From a virus: 58,189 nt of DNA. A model generated the notes under the pieces. That model ran no database searches. It was not told where the DNA came from and worked only from the letters and a program-made list of their open reading frames with translations. The DNA is taken from IMG/VR virus record IMGVR_UViG_3300037225_001359, positions 1 through 58,189 of that record. One strand, given 5' to 3'. The stretch's first letter is position 1; every line of letters starts with the position of its first letter. The position numbers and the translations under genes are program-made. Shown in pieces: positions 1-58,189 of the stretch.

Positions 1-37
1 AGACTTTTTTCGAGAAAAAGTAGTATTATTTTGTATC

Positions 38-62
38 AATTTTAATAAAATTTATTAAAATT
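38..62 (-). repeat. 12-bp AT-only inverted repeat after the last gene
   Basis: A perfect palindrome of 12-base arms (AATTTTAATAAA and its complement) around a single base, directly after the TAA at 61-63. It could act as a weak transcript end, but it has no GC pairs and no clean T-run, so I do not call it a terminator. Confidence 0.4.
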
Positions 63-175
63 AGTATGGAAAATTACTTCTTTTATCAAAAAGGTTACTT
101 AAATCGTCTACTTCTTCCACAGATATGTGTTTAGCTTTAGAAATTGCGGGAGACGATTTAGTCCACAATTGTTTT
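61..175 (-). other. Probable C-terminal continuation of the 158-556 protein in a shifted frame
   Basis: This frame overlaps the end of the 158-556 gene and runs on to a TAA at 61-63. Its last 38 residues (QLWTKSSPA ... ISVEEVDDLSNLFD ... NFPY) have normal composition, while the part upstream that overlaps the gene is a Met/Ile/Lys-rich shadow. The switch point is the seven-A run near position 172-178. The most economical reading is one protein of about 167 residues, reached by a +1 (or -2) shift or by a one-base indel. The stop is followed by the 38-62 inverted repeat. Confidence 0.45.
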
Positions 176-556
176 TTTCTTTTCATTAATTTTCTTACGA
201 GCATCATCAAGACCAGAATCAGCATTAAGTTGATCCTCCTGCTTCCATATCTCATTACGTTTTTTCTCAAGATCTTTATATTCATTGCTATTTTTATCAC
301 CTTCATAATAAACGGTCTTATCATGTGCCTTTTGTCCTTCATCAATAAGAGTTTTCCGTTCTGGACTATTATGTACATGTGTCCAAAGTTCATCTGGTGT
401 TTTAAACTTTGAAATATCAACTACATGATGCTTCGATCTATCAGCAGCGGGATGTTCTTTTAAATATTTTTGCATCGCCTCTTCTGAATAAAAATCCATA
501 GCTCTTTTGCCGATCCATTTCGCTTCTTTGACAATATCATTTACAATCTGTTTCAT
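158..556 (-). CDS. Small charged phage protein, possibly frameshifted at its C-terminus
   Basis: 132 residues, very rich in Lys, Glu and Asp, with a predicted helical second half. A good ribosome site (AAAGGAG) lies 8 bases before the ATG, and a copy of the recurrent TTTCTAAAG motif lies 40 bases upstream. The segment EEAMQKYLKEHP followed by ADRSKHHVVD resembles a short motif I recall from other large-phage proteins (KYLKEHPxADxSKH); its function is unknown. The frame stops at TIVD just after a run of seven A. In another frame a further 38 residues of sensible protein (from QLWTKSSPA to RSNFPY) continue to position 61. Removing one A from the run would join the two. This is either a programmed shift, a real mutation or a sequencing indel. 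The function is not recognised. Confidence 0.7.
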   Translation of the reverse strand: MKQIVNDIVKEAKWIGKRAMDFYSEEAMQKYLKEHPAADRSKHHVVDISKFKTPDELWTHVHNSPERKTLIDEGQKAHDKTVYYEGDKNSNEYKDLEKKRNEIWKQEDQLNADSGLDDARKKINEKKKTIVD

Positions 557-595
557 TTTACTTTCTCCTTTAAAATTATATATTTTTATAACAAT

Positions 596-611
596 ATAAA
601 TTCTTTAGAAA
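596..611 (-). promoter_or_regulatory. Putative phage promoter motif (copy 1)
   Basis: Minus-strand TTTCTAAAGAATTTAT, starting just after the stop of the 615-1205 gene and 40 bases before the 158-556 start codon. It is one of seven intergenic, same-orientation copies of TTTCTAAAGNNTTTAT in the window. Promoter function is inferred from position and recurrence. Confidence 0.55.
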
Positions 612-614
612 AAT

Positions 615-1205
615 TCAAATTCCCTGCGGTAAGAAATTAATTCTCCAGACAAGTGCCATTTCTGCGTTTGCGGGTTTGCTGATTGCAGAAAATGTCAAAT
701 AATTAAACATTGTTCCACTATTAGCTGTTCCTGATGCATCTCCACCGAATAATCCCATTTCCACTAAAATCGCATCAAGACCTCCCAAACCACCCGGAAA
801 TGTGAATTCAAAATCTACGATCCAAGTTGGCGGAGTAGCCTGATTGATAAATGTGTTGGGATCAACAAATGGTATACCCGTGTTTGTTCTTATAACTCTA
901 GCTGCTTCTGTCACAAGCTGTGTTGTTCCAACAGTTTGCAATGGCGGATTGAATGGATCCCATCCCGGATCTCCAGTTCCGACAGCAAGATATGTAATTC
1001 CTGACACAAAACTTGCCGGACTTGTCGTTTGATTTGCCCATCTTGCAAGTAATAAGCTAGCAGAATCGACAATAATGTTTTTCAAATGTCGGTCTGGATT
1101 ATTGACAACATCATCGTGCTTAAGATCCTTCCCAATCTTAATAAAAACTTCACCAGTAAAATTGAAATGGCAATTTTCTGTAAACATCATTTTCTTTTTT
1201 TTCAT
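615..1205 (-). CDS. Virion-associated protein of the tail or fibre tip (hypothetical)
   Basis: 196 residues. The layout matches a pattern I know from phage tail-region proteins: an N-terminal strand segment (FTGEVFIKIGKDL), a short helix, then ITYLAVGTGDPGWD, an Ala/Glu/Arg segment (TTQLVTEAARVIR) and a C-terminal beta sandwich ending in WRINFLPQGI. Such proteins usually lie beside fibre genes and are thought to be fibre-associated. It directly follows the 2126-residue tail protein with 12 bases of spacing, so it is probably translated from the same mRNA. The AAAGGAG-like signal is weak (GGAGGAAAAAATG). No enzyme motif is seen. A copy of the promoter-like motif follows its stop. Confidence 0.7.
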   Translation of the reverse strand: MKKKKMMFTENCHFNFTGEVFIKIGKDLKHDDVVNNPDRHLKNIIVDSASLLLARWANQTTSPASFVSGITYLAVGTGDPGWDPFNPPLQTVGTTQLVTEAARVIRTNTGIPFVDPNTFINQATPPTWIVDFEFTFPGGLGGLDAILVEMGLFGGDASGTANSGTMFNYLTFSAISKPANAEMALVWRINFLPQGI

Positions 1206-1217
1206 TTTTTCCTCCGA

Positions 1218-4200
1218 TTAAGACGATTTATTGATATTGCTAAAAATTTCATAAAATGTATGTGGATATGAAGCATCTAATCCAAAAACAGTATCAGTTG
1301 CATCATTTCCAGACGGAGCAGTAAATTCAATTGAAGTACTGCCCGTCAATAAAATTGCTCCCAGCATCGGATCATGTCTGACATAATTATCAGCTACGTG
1401 AGATGAACTTGTCGGATCATCGACAATATCAAATCCAATTGTCGTTCCAATTGTTGTGCTAGCGTTTGGACCCGACGCCCATAATAAACTAAAGCTTGTG
1501 CTATTCACAATAACGAACTGATGATTATAATAATTTTCAAAAGGATCCTCAAAATTTACGACAAATCCGGCAAATTGAGCATTCATTTCTATCATAATTT
1601 CTGCAATCATATCAGCAGCATTATATAATCCGTGAACTATTGTTGCAGTATAAACTGTAGCTCCAATTTGAAAATCAAGCTTGTCATTGGTGCTATCAAT
1701 CAGAAAATAATTTATAAAACCTTCTTCCGTTGCACAACCTGGAAAAATAACATTGATATTTGCAATAATTTCAGTAATTGTTGTTGCAGCTGGTATTGCT
1801 CCTCTCAAATCGATTTGATGAGCACCGCTTCCGTCTATATTTAAATTTATGTTATACAAAGCACTGAGATCATACGTATAATCTAAACTAATTAATTCTT
1901 CAAAGGCATTCACACCCAATACATCCGTACCGTTCAGAATTGATTGATTCAAAATGAATGGTTTATAATTTATTCCAATCGCATCTCCAGCATTTTCTTC
2001 ATAGGGATGTTTTTTAGTTGAAAACGTCATTGTTTGTAAAGCATCTTCTGGTAATTCGGGCATTTCAAACAAAAATCCTTGGCGTCCATCAATTGTAAAA
2101 TTTTGAAATCTGTCACTAATCTTTATCTGCCCCATCGCCTCACTAAAAATATTTCTTTGTTTTATCCAAACATGTGCCGGTTTTACAATTTTAAAGAAAT
2201 GTGAAATATTTGCAATAAAAGCTGTATAGTCGATTCCGATCAGTCTGCTTTGTCCGATTAAATAATCAACTGACACGGTGAATTGATCTGAAATATCACT
2301 TGATTCTTGAAATAATTCATGCATGACAATACTGAATGGAGCATACAACGTGATTCCCTGTTCAATGCTAGATTTTTTGGAACCCTTCAAAAATATCGAC
2401 AGTAATGATGTCAGCAAACTACGATAAAGCTCTGTTGATTGCAAGCTTTCAGTTGTCGGCTCTGCCTTTAATAAATATCCGACTTTTTGATATAAATATT
2501 CTTGACGTACAGTATCAACTGATTCATCGTCGGCTAAAGCTTGCAACTCTTGCACAACTCTGGCTAATTCTTTAGCAATCGCTTTTTGATGTCCATAAAA
2601 TGATGTCGACCTCGACCGAGTATAATTGCTTGCCGTATTTTTCTGCATGTCATCGATAAATGTCAATGCTTGCTTTTGTATAAAGTTTCTGTCTTGTATC
2701 GACGGTGTTGCGACAATGCTTGGAACAAAAGAATAATCATATTCTGCCATGACCTTATTGATAAAATCTGTCGCATTAATCGTAATATTTACATATTTTC
2801 CATGAGCAAATTCAAAATCGGGTGTAATAAAGAACAAATATCCTAAATCATTTTCGATATAAGTCACATAAGGATTTTTTTCTTCAATATAAATGTTTAA
2901 TGTCTTTGCTGAATTTGATATTTTTTGATTCAGAATCGGTGTTATTTGATCTGACAAATTTTCACGATATTGTCCGTCTAATATTGTCGAAACATAAACT
3001 GGAACTGTGCTATTTGATGGAATATAGTTATTAAGATAATCGTTTAATTTTTCAATTGTGCTATAATTATTACTTTGTAAATTCAAACTCAAATCCAGTT
3101 GTCCGCTTAAATAAGTAATCAAATGACTGTTCTGAATTGTCAATCGAGCATTAGGTCTTGGCCCCTTATAATAAACACCTAAGATTGGTGTTGAAATAAC
3201 TTTGAATTCAAAACTTTGAATTGTGAAATCAACAGCAGAAACATCTAATCCAAAATCATCCGATACTGCAACAACTACATTTGATTTTGTCGAAACATCA
3301 TAAGCGTTGGGAATAGGATTTAATTGTCGAATTCTTGGTCCAACTATTTGTTGAAGTACCGACGTTTTTACATCTTCAATATTTCCGGCTTTATCAGTTG
3401 AATAATAATAAAATGTCAGCGGTAAAATTGATTCTGAAATTTCAAAAGAATCATCCTGTTCAAAACTTGATGTAACTGGCATGGGAGTTGTCAAAGAAAA
3501 GAATGTTTTATCTCTTCCCGACACTTCGTCATTTGCGTCAAAAGTCACAATGACATTAGATCCGCTAAGTTGCAAATCATAAATAGTTTCAGGTGCCGTT
3601 TTATCTATGTGCAAAACTGTCTTCTTCGTTATTTCTTTATTTCCTGCATTATCAACCGCATAAAATTCTACATCGATATTTCCTTCCAATCCCACTTCGA
3701 ATGGACCCGTATATTCAATAAATGTACTTTGGGGTAATTGCCCATTGTTGATATAATCTCCGCCAAATTTATAAAAAGTTTCTTTAACTCCAGATAAGAC
3801 ATCAGAAGATGTTAAAGTTACAACGGGAGATGTAACAAACCAACCTTTTTCTTGATCAGTATTTGCAATCACATTTCCGTCAGGAGGATCAGGTATTACT
3901 GAAATTAAGGTTATGGGAGCATCACCATCAACAAAAATAGGCAAACCTGATGTATTTGGACTTGTCAAATTTCCTGCTACATCTTCAACGATATAAGTTA
4001 GATAATATGTTCCCGATTGAGTTAAAACGATGTGCGATTGAGATTCAGAAATAAATTCTGCTTTTTGAGAATTAATTGTCGGAATTGAACCATCAGTTGT
4101 ATAAAAAGTTGCATATACACCTGACATGTCATCATGTGATGTAACAGTAACGATAAACGGTACTCCGTTATAATCAGCATCATAACTATAATCGTCTATA

Positions 4201-7200
4201 GGCATGCCAGGAGCAGTTGCATCATATCTGAAACTGAATGCTCTAATCGAACTTCTTTTTTGTAAAACATCCGTATCGGCTAGTGAGTTTTTATCCAAAA
4301 CTCTAATTGAAACGGTATGATATCCATCACCATTCGCTAAATAAAAATATGGTGATGAAAATGCTATTTTATATCTTGCAGCTCTGGGAATACCCTGATT
4401 ATCAAATGCAAAATCATCAAATCTGCTCAGTGAAATTGCAATTGAAGATACGGGATCAATAACTGGCGGTGTTGATGAACTTGAACTATTGAGTCCATAA
4501 TCTACTTCTTGTAATGACACATAATGTTTATAATCAACTCTAATTTTATCCAAATCAGCATCTGTCGGAAATTGGATGCCACCGATATTTATTGTATTAT
4601 AAACACCATTGGGTCCACGATCAGCTAATTTTGCATAAGGTAAAATTTGAAATGGATTAGTATAAACAACTGTAAAAACATACTGAATAAATAAACCAAC
4701 ATTTGTCGGCATATCATCAGCATATTTATTACTCATTCTAACTTTGAAATAATCTGCAAGATATTGATTCGATCCAGTATCTATCGCGGCATTATCAAAT
4801 CCCAATACACTTGCCGAATTGCTTTGTGTCCAATCTAAAGAAAAGTTTGTAAAAGTATTTCCGATTGTAAATCTATGGCTAGTCAAATCATAAGAAACAT
4901 AATAATTACCAACAGTCGATTCATAATTTAGAGCATTTTGTAAAAAAGTTGCTAAATCAGCACCGGCATAAATACCAGCTGTAATTGTAATATTGCCGTT
5001 GTTAAGAAGTGGTGAAGGATCTGAAAACTTCAAATGGTCATTTTCACCAGCCACAATTAAGAACGTATCAACAAAACATGAATCATACATGTCTTGCAAA
5101 AGATTTGGAATTCCTCCTCTGACATCAATTAAATCGGTTGTTGAAGCATAAACAACTAAATTGAATGGTGATTTATACCAACCCGAATTTCCATTTGGAG
5201 GATCAACAATAAAGCTTATTTCTGGCCAATTTTTTTCAATTTTTATGGGTAATGAATGTTTGTGACTTTCTTCATTTCCGGCATTATCAATCGACCAAAA
5301 TTCCGTCTGATACAAACCATCTTCTGAAAATATGTATTCAGTCGTTAAACCACTAAATATTTCAGCTTCTTCAATAAATGTTCCATCGGCTATTGTGTAA
5401 ACATTTAAATAAGTTGCCTTAACTCCTGATGAGTCATCTGATGCTTCAAGTTTATAAAGAATATTACTGTCATGAGATAACGGAACATATATCGGCTCAG
5501 TTAATCCATATCCGACCTTATTTATTGGATCATCAGTGTTTAATTCTTCGGGCAAATGAGAATCGTCATATTCATAATCAACAAATATTGTATCTGTCAA
5601 ATTTACGGCAGGACTTATTTCGATGACATTTCTATCTATTCCCGAGGCAAATTGTATACCGAAAATATACGGAATTACAGTATAATCGACTAGTGGCGCA
5701 TTTTGATTTCTAATTCTTAAATTATTGTTGTCATCATATAATATGTCTTTTACATTGGGATTTACCAAAGACAAATGTGTTGCATCAGTGACAATTGCAA
5801 TTTCATTTTCTACAATAGTCCAGCCAGGATTAGTATTTAATTCAAATACACCTTCTAATTCAAGACTATTATCATTTGTTACTGGTGCAATTGTGTCGAT
5901 TTTAAATTCGAATTCATTAAAATCTTCGACATTTCCCGCTTTGTCCATCGAAAAATATGTCAGAATATTATCATTTTGATGTATTGGCAATATTCCGCCA
6001 TTGTATTCATATAGCGGTCCATTGTCCCAACGATAATATGTTTTAGAAGCACCCGATGCAAAATCGAAAACATTAAAACTGATTTGAGGATCAACGATAA
6101 ACCAGTTGTCAGTTGAAAATTTTGTGACAAGATTGGTGATAGGTTTTTGTTGATCAAGACGATATAATTTGCTTGCAGTCGGACTTGAATTTCCTTTTGT
6201 ATCTATAGCATAAAATGTCAATGTCCATTCACCATCATAGGGCAAATACATGGGTGAAACATATTGTGTATCAACGTCAGTTTCTAAGAAAATATATGGA
6301 TATGCTGCTGGATCTAAGCCGAATAAAACTTTAGTTGCATCAGACAATGGATTACTTGGAGCAGTCAATCTAATTTGAGATGATGCAAGTTTTGAACCGG
6401 CTGTGGGAGAAGTTAATGTGATATAACCAATTCCTGCAGTTCCGTCTTTTCCTGTTTCAGTCGCTATTGTCTGTTGCAAAGTATTATTTATTACGTTAAT
6501 AACATCAGTTATCGTAACGACATCAGCAGTAATTTGAACTTCTACTAAACTATTATTGTCAACAGTGATATCAAATAAATAAGGAGCAATTAAATTTCCC
6601 CAATTAATTTTTGGAAGCAGACTATTTGATCCTGTAAATTTTGCAGAATTGTTGCCATTTGTATTCGTAAATTTATAAATGATCGATTGAATTCCAATAG
6701 AATCATCAGCAGACAATGTTATTTGTGGTGGTGTCTTATACCAACCAAATTTACCATCAATGGGAATATTTTCAGAAACATAGATATCTGACGCTGAAGG
6801 AGGAGTAACATCGATATCAACATTAACATGTGTATTTTCTACTTTTTCTTTATTTCCGGCTAAATCAACTGAAAAATACTTAACATCATAAGATCCTGTT
6901 TTGCTTAAAGATATTGATGATCCACTACTTGATTGAGTTGTCGGTATTGTTCCGTCTGTCGTGAAAAATGTTTCTGCTACACCCGATGCATTATCAGATT
7001 GTAGCAAATTAATTGTCAAAGCTTTTTCTTGAATACCGATAGGAGCATCATCGACAGTAATCGGTGGTGTATCATCAAGTTTAAAATATTGCAAATTTGT
7101 CGCTTCAATATTTCCAGCAACATCAATTGCAAAATATTGAAGTTCATGAACACCTTCAGGTGATGGGATACTTAGCGGAAAATTATAATCTGAAAAGTCA

Positions 7201-7598
7201 TTATCATCCCACCGATATCTAATCTTTGCAACACCGGATGATGCGTCAGTAGCAGAAATCGAAATTGAAACATTTGTATAATACCATCCATTCGTTCCTT
7301 CAGGAGCATGACTAACTGTTATCACTGAAGTCGGAGTAACATTATCCATCCAAATTTGTTGTGAATAAATCTGGCTAGATATTATTCCGTTATTGGCAAA
7401 ATATCTGATTTGAATTATTCCTTGACCAAAAACTAATGCTTTGTTATTTACTGCGATTTGAGAAAGCAAAGTCGGCGTAGAACCGTCTGTTGTATAATAA
7501 ACAATCGCAGCAGGATCACTGCAAGTAAATTTGACAACAAATAAATCAGTTAAATTCCACTGATTTGTCGGAATATTTGTCGAAACAGTTAATAACAT
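1218..7598 (-). CDS. Giant tail or baseplate-fibre protein with chitobiase-like and OmpL47-like repeats
   Basis: 2126 residues, the largest product here and almost entirely beta-structured. It carries a tandem array of about ten Ig-like modules. Many end in a phrase like YFAIDVAGN or FYAVDNAGNKE, typical of OmpL47-type domains. Several contain YYTTDGSTPT or FFTTDGTIPT, the signature of the chitobiase/hexosaminidase C-terminal fold (CHB_HEX_C). Two inserts, ending in SASVLGFDNA (near 4800) and TTIGFDIVDD (near 1430), belong to an LGF module also present in the 17760-21911 protein. Residues from about 1460 on are a different, possibly helical domain (KAIAKELARVVQELQALADD). Position at the end of the baseplate cluster and the adhesive module types suggest a host-facing fibre or baseplate arm. 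No catalytic residues are evident. A GTGAGG ribosome site precedes the ATG. Confidence 0.85.
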   Translation of the reverse strand: MLLTVSTNIPTNQWNLTDLFVVKFTCSDPAAIVYYTTDGSTPTLLSQIAVNNKALVFGQGIIQIRYFANNGIISSQIYSQQIWMDNVTPTSVITVSHAPEGTNGWYYTNVSISISATDASSGVAKIRYRWDDNDFSDYNFPLSIPSPEGVHELQYFAIDVAGNIEATNLQYFKLDDTPPITVDDAPIGIQEKALTINLLQSDNASGVAETFFTTDGTIPTTQSSSGSSISLSKTGSYDVKYFSVDLAGNKEKVENTHVNVDIDVTPPSASDIYVSENIPIDGKFGWYKTPPQITLSADDSIGIQSIIYKFTNTNGNNSAKFTGSNSLLPKINWGNLIAPYLFDITVDNNSLVEVQITADVVTITDVINVINNTLQQTIATETGKDGTAGIGYITLTSPTAGSKLASSQIRLTAPSNPLSDATKVLFGLDPAAYPYIFLETDVDTQYVSPMYLPYDGEWTLTFYAIDTKGNSSPTASKLYRLDQQKPITNLVTKFSTDNWFIVDPQISFNVFDFASGASKTYYRWDNGPLYEYNGGILPIHQNDNILTYFSMDKAGNVEDFNEFEFKIDTIAPVTNDNSLELEGVFELNTNPGWTIVENEIAIVTDATHLSLVNPNVKDILYDDNNNLRIRNQNAPLVDYTVIPYIFGIQFASGIDRNVIEISPAVNLTDTIFVDYEYDDSHLPEELNTDDPINKVGYGLTEPIYVPLSHDSNILYKLEASDDSSGVKATYLNVYTIADGTFIEEAEIFSGLTTEYIFSEDGLYQTEFWSIDNAGNEESHKHSLPIKIEKNWPEISFIVDPPNGNSGWYKSPFNLVVYASTTDLIDVRGGIPNLLQDMYDSCFVDTFLIVAGENDHLKFSDPSPLLNNGNITITAGIYAGADLATFLQNALNYESTVGNYYVSYDLTSHRFTIGNTFTNFSLDWTQSNSASVLGFDNAAIDTGSNQYLADYFKVRMSNKYADDMPTNVGLFIQYVFTVVYTNPFQILPYAKLADRGPNGVYNTINIGGIQFPTDADLDKIRVDYKHYVSLQEVDYGLNSSSSSTPPVIDPVSSIAISLSRFDDFAFDNQGIPRAARYKIAFSSPYFYLANGDGYHTVSIRVLDKNSLADTDVLQKRSSIRAFSFRYDATAPGMPIDDYSYDADYNGVPFIVTVTSHDDMSGVYATFYTTDGSIPTINSQKAEFISESQSHIVLTQSGTYYLTYIVEDVAGNLTSPNTSGLPIFVDGDAPITLISVIPDPPDGNVIANTDQEKGWFVTSPVVTLTSSDVLSGVKETFYKFGGDYINNGQLPQSTFIEYTGPFEVGLEGNIDVEFYAVDNAGNKEITKKTVLHIDKTAPETIYDLQLSGSNVIVTFDANDEVSGRDKTFFSLTTPMPVTSSFEQDDSFEISESILPLTFYYYSTDKAGNIEDVKTSVLQQIVGPRIRQLNPIPNAYDVSTKSNVVVAVSDDFGLDVSAVDFTIQSFEFKVISTPILGVYYKGPRPNARLTIQNSHLITYLSGQLDLSLNLQSNNYSTIEKLNDYLNNYIPSNSTVPVYVSTILDGQYRENLSDQITPILNQKISNSAKTLNIYIEEKNPYVTYIENDLGYLFFITPDFEFAHGKYVNITINATDFINKVMAEYDYSFVPSIVATPSIQDRNFIQKQALTFIDDMQKNTASNYTRSRSTSFYGHQKAIAKELARVVQELQALADDESVDTVRQEYLYQKVGYLLKAEPTTESLQSTELYRSLLTSLLSIFLKGSKKSSIEQGITLYAPFSIVMHELFQESSDISDQFTVSVDYLIGQSRLIGIDYTAFIANISHFFKIVKPAHVWIKQRNIFSEAMGQIKISDRFQNFTIDGRQGFLFEMPELPEDALQTMTFSTKKHPYEENAGDAIGINYKPFILNQSILNGTDVLGVNAFEELISLDYTYDLSALYNINLNIDGSGAHQIDLRGAIPAATTITEIIANINVIFPGCATEEGFINYFLIDSTNDKLDFQIGATVYTATIVHGLYNAADMIAEIMIEMNAQFAGFVVNFEDPFENYYNHQFVIVNSTSFSLLWASGPNASTTIGTTIGFDIVDDPTSSSHVADNYVRHDPMLGAILLTGSTSIEFTAPSGNDATDTVFGLDASYPHTFYEIFSNINKSS

Positions 7599-7624
7599 CT
7601 CAAATCCTCACAATTAATGGAAAA

Positions 7625-7771
7625 TTATTTCTTTCTTTCAGAGCCTTGGTGTTCCTTGCCGCAAACAGTGCAATGTAGTTTTGTCCCGTCCTTATTTGGA
7701 CAACAAACTCTCATACCTTTGCCATTTAATTCATCTTGGCCTTCATGTTGACATGAACATTTCAAAATCAT
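7625..7771 (-). CDS. 48-residue Cys-rich (zinc-ribbon-like) small phage protein
   Basis: A short gene with a strong ribosome site (AAAAGGAG, 6 bases before the ATG) between the J-like protein and the giant tail protein. The product starts MILKCSCQHEGQDELNGKG, continues with RVCC and ends with a CTVCGKE knuckle, so four or five Cys could bind one zinc ion. I recall similar tiny phage proteins (CxCxHExQDxxxGKGxRV ... RCTVCG) annotated only as hypothetical. It may have a structural or regulatory role. Confidence 0.8.
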   Translation of the reverse strand: MILKCSCQHEGQDELNGKGMRVCCPNKDGTKLHCTVCGKEHQGSERKK

Positions 7772-7790
7772 GATCTACTCCTTTTTAATT

Positions 7791-10700
7791 TTAATTTGTT
7801 GTTGAAAGAATTGTTTGTGGTACTAAATTTAAAATTATGTTACCAACTGTCAGATATTCTAGAGACGTTATTGAAATATCTGATGAACCGATATTTCCGA
7901 AAACAGCATAATCAACTGTATAAATATGTTTTGAAGGATCATCTGTCGGATCAATTCCACCGTTCAAAGTTGAAATGATAACTTCACCTTGATTGCTAAT
8001 ATAGCCTTGTCCTGCAGCAGCATCAACTTGCGTCGGATCAGAAATCATTGTTAATGGTCTATCATCTTCGAATATTGCATAAAATCCATCATTGCCATTC
8101 GATCCTTTTGTTTTATTTTGCAAAGCATTTATTCCTGTCGTCCAAGCCCTGACAACATTTTGCTGATACAATTGAAATTCTGCAGTTAGTTCTTCTCGAT
8201 TTATCTGATCGCCATTTGATTTAACTATTTTTGTTAAAGGAATCATGACAGATACAACATTATTTACACTTTCAAGCGCACTGACGATATCTGATTGTGC
8301 GATGCCTTGTCCAAGTTTCAAACGATTTATTTGATTTGAAATTGCTGATTTACAATTTGCTGACAATAAATTCAAATCAGAATTAGCTTTTGCAATGATA
8401 CCGATTTCAAAATCTAAACTTGTTTCTATCGCGCCTTTGATAAGCACATCAGCTGCAAGAGGTCTTCCAGAATTAATCACATTTTGAACAATTGCGATTA
8501 ATGGATTAACATTATAGGTCACAGTGTAAAGTTCGGCATATTCATAAGAACAACTTAATGATCGACCGTCATCGGGTATTGTTGAAATTGTTGTTCTACT
8601 AATTCTTACATTATATCCACCATCTTCTGCAGTAACTATATAATCATGTCCTGCACTATAAACTGTTGTTGAGGGATTTTGCTCTTTCAAAATAATCGTA
8701 TCAATGTCAATTCCTTTATTCGAAAGTGATGTCATCTCAAAATTAATCAAAACAATGTTCTCAGAAGTATAATGAATTGAATCACCCGAAATTGAAAATG
8801 GTGGAATCATTGTCAATGTTCTGTTTGCCTTTGTTGAATTTCCATTAAGTAAAATATCATCAAATTTATTCAATCGATATTCAGCTGGATTCAAGGTTCC
8901 CGATTCATTTGAAACTGAAGAAATTGAATCGACTGGCTGATTCAAAAACAAATAAGCATTGTCAGGATTTTGATAACGATAATTGACACTAAATTTATCG
9001 TTATTTCCTGTTCCAATTGTCATATTTGTAAGATTATTTTTTGTGTTTATGAAAATACATTGTTGATATTGAAATTCTAAAATACAACTTTGTAAAATAT
9101 CAGGATTCGCAAATGCAGCAGTTGTCTGCTCAGATGTTGCACTAGCTACAACTACTTCGCCAACAACTGGTATGATATAATCATAATCAACAGTTATCGT
9201 ATCATTAATTCCTAATGTAATAATCAATGTAATAACCCTAGTCAAAATATCAATTGTATAATCAGTTCCCTCTACTAATATTTTTGCTGCTTGTCCTGTC
9301 GTATTTTTATAAACAGTGTATGAATTTTCAACGGGCTCATGTAAAAGTGTGAAATTAATATTATCAAAAGAAATCGGACTTTCATTTAAAATCGACGTTC
9401 TATAAAAATAATCCGCTATTACCTGATCTCCAGCAGTTAGCGGATTGAGAAAAAGAATCTGTCCTGTCAATAAAGTTACCCTAACTAATGATTTGTCCAT
9501 TGCAATACTGTTCAAATATAATGTCCAGCAACCACTAATGTCGTACTCTTCGTTTTTCGTTACATTAAGAATATTCTTGACACTTATTATTTGTGAAGAC
9601 GAAGAAACGCTAGAATTTGTGCATTCAATCAAAACATTTGTTGATCCGTTAAATGGCAATATATTTCGATTAAAATTTGTATCATTATTTATTAACGCAA
9701 ATAAAAATCCGAAAGAATCTTGATACTGAATAGGTAATCCTCCATCGATATAAATATCGACTTTTCCATAAATATGTTTATGTCTAACTTCATCATAATC
9801 TCTTTGCATCAAATAATCACCAGCATCGACAATTTTTTCGTCTTCAACAGTTGGTATTCCTGCAACATTTTTCTTATATCCATAAAATGTTCCTATGTCG
9901 ACTCCAACAATTGCCAATTCTGCGCGATCTGCTAAACTAGAATTACTTTCACTGTCTTGACCACCAAAAGCTGTTGCAGTGTTTGTCACTTGTAAGCCCG
10001 AAACCGATGAACTAATTAATGTATCAGATGAAACATTACCTGCTGATCCTGCAGCAACAGCTTGTGCCGGAATTTTTAATTCATATCTTTGTGTCGATGC
10101 ATTAAAAAATCCTTGCAAACCAGCAACAGTCATTGTTCCCGATGTCAATGTACTAAATGTAATTGCTGCTTCATTTGCAGTTGGCACAGTACTAATTATT
10201 GCTCCCGAATTTACTGTTACATCAGCAGTAATGGGTGTTTCTGTATAAAATGTCAATATTGTCTGTGCTTGTGTAGCTGCAATTCTAAATGTTCCAAAAT
10301 TAAATGCTAATTTATCAAATGCAAAATCAATCATGTTTTGAACATCCGTATCAGCAGTATCTGATGTAAAGAAAAAAGCAACTTCTAATAGTTGTTTATA
10401 TGGACTGTCTGAAACGGGATCAGAAATTCCATCTCCATTTGAATCATCAAGATTTCGTAATGTCAAGAATGATTGTGATTGATTTGTAAAATCATTTCTG
10501 ACATTCATCAAATACATTTCCAAACTATTGGGGTCAACATGAAGTTGTCTTGTCACAGAACCGGGCTTCACATCAAGTTTAGGTTCACGAGTCAATAATG
10601 TTGTGATGTAATCTAATGAAATGTCATTTTGCGATCTAATTTGTGTCGGTACAATTGCTGTTGAAATAATAATGGGTGTACCACTAACTTCTATAGATTG

Positions 10701-11087
10701 AGCACTTTCATTTCCCGTATCATTTACTGCAGTGACAACATAATATTGCGTACTTGCAACAGTCAAATTGTCGTGTACATATAAAAATACATTTACTTCT
10801 TGAAAATTTATAACTGTCGTTGTAGTTTGTTGAGTTTGATCAGGTCCTGTTGAAGCTTCATTGACAACTTCAGTAGAAGACATTTGTTCTTTATCAACTT
10901 CAGATGGCACTTCAATTAGAGTCGTATTCAATTTTACATAACCACTAATTCCTCCACCTGATGTCGTTGAGTTATAAATATTATACCCTTGAACCTTATC
11001 GCTATCCGGATTTGCTATCCAACGAATTTCGAGTTTATTACGAAATGTTTGAACGGTTAACCCAGTTGGAGCTGTAGGAATTGCCAT
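7791..11087 (-). CDS. Baseplate J-like (gp6-type wedge) protein with N-terminal fibronectin III domain
   Basis: About 1098 residues. I start at the ATG of MAIPTAPTGLTVQ, preceded by AAGGA. An upstream ATG at 11120 would overlap the previous gene and lacks a ribosome site. Residues 1-140 are fibronectin type III (IRWIANPDSDKVQGYNIYN). From about 150 to 430 the protein follows the baseplate J / gp47 pattern: an Arg/Asp-rich helical start, a jelly-like strand block (VNSGAIISTVPTANEAAITF), then AGSAGNVSSDTL, VTNTATAFGGQDSES and the LADRAELA helix. The second half holds copies of a beta module (LVEGTDYTIDILTR ... ITVDYDY) shared with neighbouring proteins, then a C-terminal wedge-like helical domain (ALESVNNVVSV). 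Its expected role is to join baseplate wedges around the hub. Confidence 0.85.
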   Translation of the reverse strand: MAIPTAPTGLTVQTFRNKLEIRWIANPDSDKVQGYNIYNSTTSGGGISGYVKLNTTLIEVPSEVDKEQMSSTEVVNEASTGPDQTQQTTTTVINFQEVNVFLYVHDNLTVASTQYYVVTAVNDTGNESAQSIEVSGTPIIISTAIVPTQIRSQNDISLDYITTLLTREPKLDVKPGSVTRQLHVDPNSLEMYLMNVRNDFTNQSQSFLTLRNLDDSNGDGISDPVSDSPYKQLLEVAFFFTSDTADTDVQNMIDFAFDKLAFNFGTFRIAATQAQTILTFYTETPITADVTVNSGAIISTVPTANEAAITFSTLTSGTMTVAGLQGFFNASTQRYELKIPAQAVAAGSAGNVSSDTLISSSVSGLQVTNTATAFGGQDSESNSSLADRAELAIVGVDIGTFYGYKKNVAGIPTVEDEKIVDAGDYLMQRDYDEVRHKHIYGKVDIYIDGGLPIQYQDSFGFLFALINNDTNFNRNILPFNGSTNVLIECTNSSVSSSSQIISVKNILNVTKNEEYDISGCWTLYLNSIAMDKSLVRVTLLTGQILFLNPLTAGDQVIADYFYRTSILNESPISFDNINFTLLHEPVENSYTVYKNTTGQAAKILVEGTDYTIDILTRVITLIITLGINDTITVDYDYIIPVVGEVVVASATSEQTTAAFANPDILQSCILEFQYQQCIFINTKNNLTNMTIGTGNNDKFSVNYRYQNPDNAYLFLNQPVDSISSVSNESGTLNPAEYRLNKFDDILLNGNSTKANRTLTMIPPFSISGDSIHYTSENIVLINFEMTSLSNKGIDIDTIILKEQNPSTTVYSAGHDYIVTAEDGGYNVRISRTTISTIPDDGRSLSCSYEYAELYTVTYNVNPLIAIVQNVINSGRPLAADVLIKGAIETSLDFEIGIIAKANSDLNLLSANCKSAISNQINRLKLGQGIAQSDIVSALESVNNVVSVMIPLTKIVKSNGDQINREELTAEFQLYQQNVVRAWTTGINALQNKTKGSNGNDGFYAIFEDDRPLTMISDPTQVDAAAGQGYISNQGEVIISTLNGGIDPTDDPSKHIYTVDYAVFGNIGSSDISITSLEYLTVGNIILNLVPQTILSTTN

Positions 11088-11097
11088 AGATTTTTCC

Positions 11098-13023
11098 TTA
11101 TTTCTGCGTTGAGCTGACAATGTTTAATGAAACGTTATCGATACTATTACCAGCCTGCGTAACAATATCAACAAATGCTTGATAATATGACGGTTGAGAC
11201 ACATTTTGCTGAACCGTCAAATTCTTAATGAAATCGATTGCTTCTTGAGGATCGACTTCTTGATAATTTCCCTGCTGAATCTGAGCTGTCTTCAAATTAT
11301 TTAAAGCATCTAGTATTTGAGACGATATTTTTGTTTGAATATAATCAGGAAAAAGTTTTGCTCCTATCATCTTGATTAATGTCATTCCATACCATAATGC
11401 AACAGGATCACTTCCCAAAATAGTTTCAGTAATTTTTAACAAATCCTGAATCAGTTTTTCTTCTCTCCAAACTTTGAAATAATTTCCGACTCCGTCTGTT
11501 CTGTAATCTATCAATGAACTATGTGTTATGCACTTTGCACATTGGTCAGTTGGAACAGTATAATCAACCGAAATTCTGTCAGGTATTTCTTGTGTCTGAT
11601 AATAATATGAAACAACAATTTTGTCATAAACTTTGGGATAATCGAAAAGTTTGACATATCCTGTCAGTGGATTAATCGTCGCAACAGGTAAATTCACGCC
11701 GTATTGATAATTTGCTATCAAAACATCTGCTGGAGTGATGATGAATTTGAAATTGATAATTCCTGAATCTAAGTCAATTTCATAATCTGTTTGGTCTATC
11801 AATAAGTTTCCGTTTTTATAAAGTCGATAAGAATTTGAAAGAATCGGCGTATTAACCAGTTGATATTCAGAACTACGTCTTCTCAGAATTGTCTCATTAA
11901 CAACATCATAAACTTTTGTCACAACAACTGCATTATTTAAAGCGTTAATTGGACTATTATAAAAATTTTGAAACAACGGTAATAAAGGGCTGTTTACTGT
12001 CATAAACCAAAGTACTGTCGATGATCTATAATCATATTCAATACTAAATACTTGTCCAATAATTAAACCGACAAATAATGTTATTATTCCTCGAATTAAG
12101 TCAATGCTGAAATCAATTCCTTCAACTAATGTTTTTGAATCAACAGTCACAGTATAGCTTCCTGAAACAATATAACGATCCTTTAATTGAAATTGAGTTT
12201 CAGATCCAGCCACAGAAGTATAAACAAAATTTCCCTTCACATTAGAAATGAATTGATTTGATACATCTTCATAAACAACATGTACACGATTTGTTTTTTG
12301 CGGCAAATAAAATTCAACATCTCTAGCACTTGGAATTAATGATTTTTGTGACTTCTGAAGAAACCAACCATCACTGACTTGATGATAATATTGAACACTT
12401 ACTAATCCCGTTAATGAAGAATTTAATGTCAATATTCCATTTAATCCGTCAATGGCTTTTACGAATACTCTGTAATAATATGTCACTGTCACTGTATAGC
12501 CAGCAGGAATAACTTTATCAAACTGAATTTTTCCATTTGTTACATCAATATCAATCACTATAAACATATTCGTTACATCGATTATACCATTCATAATTTT
12601 AATGTCTAAATCATTATTATCAACAATTTGTGTATAATCATATGCGCCTGAATTTAACAATGGTTTGTTACTTGTTTTGAAAGCACTTTGTGAACCCGTG
12701 AATTGATTTGAAACATCTTCAGCAATAATTTTATTTTTAACTATGACGTCTGAAGTATATTTAGAAATGTTTCCTATTTTCAATCCGTCATAAATGGGAT
12801 ATGACAACACATGAATTATGCTTCCTGTCGGTATAACAGTTTCATGTATTAAAATCTCAGTTTTAAAATCAGTTTTTCTTTCAAAATCATTGATTCGAAC
12901 AATCAAATTGGAATTGCTTGTGAACTTGTCCAGAACAACAGTCAATTCGTCATCCTCAAAGATATGGTCTTCTTCCAAAATTCTGTGGTTACAAAAATCT
13001 GATAATTTGATGTCGTAACTCAT
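11098..13023 (-). CDS. Baseplate-periphery structural protein built of repeated beta modules
   Basis: 641 residues with no enzyme motif. It contains three or four copies of a domain of about 90 residues that opens with EDVSNQF, passes through a strand pair such as GSYTVTVDSKTLVEGIDF, then SIDLIRGIITL, and closes with an aromatic strand (FSIEYDYRS, VTVTYYYRV, VVSYYYQT). The same module is found in the sheath and the J-like protein. The last 150 residues are helical (KITETILGSDPVALWYGMTL ... PQEAIDFIKNLTVQQ). It is separated by 10 bases from the J-like gene and by 2 from the coiled-coil gene upstream. A baseplate assembly or linker role is inferred from position. Confidence 0.75.
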   Translation of the reverse strand: MSYDIKLSDFCNHRILEEDHIFEDDELTVVLDKFTSNSNLIVRINDFERKTDFKTEILIHETVIPTGSIIHVLSYPIYDGLKIGNISKYTSDVIVKNKIIAEDVSNQFTGSQSAFKTSNKPLLNSGAYDYTQIVDNNDLDIKIMNGIIDVTNMFIVIDIDVTNGKIQFDKVIPAGYTVTVTYYYRVFVKAIDGLNGILTLNSSLTGLVSVQYYHQVSDGWFLQKSQKSLIPSARDVEFYLPQKTNRVHVVYEDVSNQFISNVKGNFVYTSVAGSETQFQLKDRYIVSGSYTVTVDSKTLVEGIDFSIDLIRGIITLFVGLIIGQVFSIEYDYRSSTVLWFMTVNSPLLPLFQNFYNSPINALNNAVVVTKVYDVVNETILRRRSSEYQLVNTPILSNSYRLYKNGNLLIDQTDYEIDLDSGIINFKFIITPADVLIANYQYGVNLPVATINPLTGYVKLFDYPKVYDKIVVSYYYQTQEIPDRISVDYTVPTDQCAKCITHSSLIDYRTDGVGNYFKVWREEKLIQDLLKITETILGSDPVALWYGMTLIKMIGAKLFPDYIQTKISSQILDALNNLKTAQIQQGNYQEVDPQEAIDFIKNLTVQQNVSQPSYYQAFVDIVTQAGNSIDNVSLNIVSSTQK

Positions 13024-13025
13024 TT

Positions 13026-13541
13026 TTAACTGACACCTGATTGTGTTTGAAAGTTTTGCATATCCTGCACTGTATTGAACAAGAACGAAGAATTTTCCTT
13101 AGTAAATAATGATTCGACATTATTCAAATTTAATTCTGTTTCTGTCTTTGAAATAGCTTTTCTGTCCATTGCTTCTTTTATTTGCTCAATCGCATCAGTC
13201 AATTTTAAAATTTTATATTCCAAGTGTTCTCTTTTAAATTTGATATGAGAAATAAATGGTTTTTTGATTTTTGAAATCAATACTCCCGATTTTCTGTCGT
13301 CTTGGTCGGGAACTTGTCTAATTAACGGTAATTGTGTTTCTATTGTCGATAATTTTTGTATAACTTGACCACCAAATGCCGCATCCGCTTGAAGAAAACT
13401 TGCTCGAGTACGTTCTAAGTTGTTTTTTTGAACTCTTAAATAGTTTATTTCATCTTCAATAGTCTGCAACTCACCCAGCAAGAAGTTTCTCAAATCATTT
13501 AGTTGATCTTTTGACAATGTACCTAAAAAATTAAATGCCAT
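13026..13541 (-). CDS. Coiled-coil baseplate-region protein
   Basis: 171 residues when started at MAFNFLGTLSKDQ. The frame is open to 13592, but that would overlap the preceding gene. It is mostly alpha-helical with heptad-like spacing (LGELQTIEDEINYLRVQ; HLEYKILKLTDAIEQIKEAM). The C-terminus (ESLFTKENSSFLF) may form a short strand segment. No family is recognised. Its place between two large baseplate proteins suggests a small connector or assembly factor. Confidence 0.7.
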   Translation of the reverse strand: MAFNFLGTLSKDQLNDLRNFLLGELQTIEDEINYLRVQKNNLERTRASFLQADAAFGGQVIQKLSTIETQLPLIRQVPDQDDRKSGVLISKIKKPFISHIKFKREHLEYKILKLTDAIEQIKEAMDRKAISKTETELNLNNVESLFTKENSSFLFNTVQDMQNFQTQSGVS

Positions 13542-13575
13542 TTTAAATACCCGTTTGATAAAATCTATAGAAAAA

Positions 13576-16500
13576 CTATGCAGACAATCCAAATAATAGA
13601 TTCATTGCATTTTTTATCGCGTCAATGCTTTCTCCTCCAGCAGGAGCTCCATAAGCAAGAACGACTCCAGCAGTGAATCCAGTTCCATCACTATTTGGTC
13701 CATTTTCAGCGAATTGAATTGATTGCTTGAGATATTGTGTTCCACCAATTTTAGGTTGCACATTCAAAAGATAAAAACCAGGTCCTGAAAAATCGTTCTT
13801 TAAAATATTCAAAACAACTTGAATCTTTGCGATAAAGTTGTTCAAATTGTCGATTTTTGTTTGTATTAAATTGATAAAATTAATGATTGCATCAGCATTT
13901 TTATCTGTTCCTGATTTCAATGAATTCAAAAATATCAGCAATTGGTCAATCACATCATTTATCGCAGGAAACAATTGTAATAAATTCAAGCCAAGTTTGT
14001 CCCAGTTAGGAGGAGATCCATTATATCCAGCCCTGGGATCGACTTTCAAATAACCGTCACATCTTTGAGACATAATTCCATTTTGACAGGCAATTGGATC
14101 CCAAAATTTATTAAATTGAATGTTTTCAGGCACTAATGTCGCATTTTGTACATTTGTTGTTGCTGTTATTCCTAGAATAAGTCTCTGAGATAAAGCAGTT
14201 TGTGAAATCGTGCATTGAGTTCCATTATTATAAATGCAGTTTCTGTTTTCATATCCGGGACATAAAGTTGTACCATCAGAACAGGTCGTAAAATCAAAAT
14301 AATATTTGCTAAATTCTTCATTGACACATCTAAAAAATTGCTTAGATTTTATTGTAGCATAATAATCATAAGAAACTGAATATAAATATGTTTTGTTAAT
14401 GTCACCAAAATTGATTTGTATTATACCTGCTCTAGGATCAATAACCGTGAAAGCATTTGATGCAACAGTAATATCATTTCCTAAATATTCCATGACGTTT
14501 GTAATTTTAACAGTTGACATATCAACGGGCTGTCCGGCTTTCAAATAGATAATAGCCTGTCCTTTACTTGTCACTGAATCAGTTGTAGATACTGTTTCAA
14601 GCGGAACTTGATAGAAATATTCGACTACAAATTCTTGAACAAAATCTGCGGAATTGATAATTGTAATGATTTTGCCGCTTATTCTATATTCAGACGTTGC
14701 CAATGGACTTAATGCATTATTTCCATTCATTCTATATCCCGACACAGACGAAATTGAAATAGGAAAATATTTCAAAATCAACTGTCCGTTGGAATCCGAA
14801 TTAAGTTGTTCTGATATTTTCTGGTCAAATCCACATCTATAAAATCTACATCTTGCTAAATTATAAGTCACTGATCCGAATCCATTTGAAGCTTTTGCAC
14901 TAACTTCAGATGAATAGGGACCAACAATTATTCCAGTAACAGTCGGTTGAATGACAGTATTTCCGGAATATTTTTTCTTCAAATCACCTGATTTTTTTCC
15001 GATAATCGAATCATTTGTATTGAGTGCTGATGCTAAAACGTAAAAATATGTTTGCCCATTTTGAACACTCTTGTCTTCGAAAAGAAATCTTCCTGCAACT
15101 GTTTCACCCAGACTAGAAAGAAAACTACTTATTTTTCCTCCGAATTGAGATAACTGATCTGAAATTTGTGTTGTCGTTAAAGGATTAGCAGTATCTTTAA
15201 GTATATTCGATAATTGTTCAATAGTATTCATTCGTCCAATTATGTCATAATTTGTCACAACTCGTCCATTTTGATCGACCATGATATTACCAGTTGCTGC
15301 ATCAGTCACAATTTCACCGCCTGAAATTTTGCTTCTCATGACTAATATAGATTCTGGAATATAACCGTCGTTAGGTGAACAAGTAATTTTAACTTCATTG
15401 TTTCCACCCAACGCATTGAGGTTTGTCGGTGGATCAAATTGCGCAACAAATTCGTGTTTTAAGACATTGGCAATCATGACTATTACGTCTAATACTTTCG
15501 TCAAATCTCCAGAATCTGCAGCAAGGACTACACATCCTGCAATAGCATCGTCTGAAAATTGTGGTCTATTCGTATCAGATGCATTGTCAAATGAATATAT
15601 GATTTTACTTACAAATGCTTGTGAACCACCTCTAACACTGTCAAAATAATCTGAAACATTTCCGAAAACCTTTTGTAAATCAGTTTGTGATATTGTTTTA
15701 AAATATTGCGGCGTATTTGTCGGATTAATTCTTTTGTCTCCTGGCAAAATCCACAATGAATATAATCCGGTCGATTGTAAATCTTTCGTAAAATTATTTA
15801 TCAACAATATCAATGCATTGACTATCAATTTCACTGGATCTGTAAAATCCATAATGAATGCTTTTATAATATTCAATATTCCTTTCAACACACCCAAAAA
15901 TGTTGTCACTGTTGTTGCTACATTACTCAAACTACCCGCAACTTCTTGAATAACGGGTGGAACAATTTTGTCTAATGAAAATTCTGACCATTGTAATCCA
16001 GCTGCTGTTCCAGTACCAGATAAAGAAATATGAACCTTATTGTTTGACGGATCATTCGACAAAATATCAAAACTTGACGGAAACTGTCCGACATAACCGG
16101 GATTGAAAGTAACACTTACTTCTGTCTGAGAATTAGAAGCCACATCTCCTGATGATGGACTAATTTTATATTCAGTTGCAAATAATGCAAATTTTGCAGA
16201 AAAAGTTAAACCAGCTTTTCCGGTATTCTTAATTGTTATTGTTTTTGAAGCTGATGATGATAAAAGTTGATTTCCAAATGCCAATGAAATTGGTGAAACA
16301 GAAATTCTGGGAACATTTTTTCCTTTTCCGCTTAAATTTAATGTCACTGAAGCATTTTGCGGATCGTTCGTTGTCAAAACTATATTTGCTACTTCATCAC
16401 CTTCTGTCACTGGAGAAAAAGAAACTATAAAATTTGAAGATTGAGCTTGTGCAATTGTCAATTTCGATGTACTAGTCGTAAAAATTCCACTGGATGATGC

Positions 16501-17541
16501 TATATTAACTTGTAAAGTCACATTTCCAATATTAGAAATCGGTACTGATACTGATTGTGAATCTCCTGGTGAAGTATCAGAAAATGCAATTGTCGTCGTT
16601 TTTAATCCCAGCACAAATATCGGAACTCCTCCTGTACCCAAAACAGTTACGCTAAAATTAAGTTTTTTACCTGATGTTTGAAATGTTCCATGTCCTGTCA
16701 CAATAGCTTGTCTTTTTAATTGTACAGTCGGAGTAAAAGAAACTATGAAATTGCCAGTTGTACCTTGTGTTAATATCAATGAGCTTGGAGCAACAGAAAA
16801 TCCGTCATCACCATTGATGCTAAAACTATCTACAATAAAATTTTCATAACTTTGATTTATTATTGAAAAGCTCTGAGTCACCGTAGTATTTACTTCAACA
16901 TTTCCAAAACCATAAGTCAAAGGATTAACATTGATATTTTCTTGCAATCCGATTCCTGACAAAATCACAACAATATTGGGATTTACAAAATCATCTGACG
17001 TAATTGTTAAATTAGCTTGAATCGTTCCCACATTTTGCGGAATAAATGATAATACTATTGTTGCCGAACTTTGTGGACTGATGCTGCTTGTACTAGTTTT
17101 AACAATAAATTGAGTATCAGAAGAAATAATGCTAGAAATACTCAGATCATAATCTGAAACATTATTCAATGTCAGATTCATGTCTTTTGATTTCCCGATA
17201 AATGCATTTCCAAATGATAATGACTCTGAGACGTTAAGAATTGGTGCAACTCCTGAACCGACAACTGACAATGCCTCAGTGCCCGATCCATAATTAAAAA
17301 TAATATTTGCAGCATCGCTTATTACATTGTTGGGACTATATTCTACGACAAAGTTGACTTTCTGCCCAGCAATGATAGAACCCGAAGAAATGGGCAATAT
17401 AAAATTAACATTTGTTGAAGTTGCAGAAAATGTAATCGTCACATTTCCAGTATTTGATATTTGAATTGTCTTTTGAAGCTGCACTCCAATTTTGACTTTT
17501 CCAAAATTCAAAGCTTGCGTTGATAAGATAAAATTAGACAT
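13576..17541 (-). CDS. Large virion protein with tandem ASH/HYDIN-type Ig domains
   Basis: 1321 residues. The first 510 or so hold five tandem Ig-like repeats of about 100 residues with the ASPM-SPD2-Hydin pattern: LNFGKVKIG or LAFGNQLL, then IKNTGxxxL, a hydrophobic strand, and a closing phrase such as LTITSDDFVNPNIVVILSG or FDILSNDPSNNKVHISLSG. Then come an amphipathic/hydrophobic helical block (IQEVAGSLSNVATTVTTFLG ... LIVNALILLINNF), a domain with VLVMRSKISGG that recalls fibronectin-like linkers in large-phage virion proteins, and a Cys-containing segment (CSDGTTLCPGYENRNC). The C-terminus has long helices with IQTKIDNLNNFIAKIQVVL. It probably forms a long peripheral baseplate arm. Function is inferred from context only. 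Confidence 0.8.
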   Translation of the reverse strand: MSNFILSTQALNFGKVKIGVQLQKTIQISNTGNVTITFSATSTNVNFILPISSGSIIAGQKVNFVVEYSPNNVISDAANIIFNYGSGTEALSVVGSGVAPILNVSESLSFGNAFIGKSKDMNLTLNNVSDYDLSISSIISSDTQFIVKTSTSSISPQSSATIVLSFIPQNVGTIQANLTITSDDFVNPNIVVILSGIGLQENINVNPLTYGFGNVEVNTTVTQSFSIINQSYENFIVDSFSINGDDGFSVAPSSLILTQGTTGNFIVSFTPTVQLKRQAIVTGHGTFQTSGKKLNFSVTVLGTGGVPIFVLGLKTTTIAFSDTSPGDSQSVSVPISNIGNVTLQVNIASSSGIFTTSTSKLTIAQAQSSNFIVSFSPVTEGDEVANIVLTTNDPQNASVTLNLSGKGKNVPRISVSPISLAFGNQLLSSSASKTITIKNTGKAGLTFSAKFALFATEYKISPSSGDVASNSQTEVSVTFNPGYVGQFPSSFDILSNDPSNNKVHISLSGTGTAAGLQWSEFSLDKIVPPVIQEVAGSLSNVATTVTTFLGVLKGILNIIKAFIMDFTDPVKLIVNALILLINNFTKDLQSTGLYSLWILPGDKRINPTNTPQYFKTISQTDLQKVFGNVSDYFDSVRGGSQAFVSKIIYSFDNASDTNRPQFSDDAIAGCVVLAADSGDLTKVLDVIVMIANVLKHEFVAQFDPPTNLNALGGNNEVKITCSPNDGYIPESILVMRSKISGGEIVTDAATGNIMVDQNGRVVTNYDIIGRMNTIEQLSNILKDTANPLTTTQISDQLSQFGGKISSFLSSLGETVAGRFLFEDKSVQNGQTYFYVLASALNTNDSIIGKKSGDLKKKYSGNTVIQPTVTGIIVGPYSSEVSAKASNGFGSVTYNLARCRFYRCGFDQKISEQLNSDSNGQLILKYFPISISSVSGYRMNGNNALSPLATSEYRISGKIITIINSADFVQEFVVEYFYQVPLETVSTTDSVTSKGQAIIYLKAGQPVDMSTVKITNVMEYLGNDITVASNAFTVIDPRAGIIQINFGDINKTYLYSVSYDYYATIKSKQFFRCVNEEFSKYYFDFTTCSDGTTLCPGYENRNCIYNNGTQCTISQTALSQRLILGITATTNVQNATLVPENIQFNKFWDPIACQNGIMSQRCDGYLKVDPRAGYNGSPPNWDKLGLNLLQLFPAINDVIDQLLIFLNSLKSGTDKNADAIINFINLIQTKIDNLNNFIAKIQVVLNILKNDFSGPGFYLLNVQPKIGGTQYLKQSIQFAENGPNSDGTGFTAGVVLAYGAPAGGESIDAIKNAMNLLFGLSA

Positions 17542-17767
17542 TTATTTTTCCTTCAGCAATGTTTTTCAATTTTGTCTTTAATTGTTGAAATTCAGCATTA
17601 TTTTGCAAACCCTGAGTACTGTACATTTTTTGTAATGTATCGACTTTATTGACAATGTCAAGCAACTCTTTATTGACAATTTGTTTTGTCAAACTTTCGA
17701 TCTGTTCAAAAAATTTGACCATTCCAAGCTTGTCAGTATATTGCCAATTTACTTTTTCTTCAAGCAT
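17534..17767 (-). CDS. Small helical protein between two giant baseplate genes
   Basis: About 77 residues from MLEEKVNWQY; the next in-frame ATG upstream, at 17779, gives 81. The start overlaps the stop of the 17760-21911 gene and the end overlaps the next start by 8 bases, which points to translational coupling. The sequence is predicted helical (FEQIESLTKQIVNKELLDIV; AEFQQLKTKLKNIAEGK). No family is recognised; it may be a chaperone or connector for its large neighbours. Confidence 0.65.
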   Translation of the reverse strand: MLEEKVNWQYTDKLGMVKFFEQIESLTKQIVNKELLDIVNKVDTLQKMYSTQGLQNNAEFQQLKTKLKNIAEGKINV

Positions 17768-20700
17768 TGATAAGAGCATCTAAGTTAGATGACTGAGCTG
17801 AATTTTGTGCCTGTGTCGCATTATTGTTATCTATTGAATTCAATAAATTTCCAATCTTTTTATAAGATCCTAATTTATAATCCAAACGCAATGGTAAATT
17901 ATCTCGCCTTGGTTCATATAAACTATCAGTTAATAACGGAAGTATTTCATTTACTCTTGTGTTGATTTGAGTCGACCTTGTGTTAAAATCAAACGTTAAT
18001 CTATGTGACGAATCAACGATTCTATTCGCTACATTAGAAAAATCAATAGTATAAAATTGAACGGTCACGTTTGAATAATCTACCGGTGCTGCAGGATATA
18101 TCGACAAATCATTAATACCAGCATCAAATCCTAATTTAGTTGCTAATAATCCTCTTACTTGAATTTTTGATGTGCTAGTTATTATTACATTTGTCGTTCC
18201 CGAAAAAACGTTGATATATAAATTCATCCAAGTTGTTAAATCCGCAATTGAAATAGAATTACTATTTGAAAATATTCCACTTCCTGCAACAGCACTGCCA
18301 CCATTTGAAACACCATTTTTTCTTCCAATTTTTAAACTTACAGCAGCATCATTAACGCCATCTGAATAAACTTTTACTGAAGAGTTTGTACCACCTGAAC
18401 CACTAACTAAGGCATATGAAATATTTGTTTCATTGAAAGAACATGTAAATCCTAAAAATGATGCACGATCTGTAATGTTATTAATGTAAATGTTTCTAAC
18501 TTCTTGTTGAATTTTTGCTGCAATATCATATCCGTTAATCTGTGTTCCCAAAATAATTTCATGCAAAGCTTGATATTGATATGAAATTAAAATGACATCA
18601 CCCAAAGATAATGGCAAACGAGGCAAAAATGTGATAATTCCTTGCTCCCAATCAGTTATTGTATAGTCAACGTTTTCAACTAAAACAGTATCCGGTCCGA
18701 CTAGATGTGTAATTCTTCCAGACGAAGTACCCAAAACTAGCAATGGATGCTGTGTCTGCACAGTAATTATTACTTCTGGCGGTATCAAAATATAGGGTAT
18801 TGTTGATAATATCGTTACAGGATCATCTATCATTGTCATCGCAATGTTGTCTATATTGATTAACAATCTGTCATTTGTATTGCTCGTTATTTTTGTTACT
18901 GCATTTGTTCCTGAGAGACAATATCCAGCAATTAAACTAGCTCTCATCGAAACCGGCTGATCTGAATCGATATTAATTGTCAAATCATCACCGTCTGACA
19001 ATCTGAATGGACTTGACATCCTACTAATCAACTTTGCTGAAGCAGAACTATCTACGGTATATGTATTTGAAGTTGTGAAAAACTCTGGATTACTGAATGT
19101 ACCCGTAATATGTCTTCCACCATTAACATTTACTAACGGTGGAGGATTGTTATAAATCAGTTTTCCAGTATGTGACGCTATCATAAAAGTTGTACCTGAA
19201 ACAGTCTCAGTTTCTTTTTTAATATTCAATAAACCCGCATGGTTTTGAAGAAGATCATTCAAACTGTTCCAATTCTGTGCAGCACTTTCATACGCAATAG
19301 TTTTTCTATTAATTTCAGGTCCCGTTTCACTGATATGATTTGCATAAGCGCCTCGTTGATGTCGAATTGCACTTATCACTTGCGATACTTTTGTAAATTC
19401 AGTATTTGCTAAACTTTCCCAACCATCTAGCAGAATTTCATTATCATATTGTGACAAACTCAAAACTTGTGACAATAAATTTGAATCTACATTTTCCGAT
19501 TGTGCATAATATCTTTCTAAAAACATTAAACTTTTTTCATTTATTGTCAGATCGATAATATCACCGATTGGGAAAAACTGTTTGGGAAAAACCATTGTGA
19601 ACGGATTTGAATTTGTGATTTGAGTTTGATAATCGCTTGTACATGGCAAAATATGATCCGTAGAATTAAATCCCAAACGATCTGCCATGCTATATTTTGT
19701 ATCTTTTCCAGTTCCAAATAAAATCGTTCCCAATCCTGATAATGTGAATTGCTTAGCTGTAAAATTATATGTACAAGTAATTCCCGAACCTGCAAATGCA
19801 TTTGAAATTGCAGTGTCCAATCCGATTGAATCTTCCGAACTTGACGGCGGATATTCTCCCGATACAATTGTCACAGTTTTTTCAACATTAGCGATCTGAG
19901 TGTAATTTATTTTATTATTCGTTGAATCAATGACAACTTTTCCATTGGGATAAATTCTTGGTTTACTTCTTGAACCATCGTCATAAATTTTTGTTGTCGG
20001 AAAACTATATGCTTGAAATCCAGTCCCAACTAAATATCCTGTGTCTGATGAATATAAAATTGAATGTGATAACCTAGAATCCCAATTGGCTCTAGAATCT
20101 ATTTCAGCTACAATGACATTTTGATATACACCCGTTTTTTGATTTAATTCATCATATAAAGAACCCAAAGTATCAAACGCATTTGTGAATTCTTCTTCAA
20201 CCGGAATATCAAATCCCAACATTGTTCTGGCATCTCGTAACGGATCAGGACCCGGTAAAATATGAACAGATGAAATTAAACCGACCATTCCGTGTCGGCA
20301 AACAACTCCCGAATAAATGATAAATTGCTGAGAATATGAATAATACTTGCAAACAGCATTTGTAAAACCACCACTACCCACTTCTCTCAATTTTGCTTGA
20401 ATAGAAGCCGCAACATCAGCAGCATCATCAAATCCCGAACAAAGTAATGGTCCACTTAATGTATTTCCAAATCCGCTCCAAAGAACACCATAATCATCAT
20501 TATCATCGCCCAATGTTACACTATGAAAACATCTTCTAAAATCTTTAATTTGTATTGTCTCCGTTTGATTACCCATTTTAACTGTCAATAAATTATTTTG
20601 ATATTTTCCTTGGATTTTATATTGTTGATTCAAGTCGTCAAATCCTATGATATTTCTCAAATCGCTTGTGTAACCATACATGATTTGCAATGTATCCGTT

Positions 20701-21911
20701 GCAACTAATGGTACAACTAATTCTAAAATTCCAGATGCCAGAACAATTGAGTAGTCAATATGATCAGACAATAAAACTGAATTTTTATAAACTGAATATG
20801 TATTAATAAGAACAGGAAAATGATTTAACTGAAATAATGTTGCATCTGCTTTATTTGTGAATGTCATGCTTTCAATCAATGGATTAGCTTGTAAAACTTC
20901 AGCAGTCGACGAACTTCCTCCTGATCCTGATGCTATTGTAAAAATATTCAAATTGTCATTATAAACACATGATGCACTTGTGAATGGACTTTGATAAATA
21001 ATTCGTTTCATCGAAAAGCCAAATTTATTATTGGGATTTCCATATCCGTTTGAAATTTGAAAATAACCAGATGATATTGAAATTTGAATTTGAGTTCCGT
21101 TAAGAGCTACTGTTACACCAGACCAATGCTTATTGAAAAAATCGACACATTCTTTTGCCGTTGCCATAATTTGTTGTCCGAAAACTAATGCAAAACCGTC
21201 TGCTGAAAATGTTGCAGGTTGTAAATAACCTCCGTTGACTTGAAGATACATCGTATCACCGATATTAACTTCAAAATAAGGTGCTAAAATTGTGTTTAAT
21301 GTTGATCCCGATTCAATCTGTTGAAATAAATTTTGAATTATTGATGAAAGTTGCAGTCCTGTCATTTGAATCGGCAACGCTAATATGTCAGCAACATCAA
21401 CTTCTTGCTCATATCCGTCCATTTTAACTTTTAATTTTCGATGACAATCGTCAATTATAATATTTGGTGATGATAAAACTTCTGATGTTGTTGATCCGTG
21501 TCTGTCTCTCGACCAAATATCAAAATCATTTCCAATATTTGTTCTTGATTGTGAATATCCTTTGATGGGAATAATAGGAATATTAACAACTTGTTGATTA
21601 TTTTCTGTAATTTTCAATCTGCCATCTCTAATTCTTATTCTTGCATCATCAACAGTATCATAAATGACAAATGTTTCTTCTTGCAATGCATCCACGATTT
21701 CATGTCCGTCCAAATATTTTAATTCGTCTTCATAAAAGAAAATATCGCTATGAATATCATCTACAATTTTCTTGAACGGAATGTCCAATGGATATAAATC
21801 TGCTGTCGCATTGAAAGCATCATTATTACCATTTGACAAATCAGTGTTCTGTGAAAGTAAATTTTCATTTTCACTTTGTAATAAATTTTTGTCTTGAATC
21901 GATAGTGACAT
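17760..21911 (-). CDS. Giant baseplate/tail structural protein with LGF-type beta modules
   Basis: 1383 residues. After an Asn/Asp-rich N-terminus it is largely beta. At least three modules end in LGF (RTMLGFDIP near 20220, ADRLGFNST near 19680, ATKLGFDAG near 18130), each preceded by a strand pair like YSYSQQFIIYSG or FTAKQFTLSG. Two or more copies of the shared strand module appear (SVYKNSVLLSDHIDYSIV, VLVENVDYTITDWEQGIITF). A helical part lies in the second half (SQVISAIRHQRGAYANHISE), which resembles segments of flagellin-like or tail-spanning proteins. No catalytic motif is seen. It sits between the repeat protein downstream of the spike and the ASH-domain protein, so I place it in the baseplate periphery. 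Confidence 0.8.
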   Translation of the reverse strand: MSLSIQDKNLLQSENENLLSQNTDLSNGNNDAFNATADLYPLDIPFKKIVDDIHSDIFFYEDELKYLDGHEIVDALQEETFVIYDTVDDARIRIRDGRLKITENNQQVVNIPIIPIKGYSQSRTNIGNDFDIWSRDRHGSTTSEVLSSPNIIIDDCHRKLKVKMDGYEQEVDVADILALPIQMTGLQLSSIIQNLFQQIESGSTLNTILAPYFEVNIGDTMYLQVNGGYLQPATFSADGFALVFGQQIMATAKECVDFFNKHWSGVTVALNGTQIQISISSGYFQISNGYGNPNNKFGFSMKRIIYQSPFTSASCVYNDNLNIFTIASGSGGSSSTAEVLQANPLIESMTFTNKADATLFQLNHFPVLINTYSVYKNSVLLSDHIDYSIVLASGILELVVPLVATDTLQIMYGYTSDLRNIIGFDDLNQQYKIQGKYQNNLLTVKMGNQTETIQIKDFRRCFHSVTLGDDNDDYGVLWSGFGNTLSGPLLCSGFDDAADVAASIQAKLREVGSGGFTNAVCKYYSYSQQFIIYSGVVCRHGMVGLISSVHILPGPDPLRDARTMLGFDIPVEEEFTNAFDTLGSLYDELNQKTGVYQNVIVAEIDSRANWDSRLSHSILYSSDTGYLVGTGFQAYSFPTTKIYDDGSRSKPRIYPNGKVVIDSTNNKINYTQIANVEKTVTIVSGEYPPSSSEDSIGLDTAISNAFAGSGITCTYNFTAKQFTLSGLGTILFGTGKDTKYSMADRLGFNSTDHILPCTSDYQTQITNSNPFTMVFPKQFFPIGDIIDLTINEKSLMFLERYYAQSENVDSNLLSQVLSLSQYDNEILLDGWESLANTEFTKVSQVISAIRHQRGAYANHISETGPEINRKTIAYESAAQNWNSLNDLLQNHAGLLNIKKETETVSGTTFMIASHTGKLIYNNPPPLVNVNGGRHITGTFSNPEFFTTSNTYTVDSSASAKLISRMSSPFRLSDGDDLTINIDSDQPVSMRASLIAGYCLSGTNAVTKITSNTNDRLLINIDNIAMTMIDDPVTILSTIPYILIPPEVIITVQTQHPLLVLGTSSGRITHLVGPDTVLVENVDYTITDWEQGIITFLPRLPLSLGDVILISYQYQALHEIILGTQINGYDIAAKIQQEVRNIYINNITDRASFLGFTCSFNETNISYALVSGSGGTNSSVKVYSDGVNDAAVSLKIGRKNGVSNGGSAVAGSGIFSNSNSISIADLTTWMNLYINVFSGTTNVIITSTSKIQVRGLLATKLGFDAGINDLSIYPAAPVDYSNVTVQFYTIDFSNVANRIVDSSHRLTFDFNTRSTQINTRVNEILPLLTDSLYEPRRDNLPLRLDYKLGSYKKIGNLLNSIDNNNATQAQNSAQSSNLDALINA

Positions 21912-21913
21912 TT

Positions 21914-22504
21914 TTAAAAAACCTTTCCTGTGTCTATACCCGATGCAGCAGAAGTAGGATATGTAACTGCACCAGTAATAATTGTATTAACAATTGCAGC
22001 TGAAATTGATGTCGCTATTGCCGATCCAATTCCGTCTGCTAAATCTCCGCTTTTAGTTCCTGAAATTGAAGATGCAACCATGAAAAGTTTTATTGAACTT
22101 CCAACCGAAGCACCGACAATTCCTGAAATCGTTCCAATTCCTGCACCAATTCCGACAGGAACACTTGTTGAGGTTACTTGTCCTGAAAGAATATGTATTG
22201 CAAATGCATCTCCAATAGCAGAAGCCAAATCAGCCATTTTTGTACCAGAAATACTTTTTGCAATCAAATTTGCTATGATTAATGAAGTAACACTTACACC
22301 GACAATTCCAGATATTGTTCCTGTTCCGATTCCTGAGCCTGGACCAACTCCAGTTGCTGTTCCTGAATATGAATTACTTTTTAAAATTTCTGTTACTATA
22401 CCATTTCCAATTGCATTTGCAAGACTCAGCGCTTTTGTTCCAGTGAATCCCTTTGATGTAAAATTTGTGAATATTAAAGATCCAAGAATTGTTCCACTCA
22501 ACAT
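21914..22504 (-). CDS. Gly/Ser-rich triple-repeat protein at the iscB insertion site
   Basis: 196 residues made of three repeats of about 60, each containing SGTK then a helix like LADGIGSAIATSI or LASAIGDAFAIHI, followed by a Gly-rich linker (GVGPGSGIGTGTISGIVG). The repeats look like amphipathic helical pairs joined by flexible loops. I have a vague memory of similar modules in other large tailed phages, but cannot name the family. The ATG lies three bases beyond the predicted right end of the iscB element and lacks a clear ribosome site, so the insertion may have separated the gene from its original leader. Rejoining the two flanks puts a TAG in frame just upstream, which supports this ATG as the true start. 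Confidence 0.7.
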   Translation of the reverse strand: MLSGTILGSLIFTNFTSKGFTGTKALSLANAIGNGIVTEILKSNSYSGTATGVGPGSGIGTGTISGIVGVSVTSLIIANLIAKSISGTKMADLASAIGDAFAIHILSGQVTSTSVPVGIGAGIGTISGIVGASVGSSIKLFMVASSISGTKSGDLADGIGSAIATSISAAIVNTIITGAVTYPTSAASGIDTGKVF

Positions 22505-22538
22505 GATTGACTCGTTTCATGATCTTACGAAAAGGAAA

Positions 22539-22577
22539 CCCACGGAGCGAGGCTTTGCGAGCGTCTTTAGCCGTGGG
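22539..22577 (-). repeat. Right-end hairpin of the iscB element
   Basis: A 7-bp GC-rich stem, CCCACGG / CCGTGGG, around a 25-base loop, 17 bases after the iscB stop. CCCACGGCTAAAG is a common form at IS200/IS605 element ends. Its high GC content stands out against the AT-rich phage, which fits imported DNA. It might also help end transcription, but no T-run follows. Confidence 0.75.
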
Positions 22578-22593
22578 AGGAATTTCGCTCTAC

Positions 22594-23787
22594 TTAATAG
22601 ATTGATTGTGTATGAAAAACATTTTCTACTTTTTTAATACTAAAATCAAAATTTTTAATATTATTTGTACAAAGGATCCATTTTCCATAACAATGACAAC
22701 CCTTAACAATATATTTTTTATCTTTTATCCAAATTATATCTCCGGGTTGAATAGAATACCTCTGCCTTCTTATTGATGGTTTAAAGCCTTTTCTATTAAG
22801 TTGAAGAACTCTGTTATTTTTATGTTTTTGTTTTAAAATAATAGGTTGAACTTTAGTTTGACTATTTCCACCAGCGATAACAAAGGCATCATTGTAATGA
22901 GTCTTTTCTAATCTCAAATTATTTCTTTTAACGAATGTTTCATTACCATAAGTTAATTTGCAATCAGGAAATATTTTTCTAAATCTCCATCGAATTATAT
23001 TCATAAATGTTGTATCTTTATATTGTTTATTCTTTTTCAGCAAACTAAAAGATCGGTTTTTATGTAATTTTTTATGACAAGATTCGTGAAGTAATGCTAA
23101 ATTCTTTTCCCTATCAGTACCGCCTTTACTTTTTTGTATTATATGGTGAATGTGCGAAGAATTACCTTTACTAAACTCTTTATTGCACAATTGACATTTA
23201 CCTTGTTCTCTTGCTAACAAGAAACTTCTCATATTTTGATATTCAAACATTGAACCTTGTTGATATTGTATACCTGCAATATCTGGATTTTCTATCTTTT
23301 GAATATCAAAATTACCAACTTCAATTGTAATATTTTTGATTGGTAATAACTTTTTAAGTTTATTTATTAATGTAATATGAGTATCAAACTTTCTCTGTGC
23401 AGACGGTGGTAGCCAACCTTTCTCTATCTTTCTATTATTAAATCTTGGTTTACGATACCACAATTTATTTCTACGTCCTCTTCGGTACATTGCGCGTTCA
23501 GTGAGTCTGTCGGATGTTTTATTATCTAAAATCAATGTACCACTGTCAATTTCTTTTTTGTTTGTAATAACCGAAAATCCGATATTCTTAGAACCTGAAT
23601 CGATACCAAGTGAACATTCTTGGACTTGTTCTCCACTTGCGCGATTTAACTGAATAACAAAAAATGGATTAGTTTTTACGACATGGGCATCTCTCCTTTT
23701 TAGAAGTAATCTTGCTTTCCTTGCAGAGCAAGGCATCAACGAATTACCCCGTTGATTAAGTACATAAGCAATAACAGGAACTCTCAA
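22594..23787 (-). CDS. iscB: IscB RNA-guided endonuclease (RuvC + HNH)
   Basis: 397 residues from a TTG start that has AGGGAGG seven bases upstream; this is the normal IscB length. The order is: an RRxRR-type N-terminal (PLMP) domain at about 1-50 (LNQRG, LMPCSARKARLLLK), RuvC-I with D63 in GIDSGSKNIGF, an Arg-rich bridge helix (about 93-120, YRRGRRNKLWYRKPRF), RuvC-II with E156 in ITIEVGNF, an HNH domain (about 195-243) with CQLC, HIHHI, NLALL and ESCHKKLH, RuvC-III with H297 and D300 in THYNDAFVIAGG, and a basic C-terminal target-binding part. All catalytic residues are present, so it is probably active. The frame stays open to 23982, but those extra 65 residues overlap the omega-RNA and match no IscB domain. 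Known biology: IscB cuts DNA matched by its omega-RNA guide. In a phage it may act like a homing endonuclease. Confidence 0.93.
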   Translation of the reverse strand: MRVPVIAYVLNQRGNSLMPCSARKARLLLKRRDAHVVKTNPFFVIQLNRASGEQVQECSLGIDSGSKNIGFSVITNKKEIDSGTLILDNKTSDRLTERAMYRRGRRNKLWYRKPRFNNRKIEKGWLPPSAQRKFDTHITLINKLKKLLPIKNITIEVGNFDIQKIENPDIAGIQYQQGSMFEYQNMRSFLLAREQGKCQLCNKEFSKGNSSHIHHIIQKSKGGTDREKNLALLHESCHKKLHKNRSFSLLKKNKQYKDTTFMNIIRWRFRKIFPDCKLTYGNETFVKRNNLRLEKTHYNDAFVIAGGNSQTKVQPIILKQKHKNNRVLQLNRKGFKPSIRRQRYSIQPGDIIWIKDKKYIVKGCHCYGKWILCTNNIKNFDFSIKKVENVFHTQSIY

Positions 23788-24032
23788 GCCCTGTCCTCCC
23801 TTATGTTGGAGTAGATCCACATCGAGGTTGTTTAAAGTCAGTACTTTATCCTGTACACTAAGACTTTGGTCTTTGTTTAATACAGAATTTGTAGAGCTAC
23901 AGACTTGTGGAGTATCTGTAGGTACGTTCTTTAACTTTACTTTAAACTTCTGCATAAGATTTAACCTTTGCCCTCTAATCAACTCTTACGTTGAACCTCA
24001 CGATTCAAGCCTACTTCTTTAGAAGTAGGTAG
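23788..24032 (-). ncRNA. Putative IscB omega-RNA (HEARO RNA)
   Basis: About 245 bases upstream of iscB, rich in small stems. These include the left-end hairpin (CCTACTTC, 4-base loop, GAAGTAGG), GAATC/GGTTC near 24000, a stem of CTACAGA with TCTGTAG, AAGAC/GTCTT, and CTCC with GGAG just before the start codon. The segment CAACGTAAGAGTTGATTAGA recalls the conserved core of known IscB-associated RNAs. In IscB loci the omega-RNA lies 5' of the gene and its guide is the flank outside the left end, here about 24033-24052. The RNA boundaries are inferred, not folded. Confidence 0.65.
24010..24029 (-). repeat. Left-end hairpin of the iscB element
   Basis: A perfect 8-bp stem (CCTACTTC / GAAGTAGG) with a 4-base loop, three bases inside the proposed left tip. 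This type of subterminal hairpin is typical of IS200/IS605 ends and also starts the omega-RNA scaffold. Confidence 0.75.
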
Positions 24033-24095
24033 TTGACTTCTAGATGTTCTACGAAGCCATTAGATTGATTTTAATTGTTTAGTAATGGATTACCA

Positions 24096-25925
24096 TTAAC
24101 TAGATGCTTTGACTGTCTGGCTACCAATAAGTGGAGCCCCAGTTACGTAATCAAGGTGTGTCAAGGTTGTTATCACACCACCTCGTACTGGTAATTGTCC
24201 GATATCAACAGACGGAGCGATCAATTCAATTTTTACTCCACTTCCGAGTTTAACTTTTAAGAGTCCATTGACCTCAACTTGCTGTGTTACTGAATTTATT
24301 TTAACATTTCCTAACAATGTTTTGATTTCCATCGAACCGGTCATTATTTCAAGAAAATCGACAACAGTCGTCGGAACAACAGGAATAGCATTTTTTGTGC
24401 CAGCAATCGTTACTGTTTGGCTTTCACCAATTGTCACTTGTTTATCTTTAATTATCGTTTCTTTATAAGATCCTCCATACACATTGCTCTTATCATTTAA
24501 ATAGTTTTCAATTTTCGTTCCTAACACTTCTTCAGTAATTTTTCCTGTAACTGTAATTTTATAATCACCTGAAACAGTGACAAAATAATTTCCATTAACA
24601 TTATATGCGACATTTCCTTGTGCACTAAAATCAATAGCATTTCCATTTTTATCAGGTGCTAAAATCCGTGTATAAATTCCACCCTGCGTTGTTGTTTCAA
24701 TGCTTCTTAAATTTGCTGCTTCAACACCGTATGTTTCTTTTGTGCTACCGAATGTATCAATAATAACTGAATGTCCAAGATTATCTTTTCCAACAAGCCA
24801 TTTTATTGCACCGTCAAAATTACTTTCCCAACTTCTGCCATTTCCCAGGGGATGTTGCGCAGTTGAAGCAGCAAAATTAGTGAAAAAATGACCTTGTTTA
24901 TCAATATCAATTTTTGTGCCTGAACGAAATTTTAATTGAAATGCTGAAGCCAAAGTATCATATTCTTCAGGTAAACATCCAAGATCGTCAACAGTTGGTG
25001 TAGTATCATTTTGAGTTCCAAAAACTTGTGGTCTTAAAATTTTTGCATATCTATTTATGTTTGTCGCATCATTTCCGACGTTTGTTCCAATAATAAACGT
25101 TACATCAGGCGATAAATTTGTAATATCCATTCCCGCATTGACTTCATTGACATTTAAAATACCATCACCCTTATGATACGCTTCAATTCGATATTCTGTA
25201 TATGGTTTTCCTCCTAAATGAAATGGATTTTGAGAATCAGTTGCTATATAAACTTTTTGACCATCAGGAAGAACAGTCGGAGAAATGAATTCATTGCCCT
25301 GCAACGGTTGTCTTGTGATCATTCCGTTCCAAGTTCGAGCCGCTTCTGATGAACTATATTGTTGAAGAGAAGACATCCGAATCGATTGGTCATTTGAATT
25401 TATTTCTATCTCTGAAAGCTTGCTATCAGAGATTAAAACATTATCATCAAGATAAACCTCAGCTCCATTCGATGATTCAATATCAATTTCACCCGGATAA
25501 ACTTTTCTAGCTTTCTGACGAACAATGTTGAAACCAATTTTGTCCTGAATTGTTGAAATATCTTGAAGATTTGAACTAGCTTTTGCACGTGTTAATTGAT
25601 AGTTATGCTTTTCAATATAAGCTCCATCAAAATACGCTAAAATTACCGGTTCATCCAGTGTTGCTGTTTGTCTTCTCCATCCACAAATAACTAAGTTTCC
25701 CTCTTCTGGCATCGTTTTAATATGTCCTCTTTGTCCCGAAAAAGCTGAAGTAAGATTAATTTTAGAATAAGTTCCTACATTATCAACCCATTCAAGGTCT
25801 ATCGTTCCTTTTTCATAATCAGAATAAATTACACGCCCAATTCTAATACGAGCATATGACTCATATCGACCATAATATGGTTTTTCTTTTAATCCTATTT
25901 TTCTTGCTATAGGAATTTTTGTCAT
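24096..25925 (-). CDS. Baseplate central spike (gp5 / gpV-like)
   Basis: 609 residues. An N-terminal OB-fold at about 25-115 is recognisable from RIGRVIYSDYEKGTIDLEW, the HIKTMPEEGNLVICGWRRQ stretch and PVILAYFDG, the pattern of gp5 / P2 gpV / VgrG spikes. A middle domain contains SIETTTQGGIYTRILAPD. The C-terminal third is a series of short beta repeats (GNYFVTVSGDYKITVTGKIT; KDKQVTIGESQTVTIAG), consistent with a triple-stranded beta-helix needle. It overlaps the hub gene by 4 bases, so the two are coupled. No lysozyme domain is seen, unlike T4 gp5. The iscB element is inserted a few dozen bases after its stop. Confidence 0.85.
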   Translation of the reverse strand: MTKIPIARKIGLKEKPYYGRYESYARIRIGRVIYSDYEKGTIDLEWVDNVGTYSKINLTSAFSGQRGHIKTMPEEGNLVICGWRRQTATLDEPVILAYFDGAYIEKHNYQLTRAKASSNLQDISTIQDKIGFNIVRQKARKVYPGEIDIESSNGAEVYLDDNVLISDSKLSEIEINSNDQSIRMSSLQQYSSSEAARTWNGMITRQPLQGNEFISPTVLPDGQKVYIATDSQNPFHLGGKPYTEYRIEAYHKGDGILNVNEVNAGMDITNLSPDVTFIIGTNVGNDATNINRYAKILRPQVFGTQNDTTPTVDDLGCLPEEYDTLASAFQLKFRSGTKIDIDKQGHFFTNFAASTAQHPLGNGRSWESNFDGAIKWLVGKDNLGHSVIIDTFGSTKETYGVEAANLRSIETTTQGGIYTRILAPDKNGNAIDFSAQGNVAYNVNGNYFVTVSGDYKITVTGKITEEVLGTKIENYLNDKSNVYGGSYKETIIKDKQVTIGESQTVTIAGTKNAIPVVPTTVVDFLEIMTGSMEIKTLLGNVKINSVTQQVEVNGLLKVKLGSGVKIELIAPSVDIGQLPVRGGVITTLTHLDYVTGAPLIGSQTVKASS

Positions 25926-27964
25926 TGCTGACCCACATTCTGAAGTGCTGATGCTATATCATTAATGTTATATTTTGCATCTTGCTGTAGCATTGATGTT
26001 TCAGTATTATCTAGAATAATTGCATTCATATTTTTGGGATTGATTTGTAAAGATAATAAGTTTTGAGCAGCTTTTAGTTTTATCTCAGTCTTAGACAAAT
26101 TACTTGTATCTTCTACGACTGCAGTTGGACCAATTTGCAAACCCAAACCGTATGGTTTTTCTGATGACGTTATTGCACCGATGATTTCATACCCCTCAGT
26201 ATCTGTAACTTGATATTCTTTTAAGGGATTAAAAGAACCTTGTTTTAATTTCGTTCCAGATTTTAATTCATACGGTCCTTGTTCCATAGCTGATACATTT
26301 TTACATTGATTGACATAATCAGGTTTTGTAACAGTTGGCAAGACATTAAAATTACATTGATTATAAAGTTGTTTGACGAAATTATCATTTTCAATCGGTT
26401 CAGCAATTGATGTTCCAACTACATTAGCTGTCGAATCAGTTAATTGTCCTATACTTCTATAAAATCCATCGCTTATTATATTTCCCTGTGAATCTTTTAA
26501 TTTTCTTCTTTCTGATACTAATGACAATGATGTTGTAAAACTACCGCCGAAAGTAAAGTCATGACTTATTCCTCTGATATAATAAAAAGCATCTCTAGAC
26601 GGAATGTAAATTGGATAACCCAATCTCAATTCGGGTCTTCCTAATATTACAACACTTCCTTCTCTTGCTAATGCATTTATTCTACTAAGTTCCGATTGTG
26701 CATATATTAATGCATTTTCAGGAGTATTAATCCATGCTACTGTTCTTTCTTCAACTCTTATCCCATATTTTCCGATTAAATCAAATGCTAATGCCACGCC
26801 CTTTATCACAAGCTGAGCATTCTGACTCGTTTGAGATTGTATAAATTCTCCCGTAACATCCATTCTAGTTTTGATTTCAGCATCGTTCTGATTAAATCCC
26901 CAACTAATTATATCTACATCCTCAATTACATTCGTTTTACATGACCGTACGTCCATGTTATAGAAAGGAGGTTTAAAAATTATTTCTCCCGTTGTATCCA
27001 TGAAAAATTCAAAATTTACTTTGTTCTTTACTTCATTCGCAATTTCAAGTTTAGTTTTCATGACACTTTTGTAAAGATCTGGTGCCGTATTATCATAAGC
27101 AAATCCAATCACATCTTTTAATCCACTTAGATTGAATCCCGTCGCATTTGTTGTTTGAAGATCAAGTGAAAAAATTCTCAAACTTCTACCGATTTGTCCG
27201 AATCTTTTATACCAATACAAAATGATATCACGTTCAAGATTTGTAACATCAGTTTGTTCAATTTGATCGGGTTTAGAAATTTTGCTGCCAACTTTTGGAG
27301 TTAAAGCATCATAAACGGGCATAAAATCTCTAGTTGATATCTGAGACAAACGAATAAGAATATATGGAATGTTTTGATTAGAAAAAAAATCGTAGGGAAG
27401 AAGTTCAATCGCCTCGGTATTCAAATCACCCGAAATTTCACCATTCATAAAGCTTTCTTGAGCTCTAATGTGATTATCATCTAAGATTTCACCCGATTGT
27501 TCAGCACCTACAACTGCAGTACTTGTGATAAAGTTTGTTAATTCCCACCAACGTAAAATATCTACACAAGAAACCTGTATTGTATGTATACCGTCAGAAT
27601 AGTTTTCAATTACGCTCGTTATCATTCCCCAAAACGTATGATAATAGGGATACACTAACGTCCCGTCATCATTCTCGACAGGAAATCTGCCCTTCATGTA
27701 TATTTCTATTTCAGACATCACAATTAACGAATCATACCTTGTTTCATTCAATCTTCTGATCGAATGATCCGGCATCGATATTGTGAATGACGCAGAACCA
27801 GGAACTGATTCAGTATTCAATTCAGAGCTCAAATCTGAAATATCATTTCTAATTTCATATTTATTTCCATTATCATCTGTTACTGTTTCACTTCCATTAA
27901 TGAAAACAATCGCATCAGGTGCCAATTGAATGACTGGAACTTGTTTATAAATAATTGCTGCCAT
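25922..27964 (-). CDS. Baseplate hub protein (gp27 / gpD-like)
   Basis: 680 residues. The N-terminal 60-200 region contains a strand-rich domain (SVPGSASFTISMPDHS, EIEIYMKGRFPVE, FWGMITSVIENYSDG, IHTIQVSCVDILRWWEL), which is the layout of tail-tube-like hub proteins that adapt the tube to the spike. A second such domain lies near 330-510 (VKNKVNFEFFMDTTGEIIFK, PELRLGYPIYIPSRDAFYYI, SHDFTFGGSFTTSLSLVSE). The C-terminal 150 residues are less ordered. Its position, between two tube-initiator-like genes and the spike gene, and its overlap with the spike gene match the hub. It is expected to form a trimer at the tail tip. Confidence 0.85.
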   Translation of the reverse strand: MAAIIYKQVPVIQLAPDAIVFINGSETVTDDNGNKYEIRNDISDLSSELNTESVPGSASFTISMPDHSIRRLNETRYDSLIVMSEIEIYMKGRFPVENDDGTLVYPYYHTFWGMITSVIENYSDGIHTIQVSCVDILRWWELTNFITSTAVVGAEQSGEILDDNHIRAQESFMNGEISGDLNTEAIELLPYDFFSNQNIPYILIRLSQISTRDFMPVYDALTPKVGSKISKPDQIEQTDVTNLERDIILYWYKRFGQIGRSLRIFSLDLQTTNATGFNLSGLKDVIGFAYDNTAPDLYKSVMKTKLEIANEVKNKVNFEFFMDTTGEIIFKPPFYNMDVRSCKTNVIEDVDIISWGFNQNDAEIKTRMDVTGEFIQSQTSQNAQLVIKGVALAFDLIGKYGIRVEERTVAWINTPENALIYAQSELSRINALAREGSVVILGRPELRLGYPIYIPSRDAFYYIRGISHDFTFGGSFTTSLSLVSERRKLKDSQGNIISDGFYRSIGQLTDSTANVVGTSIAEPIENDNFVKQLYNQCNFNVLPTVTKPDYVNQCKNVSAMEQGPYELKSGTKLKQGSFNPLKEYQVTDTEGYEIIGAITSSEKPYGLGLQIGPTAVVEDTSNLSKTEIKLKAAQNLLSLQINPKNMNAIILDNTETSMLQQDAKYNINDIASALQNVGQQ

Positions 27965-27966
27965 AG

Positions 27967-28554
27967 TTAAAGTTTTGAAGTGAAAAGATTATCAGAAAAG
28001 ATACTTGGAATTCCGATATTAGTTGTTAACGAACTTCTTGTTTCATATACCTTAAATTCAAAATTAAAATTTACACTGAATTGCTGGTCTTGGCTTTCTG
28101 TAACATTAAATGAATTAAATGAACCGATATAAACTTTTGAATCGTAATAAATTGATACAGACCCTACGGATGTAATTACTCCAGTGCTTTTTCGATTAGG
28201 ATTTTTATTGAAATTTTTGCCGTTATTTCTATAGATAGCTACTAATTTTTCAATATTGTCCCATGCAATTGATTCTTGTCTATTTTCTGATGTCAATCCA
28301 CCATCATTATAAAATTGAGCTGATCTTCCATCTGCTGTTAATACATCTAAATCATCATGATGTGCTTGCAAAATATAGCCACTGTCTCGTCTATCGATCC
28401 ACCTTCTTCTACTTTCGCTAACTTTAGGAGTCAATCTAATTTCAAGGCTGTTGGGATTTAAAAGTAACACAAACGGAGGAGGCGGCAAATCAATTGCTAA
28501 TTCAAATACCATCGGTTTTAATGCCGGTTTTACTCCAGTTATTGTTGAATTCAT
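27967..28554 (-). CDS. Tail tube-initiator / baseplate adaptor protein, paralogue of its upstream neighbour
   Basis: 195 residues. It shares its whole plan with the 182-residue protein encoded just upstream: LLLNPNSLEI against MLINPENLDI, ADGRSAQFYNDGGLT against SSGRTAMFYSSGGLT, YRNNGKNF against YRSNGKGY, and a C-terminal strand block (NFEFKVYET against DFTFKVTRL). The pattern (NPxxLxI ... T.GG ... S.SGRTA) matches proteins that join the tape-measure end of the tube to the hub in contractile tails and injection systems (gp53 / XkdP / Afp7-like). It overlaps its neighbour's stop by 4 bases. No LysM motif is visible, so the exact family is uncertain. Confidence 0.75.
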   Translation of the reverse strand: MNSTITGVKPALKPMVFELAIDLPPPPFVLLLNPNSLEIRLTPKVSESRRRWIDRRDSGYILQAHHDDLDVLTADGRSAQFYNDGGLTSENRQESIAWDNIEKLVAIYRNNGKNFNKNPNRKSTGVITSVGSVSIYYDSKVYIGSFNSFNVTESQDQQFSVNFNFEFKVYETRSSLTTNIGIPSIFSDNLFTSKL

Positions 28555-29099
28555 TTAACAATGTCCAAAGTGTAGTTTTGAGCTTGTATTACTAAGTTTC
28601 CCAATAATCTTGTAACTTTAAAAGTAAAATCATATTCTAGATAAAATTGTTTATCAGCATTCTCTTTTACTGTAAAACCATCAAAATATCCTTGATATTC
28701 TTTGTTCATATATGACATAGCTATTGTACCGAATACTGTAATCGTATTTGGATTGTGAACTTTTTTCGTGTCATAACCTTTTCCATTACTTCTGTAAATG
28801 TCTAACATTCTAGAAAAGTTTTCATAACCAGCAGATGATTTAGCATCTAATCTTGTCAATCCACCCGAACTGTAAAACATTGCTGTTCTACCACTTGACG
28901 AAATTGATGATAATTGCTCTCCCCAATGCTCTTCTGCAAAACCACCCAATGTTCTTGTTTCATTTATGATTTGATTATATGCAATGTCTAAATTTTCAGG
29001 ATTAATCAACATCACCATTTCAGGAGGAGGATTAGGAATTCCGTCAATTCTCCATATTATTGCACGTTTATTTGTTTTTGCACCAGTTATTGTTGCCAT
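28551..29099 (-). CDS. Tail tube-initiator / baseplate adaptor protein
   Basis: 182 residues, directly after the tape measure gene and overlapping the next gene by 4 bases. It is a paralogue of the 195-residue product. Its core is MLINPENLDIAYNQIINETR, the GFAEEHWGEQL segment and SISSSGRTAMFY, followed by a helix (YENFSRMLDIYRSNGKG) and beta strands (TVFGTIAMSYMNKEYQGYFD). Two copies of this fold in a row suggest two stacked rings between tube and hub. The role is inferred from fold pattern and position. Confidence 0.75.
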   Translation of the reverse strand: MATITGAKTNKRAIIWRIDGIPNPPPEMVMLINPENLDIAYNQIINETRTLGGFAEEHWGEQLSSISSSGRTAMFYSSGGLTRLDAKSSAGYENFSRMLDIYRSNGKGYDTKKVHNPNTITVFGTIAMSYMNKEYQGYFDGFTVKENADKQFYLEYDFTFKVTRLLGNLVIQAQNYTLDIVK

Positions 29100-29104
29100 G
29101 ATAT

Positions 29105-31300
29105 TTACTTATGTGACAAACCATCTTTTACAGATTGCGCGAGCTGATATCCTGCTGCTCTTACAGTAGCATCTGAAACATTTCCAGTAAAATTTATTGT
29201 TACTCCGCCCATATCGACTTTTGGCGGTTGATTATATGTCGATGTCACTTCGGGAGAGTAAATAGGTACTTGCGACTCTGCGACCTTTAATGGAGCTTTT
29301 AAGCCCGGCATTCCAACAATTTCTTCACCCGGAGCAGTCGGCTTACCTGGCTCAACTTTTTTAGAACCCCAAAAATCAAAGAAATTACTGATTACACCCG
29401 CGAATGTATTTACAGCTGTTTCAAATTTGCCAATAGCAGTTCCTAATGGTCCTAATTTATTCGCAAGTTCATTTCCAAGAATTTCCATTTCACTCTTTTG
29501 TCCACTTATAATGTCTTTAGCTCGCTGTTTATCAGATGGAAAACCTTTCCCGAGAGTACCCTTTTCTATTGTTGTCATTTTATCAATAACTGCATCTAAC
29601 GTCGCTCCCTGATTTTCTTTGAGTAAATTTGTTAATGCAGTAGAATATTCTTTATCTTTTCCCGCAACTAGCTCAATCATTTCTCTTATTTTTGCTGTAC
29701 CAATATCACTTACTCTTTTAGATAAATTTTGTTTACCCAATGATTGAACCATCAGAGCTTTAGTCGATTCACGTGCTTTTACATCTGACGAAGCACCTCT
29801 GAGCATTATCGCTCTTTGATACGCATCTTTCGCTTTCATGAAATCTGGCATCATTTTCCTAGCTTCTTTGGTTGTAATACCGAATGTTTTTCCTAGCTCC
29901 TCAGCAGCATCATTCCAACTCTTTGTTCCTTCTGTTACATTCGCATATTTGTCTTGAATATCTTTTAGCGTTTTATCCATTCCAGATAAGCTTGTCGTCA
30001 ATGTCTGAGCACCAAGATCCATATCATCAAATCCACGCATTAATTGTTTTGCAAACTCAGCAGCTTGGTCAGCTGACATCGTCGTACTTAATTTTTTTCT
30101 TAAACTTTCCCACAAAGTAATTGATTTTGTTGTGTTTGAATTGAATATTGATAAACCTGATGCAGCATTGATTGCTTTACTATACCATTTTGTTAAACCA
30201 AGTCCTGATTTTGTAGCCATTTCGTAAACATTACCCAAATCTTTGTAAGATTGTTGAAATGATGCAGACATTTCATCCCATCCCTGAACGATCAAACCAG
30301 CAAACTCACCAACAGACTTCCCCAAATTTGCTGCAGTAATTCCAAATTGAGCTACTTGTTCTGAACTCATCTTTGCACCATATCCGGCACTAATTATCTC
30401 TTTATTCCAATCTGTCAATTCTGATAATGTCATACCAAATCCAGACAACGTAGTATTGAGAGTTTTATTAAATGCATCAACATCAGTCGTTAAATCTTTT
30501 GCTGAAACACCGGCTTCTGCATATGCAGAGGCTAACTCACTAGCAGCTTTTCTTGCTTTATCTGCAGCTTCTCCTAATGATGACAAAATTTTCATTATAC
30601 TGACAATTGCAAGCAATGGAAGGAATGCCTCCTGTATTGCCTTACCTACTGCATCAATTCCACCCTTCAGAACTCTCATTCCACGACCCAACACCGTCGT
30701 TTCTTGTGCTAGTAATGCAAAATTTTCTCTTTGCAGTTTTATTTGAGCTGCGATTCTTTGAGAAAAAGTCAAATCTTTCTTTTCATTTTTAATTTTCGCG
30801 ATAGTTGCTTTGTTAATGTCTCGTTGTGCTTTCAATTCTGCATTATATAATTTTCCAGTTTTCATTTTTATCGCACGAATTTTGTCATCAACTTGAAACT
30901 GTGCTCTGAGTCCACTACTTGATTGTTTTATTATTTTATTTGCAATTTCAAGCTGTTTATTATATAGTTCAGATTTTTTCTTTAAAGTTCCTGTACCTTT
31001 TGTTATTTTCGAAATTTCACCAGAAACTTTGTCAAGCTCTCCAGAAACTCCTGCAAATTGTTTGGGATCCAAATTTTTAAAAACATCTTTAACTTTCGTA
31101 AAATCTCTTAATTTATCAGATAACCGAGTCACATATTTCGTTAATTGTGCATGTGTTTTGATCGCGCCTTTTCCGCCATCTTGCATGACTTTAAAAACGT
31201 CGCTCCATTTGTCAAGTATTTTTTCAGTACTAGCATTAAAGTCGTCTAGATTAGCCTTGACTTCTATTTCTTCAGTCGTTACATTTTTTTTGTTGGCCAT
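29105..31300 (-). CDS. Tail tape measure protein
   Basis: 731 residues, largely alpha-helical and Lys/Ala-rich, with an N-terminal coiled-coil-like part and a hydrophobic segment at about 215-240 (AFLPLLAIVSIMKILSSL). A helical core follows (AADKARKAASELASAYAEAG), then Gly-containing stretches typical of tape measures. The last 30 residues (VDMGGVTINFTGNVSDATV) look like the tape-measure C-terminus that binds the tail tip. It lies between the assembly proteins and the tube-initiator genes, the standard place. By the usual length rule (about 0.15 nm per residue) it implies a tail near 110 nm, modest for a phage with such large baseplate proteins. Confidence 0.85.
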   Translation of the reverse strand: MANKKNVTTEEIEVKANLDDFNASTEKILDKWSDVFKVMQDGGKGAIKTHAQLTKYVTRLSDKLRDFTKVKDVFKNLDPKQFAGVSGELDKVSGEISKITKGTGTLKKKSELYNKQLEIANKIIKQSSSGLRAQFQVDDKIRAIKMKTGKLYNAELKAQRDINKATIAKIKNEKKDLTFSQRIAAQIKLQRENFALLAQETTVLGRGMRVLKGGIDAVGKAIQEAFLPLLAIVSIMKILSSLGEAADKARKAASELASAYAEAGVSAKDLTTDVDAFNKTLNTTLSGFGMTLSELTDWNKEIISAGYGAKMSSEQVAQFGITAANLGKSVGEFAGLIVQGWDEMSASFQQSYKDLGNVYEMATKSGLGLTKWYSKAINAASGLSIFNSNTTKSITLWESLRKKLSTTMSADQAAEFAKQLMRGFDDMDLGAQTLTTSLSGMDKTLKDIQDKYANVTEGTKSWNDAAEELGKTFGITTKEARKMMPDFMKAKDAYQRAIMLRGASSDVKARESTKALMVQSLGKQNLSKRVSDIGTAKIREMIELVAGKDKEYSTALTNLLKENQGATLDAVIDKMTTIEKGTLGKGFPSDKQRAKDIISGQKSEMEILGNELANKLGPLGTAIGKFETAVNTFAGVISNFFDFWGSKKVEPGKPTAPGEEIVGMPGLKAPLKVAESQVPIYSPEVTSTYNQPPKVDMGGVTINFTGNVSDATVRAAGYQLAQSVKDGLSHK

Positions 31301-31305
31301 TTAAC

Positions 31306-31788
31306 TCATTCCTTTTGCTCCACGGGCTTTTGTTCTTCATCTTTTTCCGGTACTTTCGGTTCTTCTTTAAGTTCTTCTTTTTTAATAATTCCCAATTTTA
31401 TTAAATCTTCTTTTATCTCATCGCACAACTTTGTATATTCACTATAAACATAGTTTCTCAGATCGTCATTCCATTTTGACAAAATTTCAGCAACTTTATC
31501 ATAAGTTTCTTTTTTCACTCTTTCTCTTTCTTCCTTGTCATCAATTTTTTCATATGACCGTAATGATTTTCCGTTTATCTTGATAATTGAAAAAGTCAAC
31601 GTATCTTTTTTTACACCTTCAAAATATTCTATGCCGTCTGATTTTTCATTTCTATTGTGAATTTCGGATTCAACTAATCCCGATAATGGTATCAACGTTA
31701 AAACGAAATCATTTGTCACGGACACATCTTTTTCTTTGTATCCGATTTTAACAATTTCTTCTAGCATTTCCAAAGGATTGTCTGTCAT
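31306..31788 (-). CDS. Probable tail assembly protein upstream of the tape measure
   Basis: 160 acidic residues with a Glu/Lys/Pro-rich tail (EEPKVPEKDEEQKPVEQKE). The first 60 residues include TNDFVLTLIPLSGLVESEI, after which it is helical. It sits in the tape-measure chaperone position. A GGGAG ribosome site overlaps the end of the preceding gene. I do not see a slippery site that would fuse it to a neighbour, unlike the usual G/GT chaperone pair, so the chaperone role is inference. Confidence 0.65.
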   Translation of the reverse strand: MTDNPLEMLEEIVKIGYKEKDVSVTNDFVLTLIPLSGLVESEIHNRNEKSDGIEYFEGVKKDTLTFSIIKINGKSLRSYEKIDDKEERERVKKETYDKVAEILSKWNDDLRNYVYSEYTKLCDEIKEDLIKLGIIKKEELKEEPKVPEKDEEQKPVEQKE

Positions 31789-31790
31789 GT

Positions 31791-32063
31791 TTATTCTCCC
31801 TTCGCTTTCTTGACATCATTTATATTGACACCAGCTTCATTAAAAAACAAAATATCAACTTCATCTTCGGTCGGTATTCCCGTTTTTTCTTGATATTCAT
31901 GAATGACATCAATCGCACCTTGACGCCTATCAATAGCTGCTGTTATTTTCTTTTCTCGCACATCATCAGACTTTTTGTTCTTATTTATTTCTTCCCATCT
32001 CTTTTTTGCAGCTTCACCTAACTTTTTATCAAGTTCTGCGTCGACTTCTTCATTGTCAAACAT
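31791..32063 (-). CDS. Small charged helical protein of the tail assembly cluster
   Basis: 90 residues, mostly helical and highly charged (ELDKKLGEAAKKRWEEIN; DVREKKITAAIDRRQ). It lies three bases before the next start and may work with the flanking assembly proteins. No family is recognised. An AAAAGGAGGC ribosome site precedes the ATG. Confidence 0.65.
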   Translation of the reverse strand: MFDNEEVDAELDKKLGEAAKKRWEEINKNKKSDDVREKKITAAIDRRQGAIDVIHEYQEKTGIPTEDEVDILFFNEAGVNINDVKKAKGE

Positions 32064-32077
32064 AATCAGCCTCCTTT

Positions 32078-33316
32078 TTAATTTTGTTTAATTTTACGCT
32101 TATTTAAAACATCATCAATTCGCTTCCACCGTTCTTCACTTTTCTTTTTCATTTCTTTCAACACTGAGGGTCCGAAATCAACTAACTGTGCTTGCTGTTT
32201 GATGGGATTGATCACCATTTTTTCTTTCTTAGAATCAGCAAGCGCTTTTTCAACATGTTTCGAAATATCAATTTCAAAATTCATCATTTCTTCAAAAATC
32301 ATCAATTTTATTTTCTTTGAAATTTCAGCAAATATCTTTTCATGTATAAGTTCTGAATAATCGATTCCGTTCCGATAAAAATCTCTTTTTTCTTCTTCAG
32401 CAATTGGTTCTTGATTTTCATCATCAAATTCATCAACTTTTTTCGATCTTCTTGCTATTTCTTTAGCAATATCAAATTTCATCCTTTTCGCTAATATCAT
32501 TCTTTGTAGCATCATTATTTCATATTTTCTAACTGCCAACGCATGATCATCAAGTTTTTCACCCTTCAGACATTCTTTGACAGCTTCACTAACACGTTGT
32601 GCATATTCATCTTTTGTTTCGTCACTCTTTTTGTTTAAATTGTCAAAGACTTCCATATCAGCATTATCAAATTCATCATTACTATCATCTGCAATTTTTC
32701 CAGTCAAAGCTCGTTCTAAGTTTTGTGAAACATTAAAATTTTTCTCTAATTTTTTGTATTCTTTGGGATTTAAAAACGCACAAATATACTTAGCTAAATA
32801 TTCTGACCTTTGCCATTCATAAAAATTACTTTCAATTAAATCTAAACTATTGTTCGAAATTATCCAATATAATTGAAATTCGTTGACATCTTCCAGTTCT
32901 TCAAAACTTTTCTGAACATTTAACCTTTTGAATAAAACCCAATAACTCTTAGACAATTCACATCTGACAAAATCTTCTAAATCTTCTAATAAACTTCGAA
33001 TCTGAACCAGCATTTTATCATACAAATAATACAAATATCTCGTAATAGCTGGATTGAATCTGTTCAAATAATCAGCAATTTGACTCTTTTCAATTTTGAT
33101 TCCATTTATTTTTTCGATGCTTAGAGTCAATAATTCTATAACTAGAACAAAGTTTTTAGTTGACTTTTCACCCTTATATTTTTCTTGTAAATATCTTTGT
33201 TCTTTTTTATTCAAATTTCTAAATGTAATCTTTTTATCACCAATATCAAAATCGTATTCAAGATATCCCTGTAATATTAATTTTAATATGGCACTTTGTT
33301 GCTCTTCATTAGTCAT
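32078..33316 (-). CDS. Tail assembly protein (chaperone-like), 412 residues
   Basis: Helical protein with an N-terminal globular domain (LKLILQGYLEYDFDIGDK; KEQRYLQEKY) and a charged C-terminal half. The first 200 residues contain FRNLNKKEQRYL and LIESNFYEWQRSEYLAKYI, a pattern like large tail-assembly chaperones that inspect tube or tape-measure subunits in SPO1-like and jumbo phages. That match is from general memory only. There is no ribosome site, and a divergent copy of the promoter-like motif lies only 14 bases upstream of the ATG, so a transcript from it would be nearly leaderless. It lies between the tube/DUF3008 genes and the tape measure. Confidence 0.65.
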   Translation of the reverse strand: MTNEEQQSAILKLILQGYLEYDFDIGDKKITFRNLNKKEQRYLQEKYKGEKSTKNFVLVIELLTLSIEKINGIKIEKSQIADYLNRFNPAITRYLYYLYDKMLVQIRSLLEDLEDFVRCELSKSYWVLFKRLNVQKSFEELEDVNEFQLYWIISNNSLDLIESNFYEWQRSEYLAKYICAFLNPKEYKKLEKNFNVSQNLERALTGKIADDSNDEFDNADMEVFDNLNKKSDETKDEYAQRVSEAVKECLKGEKLDDHALAVRKYEIMMLQRMILAKRMKFDIAKEIARRSKKVDEFDDENQEPIAEEEKRDFYRNGIDYSELIHEKIFAEISKKIKLMIFEEMMNFEIDISKHVEKALADSKKEKMVINPIKQQAQLVDFGPSVLKEMKKKSEERWKRIDDVLNKRKIKQN

Positions 33317-33329
33317 AATGTGCGTTTTG

Positions 33330-33345
33330 ATAAAAAGTTTAGAAA
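33330..33345 (-). promoter_or_regulatory. Putative phage promoter motif (copy 2, divergent)
   Basis: Minus-strand TTTCTAAACTTTTTAT, differing from the consensus by a C in place of the G after CTAAA. It is only 14 bases before the 32078-33316 ATG, which has no ribosome site. It is the weakest of the seven copies. Confidence 0.4.
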
Positions 33346-33363
33346 TTTAAGTCTGAGAAGAAT

Positions 33364-33402
33364 AAGTGTTCTCCCCTGGATTGCTAGGGTCAATGAACAC
33401 TT
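33364..33402 (-). other. Two-tier hairpin between the DUF3008 gene and the assembly gene
   Basis: Outer stem AAGTGTTC / GAACACTT (8 bp) and inner stem CCCT / AGGG. There is no T-run on either side, so it is not a standard terminator. It could be an mRNA processing or stability element, or a partial terminator that reduces expression of the downstream assembly gene relative to the abundant tube. Confidence 0.5.
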
Positions 33403-33430
33403 GAAGTAGAAATACAATCCTATTGAAGCA

Positions 33431-33664
33431 TTAACGAAGAATTGCTTTTTTCATTATCATGTCAACTATGTTTGTTATTCGTTCTGGTAAATCTTTTCGT
33501 TTTGTGTGTGCAAAATCTGACAAATCTTTCTTTTTCATGTGCCCAGCTAAATCTTTAATTTTTTCTTTTAAAGAAGCAGGCACATCCTTTAAAGAAAGCT
33601 CGCCTTTTTGATAAGCCCAAGCCATACCCATTAGACGCTGCTGTGTTTGACTGACTGAAGGCAT
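33431..33664 (-). CDS. DUF3008-type small protein
   Basis: 77 residues. The sequence starts SQTQQRLMGMAWAYQKGE, has LAGHMKKKDLSDFAHTKRKD and then LPERI, which is the DUF3008 pattern (QQRfMGM ... MKKKDAKDFAsTKhKgLPErV). The function of this family is unknown; it is widespread in phages and bacteria, often beside structural genes. It lies six bases after the tube gene and is likely cotranscribed with it. Confidence 0.85.
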   Translation of the reverse strand: MPSVSQTQQRLMGMAWAYQKGELSLKDVPASLKEKIKDLAGHMKKKDLSDFAHTKRKDLPERITNIVDMIMKKAILR

Positions 33665-33670
33665 AATTAA

Positions 33671-34318
33671 TTATCCATTTGAAAATTTGAATAAATTACT
33701 TGCCAGCTTATTGCTTGTCTGCGCATCAACCAATTCCGTTTCATAATCATCCATGGGCTGAGCATAAATATCGGTGACAGTCATATCAGCATCCTGTGTC
33801 ACGATTGTATCAGTTACATTGAATGACTTATTGTATGATGTCAACCAGCAAGCTTCATAAATTGTTTCGATAATGTTTGATCCTGCATCAGCATCAGTAG
33901 CAACACCAGCACCTGTATTTTCACCAGTCAAGACAAGCAAATCGGGCATGACGATTGTTTCCTTGACGTCAAAGGGCCATCTGTGATGTTGCAAAGACCG
34001 AATCAAACCCGATGATCCACCTTTGTATCCGAAAATCTGAGATGTATCTTTTAAATACATCATCAAAATCGAACATGTTGCTGTCAAGTCAGTCACACCG
34101 ACACCAAGTTCTGCTGTATGGTCTCCATGACCGATACCACGAGCAGGATCAACCGTTCTTGATTGCGATGGACTCCATGTTTGGATCAATCCAATTTGAG
34201 CATATTGTCCTGCAGCAGCGTCAGAATCAAAACTAAATACTCTGACCCTCTGACTGCTTAACAATCTTGTATTCGGAGATGCTCCCCTACGATAAATATA
34301 ATTCGGTGTTCCGGCCAT
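33671..34318 (-). CDS. Tail tube protein
   Basis: 215 residues with a very good ribosome site (AAAGGAGG). It is the first gene after the sheath and terminator, the standard position for the tube, and of normal tube length. It is beta-rich with segments like RVRVFSFDSDAAAGQYAQIG and the DLTATCSILMMYL strand, and a C-terminal MTVTDIYAQPMDDYETELV segment. A promoter-like motif and the terminator in front of it fit the high separate expression expected for the tube. Confidence 0.75.
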   Translation of the reverse strand: MAGTPNYIYRRGASPNTRLLSSQRVRVFSFDSDAAAGQYAQIGLIQTWSPSQSRTVDPARGIGHGDHTAELGVGVTDLTATCSILMMYLKDTSQIFGYKGGSSGLIRSLQHHRWPFDVKETIVMPDLLVLTGENTGAGVATDADAGSNIIETIYEACWLTSYNKSFNVTDTIVTQDADMTVTDIYAQPMDDYETELVDAQTSNKLASNLFKFSNG

Positions 34319-34404
34319 GTTAGCCTCCTTTAAAGAAAATTCTATTTTGATTAAGTTTCAATCCACACATCACTAAATGTAATGCGACTATAACTATAAA
34401 TAAA

Positions 34405-34420
34405 ATAAAAACTTTAGAAA
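34405..34420 (-). promoter_or_regulatory. Putative phage promoter motif (copy 3)
   Basis: Minus-strand TTTCTAAAGTTTTTAT, a consensus copy, 87 bases before the tube ATG and downstream of the sheath terminator. The order terminator, promoter motif, tube gene makes sense as an independent transcription unit. Confidence 0.6.
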
Positions 34421-34483
34421 ATTAACTTTTTGTAAAAAATTACATCACAACAATAATGTGTCATGTGAAAATGTTTAAAATAC

Positions 34484-34518
34484 AAAAAATCCAGAGAATA
34501 GTTTTAGTATTCTCTGGA
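34484..34518 (-). terminator. Rho-independent terminator after the tail sheath gene
   Basis: On the minus strand an 11-bp perfect stem, TCCAGAGAATA / TATTCTCTGGA, with a 7-base loop, followed directly by six T. It lies 40 bases after the sheath stop. It separates sheath from tube transcription. Confidence 0.9.
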
Positions 34519-34557
34519 CTTAATAAATTAGATTAAGCAATTTTCATAAATTGTTAA

Positions 34558-37311
34558 TTATGATGTCCTTAGGCCATATTCTACTAATATCCAGTCACAT
34601 CCGAATACTGGCACATAGTAAGCTGAAACGTTGATCATCTTGGGATTGTTAGGATCTCTGACAGCAGTTGCAGGAGTATAATTAGAAATGATTTGTGCCT
34701 GTTTTGCTGCCCTTAACATTGCTGTATCAGTCCTTGCAACATCATTAGTAAATCCATCAACAATCTTTCTTCCAATAAACGGATCCAGAACCTGTCTTGT
34801 CTGCTGCTGGATAAAGTCAGAAATTGTTGTAACTGCAGGATCACTCGTTATTATATTCGACATGTTTGTTGACAAACTATGACGAACTGTGAAGTTTTGA
34901 GTAATTATCGTTACACCCTTAATTGCAACCATATCCATCGTCGGTTCATCCAACGTTCTGACTAATTGCTTCAATCCGACGAGCTGTTTTCTCGTCATTG
35001 GAGTCGCAACATCATACATTGAATTAACATTTAAACCAACCATTGCAGCCGCCAAATATGAACCTTCAATAACATGATCCGTTGCCACTCCATTTGTATC
35101 GACAAGCTGAATCGTTGCTCCGTCAGGATATACAGCGAGCATCCTCTGATTATTGATCGAAGCAGCAAAATTAGCAGCATCCAAGGGCTCAGTTCCAACG
35201 GCATATCCGAAGAAAGAAGTTCTTTCTCTGCGATATCTCTTGGATGACATCTGAGTCACATGAGCTGTAGTATATTCAATGACTGACTGAGAAGATGTAA
35301 CAGGAAAAACGATTGAAGGTGCAACTCCTGAAACGTCTGATTTCAAAACATCCAGCGCATCAAAATAATATTGATCTGGTGCAACTTCCGAATCTGCTCC
35401 CTTTCTGACTTGATAGCAAATCAATGCAGTTGCTCCGTTTAACATTGCCAAATATGCAGCAAGAACAAGAGAATTGTTTTCACTCAATGCGCCATATTCA
35501 TTTGTAACATCTTTGAACTGTGTAAAAACAGCAGGTTCGAAATCAGTTTTCACATAAGTATATGTGACATAATAAACATCACTGACAGCAGGTTCTTTTC
35601 CCGACTTATTGAAAATATACAATTTCGTCAGATCTCCAGCTGCTGTGATTGGATCAAAAGCATTCTCTGTCGAAAGAACATCGACTGTAGCACCCGGTAT
35701 GCTTGTCAACGTATTACTTAATGTCGAACTGACAGGAATTATTGCCGCAGCTTTTTCAATAACCATTTGTATCGTCACTGATGAAGTAACAACACTTTCA
35801 TCTAAAGTAAAAAATAATCCCGTGTTGACATCAATATACGTCGAACCGACAGTTCCGTATCCGTTCGATCCAGCTGATTGATCAGATGTTACAGCAAATC
35901 CCAGACTTGAAGTTACAGTGATCGTCACATTTTCATCGATAGCATAATCAAGAGGAATTGTCGGTAATGAATCAGAATAAAATTTGCCCTGATCAGTCAC
36001 AAGCAAACCGACATTGCCAACGTCGATCTGATTTCCAACAACATCATTGTACCAAACATGATATTGACCAACATCCTGTCCGCCTGCAGTTATAACTTCA
36101 ACGTTATACTGACCATCAATGATTCTGCTATACCAATATGTCACAGTAACCGTTGAACCAGGAGCAGGAGCACTAACCAAAGTTATTTTTCCGATATCGC
36201 CCTGTACTCTTCTGACATCAACCTCGGTTCCGTTAACTTTAACAACCACTGATGTCTGATCGACAGTATAGATGTCGATCGGATTCATTTGCGGACTTGT
36301 ACTCTGTCTTGCAGTTCCGTTGACAATAGGAATAATTGAAACAGTACAAAAGTTTTCAGTTCCTGTAAATTGACTAGAAACATCTTCTTTGTATTTCTTA
36401 TTATCAAAAACAGAAACAACAATCATATTATCATTGAAAATTCCTGAATCATTGGGATCTGGAACTAATTTCCAACCTGTACCCCACTGAATCTGGTCAT
36501 CAATAATCGCAAAATCAACATCTTCAATGAAATCTGATGTTTCAGGAGAATATCCGACACGAATCATCTGTGTTAAACCAGCAACTGGAAGATCGTCAGA
36601 TGTATTGGGATATTGATTGAAAAAGTATGTTACAGTAACAGTTGCATTCAGTGCAGGAGCAGTTGCCAGCGTAATTGCACCATTAGCTCCATCGAGATGT
36701 ATGACATCAGCAAATGAATTGCTGACCTTAACTTTGACATCAGAGACATTTGTCGTTACTCGTCCTGCGTTTGAACCATCAACAATGGGTTCATTTGCAA
36801 CATAAAAAGTCGTTGTCGATCCGTCAGCCTGATCTGACAGATTTTCATTCAAAATTCTGGTATCAGTTCTTTTGTAGAAATATGCAATCGTAACAGTAGG
36901 ATTTGATGTACCAGTCGGATTAGGAGCAAGTGCTAAAACAACTGTTCCCGAAAGACCAACAATCGAAGCAACAATCGCAATTATACCATCGACTTTAACA
37001 ACGATGTTATTAGCTTTGTTAGTAATAGTTCCTGAACCATCACCTGTTACAATTGGCTTATGAAAAGTTGTAAAAGTACGATTTCCCAAATTTCCCATAC
37101 CATCAAAAAAACTTGAAACATCTTCAGTAACTTTCTGATCAATAGTCGGCGAACTACCACGAACCATCTCATAACCATCAAGCAAATTGACTTCTTCTGC
37201 AGTACCTATCAAAGCCGGTACACGCAAATTAGCCAATAATGTTGCAATCGGTTGATCGAGGAAGGTTGAGGTGTAAGTTCCGGGTGGCGCGTAGCCAACA
37301 AATGGTCCCAT
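34558..37311 (-). CDS. Tail sheath protein with three inserted beta modules
   Basis: 917 residues, longer than the usual 400-700. The N-terminus (GPFVGYAPPGTYTSTFLDQP) and the C-terminal domain (MVAIKGVTIITQNFTVRHSL, then FIQQQTRQVLDPFIGRKIVD, TDTAMLRAAKQAQI and PVFGCDWILVEYGLR) have the sheath pattern, including the conserved C-terminal fold that links subunits. Residues about 60-400 hold three tandem modules of about 90 residues, each closing with VTIAYFYKR, VTVTYFFNQ or VTVTYWYSR. Two of them open with EDVSS. The same modules occur in baseplate proteins. They probably project from the sheath surface. A promoter-like motif lies 71 bases upstream and the terminator follows. Confidence 0.9.
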   Translation of the reverse strand: MGPFVGYAPPGTYTSTFLDQPIATLLANLRVPALIGTAEEVNLLDGYEMVRGSSPTIDQKVTEDVSSFFDGMGNLGNRTFTTFHKPIVTGDGSGTITNKANNIVVKVDGIIAIVASIVGLSGTVVLALAPNPTGTSNPTVTIAYFYKRTDTRILNENLSDQADGSTTTFYVANEPIVDGSNAGRVTTNVSDVKVKVSNSFADVIHLDGANGAITLATAPALNATVTVTYFFNQYPNTSDDLPVAGLTQMIRVGYSPETSDFIEDVDFAIIDDQIQWGTGWKLVPDPNDSGIFNDNMIVVSVFDNKKYKEDVSSQFTGTENFCTVSIIPIVNGTARQSTSPQMNPIDIYTVDQTSVVVKVNGTEVDVRRVQGDIGKITLVSAPAPGSTVTVTYWYSRIIDGQYNVEVITAGGQDVGQYHVWYNDVVGNQIDVGNVGLLVTDQGKFYSDSLPTIPLDYAIDENVTITVTSSLGFAVTSDQSAGSNGYGTVGSTYIDVNTGLFFTLDESVVTSSVTIQMVIEKAAAIIPVSSTLSNTLTSIPGATVDVLSTENAFDPITAAGDLTKLYIFNKSGKEPAVSDVYYVTYTYVKTDFEPAVFTQFKDVTNEYGALSENNSLVLAAYLAMLNGATALICYQVRKGADSEVAPDQYYFDALDVLKSDVSGVAPSIVFPVTSSQSVIEYTTAHVTQMSSKRYRRERTSFFGYAVGTEPLDAANFAASINNQRMLAVYPDGATIQLVDTNGVATDHVIEGSYLAAAMVGLNVNSMYDVATPMTRKQLVGLKQLVRTLDEPTMDMVAIKGVTIITQNFTVRHSLSTNMSNIITSDPAVTTISDFIQQQTRQVLDPFIGRKIVDGFTNDVARTDTAMLRAAKQAQIISNYTPATAVRDPNNPKMINVSAYYVPVFGCDWILVEYGLRTS

Positions 37312-37381
37312 TTTTTACTCCTTTGTTTTCTGAAATTTGAACATTCTCATTAAAATGAATCTTTAATTTAGTATTATTTTG

Positions 37382-37397
37382 ATAAAAACTTTAGAAA
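37382..37397 (-). promoter_or_regulatory. Putative phage promoter motif (copy 4)
   Basis: Minus-strand TTTCTAAAGTTTTTAT, a consensus copy, directly after the stop of the 37401-37739 gene and 71 bases before the sheath start codon. Confidence 0.6.
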
Positions 37398-37400
37398 ACT

Positions 37401-37739
37401 CTATTTTTTAGTTGTTTGTTCTTGTAAACGTTTTCGTGTTTCTGTTTCAATTTGCTCTTTCAGCAAATTTTGCTGTGAATTTGCAATCACAATCTGCATA
37501 TTCCGATCGAAAGAAAATTGCATTTTTTGATTTTCTAGATCTGCAACCTTTAATTTTGCTTCAGTTATCTCTTTGTCAAATTGCAAAAGACGAAGTTGAA
37601 AAGCTGTATTTTCATCAACTTTAACAGTTTGGGGTGATTTATCAAGTATCGGCATTTGTTGTAAATCCTGAACTGTTTTTGCTGCATCAGCCGTCGTTTC
37701 CATTTGCTCAGCCATTTTCTGCTCATTAGACGTTTCCAT
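37401..37739 (-). CDS. Coiled-coil protein between the S74 fibre and the sheath
   Basis: 112 residues, no Cys, long helix predicted from about 48 to the end (FQLRLLQFDKEITEAKLKVA; QQNLLKEQIETETRKRLQEQ). It ends with TAG. It could be a fibre chaperone or an assembly factor for its neighbours. The family is not recognised. Confidence 0.7.
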   Translation of the reverse strand: METSNEQKMAEQMETTADAAKTVQDLQQMPILDKSPQTVKVDENTAFQLRLLQFDKEITEAKLKVADLENQKMQFSFDRNMQIVIANSQQNLLKEQIETETRKRLQEQTTKK

Positions 37740-37767
37740 TTTTGAATCTCCTTTAATTATGGTTTAA

Positions 37768-40383
37768 TCAGGCCAATTTTGCCTCTAAAATAATAATTTT
37801 ATTTTTCAAATTTTTGATTTCATTAATAAGAACTGGAATAAAGCGTTCATATTGAACTGAATCCGGAATTCCTTCCTTGTCTCTTGTAATAAAAGTTTCA
37901 TTTATCAATGCTACTTCCTCAGCAATCAATCCATACCGCTTCGTTCTTTCAACATCATTTTTATAAGAAAAATTAACGGGTCTTAAATCATAAAACCAAT
38001 CAGTATTTTCCATATTCAGAATGTCTTGTTTGAATCTTAATGAAGATGCTGGAACTCTACCCACTAATCCTTGATTGTCAATATATAGAGCAATACCAGA
38101 TGCACCCGTAGCAGTATTAAATGGTCCAGCTCCCGGAACATTAAACGTTCCAATTCCAGCAGCATTTAATCCCTGAATGCTAAATGTCGTAGCATTATCA
38201 GTTGTTACTTGTCCTTGTACACCAGCAGCATCACCAATGCCAAGAACTCCGATGCCACTAGCTCCAGTCCTATTAGTTCCCTGAATAGCTGGTGTATTTG
38301 TTGGTGAACCAGAACATTCACCACTGATAGCAAATCCAGTTCCACTTTGTATTGATCTGATTACAGCGTTGGCTGAACTATAAAATATATCTAGTGGTCG
38401 TATAGGAACTGTACCGATACCGACCAATCCTTCAAATGTGGCATCTCCTGGTGAAACATGCAATGCTATTAATGTACCAATGCCAACATGGGCACTATCG
38501 TCGATAGAAATTGCAATATCACCTGATCCATTTTTTAGATAACCATAATAAGGACCGATTGCTTTCTTAAATATCAGACTTTCGCTCATATAAATATCGC
38601 CGAAATATCTAGTGATATCACCCAGATCTGTTCCACCACCCAATATACCGACAACTTTGGGTCTTTCTATTTGAAAACTATTATTTATCGGAGTATCAGT
38701 TGCAATACCAACATTTTGACTTGAATCCAATGAAATGCATGTGTTGCCATAAGCATTTTTTATATAACTGCTAAAAGTGTTAAATCTTAGTGATTCATAT
38801 AAGTAAATATCACCGAAAAATCTTGTACCGTCACCCAAGTCTGTTCCACCGCCAATTTTTCCAAGTACTTTCGATCCCTCAATGTGTAATGTTGCCAATG
38901 GAATTCCAGTTCCAATTCCAAGTTTCGGAGAAGGAAAATCAGTTGTTCCATCTATTGTAATTGCAGAAACATCGCCGCTTGTAGTATCATGAAAATAGAA
39001 TTTCAAAAAGTTTCCAGCATCAGTTCCATATATTACTGATCCGCCAACATATGCATCTTTAAATCTTCGTGTCAAACTTCCCAAATCTGTTGTTGTATCT
39101 GTCCTTCCGATGATTTTAGTTCCTTCTACTTGTAATCCATGAACTCCGGCACTACCGTATGCCGAGTTTGTTCCGATACCAACTGAATTATTTAACAAAA
39201 TACTTGCATTAGTTTGTTGTGATCCGATCACTATCGATTGTAAGTCGATTGAACTGATGAACCATGACACGTTGCTATATGGAGCACTTGAAAAATAAAG
39301 TGATCCTCCCGCTTTACTAGTGCCAGTACCATTAATTTCAATTGTTCTATCAAAAGTATAAGATACGACACCTACTGTCGTATTAAATGTATCACTGTTA
39401 TGTAACCATGCAGGACTTGAAATAGAATTAACTTCCAGAGCATTACGATTGCTTTTTATTGTTGTACCGATTCCGACTGGCCCGTTGATAAGCATAGATC
39501 CTCTATCATGTCCAGATGTATCAGTTCCGATTCCAGTCGTTCCATCTGCAAATAAACTTGCCGGACTAATTATAAATCTTTTATCAGCGATAACACTAAC
39601 ATTGTCATTTCCTGGACTTCTTGTTATTTCAGCAATTTTGATATATCTGTGATAAATTCCGTTTGCATCAATTGCATAATGAAATACACCGGATTGAATT
39701 ACTGTTCCTGGCAATGTTGGAGCAACCGGAGATGCGTTTTCTGCTCCCATTACAACACAAATATCTTGAACTTGTCTAACTCTATATTGCGTTAATTTAT
39801 TAATGCCGGGTACAATCAAACTTGTATCAATATACTCTGACGATCCTGATGGTGCAACTTGAGCAAAATAGAAATCTACGAAAACTGAATCAATTCTTCC
39901 CAATGACAACGGTGTTTCATAAGTACCTGTGTCACCGACAGGTGTTCTTGTTGAGTCATAAACAAAAACAGTGCCCTTTGTGTCTCTGTCATCAGTTAAA
40001 TTTCCAGTATCAGCTTGGCCGTTAGTTCCCTTGAAGTCGTAATCACTTTTTATTGCCAAAATGTAACCATCAACAAATAATGTACCGGCGCCGTCGAGTG
40101 TTCCGTCTCCGCCTTGAATTCGAAAATTATTATTTTGGCTTATTGTGCTAATTGCTATTTTGAATCCGTTATTTAATGATGATCCATTAGCGAAGTTGCT
40201 TCGAATAATTTGACGCAACATGGATTCGGACTCAGTTATATTTTCTTCGAGTTCACCGTCAGCCAATGCAGCCTTTTGATATAATAATTTATATCTTTTC
40301 TGCAAATAGCTCGGTGCAAATGTACCAACACCAGCTGCTGCATATACATCATAAGAAAAACTGCCCTGATAGGGAGATGACAT
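37768..40383 (-). CDS. Tail fibre with C-terminal S74 intramolecular chaperone
   Basis: 871 residues. The last 95 residues form a Peptidase_S74 domain: SLRFKQDILNMENTDWFYDL, RPVNFSYK, RYGLIAEEVA, VQYERFIPVLINEIKNL. Such domains trimerise fibres and then self-cleave; a Ser (S in the SLRFKQDI motif) is in place. The central region has repeats typical of trimeric fibres: LGIGTGIPLATLHIEGSKVL, GGGTDLGD, FFGDIYLYESL, then NVGIAT, HVGIGT and VGIGTVPIRPL. The N-terminal 280 residues look like a separate attachment domain (ITESESMLRQIIRSNFANGS). It sits between the neck protein and the sheath, an unusual place for a tail fibre, so it may decorate the neck or head instead. A promoter-like motif lies 45 bases upstream. 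Confidence 0.85.
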   Translation of the reverse strand: MSSPYQGSFSYDVYAAAGVGTFAPSYLQKRYKLLYQKAALADGELEENITESESMLRQIIRSNFANGSSLNNGFKIAISTISQNNNFRIQGGDGTLDGAGTLFVDGYILAIKSDYDFKGTNGQADTGNLTDDRDTKGTVFVYDSTRTPVGDTGTYETPLSLGRIDSVFVDFYFAQVAPSGSSEYIDTSLIVPGINKLTQYRVRQVQDICVVMGAENASPVAPTLPGTVIQSGVFHYAIDANGIYHRYIKIAEITRSPGNDNVSVIADKRFIISPASLFADGTTGIGTDTSGHDRGSMLINGPVGIGTTIKSNRNALEVNSISSPAWLHNSDTFNTTVGVVSYTFDRTIEINGTGTSKAGGSLYFSSAPYSNVSWFISSIDLQSIVIGSQQTNASILLNNSVGIGTNSAYGSAGVHGLQVEGTKIIGRTDTTTDLGSLTRRFKDAYVGGSVIYGTDAGNFLKFYFHDTTSGDVSAITIDGTTDFPSPKLGIGTGIPLATLHIEGSKVLGKIGGGTDLGDGTRFFGDIYLYESLRFNTFSSYIKNAYGNTCISLDSSQNVGIATDTPINNSFQIERPKVVGILGGGTDLGDITRYFGDIYMSESLIFKKAIGPYYGYLKNGSGDIAISIDDSAHVGIGTLIALHVSPGDATFEGLVGIGTVPIRPLDIFYSSANAVIRSIQSGTGFAISGECSGSPTNTPAIQGTNRTGASGIGVLGIGDAAGVQGQVTTDNATTFSIQGLNAAGIGTFNVPGAGPFNTATGASGIALYIDNQGLVGRVPASSLRFKQDILNMENTDWFYDLRPVNFSYKNDVERTKRYGLIAEEVALINETFITRDKEGIPDSVQYERFIPVLINEIKNLKNKIIILEAKLA

Positions 40384-40427
40384 AATTATTGCTCCTTGAT
40401 AAATTTATTATCAAAATATATTTTTTA

Positions 40428-40443
40428 ATAAATACTTTAGAAA
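40428..40443 (-). promoter_or_regulatory. Putative phage promoter motif (copy 5)
   Basis: Minus-strand TTTCTAAAGTATTTAT, 45 bases before the S74 fibre start codon and just after the stop of the 430-residue protein. Confidence 0.6.
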
Positions 40444-40456
40444 ATTTGAAATTAAA

Positions 40457-41749
40457 TTAAGCAGTTCTTGGATAAACTTCTGTTTTTCTGTCGAATTGTT
40501 TGTATGGATTTGATGGCAGCATAACTGCAGAGTCCGAGGGCATAAGCATTTGTATACCAAATTGATTATTTTTTGCATTAACCATTCTTATATCGAATTG
40601 TTCTTTTTCGTAAAGCGCTTCTTTTAAATCACTTTGTGTTTGTTTAAAACTTTCGTTTCCATAATATGGATTGATTCTTCTTAGTTCACTGATAAGAGGA
40701 ACATGTAATTCCCAGTCAGTATCTACATTGAAATCTATGCCGCCTGTATAATTATATTCCGAGGGCAAATCCATTTCTTCTTCTTCGGCTTCGCTTAAAG
40801 TGAAATCGTGAATTAGAATCCCTTCATTGACTAATTTATCTTGCCATTCTGCCCAAAACATAGATACTGCGTAGTCAGATAGTCTTTCTTGTTGATCAGA
40901 GTCCAAGCTAACAGCAATCAGAGAAATTGTCATGTTCCATCTTCCACCAAACACTTTCGCTGTCGGTTTTTCTTCTTTTTCGACGAAAACAACTTGTTCG
41001 TCATTAACTTTAATTCCATCTCCGAAAGCGATAATTACACCAGGTACTGCGTCATTATTTAATGAATAGGGTTCAATCACAAAAGGTCCTAATTCAGCAC
41101 CAATAACTTGATAATCACAACTTACATTTCCATAATCGTTTGTGTCATCATTAAAAATTATTCTTCCTGAATCATAATCAATAACATAATTGATATTTCT
41201 TTTCAGTTCATCTCCGCCATCAATATGTATTACTTCAGAATCGGGATTTACTGGAAGTTGCTTCAAAACAACAGTTTTCTTTCCACTGACATGATCTTCT
41301 AATGTTAAGGGCTCATCATTTACAACTAAAAAAGGATCAACTACAAAATTATATTGTTCTTTCTCATCAGTCGAAATATCAGCAGTTATTTTTACAACGT
41401 AAAATCCCGGAGCTGATAATTTATCCATGTTATTATGATCATCTCTTACCCATTCGATCGATTTCCCATTTATTCCTTTCAAATTTGCCAATCCGCTAAA
41501 AGCATAATTTGTCCTGATAAAATTATCAAGACTTAATTTTAACGAATTACCCGAAGCACTTCGAATTAGCAAAGCATATTTAGGTCTTTCTTCTTCAGGA
41601 AATTTAGTAATCACTGAAACTTTGTTCCAAATCGGATGATCACGAAAAATGTCCTGAAAGACAAACACAAATCGTTTTTTTAGTGCGTTGCTAATGGCGA
41701 AGTAGATAATTAGCTCCTTTTTTATTCCTCGTTTTTCAACATAAACCAT
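40457..41749 (-). CDS. Neck / tail-completion-like structural protein
   Basis: 430 residues. The segments KRFVFVFQDIFRDHPIWNKV, ITKFPEEERPKYALLIRSAS, GNSLKLSLDNF, SIEWVRDD and DWELHVPLISELRRI match a conserved protein I know from large myoviruses, usually encoded near the sheath and annotated as virion structural. A strand module (INYVIDYDSGRIIF ... CDYQV) lies in the middle. The start is uncertain: the ATG at 41749 overlaps the previous gene by 28 bases and has no ribosome site, while AAAAGGAG near 41715 is followed only by ATT or ATC codons. In family members I recall, the protein begins about at SNALKKRF, so a non-standard start is possible. Confidence 0.7.
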   Translation of the reverse strand: MVYVEKRGIKKELIIYFAISNALKKRFVFVFQDIFRDHPIWNKVSVITKFPEEERPKYALLIRSASGNSLKLSLDNFIRTNYAFSGLANLKGINGKSIEWVRDDHNNMDKLSAPGFYVVKITADISTDEKEQYNFVVDPFLVVNDEPLTLEDHVSGKKTVVLKQLPVNPDSEVIHIDGGDELKRNINYVIDYDSGRIIFNDDTNDYGNVSCDYQVIGAELGPFVIEPYSLNNDAVPGVIIAFGDGIKVNDEQVVFVEKEEKPTAKVFGGRWNMTISLIAVSLDSDQQERLSDYAVSMFWAEWQDKLVNEGILIHDFTLSEAEEEEMDLPSEYNYTGGIDFNVDTDWELHVPLISELRRINPYYGNESFKQTQSDLKEALYEKEQFDIRMVNAKNNQFGIQMLMPSDSAVMLPSNPYKQFDRKTEVYPRTA

Positions 41750-42039
41750 TCATCAAAATCGGGTATTTCAATCGTTTTATTTGCCATGTCGTGTGAACAA
41801 TCAGATAAGTACTGAATTTGCCCATCTTTGATGAGACTATGACATCTTGGTGTATCCTTAAATACGCCAGGAGTTCCTGGGTGAGCATGAATAAGAATCG
41901 ATCCCGTCACAGTCGGCTTTTCTCGGTCTTGATTCCAACCCCATAGCGGCTCGATAAAGAAATGACAATTTCCACACGCTTGGCAGATAAACATGTGCTT
42001 GATAATGTCACCTTCTTTAACGTCATGGATTTTGCTCAT
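41722..42039 (-). CDS. DUF6527-type protein
   Basis: 105 residues. The second half (RCHSLIKDGQIQYLSDCSHD, then MANKTIEIPDFD) is the DUF6527 pattern, a small family of unknown function common in phages. The N-terminal ICQACGNCHFF may bind a metal together with downstream His/Cys. It overlaps the next gene by 28 bases. Confidence 0.8.
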   Translation of the reverse strand: MSKIHDVKEGDIIKHMFICQACGNCHFFIEPLWGWNQDREKPTVTGSILIHAHPGTPGVFKDTPRCHSLIKDGQIQYLSDCSHDMANKTIEIPDFDEWFMLKNEE

Positions 42040-42114
42040 AGTGTTCTCTCGATGGTCTAGAATTCATCGTAAATGTTACCTTAATAGATAACCATTAACT
42101 CAAATTGATGAGCT

Positions 42115-42501
42115 TTAAAATGCGTTAGTATCTGGTAAGAATCGATTAATATTAAATAGACCAATTTTTTTACCATCTACATCACTAATTATTACAAGTC
42201 CTGGTTCTATTGTGGGCCCTACCAAATACTTATAACCTTTAAAAATTCCCTGCGCGGGATTACAACATGTGCAAAAATCTCCCTCATTGAGCAAAGATGC
42301 TTTCTTTTCTGCACTTGTCACAGTATTTGGCCCATGGATTCCGATAACATTTTCTGGCATATGATCCCACAGCTCGCTTTTTTCTTCTAAATCTTCCGCT
42401 TCGTCGCTTGCATCCAAAATTTCTTCTGCAAGCATCGGATCATCGTTTTCAATTTCTTTCGCAACTTTTCGAAGATTGTTTTTTACATCTGTCATTTCCA
42501 T
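42115..42501 (-). CDS. Hypothetical protein with a Cys-pair segment
   Basis: 128 residues. An acidic helical N-terminus (DDPMLAEEILDASDEAEDLE) is followed by a beta-rich C-terminus (LLNEGDFCTCCNPAQGIFKG, then YLVGPTIEPGLVIISD). The CTCC pair could bind metal. No family is recognised. It lies 13 bases after the actin-like gene. Confidence 0.65.
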   Translation of the reverse strand: MEMTDVKNNLRKVAKEIENDDPMLAEEILDASDEAEDLEEKSELWDHMPENVIGIHGPNTVTSAEKKASLLNEGDFCTCCNPAQGIFKGYKYLVGPTIEPGLVIISDVDGKKIGLFNINRFLPDTNAF

Positions 42502-42514
42502 AGCGATTCCTCCC

Positions 42515-43579
42515 CTATAGATTATAATTTAATGAATTCAAAAGACAACCTTTTGCAACAGACGTCAATTGGTCTTTTGCAATCTTCACTTGTTTAATTT
42601 TAAATGGTAATGTTTTTAATCTAAGTTCTTTTTCAAAAAGTTTTTCAAAATTACCGGCTTTCGATGTTCCACCACTAACAACAACTGTTATTGGCTCTGG
42701 AAAATTAGGAATATTTTCTGCATGATTTAATTTCTTTTCAAGCGCATTACAAACATAATTGATTAAATGTTCATAATAAATTTTAATTGCTGTTTCTTCT
42801 CTATTTTTAGGATTTAACAAATCGATTCCTGCTTCTTTTATTGCAGTTATTCTCGATGTATTCAATCCAACAGCGGCTCCTGCGCCAGCATCGATCCAAT
42901 CACCAGCTCTAGATAATGAAAATTGATGCTTTTCATTTGAAATTCCCAAGAAAGAAAGTGCACAATTCACCATTCCCGCGCCGAATGACAAAGACAAGCC
43001 CATATAGCCTTCATCTTCTAATTCAGCCAAAGTAATTGCAAAAGCTTCATTCAAAGGAATTGCTTTAAATCCGAAAGAAGAAATAAATGACTTTAAAATA
43101 TTTGTATGATAAATTACATTCTGGTCTGGTGCATCAATCGAAACACCAGGTACTGAAAAATGACATACTTCATCGTCTTGAATCGGATCACCAATCAATG
43201 CATGAAGTATGACCTTAATCATTGAAAGAGCTTCTTTTTCATGAGTTGAGATAACACCTTTTGCCAATGGACGACGTATGTTTTGATTGAAAAAATTTGC
43301 TAAATTAAATGCCTCTTCGCCGATAATATATAATCTTTTTTTATCTTCACTTTCTATATAATTTGCATTTAATTTTGCTAGCATATTTTTCGACATCTGG
43401 TCATTATCAACATCGAAAAACGCATCTCTTTGGACTTTGAAACTTGCTATTTTATTTTTTGAAATAGCAGAAACACATGTCATCGTTCCTACATCAACTC
43501 CGAGTCCCAAATCTCTTGCTATGCTAATATTTGTTTGCACTTTTTTCTCTTCTTTTTTTTCTTCTAAATTAATGTCCAT
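42515..43579 (-). CDS. Actin-fold (ParM/MreB-like) ATPase
   Basis: 354 residues from MDINLEEKK, which has AAGGA seven bases upstream; the frame is open to 43618. All ASKHA nucleotide-binding elements are visible: phosphate-1 at 26-35 (GLGVDVGTMTC), connect-1 and substrate region (about 137-147, VCHFSVPGVSI), phosphate-2 at 194-208 (GLSLSFGAGMVNCAL), GDWIDAGAG at 226-234 and the adenosine motif at 299-306 (VVVSGGTSK). The pattern (RDAFFDVD, IIGEEAF, RRPLAKGVIS) recalls a family of MreB-like proteins from archaea and bacteria that, as I remember, includes haloarchaeal volactin. It may form filaments for DNA or particle positioning, as actin homologues of other phages do. It sits among lysis and virion genes, which is unusual. 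Confidence 0.85.
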   Translation of the reverse strand: MDINLEEKKEEKKVQTNISIARDLGLGVDVGTMTCVSAISKNKIASFKVQRDAFFDVDNDQMSKNMLAKLNANYIESEDKKRLYIIGEEAFNLANFFNQNIRRPLAKGVISTHEKEALSMIKVILHALIGDPIQDDEVCHFSVPGVSIDAPDQNVIYHTNILKSFISSFGFKAIPLNEAFAITLAELEDEGYMGLSLSFGAGMVNCALSFLGISNEKHQFSLSRAGDWIDAGAGAAVGLNTSRITAIKEAGIDLLNPKNREETAIKIYYEHLINYVCNALEKKLNHAENIPNFPEPITVVVSGGTSKAGNFEKLFEKELRLKTLPFKIKQVKIAKDQLTSVAKGCLLNSLNYNL

Positions 43580-43589
43580 AAATCCATCC

Positions 43590-44045
43590 TTATTTTGTAA
43601 ACGTGAACGGCAACCCATTGACTTTCGTCACATTGCGGACATCTAAATGATTCCATGTTACACCAAGTTCCAGCCCTGAAATAAATTGAAACTCTGGCTG
43701 ATTTGGCTTTGTCAAAATATCATTAATCACAGTTGAAGCCGGAATTTGTCCAAAATTGACATCCAGAGCAATCAAAAATTTGTGAGGATCCAGAGGACCA
43801 GTTTGTGTATATGTTGACGGTCGAGCTCCTCGATATGAAAATTGTCCGCCCTGTTTCCAATTATTTATCAAAGCCGATACACCATATAATTCTCTCATGA
43901 CATCCACAGTCCATAAAATATATTTATTCCACATCCACCAACAAAGTTCTTCGCCATTTGCTTTAAGCAGTTCGGGACACATGATTTCTTCAATTTTAAA
44001 ATATTTACATCGGTATGTTTGTCCAGCTACAGGAATCGGGATCAT
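43590..44045 (-). CDS. Endolysin-like M15-family peptidase
   Basis: 151 residues with the zinc-ligand spacing of peptidase M15 (D-Ala-D-Ala carboxypeptidase / L-Ala-D-Glu endopeptidase fold): H88 and D95 in DPHKFLIALDVNFG, and H133 in VTWNHLDVRN, with the Trp-x-His-Leu-Asp typical of the family. The N-terminal KYFKIEEIMCPELL and RGARPSTYT segments also fit. It would cut the peptidoglycan peptide stem at lysis. The gene overlaps its upstream neighbour by 4 bases, and a holin-like gene lies just beyond, which supports a lysis role. No signal peptide is seen. Confidence 0.8.
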   Translation of the reverse strand: MIPIPVAGQTYRCKYFKIEEIMCPELLKANGEELCWWMWNKYILWTVDVMRELYGVSALINNWKQGGQFSYRGARPSTYTQTGPLDPHKFLIALDVNFGQIPASTVINDILTKPNQPEFQFISGLELGVTWNHLDVRNVTKVNGLPFTFTK

Positions 44046-44725
44046 GCTTGTCCTCCTTGTTTTCTGCGAAACATTTTCATCTTCTCTAACGATCCACTGA
44101 TATCATCTTTCGCGCTTTGAATCTTTCCGACATCCTTAATATTAGTACTAATTTTTGATTCTTCTGGAGAAACATCAATGAAAATATCTTGTGCATCATC
44201 ATGTGAATCGACTTGCTGTTGTTCTTTTTGTTTGATGAATTGACCTTTTTCTAAAATTTGAGCAACCATTTCACTTGCAAGTTGACTAGCAATTTGACGA
44301 ATAACATCATCATTTTTAATCATGTTCTTTGACATCTCGATTGCCATGGTTCTTGCCATTTCTTGTGCCATGGCTAAAATTTCTTCTTTTGACATAATTT
44401 CTGAATTTTTGTTAATTTGTGCTGTGACTTTTTCTTTAAATGTTGCAATCGATTTTATAGGAAATGTTCCCTTAATCACTTCTAACCAACCATTTTGTAT
44501 CGCATTTCTCAAATCATCAGATTTTTTAATTTCGAAATCATTAAAAGTTTGAATCTCACCCCTATTGACTCTACGACAAATGTCATTTAGTTCAACATCT
44601 CCTATCACTTTGCATCTTACAACCATTCCAAATCCCGCTTTTTCTTTTAAAATCTGTTTTGAAGCATTGGCCCAGATCCTTTTAAAAACATCAACATGCT
44701 CATAATTTAAGATAGGCATAGTCAA
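44042..44725 (-). CDS. Helical protein between holin and endolysin (unknown)
   Basis: 227 residues. The N-terminal 100 form a mixed domain (ASKQILKEKAGFGMVVRCKV; DDLRNAIQNGWLEVIKG), then Met-rich helices (EEILAMAQEMARTMAIEMSK) and a charged disordered tail. It overlaps both neighbours by 4 bases, so the three genes are translated together. Similar DLRxAIxxGWL segments appear in other large-phage genes as far as I recall, without known function. Confidence 0.7.
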   Translation of the reverse strand: MTMPILNYEHVDVFKRIWANASKQILKEKAGFGMVVRCKVIGDVELNDICRRVNRGEIQTFNDFEIKKSDDLRNAIQNGWLEVIKGTFPIKSIATFKEKVTAQINKNSEIMSKEEILAMAQEMARTMAIEMSKNMIKNDDVIRQIASQLASEMVAQILEKGQFIKQKEQQQVDSHDDAQDIFIDVSPEESKISTNIKDVGKIQSAKDDISGSLEKMKMFRRKQGGQA

Positions 44726-45135
44726 GCAACAGTTTCAGTTTTTGTGTCTTTTGCAATTGTAGAAACATCCTGAACATAAGCAGAAGACACAATTGGAGTG
44801 GGTACTATTGCAGCAACTGAATTCATTGCTTGTGCAAGCGTAGTTCTAGCTTCTATTAATGTATTCAGAATAGCTGCTGCATTTTTGATTTCGTCAATTA
44901 CTTGCTCATGAACTTTGGGAACTACTGTTACGACATTCTGACCATTTGTTTGACTAACTGTGCCCTTTGTATAAATATTATGAATCAATCCAAATAATGT
45001 ATACAAGCTTGATGCTCCCAGCATGATGTTAGAAACGATTGTTGAAGCCTGGTCGCTTCCGACTCCATAATGCTGTAAAATCAAAATCGCGATTGTTGTA
45101 AGTGCACCGATGTTGAAATGTAAATTTTGTGACAT
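44722..45135 (-). CDS. Holin-like membrane protein
   Basis: 137 residues with a hydrophobic segment near the N-terminus (IGALTTIAILILQHYGV) and a second at about 32-55 (IVSNIMLGASSLYTLFGLIH), then a helical, Ala-rich cytoplasmic or periplasmic part. The arrangement fits a small holin, and the endolysin lies one gene downstream. A structural role as a virion membrane-tropic protein cannot be ruled out. A good ribosome site, AAAGGAG, precedes it. Confidence 0.7.
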   Translation of the reverse strand: MSQNLHFNIGALTTIAILILQHYGVGSDQASTIVSNIMLGASSLYTLFGLIHNIYTKGTVSQTNGQNVVTVVPKVHEQVIDEIKNAAAILNTLIEARTTLAQAMNSVAAIVPTPIVSSAYVQDVSTIAKDTKTETVA

Positions 45136-45148
45136 GATTGAATCTCCT

Positions 45149-45631
45149 TTAAAAAATTTTAAATCTCATCTTTGCAATCTCATCACCCAAATCTTTTCTA
45201 GTTCTTTTGACACTTTCTGACATGAAACCGCGGCCTTTTTTAAAACCCGGATGAGTCCATTTTTTTTCTTTCATCGATTTTGGAGATGCCCATCTAAAAA
45301 TGCCGTTTGCTGCATCGATCGGAATTGGCTTTTTCGACTTCAACAAATATTTCATTTGATGTCTTCTGACACCGTCTTCTAGATATTTCGCATAATTTGT
45401 ACGAACCTCAAATTTTACACCTCTCGGAGATAACCGATAACCGACATTTTTCAACATGTTGCCCGTATTAATCAAATCTCGTTTTCTTATCTCTGATCTA
45501 ATGTTGTTAATACCCTTCGCACCAATCCGCCTCAGCATATTTTGCAAATCTTTTTTATAATTAGCTTGCAACCTTGATGGCGGCAGTCTTTTTCTCTTCT
45601 TTTTTATTTTTACTCTAAAAGATAGTGCCAT
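45149..45631 (-). CDS. HK97 gp10-like neck / tail-completion protein
   Basis: About 160 residues from MALSFRVKIKKK. The frame is open to 45670 but overlaps the preceding gene. It is basic, and the central part has the gp10-like pattern: RKRDLINTGNMLKNVGYRL, VKFEVRTNYAKYLEDG, then MSESVKRTRKDLGDEI near the C-terminus. Members connect the head and the tail. Start without a clear ribosome site; likely coupled to the gene just upstream, whose stop is one base before the ATG. Confidence 0.7.
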   Translation of the reverse strand: MALSFRVKIKKKRKRLPPSRLQANYKKDLQNMLRRIGAKGINNIRSEIRKRDLINTGNMLKNVGYRLSPRGVKFEVRTNYAKYLEDGVRRHQMKYLLKSKKPIPIDAANGIFRWASPKSMKEKKWTHPGFKKGRGFMSESVKRTRKDLGDEIAKMRFKIF

Positions 45632-45632
45632 T

Positions 45633-45851
45633 TTAGTGATGAACCATTGGCATACAAATCGGATGAGCATCCAATTCTATGCCCAATAAGTCAAACCAAC
45701 AATCATCACACACGAAACCTTTGTCTGACTTTCTTCTACCGGTTATAGTAGTTTGCAGCGGTACTTTACATATCTTGCACTTTTCTGTACCTTGCAGAAG
45801 AAAATTAGGATCTTTCATTCTTTTCTGAAATTCAATTAATGTGTATGCCAT
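45633..45851 (-). CDS. Small zinc-finger-like protein
   Basis: 72 residues with two Cys pairs, EKCKICKVPL and GFVCDDCWFDL, about 25 residues apart, typical of a treble-clef or zinc-ribbon fold. The C-terminus has His residues (PICMPMVHH). It could bind nucleic acid or act as a structural zinc module. A promoter-like motif lies 28 bases upstream of the ATG. Confidence 0.75.
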   Translation of the reverse strand: MAYTLIEFQKRMKDPNFLLQGTEKCKICKVPLQTTITGRRKSDKGFVCDDCWFDLLGIELDAHPICMPMVHH

Positions 45852-45878
45852 AATTTTATTCCTTGACTAGCAAATTAT

Positions 45879-45894
45879 ATAAAAACTTTAGAAA
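45879..45894 (-). promoter_or_regulatory. Putative phage promoter motif (copy 6)
   Basis: Minus-strand TTTCTAAAGTTTTTAT, a consensus copy, starting immediately after the stop of the 998-residue glycosyltransferase and 28 bases before the 45633-45851 ATG. It would start a unit containing neck, lysis and actin-like genes. Confidence 0.6.
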
Positions 45895-48891
45895 TTACTT
45901 TGTGCTGCCAGTCAAATTCATGACTCTGACAACTTCTTTCAAATTTCTTTGTGCAGCCTCAAAATTTGGATTTAAAGCGATGGCTTGTCTGAGGAATAAC
46001 AATGCTTGCTGAAATTTTCGAGTTCTAGCAAATTCTATAGCTTTTTCATTATATGCAATATCTAAAAGACCCCACGGTTGAACGATGCTTCTATATTTTT
46101 TCATCAAAGGTTCAACGATCAGTATCGTTTCATCAAACTTTCTTAATACATTACAGCAATAAGCATAATCACCGAAAGCTTTCAAATCTTTTGTGACATG
46201 AATTATCTTACGAAAGCAATCATAAGACTTTTGATAATCGTTTAATTTTGCATATGTAATTCCCAAATGTCGATATGCATATTCAGTCTCTTTAATTTGT
46301 AATGATTTTTTGAAATATTTTTCAGCACTTGCATAATTTTCCAATAAATTATACGTTGTTCCTATTTTCGACAAAAAATCGACATTGCCCGGTTCAATTT
46401 CTAATGCTTTTCTCCATAAAACTAGAGCTTCATCGTAATCATTCAAAGCCATATATTGAGTGGCCAGTTCAAAAATTGCCTTTACATCATCTTTTTTATT
46501 TTTCAGTTTTTCAATTCCCAGCCTTAAATATAAATTGTCTTTATTTTGTCTATTTTTTAAATACCCAAAATGTAATATCTGAATTTGTGCATTTTTGACA
46601 GGTACATTTATTGACTCTTCAACAAGTTCATGAACTTTGCCAACAAATTGTATTTGTTTATTCGTTTGAAATAATCTAATTTTGACAGACCAACACCAAC
46701 CGACAAAATCTTTGTCTTCTTTGTATCTTCCGTCGCATGCTCTGACACCTTCAATATTTCTGTCAGTCACATAATTTCTAGTTTCGAAATTATATGCAAA
46801 ATTGTCTCCTTGTAGCATTTCTCTCAGTTTTAGCAAATCTTTCGAAGCAATTCTTTCATCGGCATCAAGAATTAATGTCCACTTTTGAGTTGCTTTTGAA
46901 AGAGCAAAATTTCTAGCTGCTGAAAAATCATCATTCCATTCAAAATGGTATAATTTTACACCGAACCGCTTGGCTATCTGTATTGTCTCATCCGTCGATC
47001 CAGTATCTACAATGATAATTTCATTTGCAATTGTTTTAATACTTTCAAGACATTGTTGTAAATATTCTTGCTCATTTTTGACAATCATACAAACAGATAA
47101 ACTCTCTGTTTCTTTCTTCAGAGACTCAAAATATAAATCGTAGAAAAGTTTTTCAAGCTTGTCGATCTGATTATACCAAACATATTGTTTCGACGTTTTT
47201 ATGCCCTGATCTGCTAGTCTGTCATATAATTTTTCATCTTTTAATAGTAAATCTAGCTTTTCTCTGATTGCTTGAGAATTTTCTGCATGAACAACCAAAG
47301 CATTGAATCCATCAACTGCATAATCCATGACACCGCCACAATCAGAAGTAATAACGGGTGTACCACTTGCCATTGATTCCAATGGCGGTAAGCTAAAACC
47401 TTCAACTTTTTTCGAAGCATTTATCGTAATATCGCAAGACCCATAAACTTTTGCGATCTCATCTTGTGTCATCTGCGTCATTAAATGAAATTCACAATCA
47501 AGATTAGTTTCCGATCGAACAGATCCTGATAATCTTACTAATTCAATTTTTTTAGATTCTACTAAATCACGAATTGCTGCTAAAGCAAAACGAATTCCCT
47601 TAATTTCTAATCCGTCGTTTCCTGTTACTAAAACACGAACTTTTTCATTTCTTTTATGTTTTTCAAAAGAAAACACGTTTTGGTCAAGTCCATTGCTAAT
47701 ATAATGACAATTAATTCCATACTCTTCATCAATAATTTTCTTTAACCAATTCGATACAACAATTTTTTCTTTTGTAATTCTATAATTATTTTTGATTGTA
47801 CTCAACATACTTATATCTGAGTATAACTGAGCTTCATAACCCTGACATAAATGAAGTTTCACTTTTGCATTAACGAGCTGCAAAAATGGCAAAGTCGAAA
47901 AATATGTTCCTATCAAAATATCACAATCAGGAATATTTGTCAAGCTATAAATAATTGGTACTTTGACAGGAAACCATGGTTTTGATTCTTTAACGCCACA
48001 ATGAATTTTGACATCATGACCTCTTGCTCTCAGTCTATTGGCCTGTTCAAAAATTACTTTTACACCACCAGATGGACCGTCTGATGCCATTAAATAAATA
48101 ATTTTTAGAGGGTTTTTTATTTCATTGGCTTTATCAATTCGCTTTGATTTATACCACTTCAGTTCATGGATTTTTTGATTCTTTTCTAAAAGTTCAGTCG
48201 GTGTCGGATCATCATATTCTTCCTTAAATGATTTCCCGCCATAATGATAAATAAAAACGCCCTTTGCACAGCACATTTTATAACCACGTTCAATAGCTCT
48301 TAAACATAAGTCATCATCTTCAAAATTGCCGATTCCATATCTTTCGTCGAAATTGCCTATTTTGTCTAAATATTCACGTTTTGTCAAGATACAAAAACCG
48401 ACTAGTCGCCTTGTTTGAAGAACTTCAAATTTATTTTTGTCAAATTGTTGTTTTGAAAATTCCTGAATTTTAGAATCATCATCACTATCCAACGGTTGAA
48501 AATATTTGAATTTTACTTTTTGCTGATCTGATGAAATAACATTTGAAGTCGGTCCTACAAATGCAACTTTTTGCTCTTGTAAAACATGAATCATATTCGA
48601 TAGCCAATTTTCAGTGACTATCGTATCAGAATTTAAAAAACAAATATATTCTGCATTACTAATTTCTAGCGCTTGATTGTTTGCATGACCGAATCCGTAA
48701 TTTTTGTTATTGTAAATTACTTTTATTGTATCGCACTGTATCGATTTCAAATAATCTATAGAACTCTGATTTGATTTATTATCTACAATAATTATTTTTG
48801 CATCAGCACTATATAACTTAACAGAATTTATACACTTCTTTAAAAATTCTATCGCATTATAACTAACAATTATGATGTCAACTTTTTCCAT
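45895..48891 (-). CDS. Multidomain glycosyltransferase (GT2-GT4-GT2-TPR)
   Basis: 998 residues with four parts. Residues 1-240: GT2 fold (VDIIIVSYNAIEFLKKCI, CFLNSDTIV as donor-binding motif, FEDDDLCLRAIERGYKM). About 265-600: GT4/GT-B type (SGGVKVIFEQANRLRARGHD, then VRVLVTGND, and EGFSLPPLESMASGTPVITS with the E-x7-E phosphate site). About 610-810: a second GT2 domain (SVCMIVKNEQEYLQQCLESI, ILDADERIAS as the DxD motif). About 840-990: TPR repeats (YDEALVLWRKALEIEPGN; YASAEKYFKKSLQI). Such proteins assemble oligosaccharides on proteins or surface polymers. In a phage they may glycosylate virion proteins or change host surface glycans. The start overlaps the Cys-rich gene. Confidence 0.9.
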   Translation of the reverse strand: MEKVDIIIVSYNAIEFLKKCINSVKLYSADAKIIIVDNKSNQSSIDYLKSIQCDTIKVIYNNKNYGFGHANNQALEISNAEYICFLNSDTIVTENWLSNMIHVLQEQKVAFVGPTSNVISSDQQKVKFKYFQPLDSDDDSKIQEFSKQQFDKNKFEVLQTRRLVGFCILTKREYLDKIGNFDERYGIGNFEDDDLCLRAIERGYKMCCAKGVFIYHYGGKSFKEEYDDPTPTELLEKNQKIHELKWYKSKRIDKANEIKNPLKIIYLMASDGPSGGVKVIFEQANRLRARGHDVKIHCGVKESKPWFPVKVPIIYSLTNIPDCDILIGTYFSTLPFLQLVNAKVKLHLCQGYEAQLYSDISMLSTIKNNYRITKEKIVVSNWLKKIIDEEYGINCHYISNGLDQNVFSFEKHKRNEKVRVLVTGNDGLEIKGIRFALAAIRDLVESKKIELVRLSGSVRSETNLDCEFHLMTQMTQDEIAKVYGSCDITINASKKVEGFSLPPLESMASGTPVITSDCGGVMDYAVDGFNALVVHAENSQAIREKLDLLLKDEKLYDRLADQGIKTSKQYVWYNQIDKLEKLFYDLYFESLKKETESLSVCMIVKNEQEYLQQCLESIKTIANEIIIVDTGSTDETIQIAKRFGVKLYHFEWNDDFSAARNFALSKATQKWTLILDADERIASKDLLKLREMLQGDNFAYNFETRNYVTDRNIEGVRACDGRYKEDKDFVGWCWSVKIRLFQTNKQIQFVGKVHELVEESINVPVKNAQIQILHFGYLKNRQNKDNLYLRLGIEKLKNKKDDVKAIFELATQYMALNDYDEALVLWRKALEIEPGNVDFLSKIGTTYNLLENYASAEKYFKKSLQIKETEYAYRHLGITYAKLNDYQKSYDCFRKIIHVTKDLKAFGDYAYCCNVLRKFDETILIVEPLMKKYRSIVQPWGLLDIAYNEKAIEFARTRKFQQALLFLRQAIALNPNFEAAQRNLKEVVRVMNLTGSTK

Positions 48892-49112
48892 GCAAGCTCC
48901 GTAAGTCTTTTCATAATAAATTCATAACCGTGTTCAGTATGAGGTAATGTACATCCAGAACAATCTTTTTTGCCATTTTTCAACATAACAAAATTTCCAC
49001 CACAGTCATAAGAATATAAACAACAAAAACAGAATTTGCAGTTCTGATGTGCGATTTGGTGGCAGGGAAAATATTTACAATCAACGTTAGAAAAGTGTTT
49101 GTATGAATTCAC
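48870..49112 (-). CDS. Cys-rich small-domain protein (PF04071-like)
   Basis: 80 residues: CKYFPCH, then NCKFCFCCLYSYDCGG, KKDCSGCTLPH and a C-terminal helix (HGYEFIMKRLTELAWKK). This is the pattern of the Cys-rich small domain (CxYxPCH ... NCxFCxCPLY ... CGG ... CxxCxxPH), probably a metal- or cluster-binding fold of unknown function. It is usually chromosomal in bacteria and archaea, so its presence in a phage is notable. The Pro of the CPLY motif is replaced by Cys. Its end overlaps the start of the large glycosyltransferase by 22 bases. Confidence 0.8.
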   Translation of the reverse strand: MNSYKHFSNVDCKYFPCHQIAHQNCKFCFCCLYSYDCGGNFVMLKNGKKDCSGCTLPHTEHGYEFIMKRLTELAWKKLTS

Positions 49113-49113
49113 A

Positions 49114-49935
49114 TTAGCTCCAGATAGTTCGCGGAAATTTCATTAATTGCATGCCCTCTTGATTCATCCAACTTTTCTTGAAAGTTTCAATATTGATTTC
49201 TGGTGTAAATCCCTCAGGATGATAATCTGGTGGATATATAATTCCTTCATGTGTTTCTTCATGCGTTAAAGCCGGAATATTACCATGTCGGATGCATTTT
49301 TTTTCAATCAAACTTGGAACAGCATATCCGAAATGACAAAATGATTCTTGAGGATCAAATTTTCTTGTACTATTGAAAATTTCTTTCGGACAAAGGTATC
49401 CATGGTCTCTGGCATATCCGCAAATATCTTGACCCTTAATTATTCTAAATAAAGCGGGACGTCGATGCTGAATAGCGACTTGTCCTTTTGTCCACCAATT
49501 CATCCAACCCGAATCAATTCTGAAATGATCGACTTTCCACCAATCTTTTTCTTCTAACGACCACATATGTGTAGCACCAGCATAAATGACATCGACTGAT
49601 TTCAACAAAATGTATTTAGATATATTTATCACAAATTGTCTCTCATATACATCATCAGCATCAATTTGAATGCACCATTCTCCCTGCAATTCATGAACTA
49701 ATTGTAATTCTAAATTACCAACACTGTGCTCATGGTAAGTTTTATTAGGAGCTTTTTCGATTCTGAGAGGTTTTTTTGCAGTTAAACAAAGATCTTGAAT
49801 GATTTGAACAGTTTTGTCTATAGACCAATCATCAACGACAACTAATGCATCAACATATTTTAAAATTTGAGATACTGTTTTTTCAATAAAAATTTCTTCG
49901 TCTTTAACCTTCATGGCACCGACTAGTTTAGGCAT
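49114..49935 (-). CDS. Family-2 glycosyltransferase
   Basis: 273 residues with a GT-A fold: MKVKDEEIFIEKTVSQIL, ALVVVDDWSIDKTVQII, then WCIQIDADDVYERQF with the DxD metal and donor site. The C-terminal half is rich in aromatic and His residues (HMWSLEEKDWWKVDHFRI; ESFCHFGYAVPS), as expected for acceptor binding. It stands alone as a single-domain enzyme and probably works with the large glycosyltransferase that follows. Confidence 0.85.
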   Translation of the reverse strand: MPKLVGAMKVKDEEIFIEKTVSQILKYVDALVVVDDWSIDKTVQIIQDLCLTAKKPLRIEKAPNKTYHEHSVGNLELQLVHELQGEWCIQIDADDVYERQFVINISKYILLKSVDVIYAGATHMWSLEEKDWWKVDHFRIDSGWMNWWTKGQVAIQHRRPALFRIIKGQDICGYARDHGYLCPKEIFNSTRKFDPQESFCHFGYAVPSLIEKKCIRHGNIPALTHEETHEGIIYPPDYHPEGFTPEINIETFKKSWMNQEGMQLMKFPRTIWS

Positions 49936-49969
49936 GATAAATCTCCCTTAATTTAATTTAAATAAGCAA

Positions 49970-50119
49970 TTACTTTAACTTTTTCAGTTTCAATTTTTCA
50001 GAACATTTCGGACAAATAGTAGAAGTTCTAGATGGATTTCCTTCAGGCTGATCTATCATTTTCCCATCTTTCATAAACCTTCTACATTTTAAACACTGAG
50101 CTAAAACATCTTCTCTCAT
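49970..50119 (-). CDS. 49-residue zinc-ribbon protein
   Basis: Starts MREDVLAQCLKCRRF and contains TICPKCSEKLK: two CxxC knuckles 24 residues apart, a compact zinc ribbon. Its ATG shares one base with the TGA of the preceding gene (TGATG), a classic translational coupling site. Its basic C-terminus (KLKLKKLK) suggests nucleic-acid contact. The function is not known. Confidence 0.8.
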   Translation of the reverse strand: MREDVLAQCLKCRRFMKDGKMIDQPEGNPSRTSTICPKCSEKLKLKKLK

Positions 50120-50454
50120 CAGATTATCCCACCTTGCAAATATTTATTATTATTCGATTGCATATCGGGTGAAGAAATATCAGTCATTGGATGTTTATCT
50201 AAAATTGCTCCCTTTACTGCGTATTGATCCAGTAAATCGTTTGCATATTGATTTCCTGCATGAACTGCTCTTAGATTATTATATCTAACTAGCGCAGTAT
50301 TTACCGGACTTTTCCTAGCATCAAGTGGAACTATTCTGTCAGTTTTTTCTTTTAAAAACACTGCATCAACAGGATCTATTATATTATCAGTGATCGGAAT
50401 TTGTGCCCGATCACGATAGATTCGTCCGCAGGGTGCAATAACTACATTTCTCAT
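50119..50454 (-). CDS. Hypothetical protein
   Basis: 111 residues, no Cys-rich motif, no membrane segment. The N-terminus (MRNVVIAPCGRIYRDRAQIP) looks like a compact strand-rich part, the rest is helical (RYNNLRAVHAGNQYANDLLD). It lies between the fibre-like gene and the small zinc ribbon and is coupled to the latter. The family is not recognised. Confidence 0.65.
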   Translation of the reverse strand: MRNVVIAPCGRIYRDRAQIPITDNIIDPVDAVFLKEKTDRIVPLDARKSPVNTALVRYNNLRAVHAGNQYANDLLDQYAVKGAILDKHPMTDISSPDMQSNNNKYLQGGII

Positions 50455-50465
50455 ATATCCCTCTT

Positions 50466-53444
50466 TTACATCAACCGATTCACTTGGCCTTGTTTTTCAA
50501 ATAATACTATTCGACCAGTATTGTTGTCTCTCCAATTATTTGAAGAAGTGATATTTTGTTTATTTGTTTCTTTGATAAAGTTTCGTGCTGTTGTCATGGA
50601 CATTGAACTGAGCTCCATAATTGTATATTGATCGTTTTGTTGATCTACAAAATTTTGAGCTTGTTCTAATTCTTGTGCCATGACAACAATGTTTGCTATA
50701 GTCGAAATTTCAGTCGCGTTAATATAATTTACCCTTATTGATGTACTAATTCCGCCATTTATAGAAAGAGTCACAAAATATATCCCCAATGAACTATAAA
50801 GATGCGCCGGATTTTGTAAAGTACTTGTATTACCATCACCAAAATTCCAAGACCAGCTTATTGCTCCAATACTATCGTCAGTAAAATTGACAGTTAAAGG
50901 AATTCCTCCAGAAGTGATATTTGCATGAAAATTCGCAGAGACTAATGCTGCTAATACCATTATATAATTTGTCATAGTCTTTGTACTTGCTCCACTATTT
51001 ATGCTCAATATCACAGTGTATATTCCAGCAACACTATAAATGTGTGTTGGATTTTGTAAAGTACTTGTACTGCCATCACCAAAGTTCCAATTCCATGTTG
51101 TAGCTCCAATACTGTCATCGATAAAGCTTACGGACAATGGAACATATCCCAACGTCGGTACTGCATGAAAATCAGCAGTAGCCAAAGACGTCGTAGTAAA
51201 TTCTAATTTTACAGGTACTGGTTGTACTGCACCGCCAGCTGATTCTGCTACGAAATAAACATCATAAGTTGTCGATGCAACAAGATTATGAGCAGATAAT
51301 ATTGCTTCAATATTTTCACTTAATGTTCCAAAATCCGCGAATCCAGACGGTACGGGAACATCTGATGCATCAGTTCCATACTGCACTTGTTCAGAATTGG
51401 GTGCAGGATCTCCATGAGGAATAACTACGAAAAAACCATCACCAGTCGATGTTATTTCTAATAAAAAATCGGCATCATTTTTGTCTATCGTGCCCAATTT
51501 CGGATAGGTTGCTGCCCAATCAGGAGTTGTACCAAATGCAACTACTTCAGGAAAATCTTGTAGAATACCGTCACTTTCTGCAACAATCCATGCCTGATAC
51601 ATTGTACCAGAAGATAAATTACTTGCACTACAATGATTTCTAACATTTGCTACCAAAGCAACATTGCCCTTTAAGCCAGCAGCTACAGGAACATCCAAAG
51701 CATTAGTTCCCGCTTTGACTTGTGCTGATGTTGGTTCAGTATCATCATAGGGAAGTGTAACAAAATAGACAGTTGAATCAATGTCAGTTTCTACACCATA
51801 TCTTGCTGTAACATCAGTACTGTTATCAATAACAGGAGTGCCATCGACCCAATTGGGTTTGATTAATTCTATTTTCACAGGTGTTGCTTGCAATTCTCCT
51901 GTATCAATAGATAATGCTACAAAGTATGAATCATAATAATCGGATTCAATTAAATTAAAAGCAGATAAGAGCTCTTCGATATTTGGCGGACACATTACAC
52001 TACCATAAAAACCCACTGCTAACGGAGTATCAGATGCATCTGTACCTGCTTGTACTTGAGACGAGTTAGGAGCAGGATCTCCATGAGGTACAACTGCCAT
52101 GTATGAAGCACAATTAGTTTTTGTTTTAACTAAGAAATCAGCAGAAATATCTGTTAATACATTCACTTTTGGATAAGTTGCCGCCCAATCGGGTTTAGTT
52201 CCAAATTCAACTTCTAAAGCAACGGCTTGTAAACCAGCAGCACTTCCTGCAACAATCCAAGCTTCATACATTGTACCACCTAACAAATTAGTTGCTGTAC
52301 AATGTGTTTCAACATTAGCACTGAGAGAGATGCTACCATGAAATCCGGTTGCAACTGGAACGTCTGCTGCATTTGTTCCTGCCGCTACTTGAGCAGATGT
52401 CGGTTGATCATCACCATAGGGAACTACTACAAAATATGCAGTAGAATTAATGTCAGTTTCCATATCAAAACGCGCAGTAGTATCAGTTACGGCATCAATA
52501 GCAGGTTCTTCAACCCAATTAGGGATTGAAAACATGAATCCAGCACCTACAGCTACTCTTGTATTTCCCCACCAATCATTTTCGTATCCAGCATAACTTC
52601 CAGATCCCGTTATTATAATATCTACATTTATAACGTCTATATTCCAATCAGCTTGAACGGCATCCCATGATGGTGTTAAAACTGATTCCGGAGCCCAATT
52701 AACCTGCGAGTTTGTTATTGTCGAAGTTCCTCCCGTAGGAGAAGCTTCAAAAGCACAATAGTCTGCTGTAAAAATAACATTACCTAATAAAACTATGGGA
52801 CACTCAAATACTGTGTTAACAATATTTGCAGATATTGTTTGCGCAAAAGTGCTGAAGTTAACAGTTTTAGATGCAGCGTCAGAAGTAATAGCTATTCTTG
52901 AACCTTTTATATTAATACTAAAGTCGGTAAAACCATTATCATTGTTTTCAATAATAAGAAATGAAGCATTTGAATTTTTTCCAGTTATATTTATAGAACT
53001 ATCAATAATGTCAACATTTGTAATACCTATTGATGTGCTACAACTCAAATCTATTTCAGAACTTGACGTTTCTATTATGCCATTTTTTATCACACTAAAG
53101 CCACTAATAAGCATTGCTGTTGTAATAACCGGAAAGGGAGTAACATTAGACACTGTAGAAATTTTCCAACGCCATGGATTTAAGCCCCATTGACTAAAAC
53201 GAACTTCTTTTATAGATGTATTATTGATTGAAAAACTATCACTAGGATCAATTACAAACACAGCATCCCATGATCCCTTAACGAGATAGTCCCCTTCTTG
53301 TAAAATCACTAATTCATATGTAGAAGTTTCAGGCACGACATTATAAAACGCGAACTGGTTCTGCCCCATACAATTTTCTGGGGTTAATCCGTCTTTTGTT
53401 CCCTGTCCTTCCGCATTACCAATGTCAAGATAATATTGATTCAT
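50466..53444 (-). CDS. Fibre-like protein with beta-helix, ABAB repeats and two PKD domains
   Basis: 992 residues. Residues 1-300 look like a right-handed beta helix (IDLSCSTSIGITNVDIID, SSINITGKNSNASFLII). About 305-755 is a four-part ABAB array: A modules (TSAQVAAGTNAADVPVATG ... MYEAWIVA) and B modules (VVPHGDPAPNSxQV ... YFVA) alternate. About 756-915 has two PKD domains (TTWNWNFGDGSTSTLQNPTH and the related WSWNFGDGNTSTLQN). The last 75 residues (NIVVMAQELEQAQNFVDQQ to NRLM) are nearly identical to the end of the 326-residue protein. PKD and beta-helix domains suggest carbohydrate or surface binding. There is no ribosome site, and a 17-bp hairpin stands just upstream. Confidence 0.8.
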   Translation of the reverse strand: MNQYYLDIGNAEGQGTKDGLTPENCMGQNQFAFYNVVPETSTYELVILQEGDYLVKGSWDAVFVIDPSDSFSINNTSIKEVRFSQWGLNPWRWKISTVSNVTPFPVITTAMLISGFSVIKNGIIETSSSEIDLSCSTSIGITNVDIIDSSINITGKNSNASFLIIENNDNGFTDFSINIKGSRIAITSDAASKTVNFSTFAQTISANIVNTVFECPIVLLGNVIFTADYCAFEASPTGGTSTITNSQVNWAPESVLTPSWDAVQADWNIDVINVDIIITGSGSYAGYENDWWGNTRVAVGAGFMFSIPNWVEEPAIDAVTDTTARFDMETDINSTAYFVVVPYGDDQPTSAQVAAGTNAADVPVATGFHGSISLSANVETHCTATNLLGGTMYEAWIVAGSAAGLQAVALEVEFGTKPDWAATYPKVNVLTDISADFLVKTKTNCASYMAVVPHGDPAPNSSQVQAGTDASDTPLAVGFYGSVMCPPNIEELLSAFNLIESDYYDSYFVALSIDTGELQATPVKIELIKPNWVDGTPVIDNSTDVTARYGVETDIDSTVYFVTLPYDDTEPTSAQVKAGTNALDVPVAAGLKGNVALVANVRNHCSASNLSSGTMYQAWIVAESDGILQDFPEVVAFGTTPDWAATYPKLGTIDKNDADFLLEITSTGDGFFVVIPHGDPAPNSEQVQYGTDASDVPVPSGFADFGTLSENIEAILSAHNLVASTTYDVYFVAESAGGAVQPVPVKLEFTTTSLATADFHAVPTLGYVPLSVSFIDDSIGATTWNWNFGDGSTSTLQNPTHIYSVAGIYTVILSINSGASTKTMTNYIMVLAALVSANFHANITSGGIPLTVNFTDDSIGAISWSWNFGDGNTSTLQNPAHLYSSLGIYFVTLSINGGISTSIRVNYINATEISTIANIVVMAQELEQAQNFVDQQNDQYTIMELSSMSMTTARNFIKETNKQNITSSNNWRDNNTGRIVLFEKQGQVNRLM

Positions 53445-53461
53445 ATTTTTTATTAATTACG

Positions 53462-53506
53462 TTGATAACAGTTATAGATGGTTTATTTGTCTATAACTGT
53501 TATCAA
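53462..53506. repeat. 17-bp perfect inverted repeat upstream of the 992-residue fibre gene
   Basis: Arms TTGATAACAGTTATAGA and its exact complement with an 11-base spacer, ending 18 bases before the ATG at 53444. There is no T-run on either strand. The core TAACAGTTA is itself nearly palindromic. It could be a dimeric-protein operator, an RNA structure that hides the start region, or a leftover element end. Confidence 0.8.
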
Positions 53507-53511
53507 TATAA

Positions 53512-53658
53512 TTACTTCCAACTTGAGGGTATAGACGTATAATTAGAAAACGATAAAACACTATTCCCCTGCCCACCAAAGCACCCAAAAGCAATTGCTG
53601 ATTGGTCACCCTGTTTGAAAAAAACAAGTATCTTATCTTCCCAATTAGGTTGATTCAT
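53512..53658 (-). CDS. 48-residue orphan reading frame, possibly a gene remnant
   Basis: Reads MNQPNWEDKILVFFKQGDQS, then AIAFGCFGGQGN and ends IPSSWK. The composition is protein-like, but there is no ribosome site, and its ATG lies on the boundary of the 48-bp tnpB-end repeat. It may be the tail of a larger fibre gene whose front was lost with an insertion or deletion, or a genuine small gene. No homology is recognised. Confidence 0.4.
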   Translation of the reverse strand: MNQPNWEDKILVFFKQGDQSAIAFGCFGGQGNSVLSFSNYTSIPSSWK

Positions 53659-53704
53659 GGTTTAAAAAAATTAAACTTTGTTTAACTTTAATTCACTTTT
53701 AATC
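53657..53704 (-). repeat. 48-bp repeat, copy A (solo tnpB right end)
   Basis: Identical over 48 bases to 57564-57611, which contains the last codons and stop of tnpB plus a short AT-rich tail. Here there is no tnpB, only its last ten codons (IKSELKLNKV and stop) right after the fibre gene's TAA. It includes TTAAAC-AAA-GTTTAA followed by seven T, so it could also act as a weak terminator. Confidence 0.85.
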
Positions 53705-53705
53705 T

Positions 53706-54686
53706 TTACATCAGTCGATTTGCTTGACCTTGTTTTTCAAATAAAACAATTCGACCAGTACTGTTATCTCTCCAACTATTTGAAGAGGTGATATTCTGTT
53801 TGTTTGTTTCTTTGATAAAATCTCTTGCAGTTGTCATGGACATTGAACTTAGCTCCATAATAGTATAGAAATCAGTTTGTTGATCGACAAAATTTTGAGC
53901 TTGTTGTAACTCTTGGGCCATAACGATAATATTTGCAAGAGTTTGCGTTTGCGCAGCTGGTTCTGCCCAACTACCCGAAGCACTGACACCATATCCTGGA
54001 AATAAATTAAATTTTGCTACTGGATCATTATATGCCGGCAAAGTAGGAATAGTTGCGCTATAAATAGCTGCAGACTGACTGACTGATCCAGAATGTGTTC
54101 CTACATAAAATAATTCATTAGGTGATCCAATTATGTCAGATAAATAATCACATGATGTCACAGAATTTATGATACTATTAGTAGAAGCATCGTCAGCAAT
54201 TGAAAATAATGAATCAGATGGATTTTGAAAAAGAACAACAGAATTGACTATATTTATATTTCCAATGATATTGTCATACTTTGTTCCTGTTATTAATGTA
54301 CTATTCAAAATATTGATATTTGAAAATCCAGCACCACCCCATGTTGTTCTAAAATACATATTGTTAAGTGTTAATTCACCCCAAATGTCACTAATAGCGA
54401 ATGCTTCAAAAACACCTCCTGTCATACTAACAGGAGAAAAACCACCGTATCCACTTAATGATGCAGTATTAAAATAAGACCAATGACCGTATAAAGCTAG
54501 ATCCCACGGAACAATGGTACAACTAGGAAAAGCACCCAAACTAGAACCTCCAACACCGCTTCCTCGACAGTGACAAACATCACCGTTAGTTATTGACATG
54601 GGAAAATTTTCAATATGATAGGGATCTACATCGATCCCGCTTCCACCAATACCAGATAATGAAAAATTAAAATATTTGTTAGACAT
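53706..54686 (-). CDS. Fibre-like protein, C-terminal paralogue of the 992-residue protein
   Basis: 326 residues. The first 245 are strand- and Gly-rich, with a beta-helix character (NINILNSTLITGTKYDNIIG; GNINIVNSVVLF). The last 75 (NIIVMAQELQQAQNFVDQQ to NRLM) match the end of the 992-residue protein with only about ten differences, so both may attach to the same partner by this domain. A GAGGAAAAAC ribosome signal precedes the ATG, and a promoter-like motif lies 28 bases upstream. It may be a decoration, head fibre or short tail fibre. Confidence 0.75.
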   Translation of the reverse strand: MSNKYFNFSLSGIGGSGIDVDPYHIENFPMSITNGDVCHCRGSGVGGSSLGAFPSCTIVPWDLALYGHWSYFNTASLSGYGGFSPVSMTGGVFEAFAISDIWGELTLNNMYFRTTWGGAGFSNINILNSTLITGTKYDNIIGNINIVNSVVLFQNPSDSLFSIADDASTNSIINSVTSCDYLSDIIGSPNELFYVGTHSGSVSQSAAIYSATIPTLPAYNDPVAKFNLFPGYGVSASGSWAEPAAQTQTLANIIVMAQELQQAQNFVDQQTDFYTIMELSSMSMTTARDFIKETNKQNITSSNSWRDNSTGRIVLFEKQGQANRLM

Positions 54687-54713
54687 AGTTTTTCCTCTAC
54701 AATTTAACGGAAA

Positions 54714-54729
54714 ATAAAAGCTTTAGAAA
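54714..54729 (-). promoter_or_regulatory. Putative phage promoter motif (copy 7)
   Basis: Minus-strand TTTCTAAAGCTTTTAT, 28 bases before the 326-residue protein's ATG and directly after the stop of the 916-residue gene. Confidence 0.6.
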
Positions 54730-54733
54730 CTCA

Positions 54734-57484
54734 TCAGGGCATTTTGTCAATTTTTTCAGTTGAGGATTGAGATCCATAATTGATATTGTCAAACATTATG
54801 GTACGTCCCTTCTTGACATTACTTGTATCTTTCTGAGTAATTAATTCTTCTCTTTCTTTGGGAGCATTAACTTCAGGAACATAAATTCCGCGTTTATCAA
54901 TAGCCATTTCAGAAAATTGGTTCTGTAAGGGTTGAATGGGAAATGTATATCTAATATCCGTACGATCCAAAACTTCGATAGAAAAATGCTGCTGAACTAC
55001 ATAACCACCGGGTCCTTCAACAGGTGTCGGTGGTCCAACCAAACATCTATCACCATTTCTTCTGACGATCATATCCCTAATTGAAAGCAGCGGTGTTGGT
55101 GATGTCCAAGTATCCGTTTGATATTGTAATGTCAGACCTCTGTCAGTGTGGGCAATTTTTTGCTCTGTCATGGGTGTTGCAATTCGAATGGGATAGGGTC
55201 CATCAAATCCTCCGACAAATCCAGACCCATAACAAACATCGCAATCCTGGTCTGGTTGTTTATGTGTTCTTTCCTTGACATCTCTTTTGACACATTTACA
55301 AATTTTCCCTGCTCTTTTCTTCAAAAATAGCAGAACTCGTTCACCAGCATTATCAAGAATCCAACTATTTCGTCGAATGGCCTCTTCAAAGATCCAGCTT
55401 AATCTATCACCTTCTAGCTGAACCTGATGAAGAACATCCAGATCCGTTTCATCATTGTCTGTGACTGCTGTTACTTTATAAAAATATTTTTTTCTTAAAC
55501 CCAGATTCGTTTTTCTTTTCGTCGTTCTGTATGTCACTAATACTGTCGAAAATTCCGTCGGTTTTGGATTTTGAATCCAAATATTTCTAACCTCGTCATA
55601 ATTTCTTGAACAATCAAGTTCTATTTGACCTTCTAATCCATATAATTTCTTAATAACAGCTTTTTGTGCATCAATCGTCACAGTTATTTGTGTGATGTCA
55701 TCTGTCGGTTTTCCAGTTCCTGAATTATCAACAATGGGTGTATTTGCGGTTTGAATAAAATATTCTAAAAGCTGATTTCTAGGCTCAATAATAATTGGTA
55801 TTCCTGAATTCATGACGAAGTTTTGCCAATTCATTTCTATAGGAACATTAGCTGATTTACCTAAAATCTCGACATACATGTCTTGATTGTAATTTGTGTA
55901 TGTTCCCAGATTGACAAAACTTCCGTTGCTCAGATAAAAAGTTGTAATTGTAGTACCCGATCGAGTTATTCTAAACGATCCCTGTAGATCATTACTAGAG
56001 ACCCTAGAACCTATATCTATATTTCCGTTATAGATTCTATTACTATGGTAGATATTAGCTCCCGTAGACCTCTCCCGTGACATCCAGATAGCGTTATCGT
56101 CATCGGTCTTGACTCCGAATCCACATGCTTGATAATTCTTTGTCTGTGCATTCCAAATTGTTAAATTAAAATCGATCTGAATATCAAAATCATTTTTTAA
56201 TTTAAATTTAGAGACTAATTTCGAACCTTGAATCAATCCCACTTTGTCTGTAAAAATAACTCCAAAGTTCTGAAACATCAACTGAGCAGGATCAGATTCT
56301 ATCCATTTCATTTTATCATAATCGGGCTCAGAAAAATTATCATTTACCTCTCGGCTAATATTGACTGTTCTACGAAATTGTTCACTAACATTTTCATTGA
56401 TAACTGATAAATCCAATGTACTGTCTCGATATTGATTTGTCGTGATAAGGCGATCATTGACTTTTTCATAATTGCCCTTGGGATCATCAGCTCTGTAGAC
56501 ATTATATCCGATGATGTTAGTATAAATCGGATACATATCGTCCCATCTAATATCCAGAGCATTTTCTACATAGGGATATGAGATGAATACATTTTGAACT
56601 TTGATATTGTTCCGAGCTCGATAAATATTATAGACTTCTTCTTCAACTGCTTCGACATTTCCAGCTGTATCTATTGCAAAAAACTTGAGCACTGTTCTCT
56701 TATTTTCAGGAATAATAATCGGAGTTGTATAAGTTTGAGAACTGGATGTCGGAATAGTTGCATTGGTTGTAAAGAAAATCGTTGACGGTTCATCAGAACT
56801 CAACACGACATTTTGTGTTGAAAAATAATCTCCGCCTGTTGGTGTTGCAATAGTTGTCGGTGCTGTATAATCAAGATTATAAGTTTCTGTTTCAATTTTA
56901 CTAAATTGTAGATCTGCATCTAATGCGACAAATTTTAATTGTGTTTGACCTTCGACAGAAATGTCCAAAGGTGTAGTATATTGATTTGAAAATAGTGTCG
57001 GATCTGTAGTGTCTGTTGTATAATAAATTGTTGTCGTTAATGGAATTTGTCGATCAGATGTGAAAAACTCCGTTGTAAGAGAAACCGTTTGAGGTAAACT
57101 ATAATATCCACCTCTGACATCTGCTGAAACGATTAATGGTTCATTGTCAGGATCGTTTTGGCAAATAAAAGAAAAAGAATCCGTAACAGTAGCTAAGCTA
57201 TCTTGATAGTTCGTATCTACTGTAACTTCTTCATTATAGTCGAATTCAACTTCTTGAATGATATTAACAGAGACGATAGTAGGCAAAGCATTTTCATTAG
57301 TTATTGTGCCATGATAACCAAGTTGAAATTGACCGGCCAAAATTGCGTTGAGTCCATTGAGTTGAACATTCAACGTCGCAACATAAATCAAGCCCGTATC
57401 TTGAATACGAAAAAAAATCGGTGTTGTTCTAGATGCACCGATTGTTCCTTTATTGGGAATATAATCGATAATTTTAACTGCCAT
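54734..57484 (-). CDS. Large virion protein with chitobiase-like, fibronectin III, lectin-like and Cys-motif domains
   Basis: 916 residues. Residues about 130-290: two chitobiase C-terminal-like modules (TTTIYYTTDTTDPTLFSNQY; STIFFTTNATIPTSSSQTY) with FFAIDTAGNVEA between strands. About 300-360: fibronectin-III-like (ALDIRWDDMYPIYTNIIGYN). About 390-560: a jelly-roll of lectin or glucanase type (FDIQIDFNLTIWNAQTKNYQ, SGTTITTFYLSNGSFVNLG). About 720-760: a Cys motif, KICKCVKRD and CDVCYGSGFVGGFDGP, likely a zinc site; this last part resembles a conserved large-phage virion domain that I recall only as hypothetical. The start codon overlaps the end of a possible disrupted gene. The ribosome site is weak (GAGAG). 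Confidence 0.8.
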   Translation of the reverse strand: MAVKIIDYIPNKGTIGASRTTPIFFRIQDTGLIYVATLNVQLNGLNAILAGQFQLGYHGTITNENALPTIVSVNIIQEVEFDYNEEVTVDTNYQDSLATVTDSFSFICQNDPDNEPLIVSADVRGGYYSLPQTVSLTTEFFTSDRQIPLTTTIYYTTDTTDPTLFSNQYTTPLDISVEGQTQLKFVALDADLQFSKIETETYNLDYTAPTTIATPTGGDYFSTQNVVLSSDEPSTIFFTTNATIPTSSSQTYTTPIIIPENKRTVLKFFAIDTAGNVEAVEEEVYNIYRARNNIKVQNVFISYPYVENALDIRWDDMYPIYTNIIGYNVYRADDPKGNYEKVNDRLITTNQYRDSTLDLSVINENVSEQFRRTVNISREVNDNFSEPDYDKMKWIESDPAQLMFQNFGVIFTDKVGLIQGSKLVSKFKLKNDFDIQIDFNLTIWNAQTKNYQACGFGVKTDDDNAIWMSRERSTGANIYHSNRIYNGNIDIGSRVSSNDLQGSFRITRSGTTITTFYLSNGSFVNLGTYTNYNQDMYVEILGKSANVPIEMNWQNFVMNSGIPIIIEPRNQLLEYFIQTANTPIVDNSGTGKPTDDITQITVTIDAQKAVIKKLYGLEGQIELDCSRNYDEVRNIWIQNPKPTEFSTVLVTYRTTKRKTNLGLRKKYFYKVTAVTDNDETDLDVLHQVQLEGDRLSWIFEEAIRRNSWILDNAGERVLLFLKKRAGKICKCVKRDVKERTHKQPDQDCDVCYGSGFVGGFDGPYPIRIATPMTEQKIAHTDRGLTLQYQTDTWTSPTPLLSIRDMIVRRNGDRCLVGPPTPVEGPGGYVVQQHFSIEVLDRTDIRYTFPIQPLQNQFSEMAIDKRGIYVPEVNAPKEREELITQKDTSNVKKGRTIMFDNINYGSQSSTEKIDKMP

Positions 57485-57563
57485 GTTTTTTCACACTCTC
57501 AATAGATTTTATGACTAAAATCTGTTTTATTAAGTCTTTCATTTTCAACCAATCAATATCCCA
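57474..57563 (-). pseudogene. Possible C-terminal remnant of a gene interrupted by the tnpB locus
   Basis: From the repeat edge the frame reads WDIDWLKMKDLIKQ, then ILVIKSIESVKKHGS and stops, overlapping the next gene's ATG by 11 bases (an overlap common among genes here). The protein-like text begins exactly where the tnpB-end repeat ends. The front part of the gene would lie beyond the window. It could instead be a 22-codon leader starting at MKDLI. Confidence 0.35.
57504..57523 (-). repeat. 8-bp inverted repeat before the 916-residue gene
   Basis: AGATTTTA / TAAAATCT with a 4-base loop, 20 bases before the ATG. There is no T-run. It may be a small regulatory hairpin or coincidence in AT-rich DNA. 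Confidence 0.4.
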
Positions 57564-57611
57564 ATGGTTTAAAAAAATTAAACTTTGTTTAACTTTAATT
57601 CACTTTTAATC
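57564..57611 (-). repeat. 48-bp repeat, copy B (3' end of tnpB)
   Basis: Identical to 53657-53704. It contains the last ten codons and stop of tnpB, a TTAAAC-AAA-GTTTAA stem and seven T. In TnpB loci this region forms the 3' part of the omega-RNA, with the guide taken from the flank after the right end, here just below 57564. Confidence 0.85.
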
Positions 57612-58189
57612 CATTCATCATGGTCTAAAAGCATCTCAAAAGTCTTTACGGACTTAAGTTGGGTCAACCATAGACCCTTATTTGGTTCGATTGGGCATTT
57701 TAAATTTTTCTGCATAATGTTTACAGACCCATTTCCGTCTCTACTAAATCTTAGATCTTTCGCTAATTCAACAACTCTATCTGACAATTTTAATTTTTTG
57801 TCAAATCTTTTGCCTGTTAAACAATTAGTTTGAGAAGTCCAAGCTTCGTCTTGTTTAACAAACTCTATTCCTTTGTCTTCGGCTTTGTATCCGACAAAGA
57901 ACTTAAATCTACTCAAACAGCCCTGGTTCTGAGTTGATTTATTTAATCCTGAATTTCTTTTTCTTTCCTTTCTATTTTGTCCTTTGACTTTCTTTTTTAC
58001 TAACTTTTTTGTCTGAATATCGCCATAAATAATTTTATTGACGTTATTTTCTTGACAATATTCAATTATCTTTTTACTGACTTTATGTTGAAAGTCTTTG
58101 TTCTTATTCGTTAAATTTCTTTTTAGTCTTTTGTAAACTCTTTTTAGCTTTTTCCAGCGTCTTGACTTTTTCTTTTTGTGATCAAGTAA
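57578..58189 (-). CDS. tnpB: TnpB-family RNA-guided nuclease, N-terminus outside the window
   Basis: The frame is open from the window edge to the stop at 57578: 203 visible codons including many Lys/Arg (KKKKSRRWKKLKRVYKRLKR). VNKIIYGDIQTKKL is the RuvC-II region (a GD form seen in some TnpB groups rather than ED), then YKAEDKGIEFVKQDEAWTSQ, the conserved stretch before the zinc finger, and LRFSRDGNGSVNIMQK, the RuvC-III motif with its Asp. The zinc finger is replaced by TNCLTGKRFDKKLKLSDRVV with a single Cys; I recall such CLTGKxF variants in proteobacterial TnpBs. The RuvC-I residue and the start cannot be seen. Translation with ATG alone would hide this gene, because no Met occurs early in the visible part. 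Confidence 0.85.
   Translation of the reverse strand, partial: LLDHKKKKSRRWKKLKRVYKRLKRNLTNKNKDFQHKVSKKIIEYCQENNVNKIIYGDIQTKKLVKKKVKGQNRKERKRNSGLNKSTQNQGCLSRFKFFVGYKAEDKGIEFVKQDEAWTSQTNCLTGKRFDKKLKLSDRVVELAKDLRFSRDGNGSVNIMQKNLKCPIEPNKGLWLTQLKSVKTFEMLLDHDEWIKSELKLNKV

What the first reader, a model, noticed from the sequence alone, without database searches (positions are those of the whole stretch)
22507..24032. Complete IscB/omega-RNA element inside the baseplate operon of a phage
All IscB catalytic residues are intact, the upstream RNA region is structured, both ends carry hairpins, and no transposase is present. It sits exactly between two baseplate genes in the direction of transcription, so virion-gene transcription would also make nuclease and guide RNA. 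A phage-borne IscB could act as a programmable homing endonuclease against related phages, which would be a new use of this system.
Basis: partly seen in the sequence, partly recalled or inferred. Interest (0 to 1): 0.75.

Follow-up and report, generated by a model that had tools for sequence, protein, structure and literature searches.

The report
Phage-borne RNA-guided IscB homing-like element
A tail-gene operon of a large uncultured phage carries an intact RNA-guided DNA-cutting element (IscB with its guide RNA) at a spot that is empty in four related phages, and comparison with other phages suggests that such elements spread as parasites by cutting copies of the site that lack them.

Summary
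The HEARO/omega-RNA model hits 23811-24037 (minus) at 112 bits, E 2e-22; the ORF that follows is an IscB with RuvC-I, -II, -III and HNH residues intact. A hairpin closes the right end (22528-22588). No Y1 transposase is present. The element lies between a baseplate-hub-like gene and a 196-aa gene; these two are adjacent and uninterrupted in four related phages, each with an IscB elsewhere. Protein codons are under purifying selection (pS ~0.7, pN ~0.2), whereas codons inside the omega-RNA are equally constrained at all sites (~0.2 each). IscB is 54-72% identical between phages whose backbone proteins are 23-59% identical. Insertion sites mostly differ; remnants and RNA-only deletion derivatives occur. 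Isolated phages show occupied and empty alleles (Silviavirus, Nodularia phages); in Silviavirus the predicted guide matches the empty allele exactly and the flanking target copy is synonymously recoded. This supports an RNA-guided homing-like life cycle, but expression, cleavage and TAM are untested. IscB/OMEGA elements, TnpB gene drive and HEARO in phages are already known, so I call it a new member of a known kind.

The parts
23811..24037 (-). omega-RNA (HEARO, RF02033); left end of the element begins GTCAAC at 24037
   Evidence: Rfam full-length hit 112.3 bits, E 2.2e-22; RNA-level constraint in overlapping codons
24038..24057 (-). predicted guide segment: left flank directly 5' of the omega-RNA (GCTTCGTAGAACATCTAGAA read 5'-3' on minus)
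   Evidence: position relative to the HEARO start; single occurrence in the window. Guide role inferred from known IscB architecture, not tested
22594..23955 (-). iscB ORF from the conserved ATG inside the omega-RNA (frame open from TTG 23982; alternative start TTG 23787 next to the PLMP region)
   Evidence: Pfam RRXRR/HNH, PDB IscB hits, alignment A1, start codons
22888..23601 (-). span of catalytic residues: RuvC-I D128 (codon at 23601), RuvC-II E221 (23322), HNH H279/H280 (23148/23145), RuvC-III H362/D365 (22899/22890)
22528..22588 (-). right-end hairpin (CGAAATTCCTCCCACGGCTAAAG...CCGTGGGTTTCCTTTTCG), like right ends of L027, L034, L046, L047, L050
24096..25925 (-). upstream flank: baseplate-hub-like protein, intact
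   Evidence: weak gp5 hits; homologues in G013, G031, G021, G008
21914..22504 (-). downstream flank: 196-aa protein, intact; its homologue directly follows the hub gene in four relatives without iscB

Best explanation
The segment 22528-24037 is an intact, transposase-less IscB/omega-RNA element that behaves in phages as an RNA-guided homing-like parasite. Shown: structure, intact nuclease, selection on RNA and protein, clean insertion relative to four empty homologous sites, different insertion sites in other phages, IscB conserved far beyond the phage backbones. Inferred: transcribed with the tail operon, the omega-RNA takes the flanking phage sequence at its 5' end as guide; IscB then cuts co-infecting related genomes at the same site when it is empty, and repair from the occupied genome copies the element in. 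The occupied copy is spared because the element separates the guide match from the target-adjacent motif.
For: HEARO hit and IscB domains. pS ~0.7 / pN ~0.2 in the body against ~0.2 / ~0.2 in the omega-RNA overlap. Empty hub/196-aa junctions in G013, G031, G021, G008. IscB identity 54-72% against backbone 23-59%, and 69-70% in G005/G006 where no backbone match was found. Insertions after gp32, in the nrd region, after primase and after a tail fibre. Internal-deletion derivative in L015, iscB remnant in G006, HEARO-only copy in G021, HEARO-only copy in L035. Y1 TnpA absent in 42 of 44 carrier records and near only 6 of 79 viral loci, all distant members. Silviavirus: 7 occupied genomes among 56 matching; guide exact in the empty allele; target copy on the right recoded AGT to TCG with Ser kept. 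Nodularia kac68v162 occupied versus kac68v161 empty with flanks at least 99.7% identical.
Against: No close relative of the window phage is held, so its own guide target and TAM could not be shown. No RNA, binding or cleavage data. A conserved right-end hairpin fits mobilisation by a Y1 transposase in trans. The clearest occupied/empty pairs are in distant IscBs (about 28-30% identical). The recoded target is probably a single event inherited by 7 phages.
Confidence: 0.62

Rival explanations
1. A non-autonomous IS200/IS605-type transposon, moved in trans by a Y1 TnpA of the host or of another phage; IscB mainly restores the element at the donor site after excision.
For: Hairpins at both ends, right-end hairpin shared with relatives; Y1 TnpA near iscB in distant members L058, L067, L072, L074, L076 and in bacterial L176, L177.
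Against: No TnpA found in the records of the close clade; no obvious constant target motif at the left end over more than 30 sites; several close members lack the right-end hairpin.
Confidence: 0.22
2. A domesticated weapon: the phage keeps IscB to exclude competing phages or other mobile DNA, with benefit to the phage rather than to the element.
For: Purifying selection on protein and RNA; a guide from the phage's own genome would cut related phages that lack the element.
Against: The guide sits in a poorly conserved spacer of this phage group; patchy sites, remnants and deletion derivatives point to a selfish cycle of gain and loss.
Confidence: 0.1
3. A recent passenger insertion, currently without function in the phage.
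For: Tail genes on both sides stay intact; the element is absent from the site in four relatives.
Against: Intact catalytic residues and strong codon-level selection across phage copies.
Confidence: 0.06

Closest known systems
IscB/omega-RNA (OMEGA) elements, HEARO RF02033, OgeuIscB as solved example
   Same: PLMP region, RuvC split by HNH, RRXRR bridge, HEARO RNA directly upstream with the guide position at its 5' end
   Different: no TnpA; phage tail operon; frame open into the omega-RNA; belongs to a clade whose members above 60% identity were found only in viral contigs
TnpB of IS200/IS605 as gene drive in plasmids (PMC11870625)
   Same: nuclease guided to the empty insertion site, biasing inheritance
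   Different: different nuclease family, guide at the other end of the element; shown experimentally there, not here
Phage homing endonucleases (HNH/GIY-YIG, group I intron endonucleases)
   Same: patchy insertion near conserved phage genes, gain-loss cycle, occupied and empty alleles
   Different: recognition would be by RNA taken from the flank rather than by protein
HEARO in Staphylococcus Silviavirus (PMC13346280) and IsrB insertion in Microcystis phage Mic1 tnpB (PMC11237433)
   Same: IscB-family element inserted in a phage genome
   Different: distant sequence; different sites; no homing role proposed in the passages read

Membership tests
IscB/omega-RNA | RuvC interrupted by HNH, with catalytic residues | tested here: met
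   Pfam and PDB hits; D128, E221, H279/H280, H362/D365
IscB/omega-RNA | HEARO RNA immediately upstream, same strand | tested here: met
   RF02033 112.3 bits
IscB/omega-RNA | RNA-guided DNA cleavage with a TAM | not testable with these tools
   needs biochemistry
IS200/IS605 transposon | Y1 TnpA in the element | tested here: not met
   PF01797 absent from the record
IS200/IS605 transposon | hairpins at both ends | tested here: met
   HEARO 5' hairpin and right-end hairpin
IS200/IS605 transposon | constant short target next to the left end | tested here: inconclusive
   left flanks differ at more than 30 sites by inspection; no information-content test was run and some left ends are extrapolated
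homing element | empty homologous alleles | tested here: met
   four distant relatives of the window phage; near-identical alleles only for distant IscBs in Silviavirus and Nodularia phages
homing element | nuclease cuts the empty allele; biased transfer | not testable with these tools
   guide matches the empty allele in Silviavirus; cutting not tested
homing element | recognition site conserved in related genomes | tested here: inconclusive
   uninterrupted junction in 30 Silviavirus records at >=99% identity; for the window the guide lies in a non-conserved spacer

The most novel reading that the evidence does not exclude
A phage-specialised clade of IscB elements has dropped the transposase and lives as reprogrammable homing elements: each insertion automatically rewrites the guide to its new site, so the element can home anywhere in phage genomes, and RNA-only derivatives ride on the nuclease in trans.
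Probability: 0.4. Interest if true: 0.78.

Novelty: new member of a known kind. Interest (0 to 1): 0.52.

Why it matters
The natural role of IscB, the relative of Cas9's ancestor, is inferred mostly from transposons. Phage copies with occupied and empty alleles in isolated phages (Silviavirus VL10 versus Remus/Romulus; Nodularia phages kac68v162 versus v161) would let one test by a simple phage cross whether IscB drives its own inheritance. If so, homing extends from protein-read sites to RNA-read sites that are reprogrammed by each insertion.

Tried and rejected
Close relatives of the flanking window genes by peptide-pattern scans of IMG/VR: none; the relatives came from searching the records of other IscB carriers. 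A second copy of the guide in the window: none. A duplicated target on the right side of the window element, as in Silviavirus: local alignment no better than shuffles, P 0.34; the same test on the Silviavirus locus was not significant either (0.16, it locked on another pair of stretches), so that duplication rests on reading the aligned alleles and the kept amino acids. A TAM motif from right flanks: too few certain right ends, left open. The right-end hairpin as a stray TnpB right end: its repeated presence just after iscB in different loci argues against that. Clostridioides phage pCD1602_4 gave no clean empty allele. The primary papers on OMEGA and on TnpB spread are not held. No structure prediction was run, because solved IscBs match by sequence.

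Full report
What is there. The window is a 58,189-base IMG/VR virus record with its long ORFs nearly all on the minus strand. The HEARO covariance model matches 24037-23811 (minus) end to end, 112.3 bits, E 2.2e-22, and nothing else in Rfam matches the window. The ORF that follows, 22594-23982, carries RRXRR and HNH domains and aligns with solved IscBs. The catalytic residues of RuvC-I, -II, -III and HNH are intact and invariant in twelve aligned phage copies. After the stop codon comes a hairpin, 22528-22588, built as ATTC-N-TCC, stem, CTAAAG-like loop, stem, TTT-N-CTT, which recurs at the same place in L027, L034, L046, L047 and L050 with variations.

Selection. A script compared codons among seven related phage elements. 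In the body of iscB the proportion of changed synonymous sites is about 0.6-0.8 and of nonsynonymous sites about 0.2: the protein is maintained. In the 48 codons that lie inside the omega-RNA both are about 0.1-0.28: there the constraint is on the RNA. The frame nevertheless stays open through the omega-RNA in all twelve loci (0 stops, against 2-7 in the other frames), and length differences in this stretch are multiples of three. Since the sequences are related and RNA-constrained, this only suggests that an N-terminal extension is translated.

Where it sits. The flanking hub-like protein (24096-25925) and the 196-aa protein (21914-22504) have homologues in four other virus records, G013, G031, G021 and G008. 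In all four the two genes follow each other directly without iscB: four empty sites, though distant ones (hub identity 23-40% over the full match). G013 is collinear with much of the window. Each of these four phages has an IscB of 54-72% identity at another place, while their other shared proteins are only 23-59% identical to the window's; in each of the four, no shared ORF reached the IscB value. G005 and G006 carry IscBs of 69-70% identity with no backbone match found. Other close copies sit after a gp32-like SSB gene (empty in L017), in the region after ribonucleotide reductase, after primase, and after a tail fibre. G008 and G003/G031 have theirs downstream of the same virion gene.

Gain and loss. 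L015 holds a HEARO joined to the last codons of iscB with the body deleted; G006 has a C-terminal iscB remnant at 57867-58058; G021 has a HEARO without iscB at 137454. L035 has a HEARO-only copy with a right-end hairpin 1.2 kb upstream of a full one. This is what a cycle of invasion, decay and re-invasion would leave.

Transposase. Y1 TnpA is absent from 42 of 44 carrier records including the window. A tblastn with the TnpA of L058 finds one within the fetched stretch in 6 of 79 viral loci, all distant members (38-44% identity to the window IscB), and in 2 of 28 bacterial or archaeal loci plus one weak partial hit in L163; a single query protein will miss divergent TnpAs. The same alignment query returned no bacterial or archaeal IscB above 55% identity, so the close clade is so far seen only in viral contigs.

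Occupied and empty alleles in isolates. Silviavirus: 56 records match the region; 7 contain the element, and the others that are listed show two pieces with the element missing. In Remus the sequence ACATGACAAATAGTAAAAAAAA is followed by AGGTGATG; in VL10 the same sequence runs straight into the element, so the predicted guide matches the empty allele exactly. On the right side VL10 has TGACAAATTCGAAGAAAAAAGGTGATG, the same start of the RusA-like resolvase gene with serine AGT changed to TCG. The empty Silviavirus and Kayvirus alleles that were read have AGT or AGC. So one copy has the guide match without the following motif, and the other has the motif with mismatches: both would escape cleavage. 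This is one event shared by seven phages, and that the recoding was selected is an inference. Nodularia phage kac68v162 carries an IscB inside an IS607 tnpB gene; kac68v161 has the uninterrupted gene, with flanks at least 99.7% identical.

Most likely mechanism. Shown: anatomy, intact nuclease, selection, scattered insertion, empty sites. Inferred from IscB biochemistry reported elsewhere (PMC9755519): the RNA carries the left flank as guide and the RNP cuts targets with an adjacent motif. Inferred: in mixed infections the empty allele is cut and repaired from the occupied one. How the element reaches new, unrelated sites is open; rare Y1 transposition in trans is the obvious candidate.

Known and new. 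TnpB has been shown to act as a gene drive in plasmids and is described as akin to homing endonucleases (PMC11870625). HEARO nucleases occur on viral contigs (over 16%) and are rarely linked to TnpA (PMC9755519). HEARO is listed in Silviavirus genomes without a role in the passages read (PMC13346280), and an IsrB gene inserted in the tnpB of phage Mic1 has been reported (PMC11237433). In the open-access papers searched I found none that treats phage IscB as a homing element; subscription papers and preprints were mostly not available. I file the window element as a new member of a known kind, with the homing life cycle as a supported but untested reading.

Noticed in passing
L015:4950-5204; L035:2718-3150; L134:11455-11640 (record G021 at 137454-137639): HEARO copies without a nuclease gene, at least two of them looking like clean internal-deletion derivatives; they could act as guide RNAs in trans for a full-length IscB.
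   Followed up: partly
window 23811-23955: The iscB reading frame stays open through the omega-RNA in all 12 close copies, so RNA and protein N-terminus may overlap.
   Followed up: partly
window 45895-48891: A 998-aa ORF matching several different glycosyltransferase families along one chain.
   Followed up: no
L002:6441-7379: An HNH/homing-endonuclease-like gene lies directly after the IscB element; relatives of it occur in record G008 at about 50600-52540.
   Followed up: no
L005:4213-4950: The upstream gene reads into the omega-RNA and takes its last dozen or so codons and its stop from it, so the insertion probably gave the phage protein a new C-terminus.
   Followed up: partly
L156:2289-3802 (MK605246.1): IscB inserted inside an IS607 tnpB gene of a Nodularia phage, one mobile nuclease gene breaking another, like the IsrB case in phage Mic1.
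   Followed up: partly
L097:266-1900: iscB with an adjacent Y1 TnpA gene on a viral contig: a possibly autonomous member of the family.
   Followed up: no
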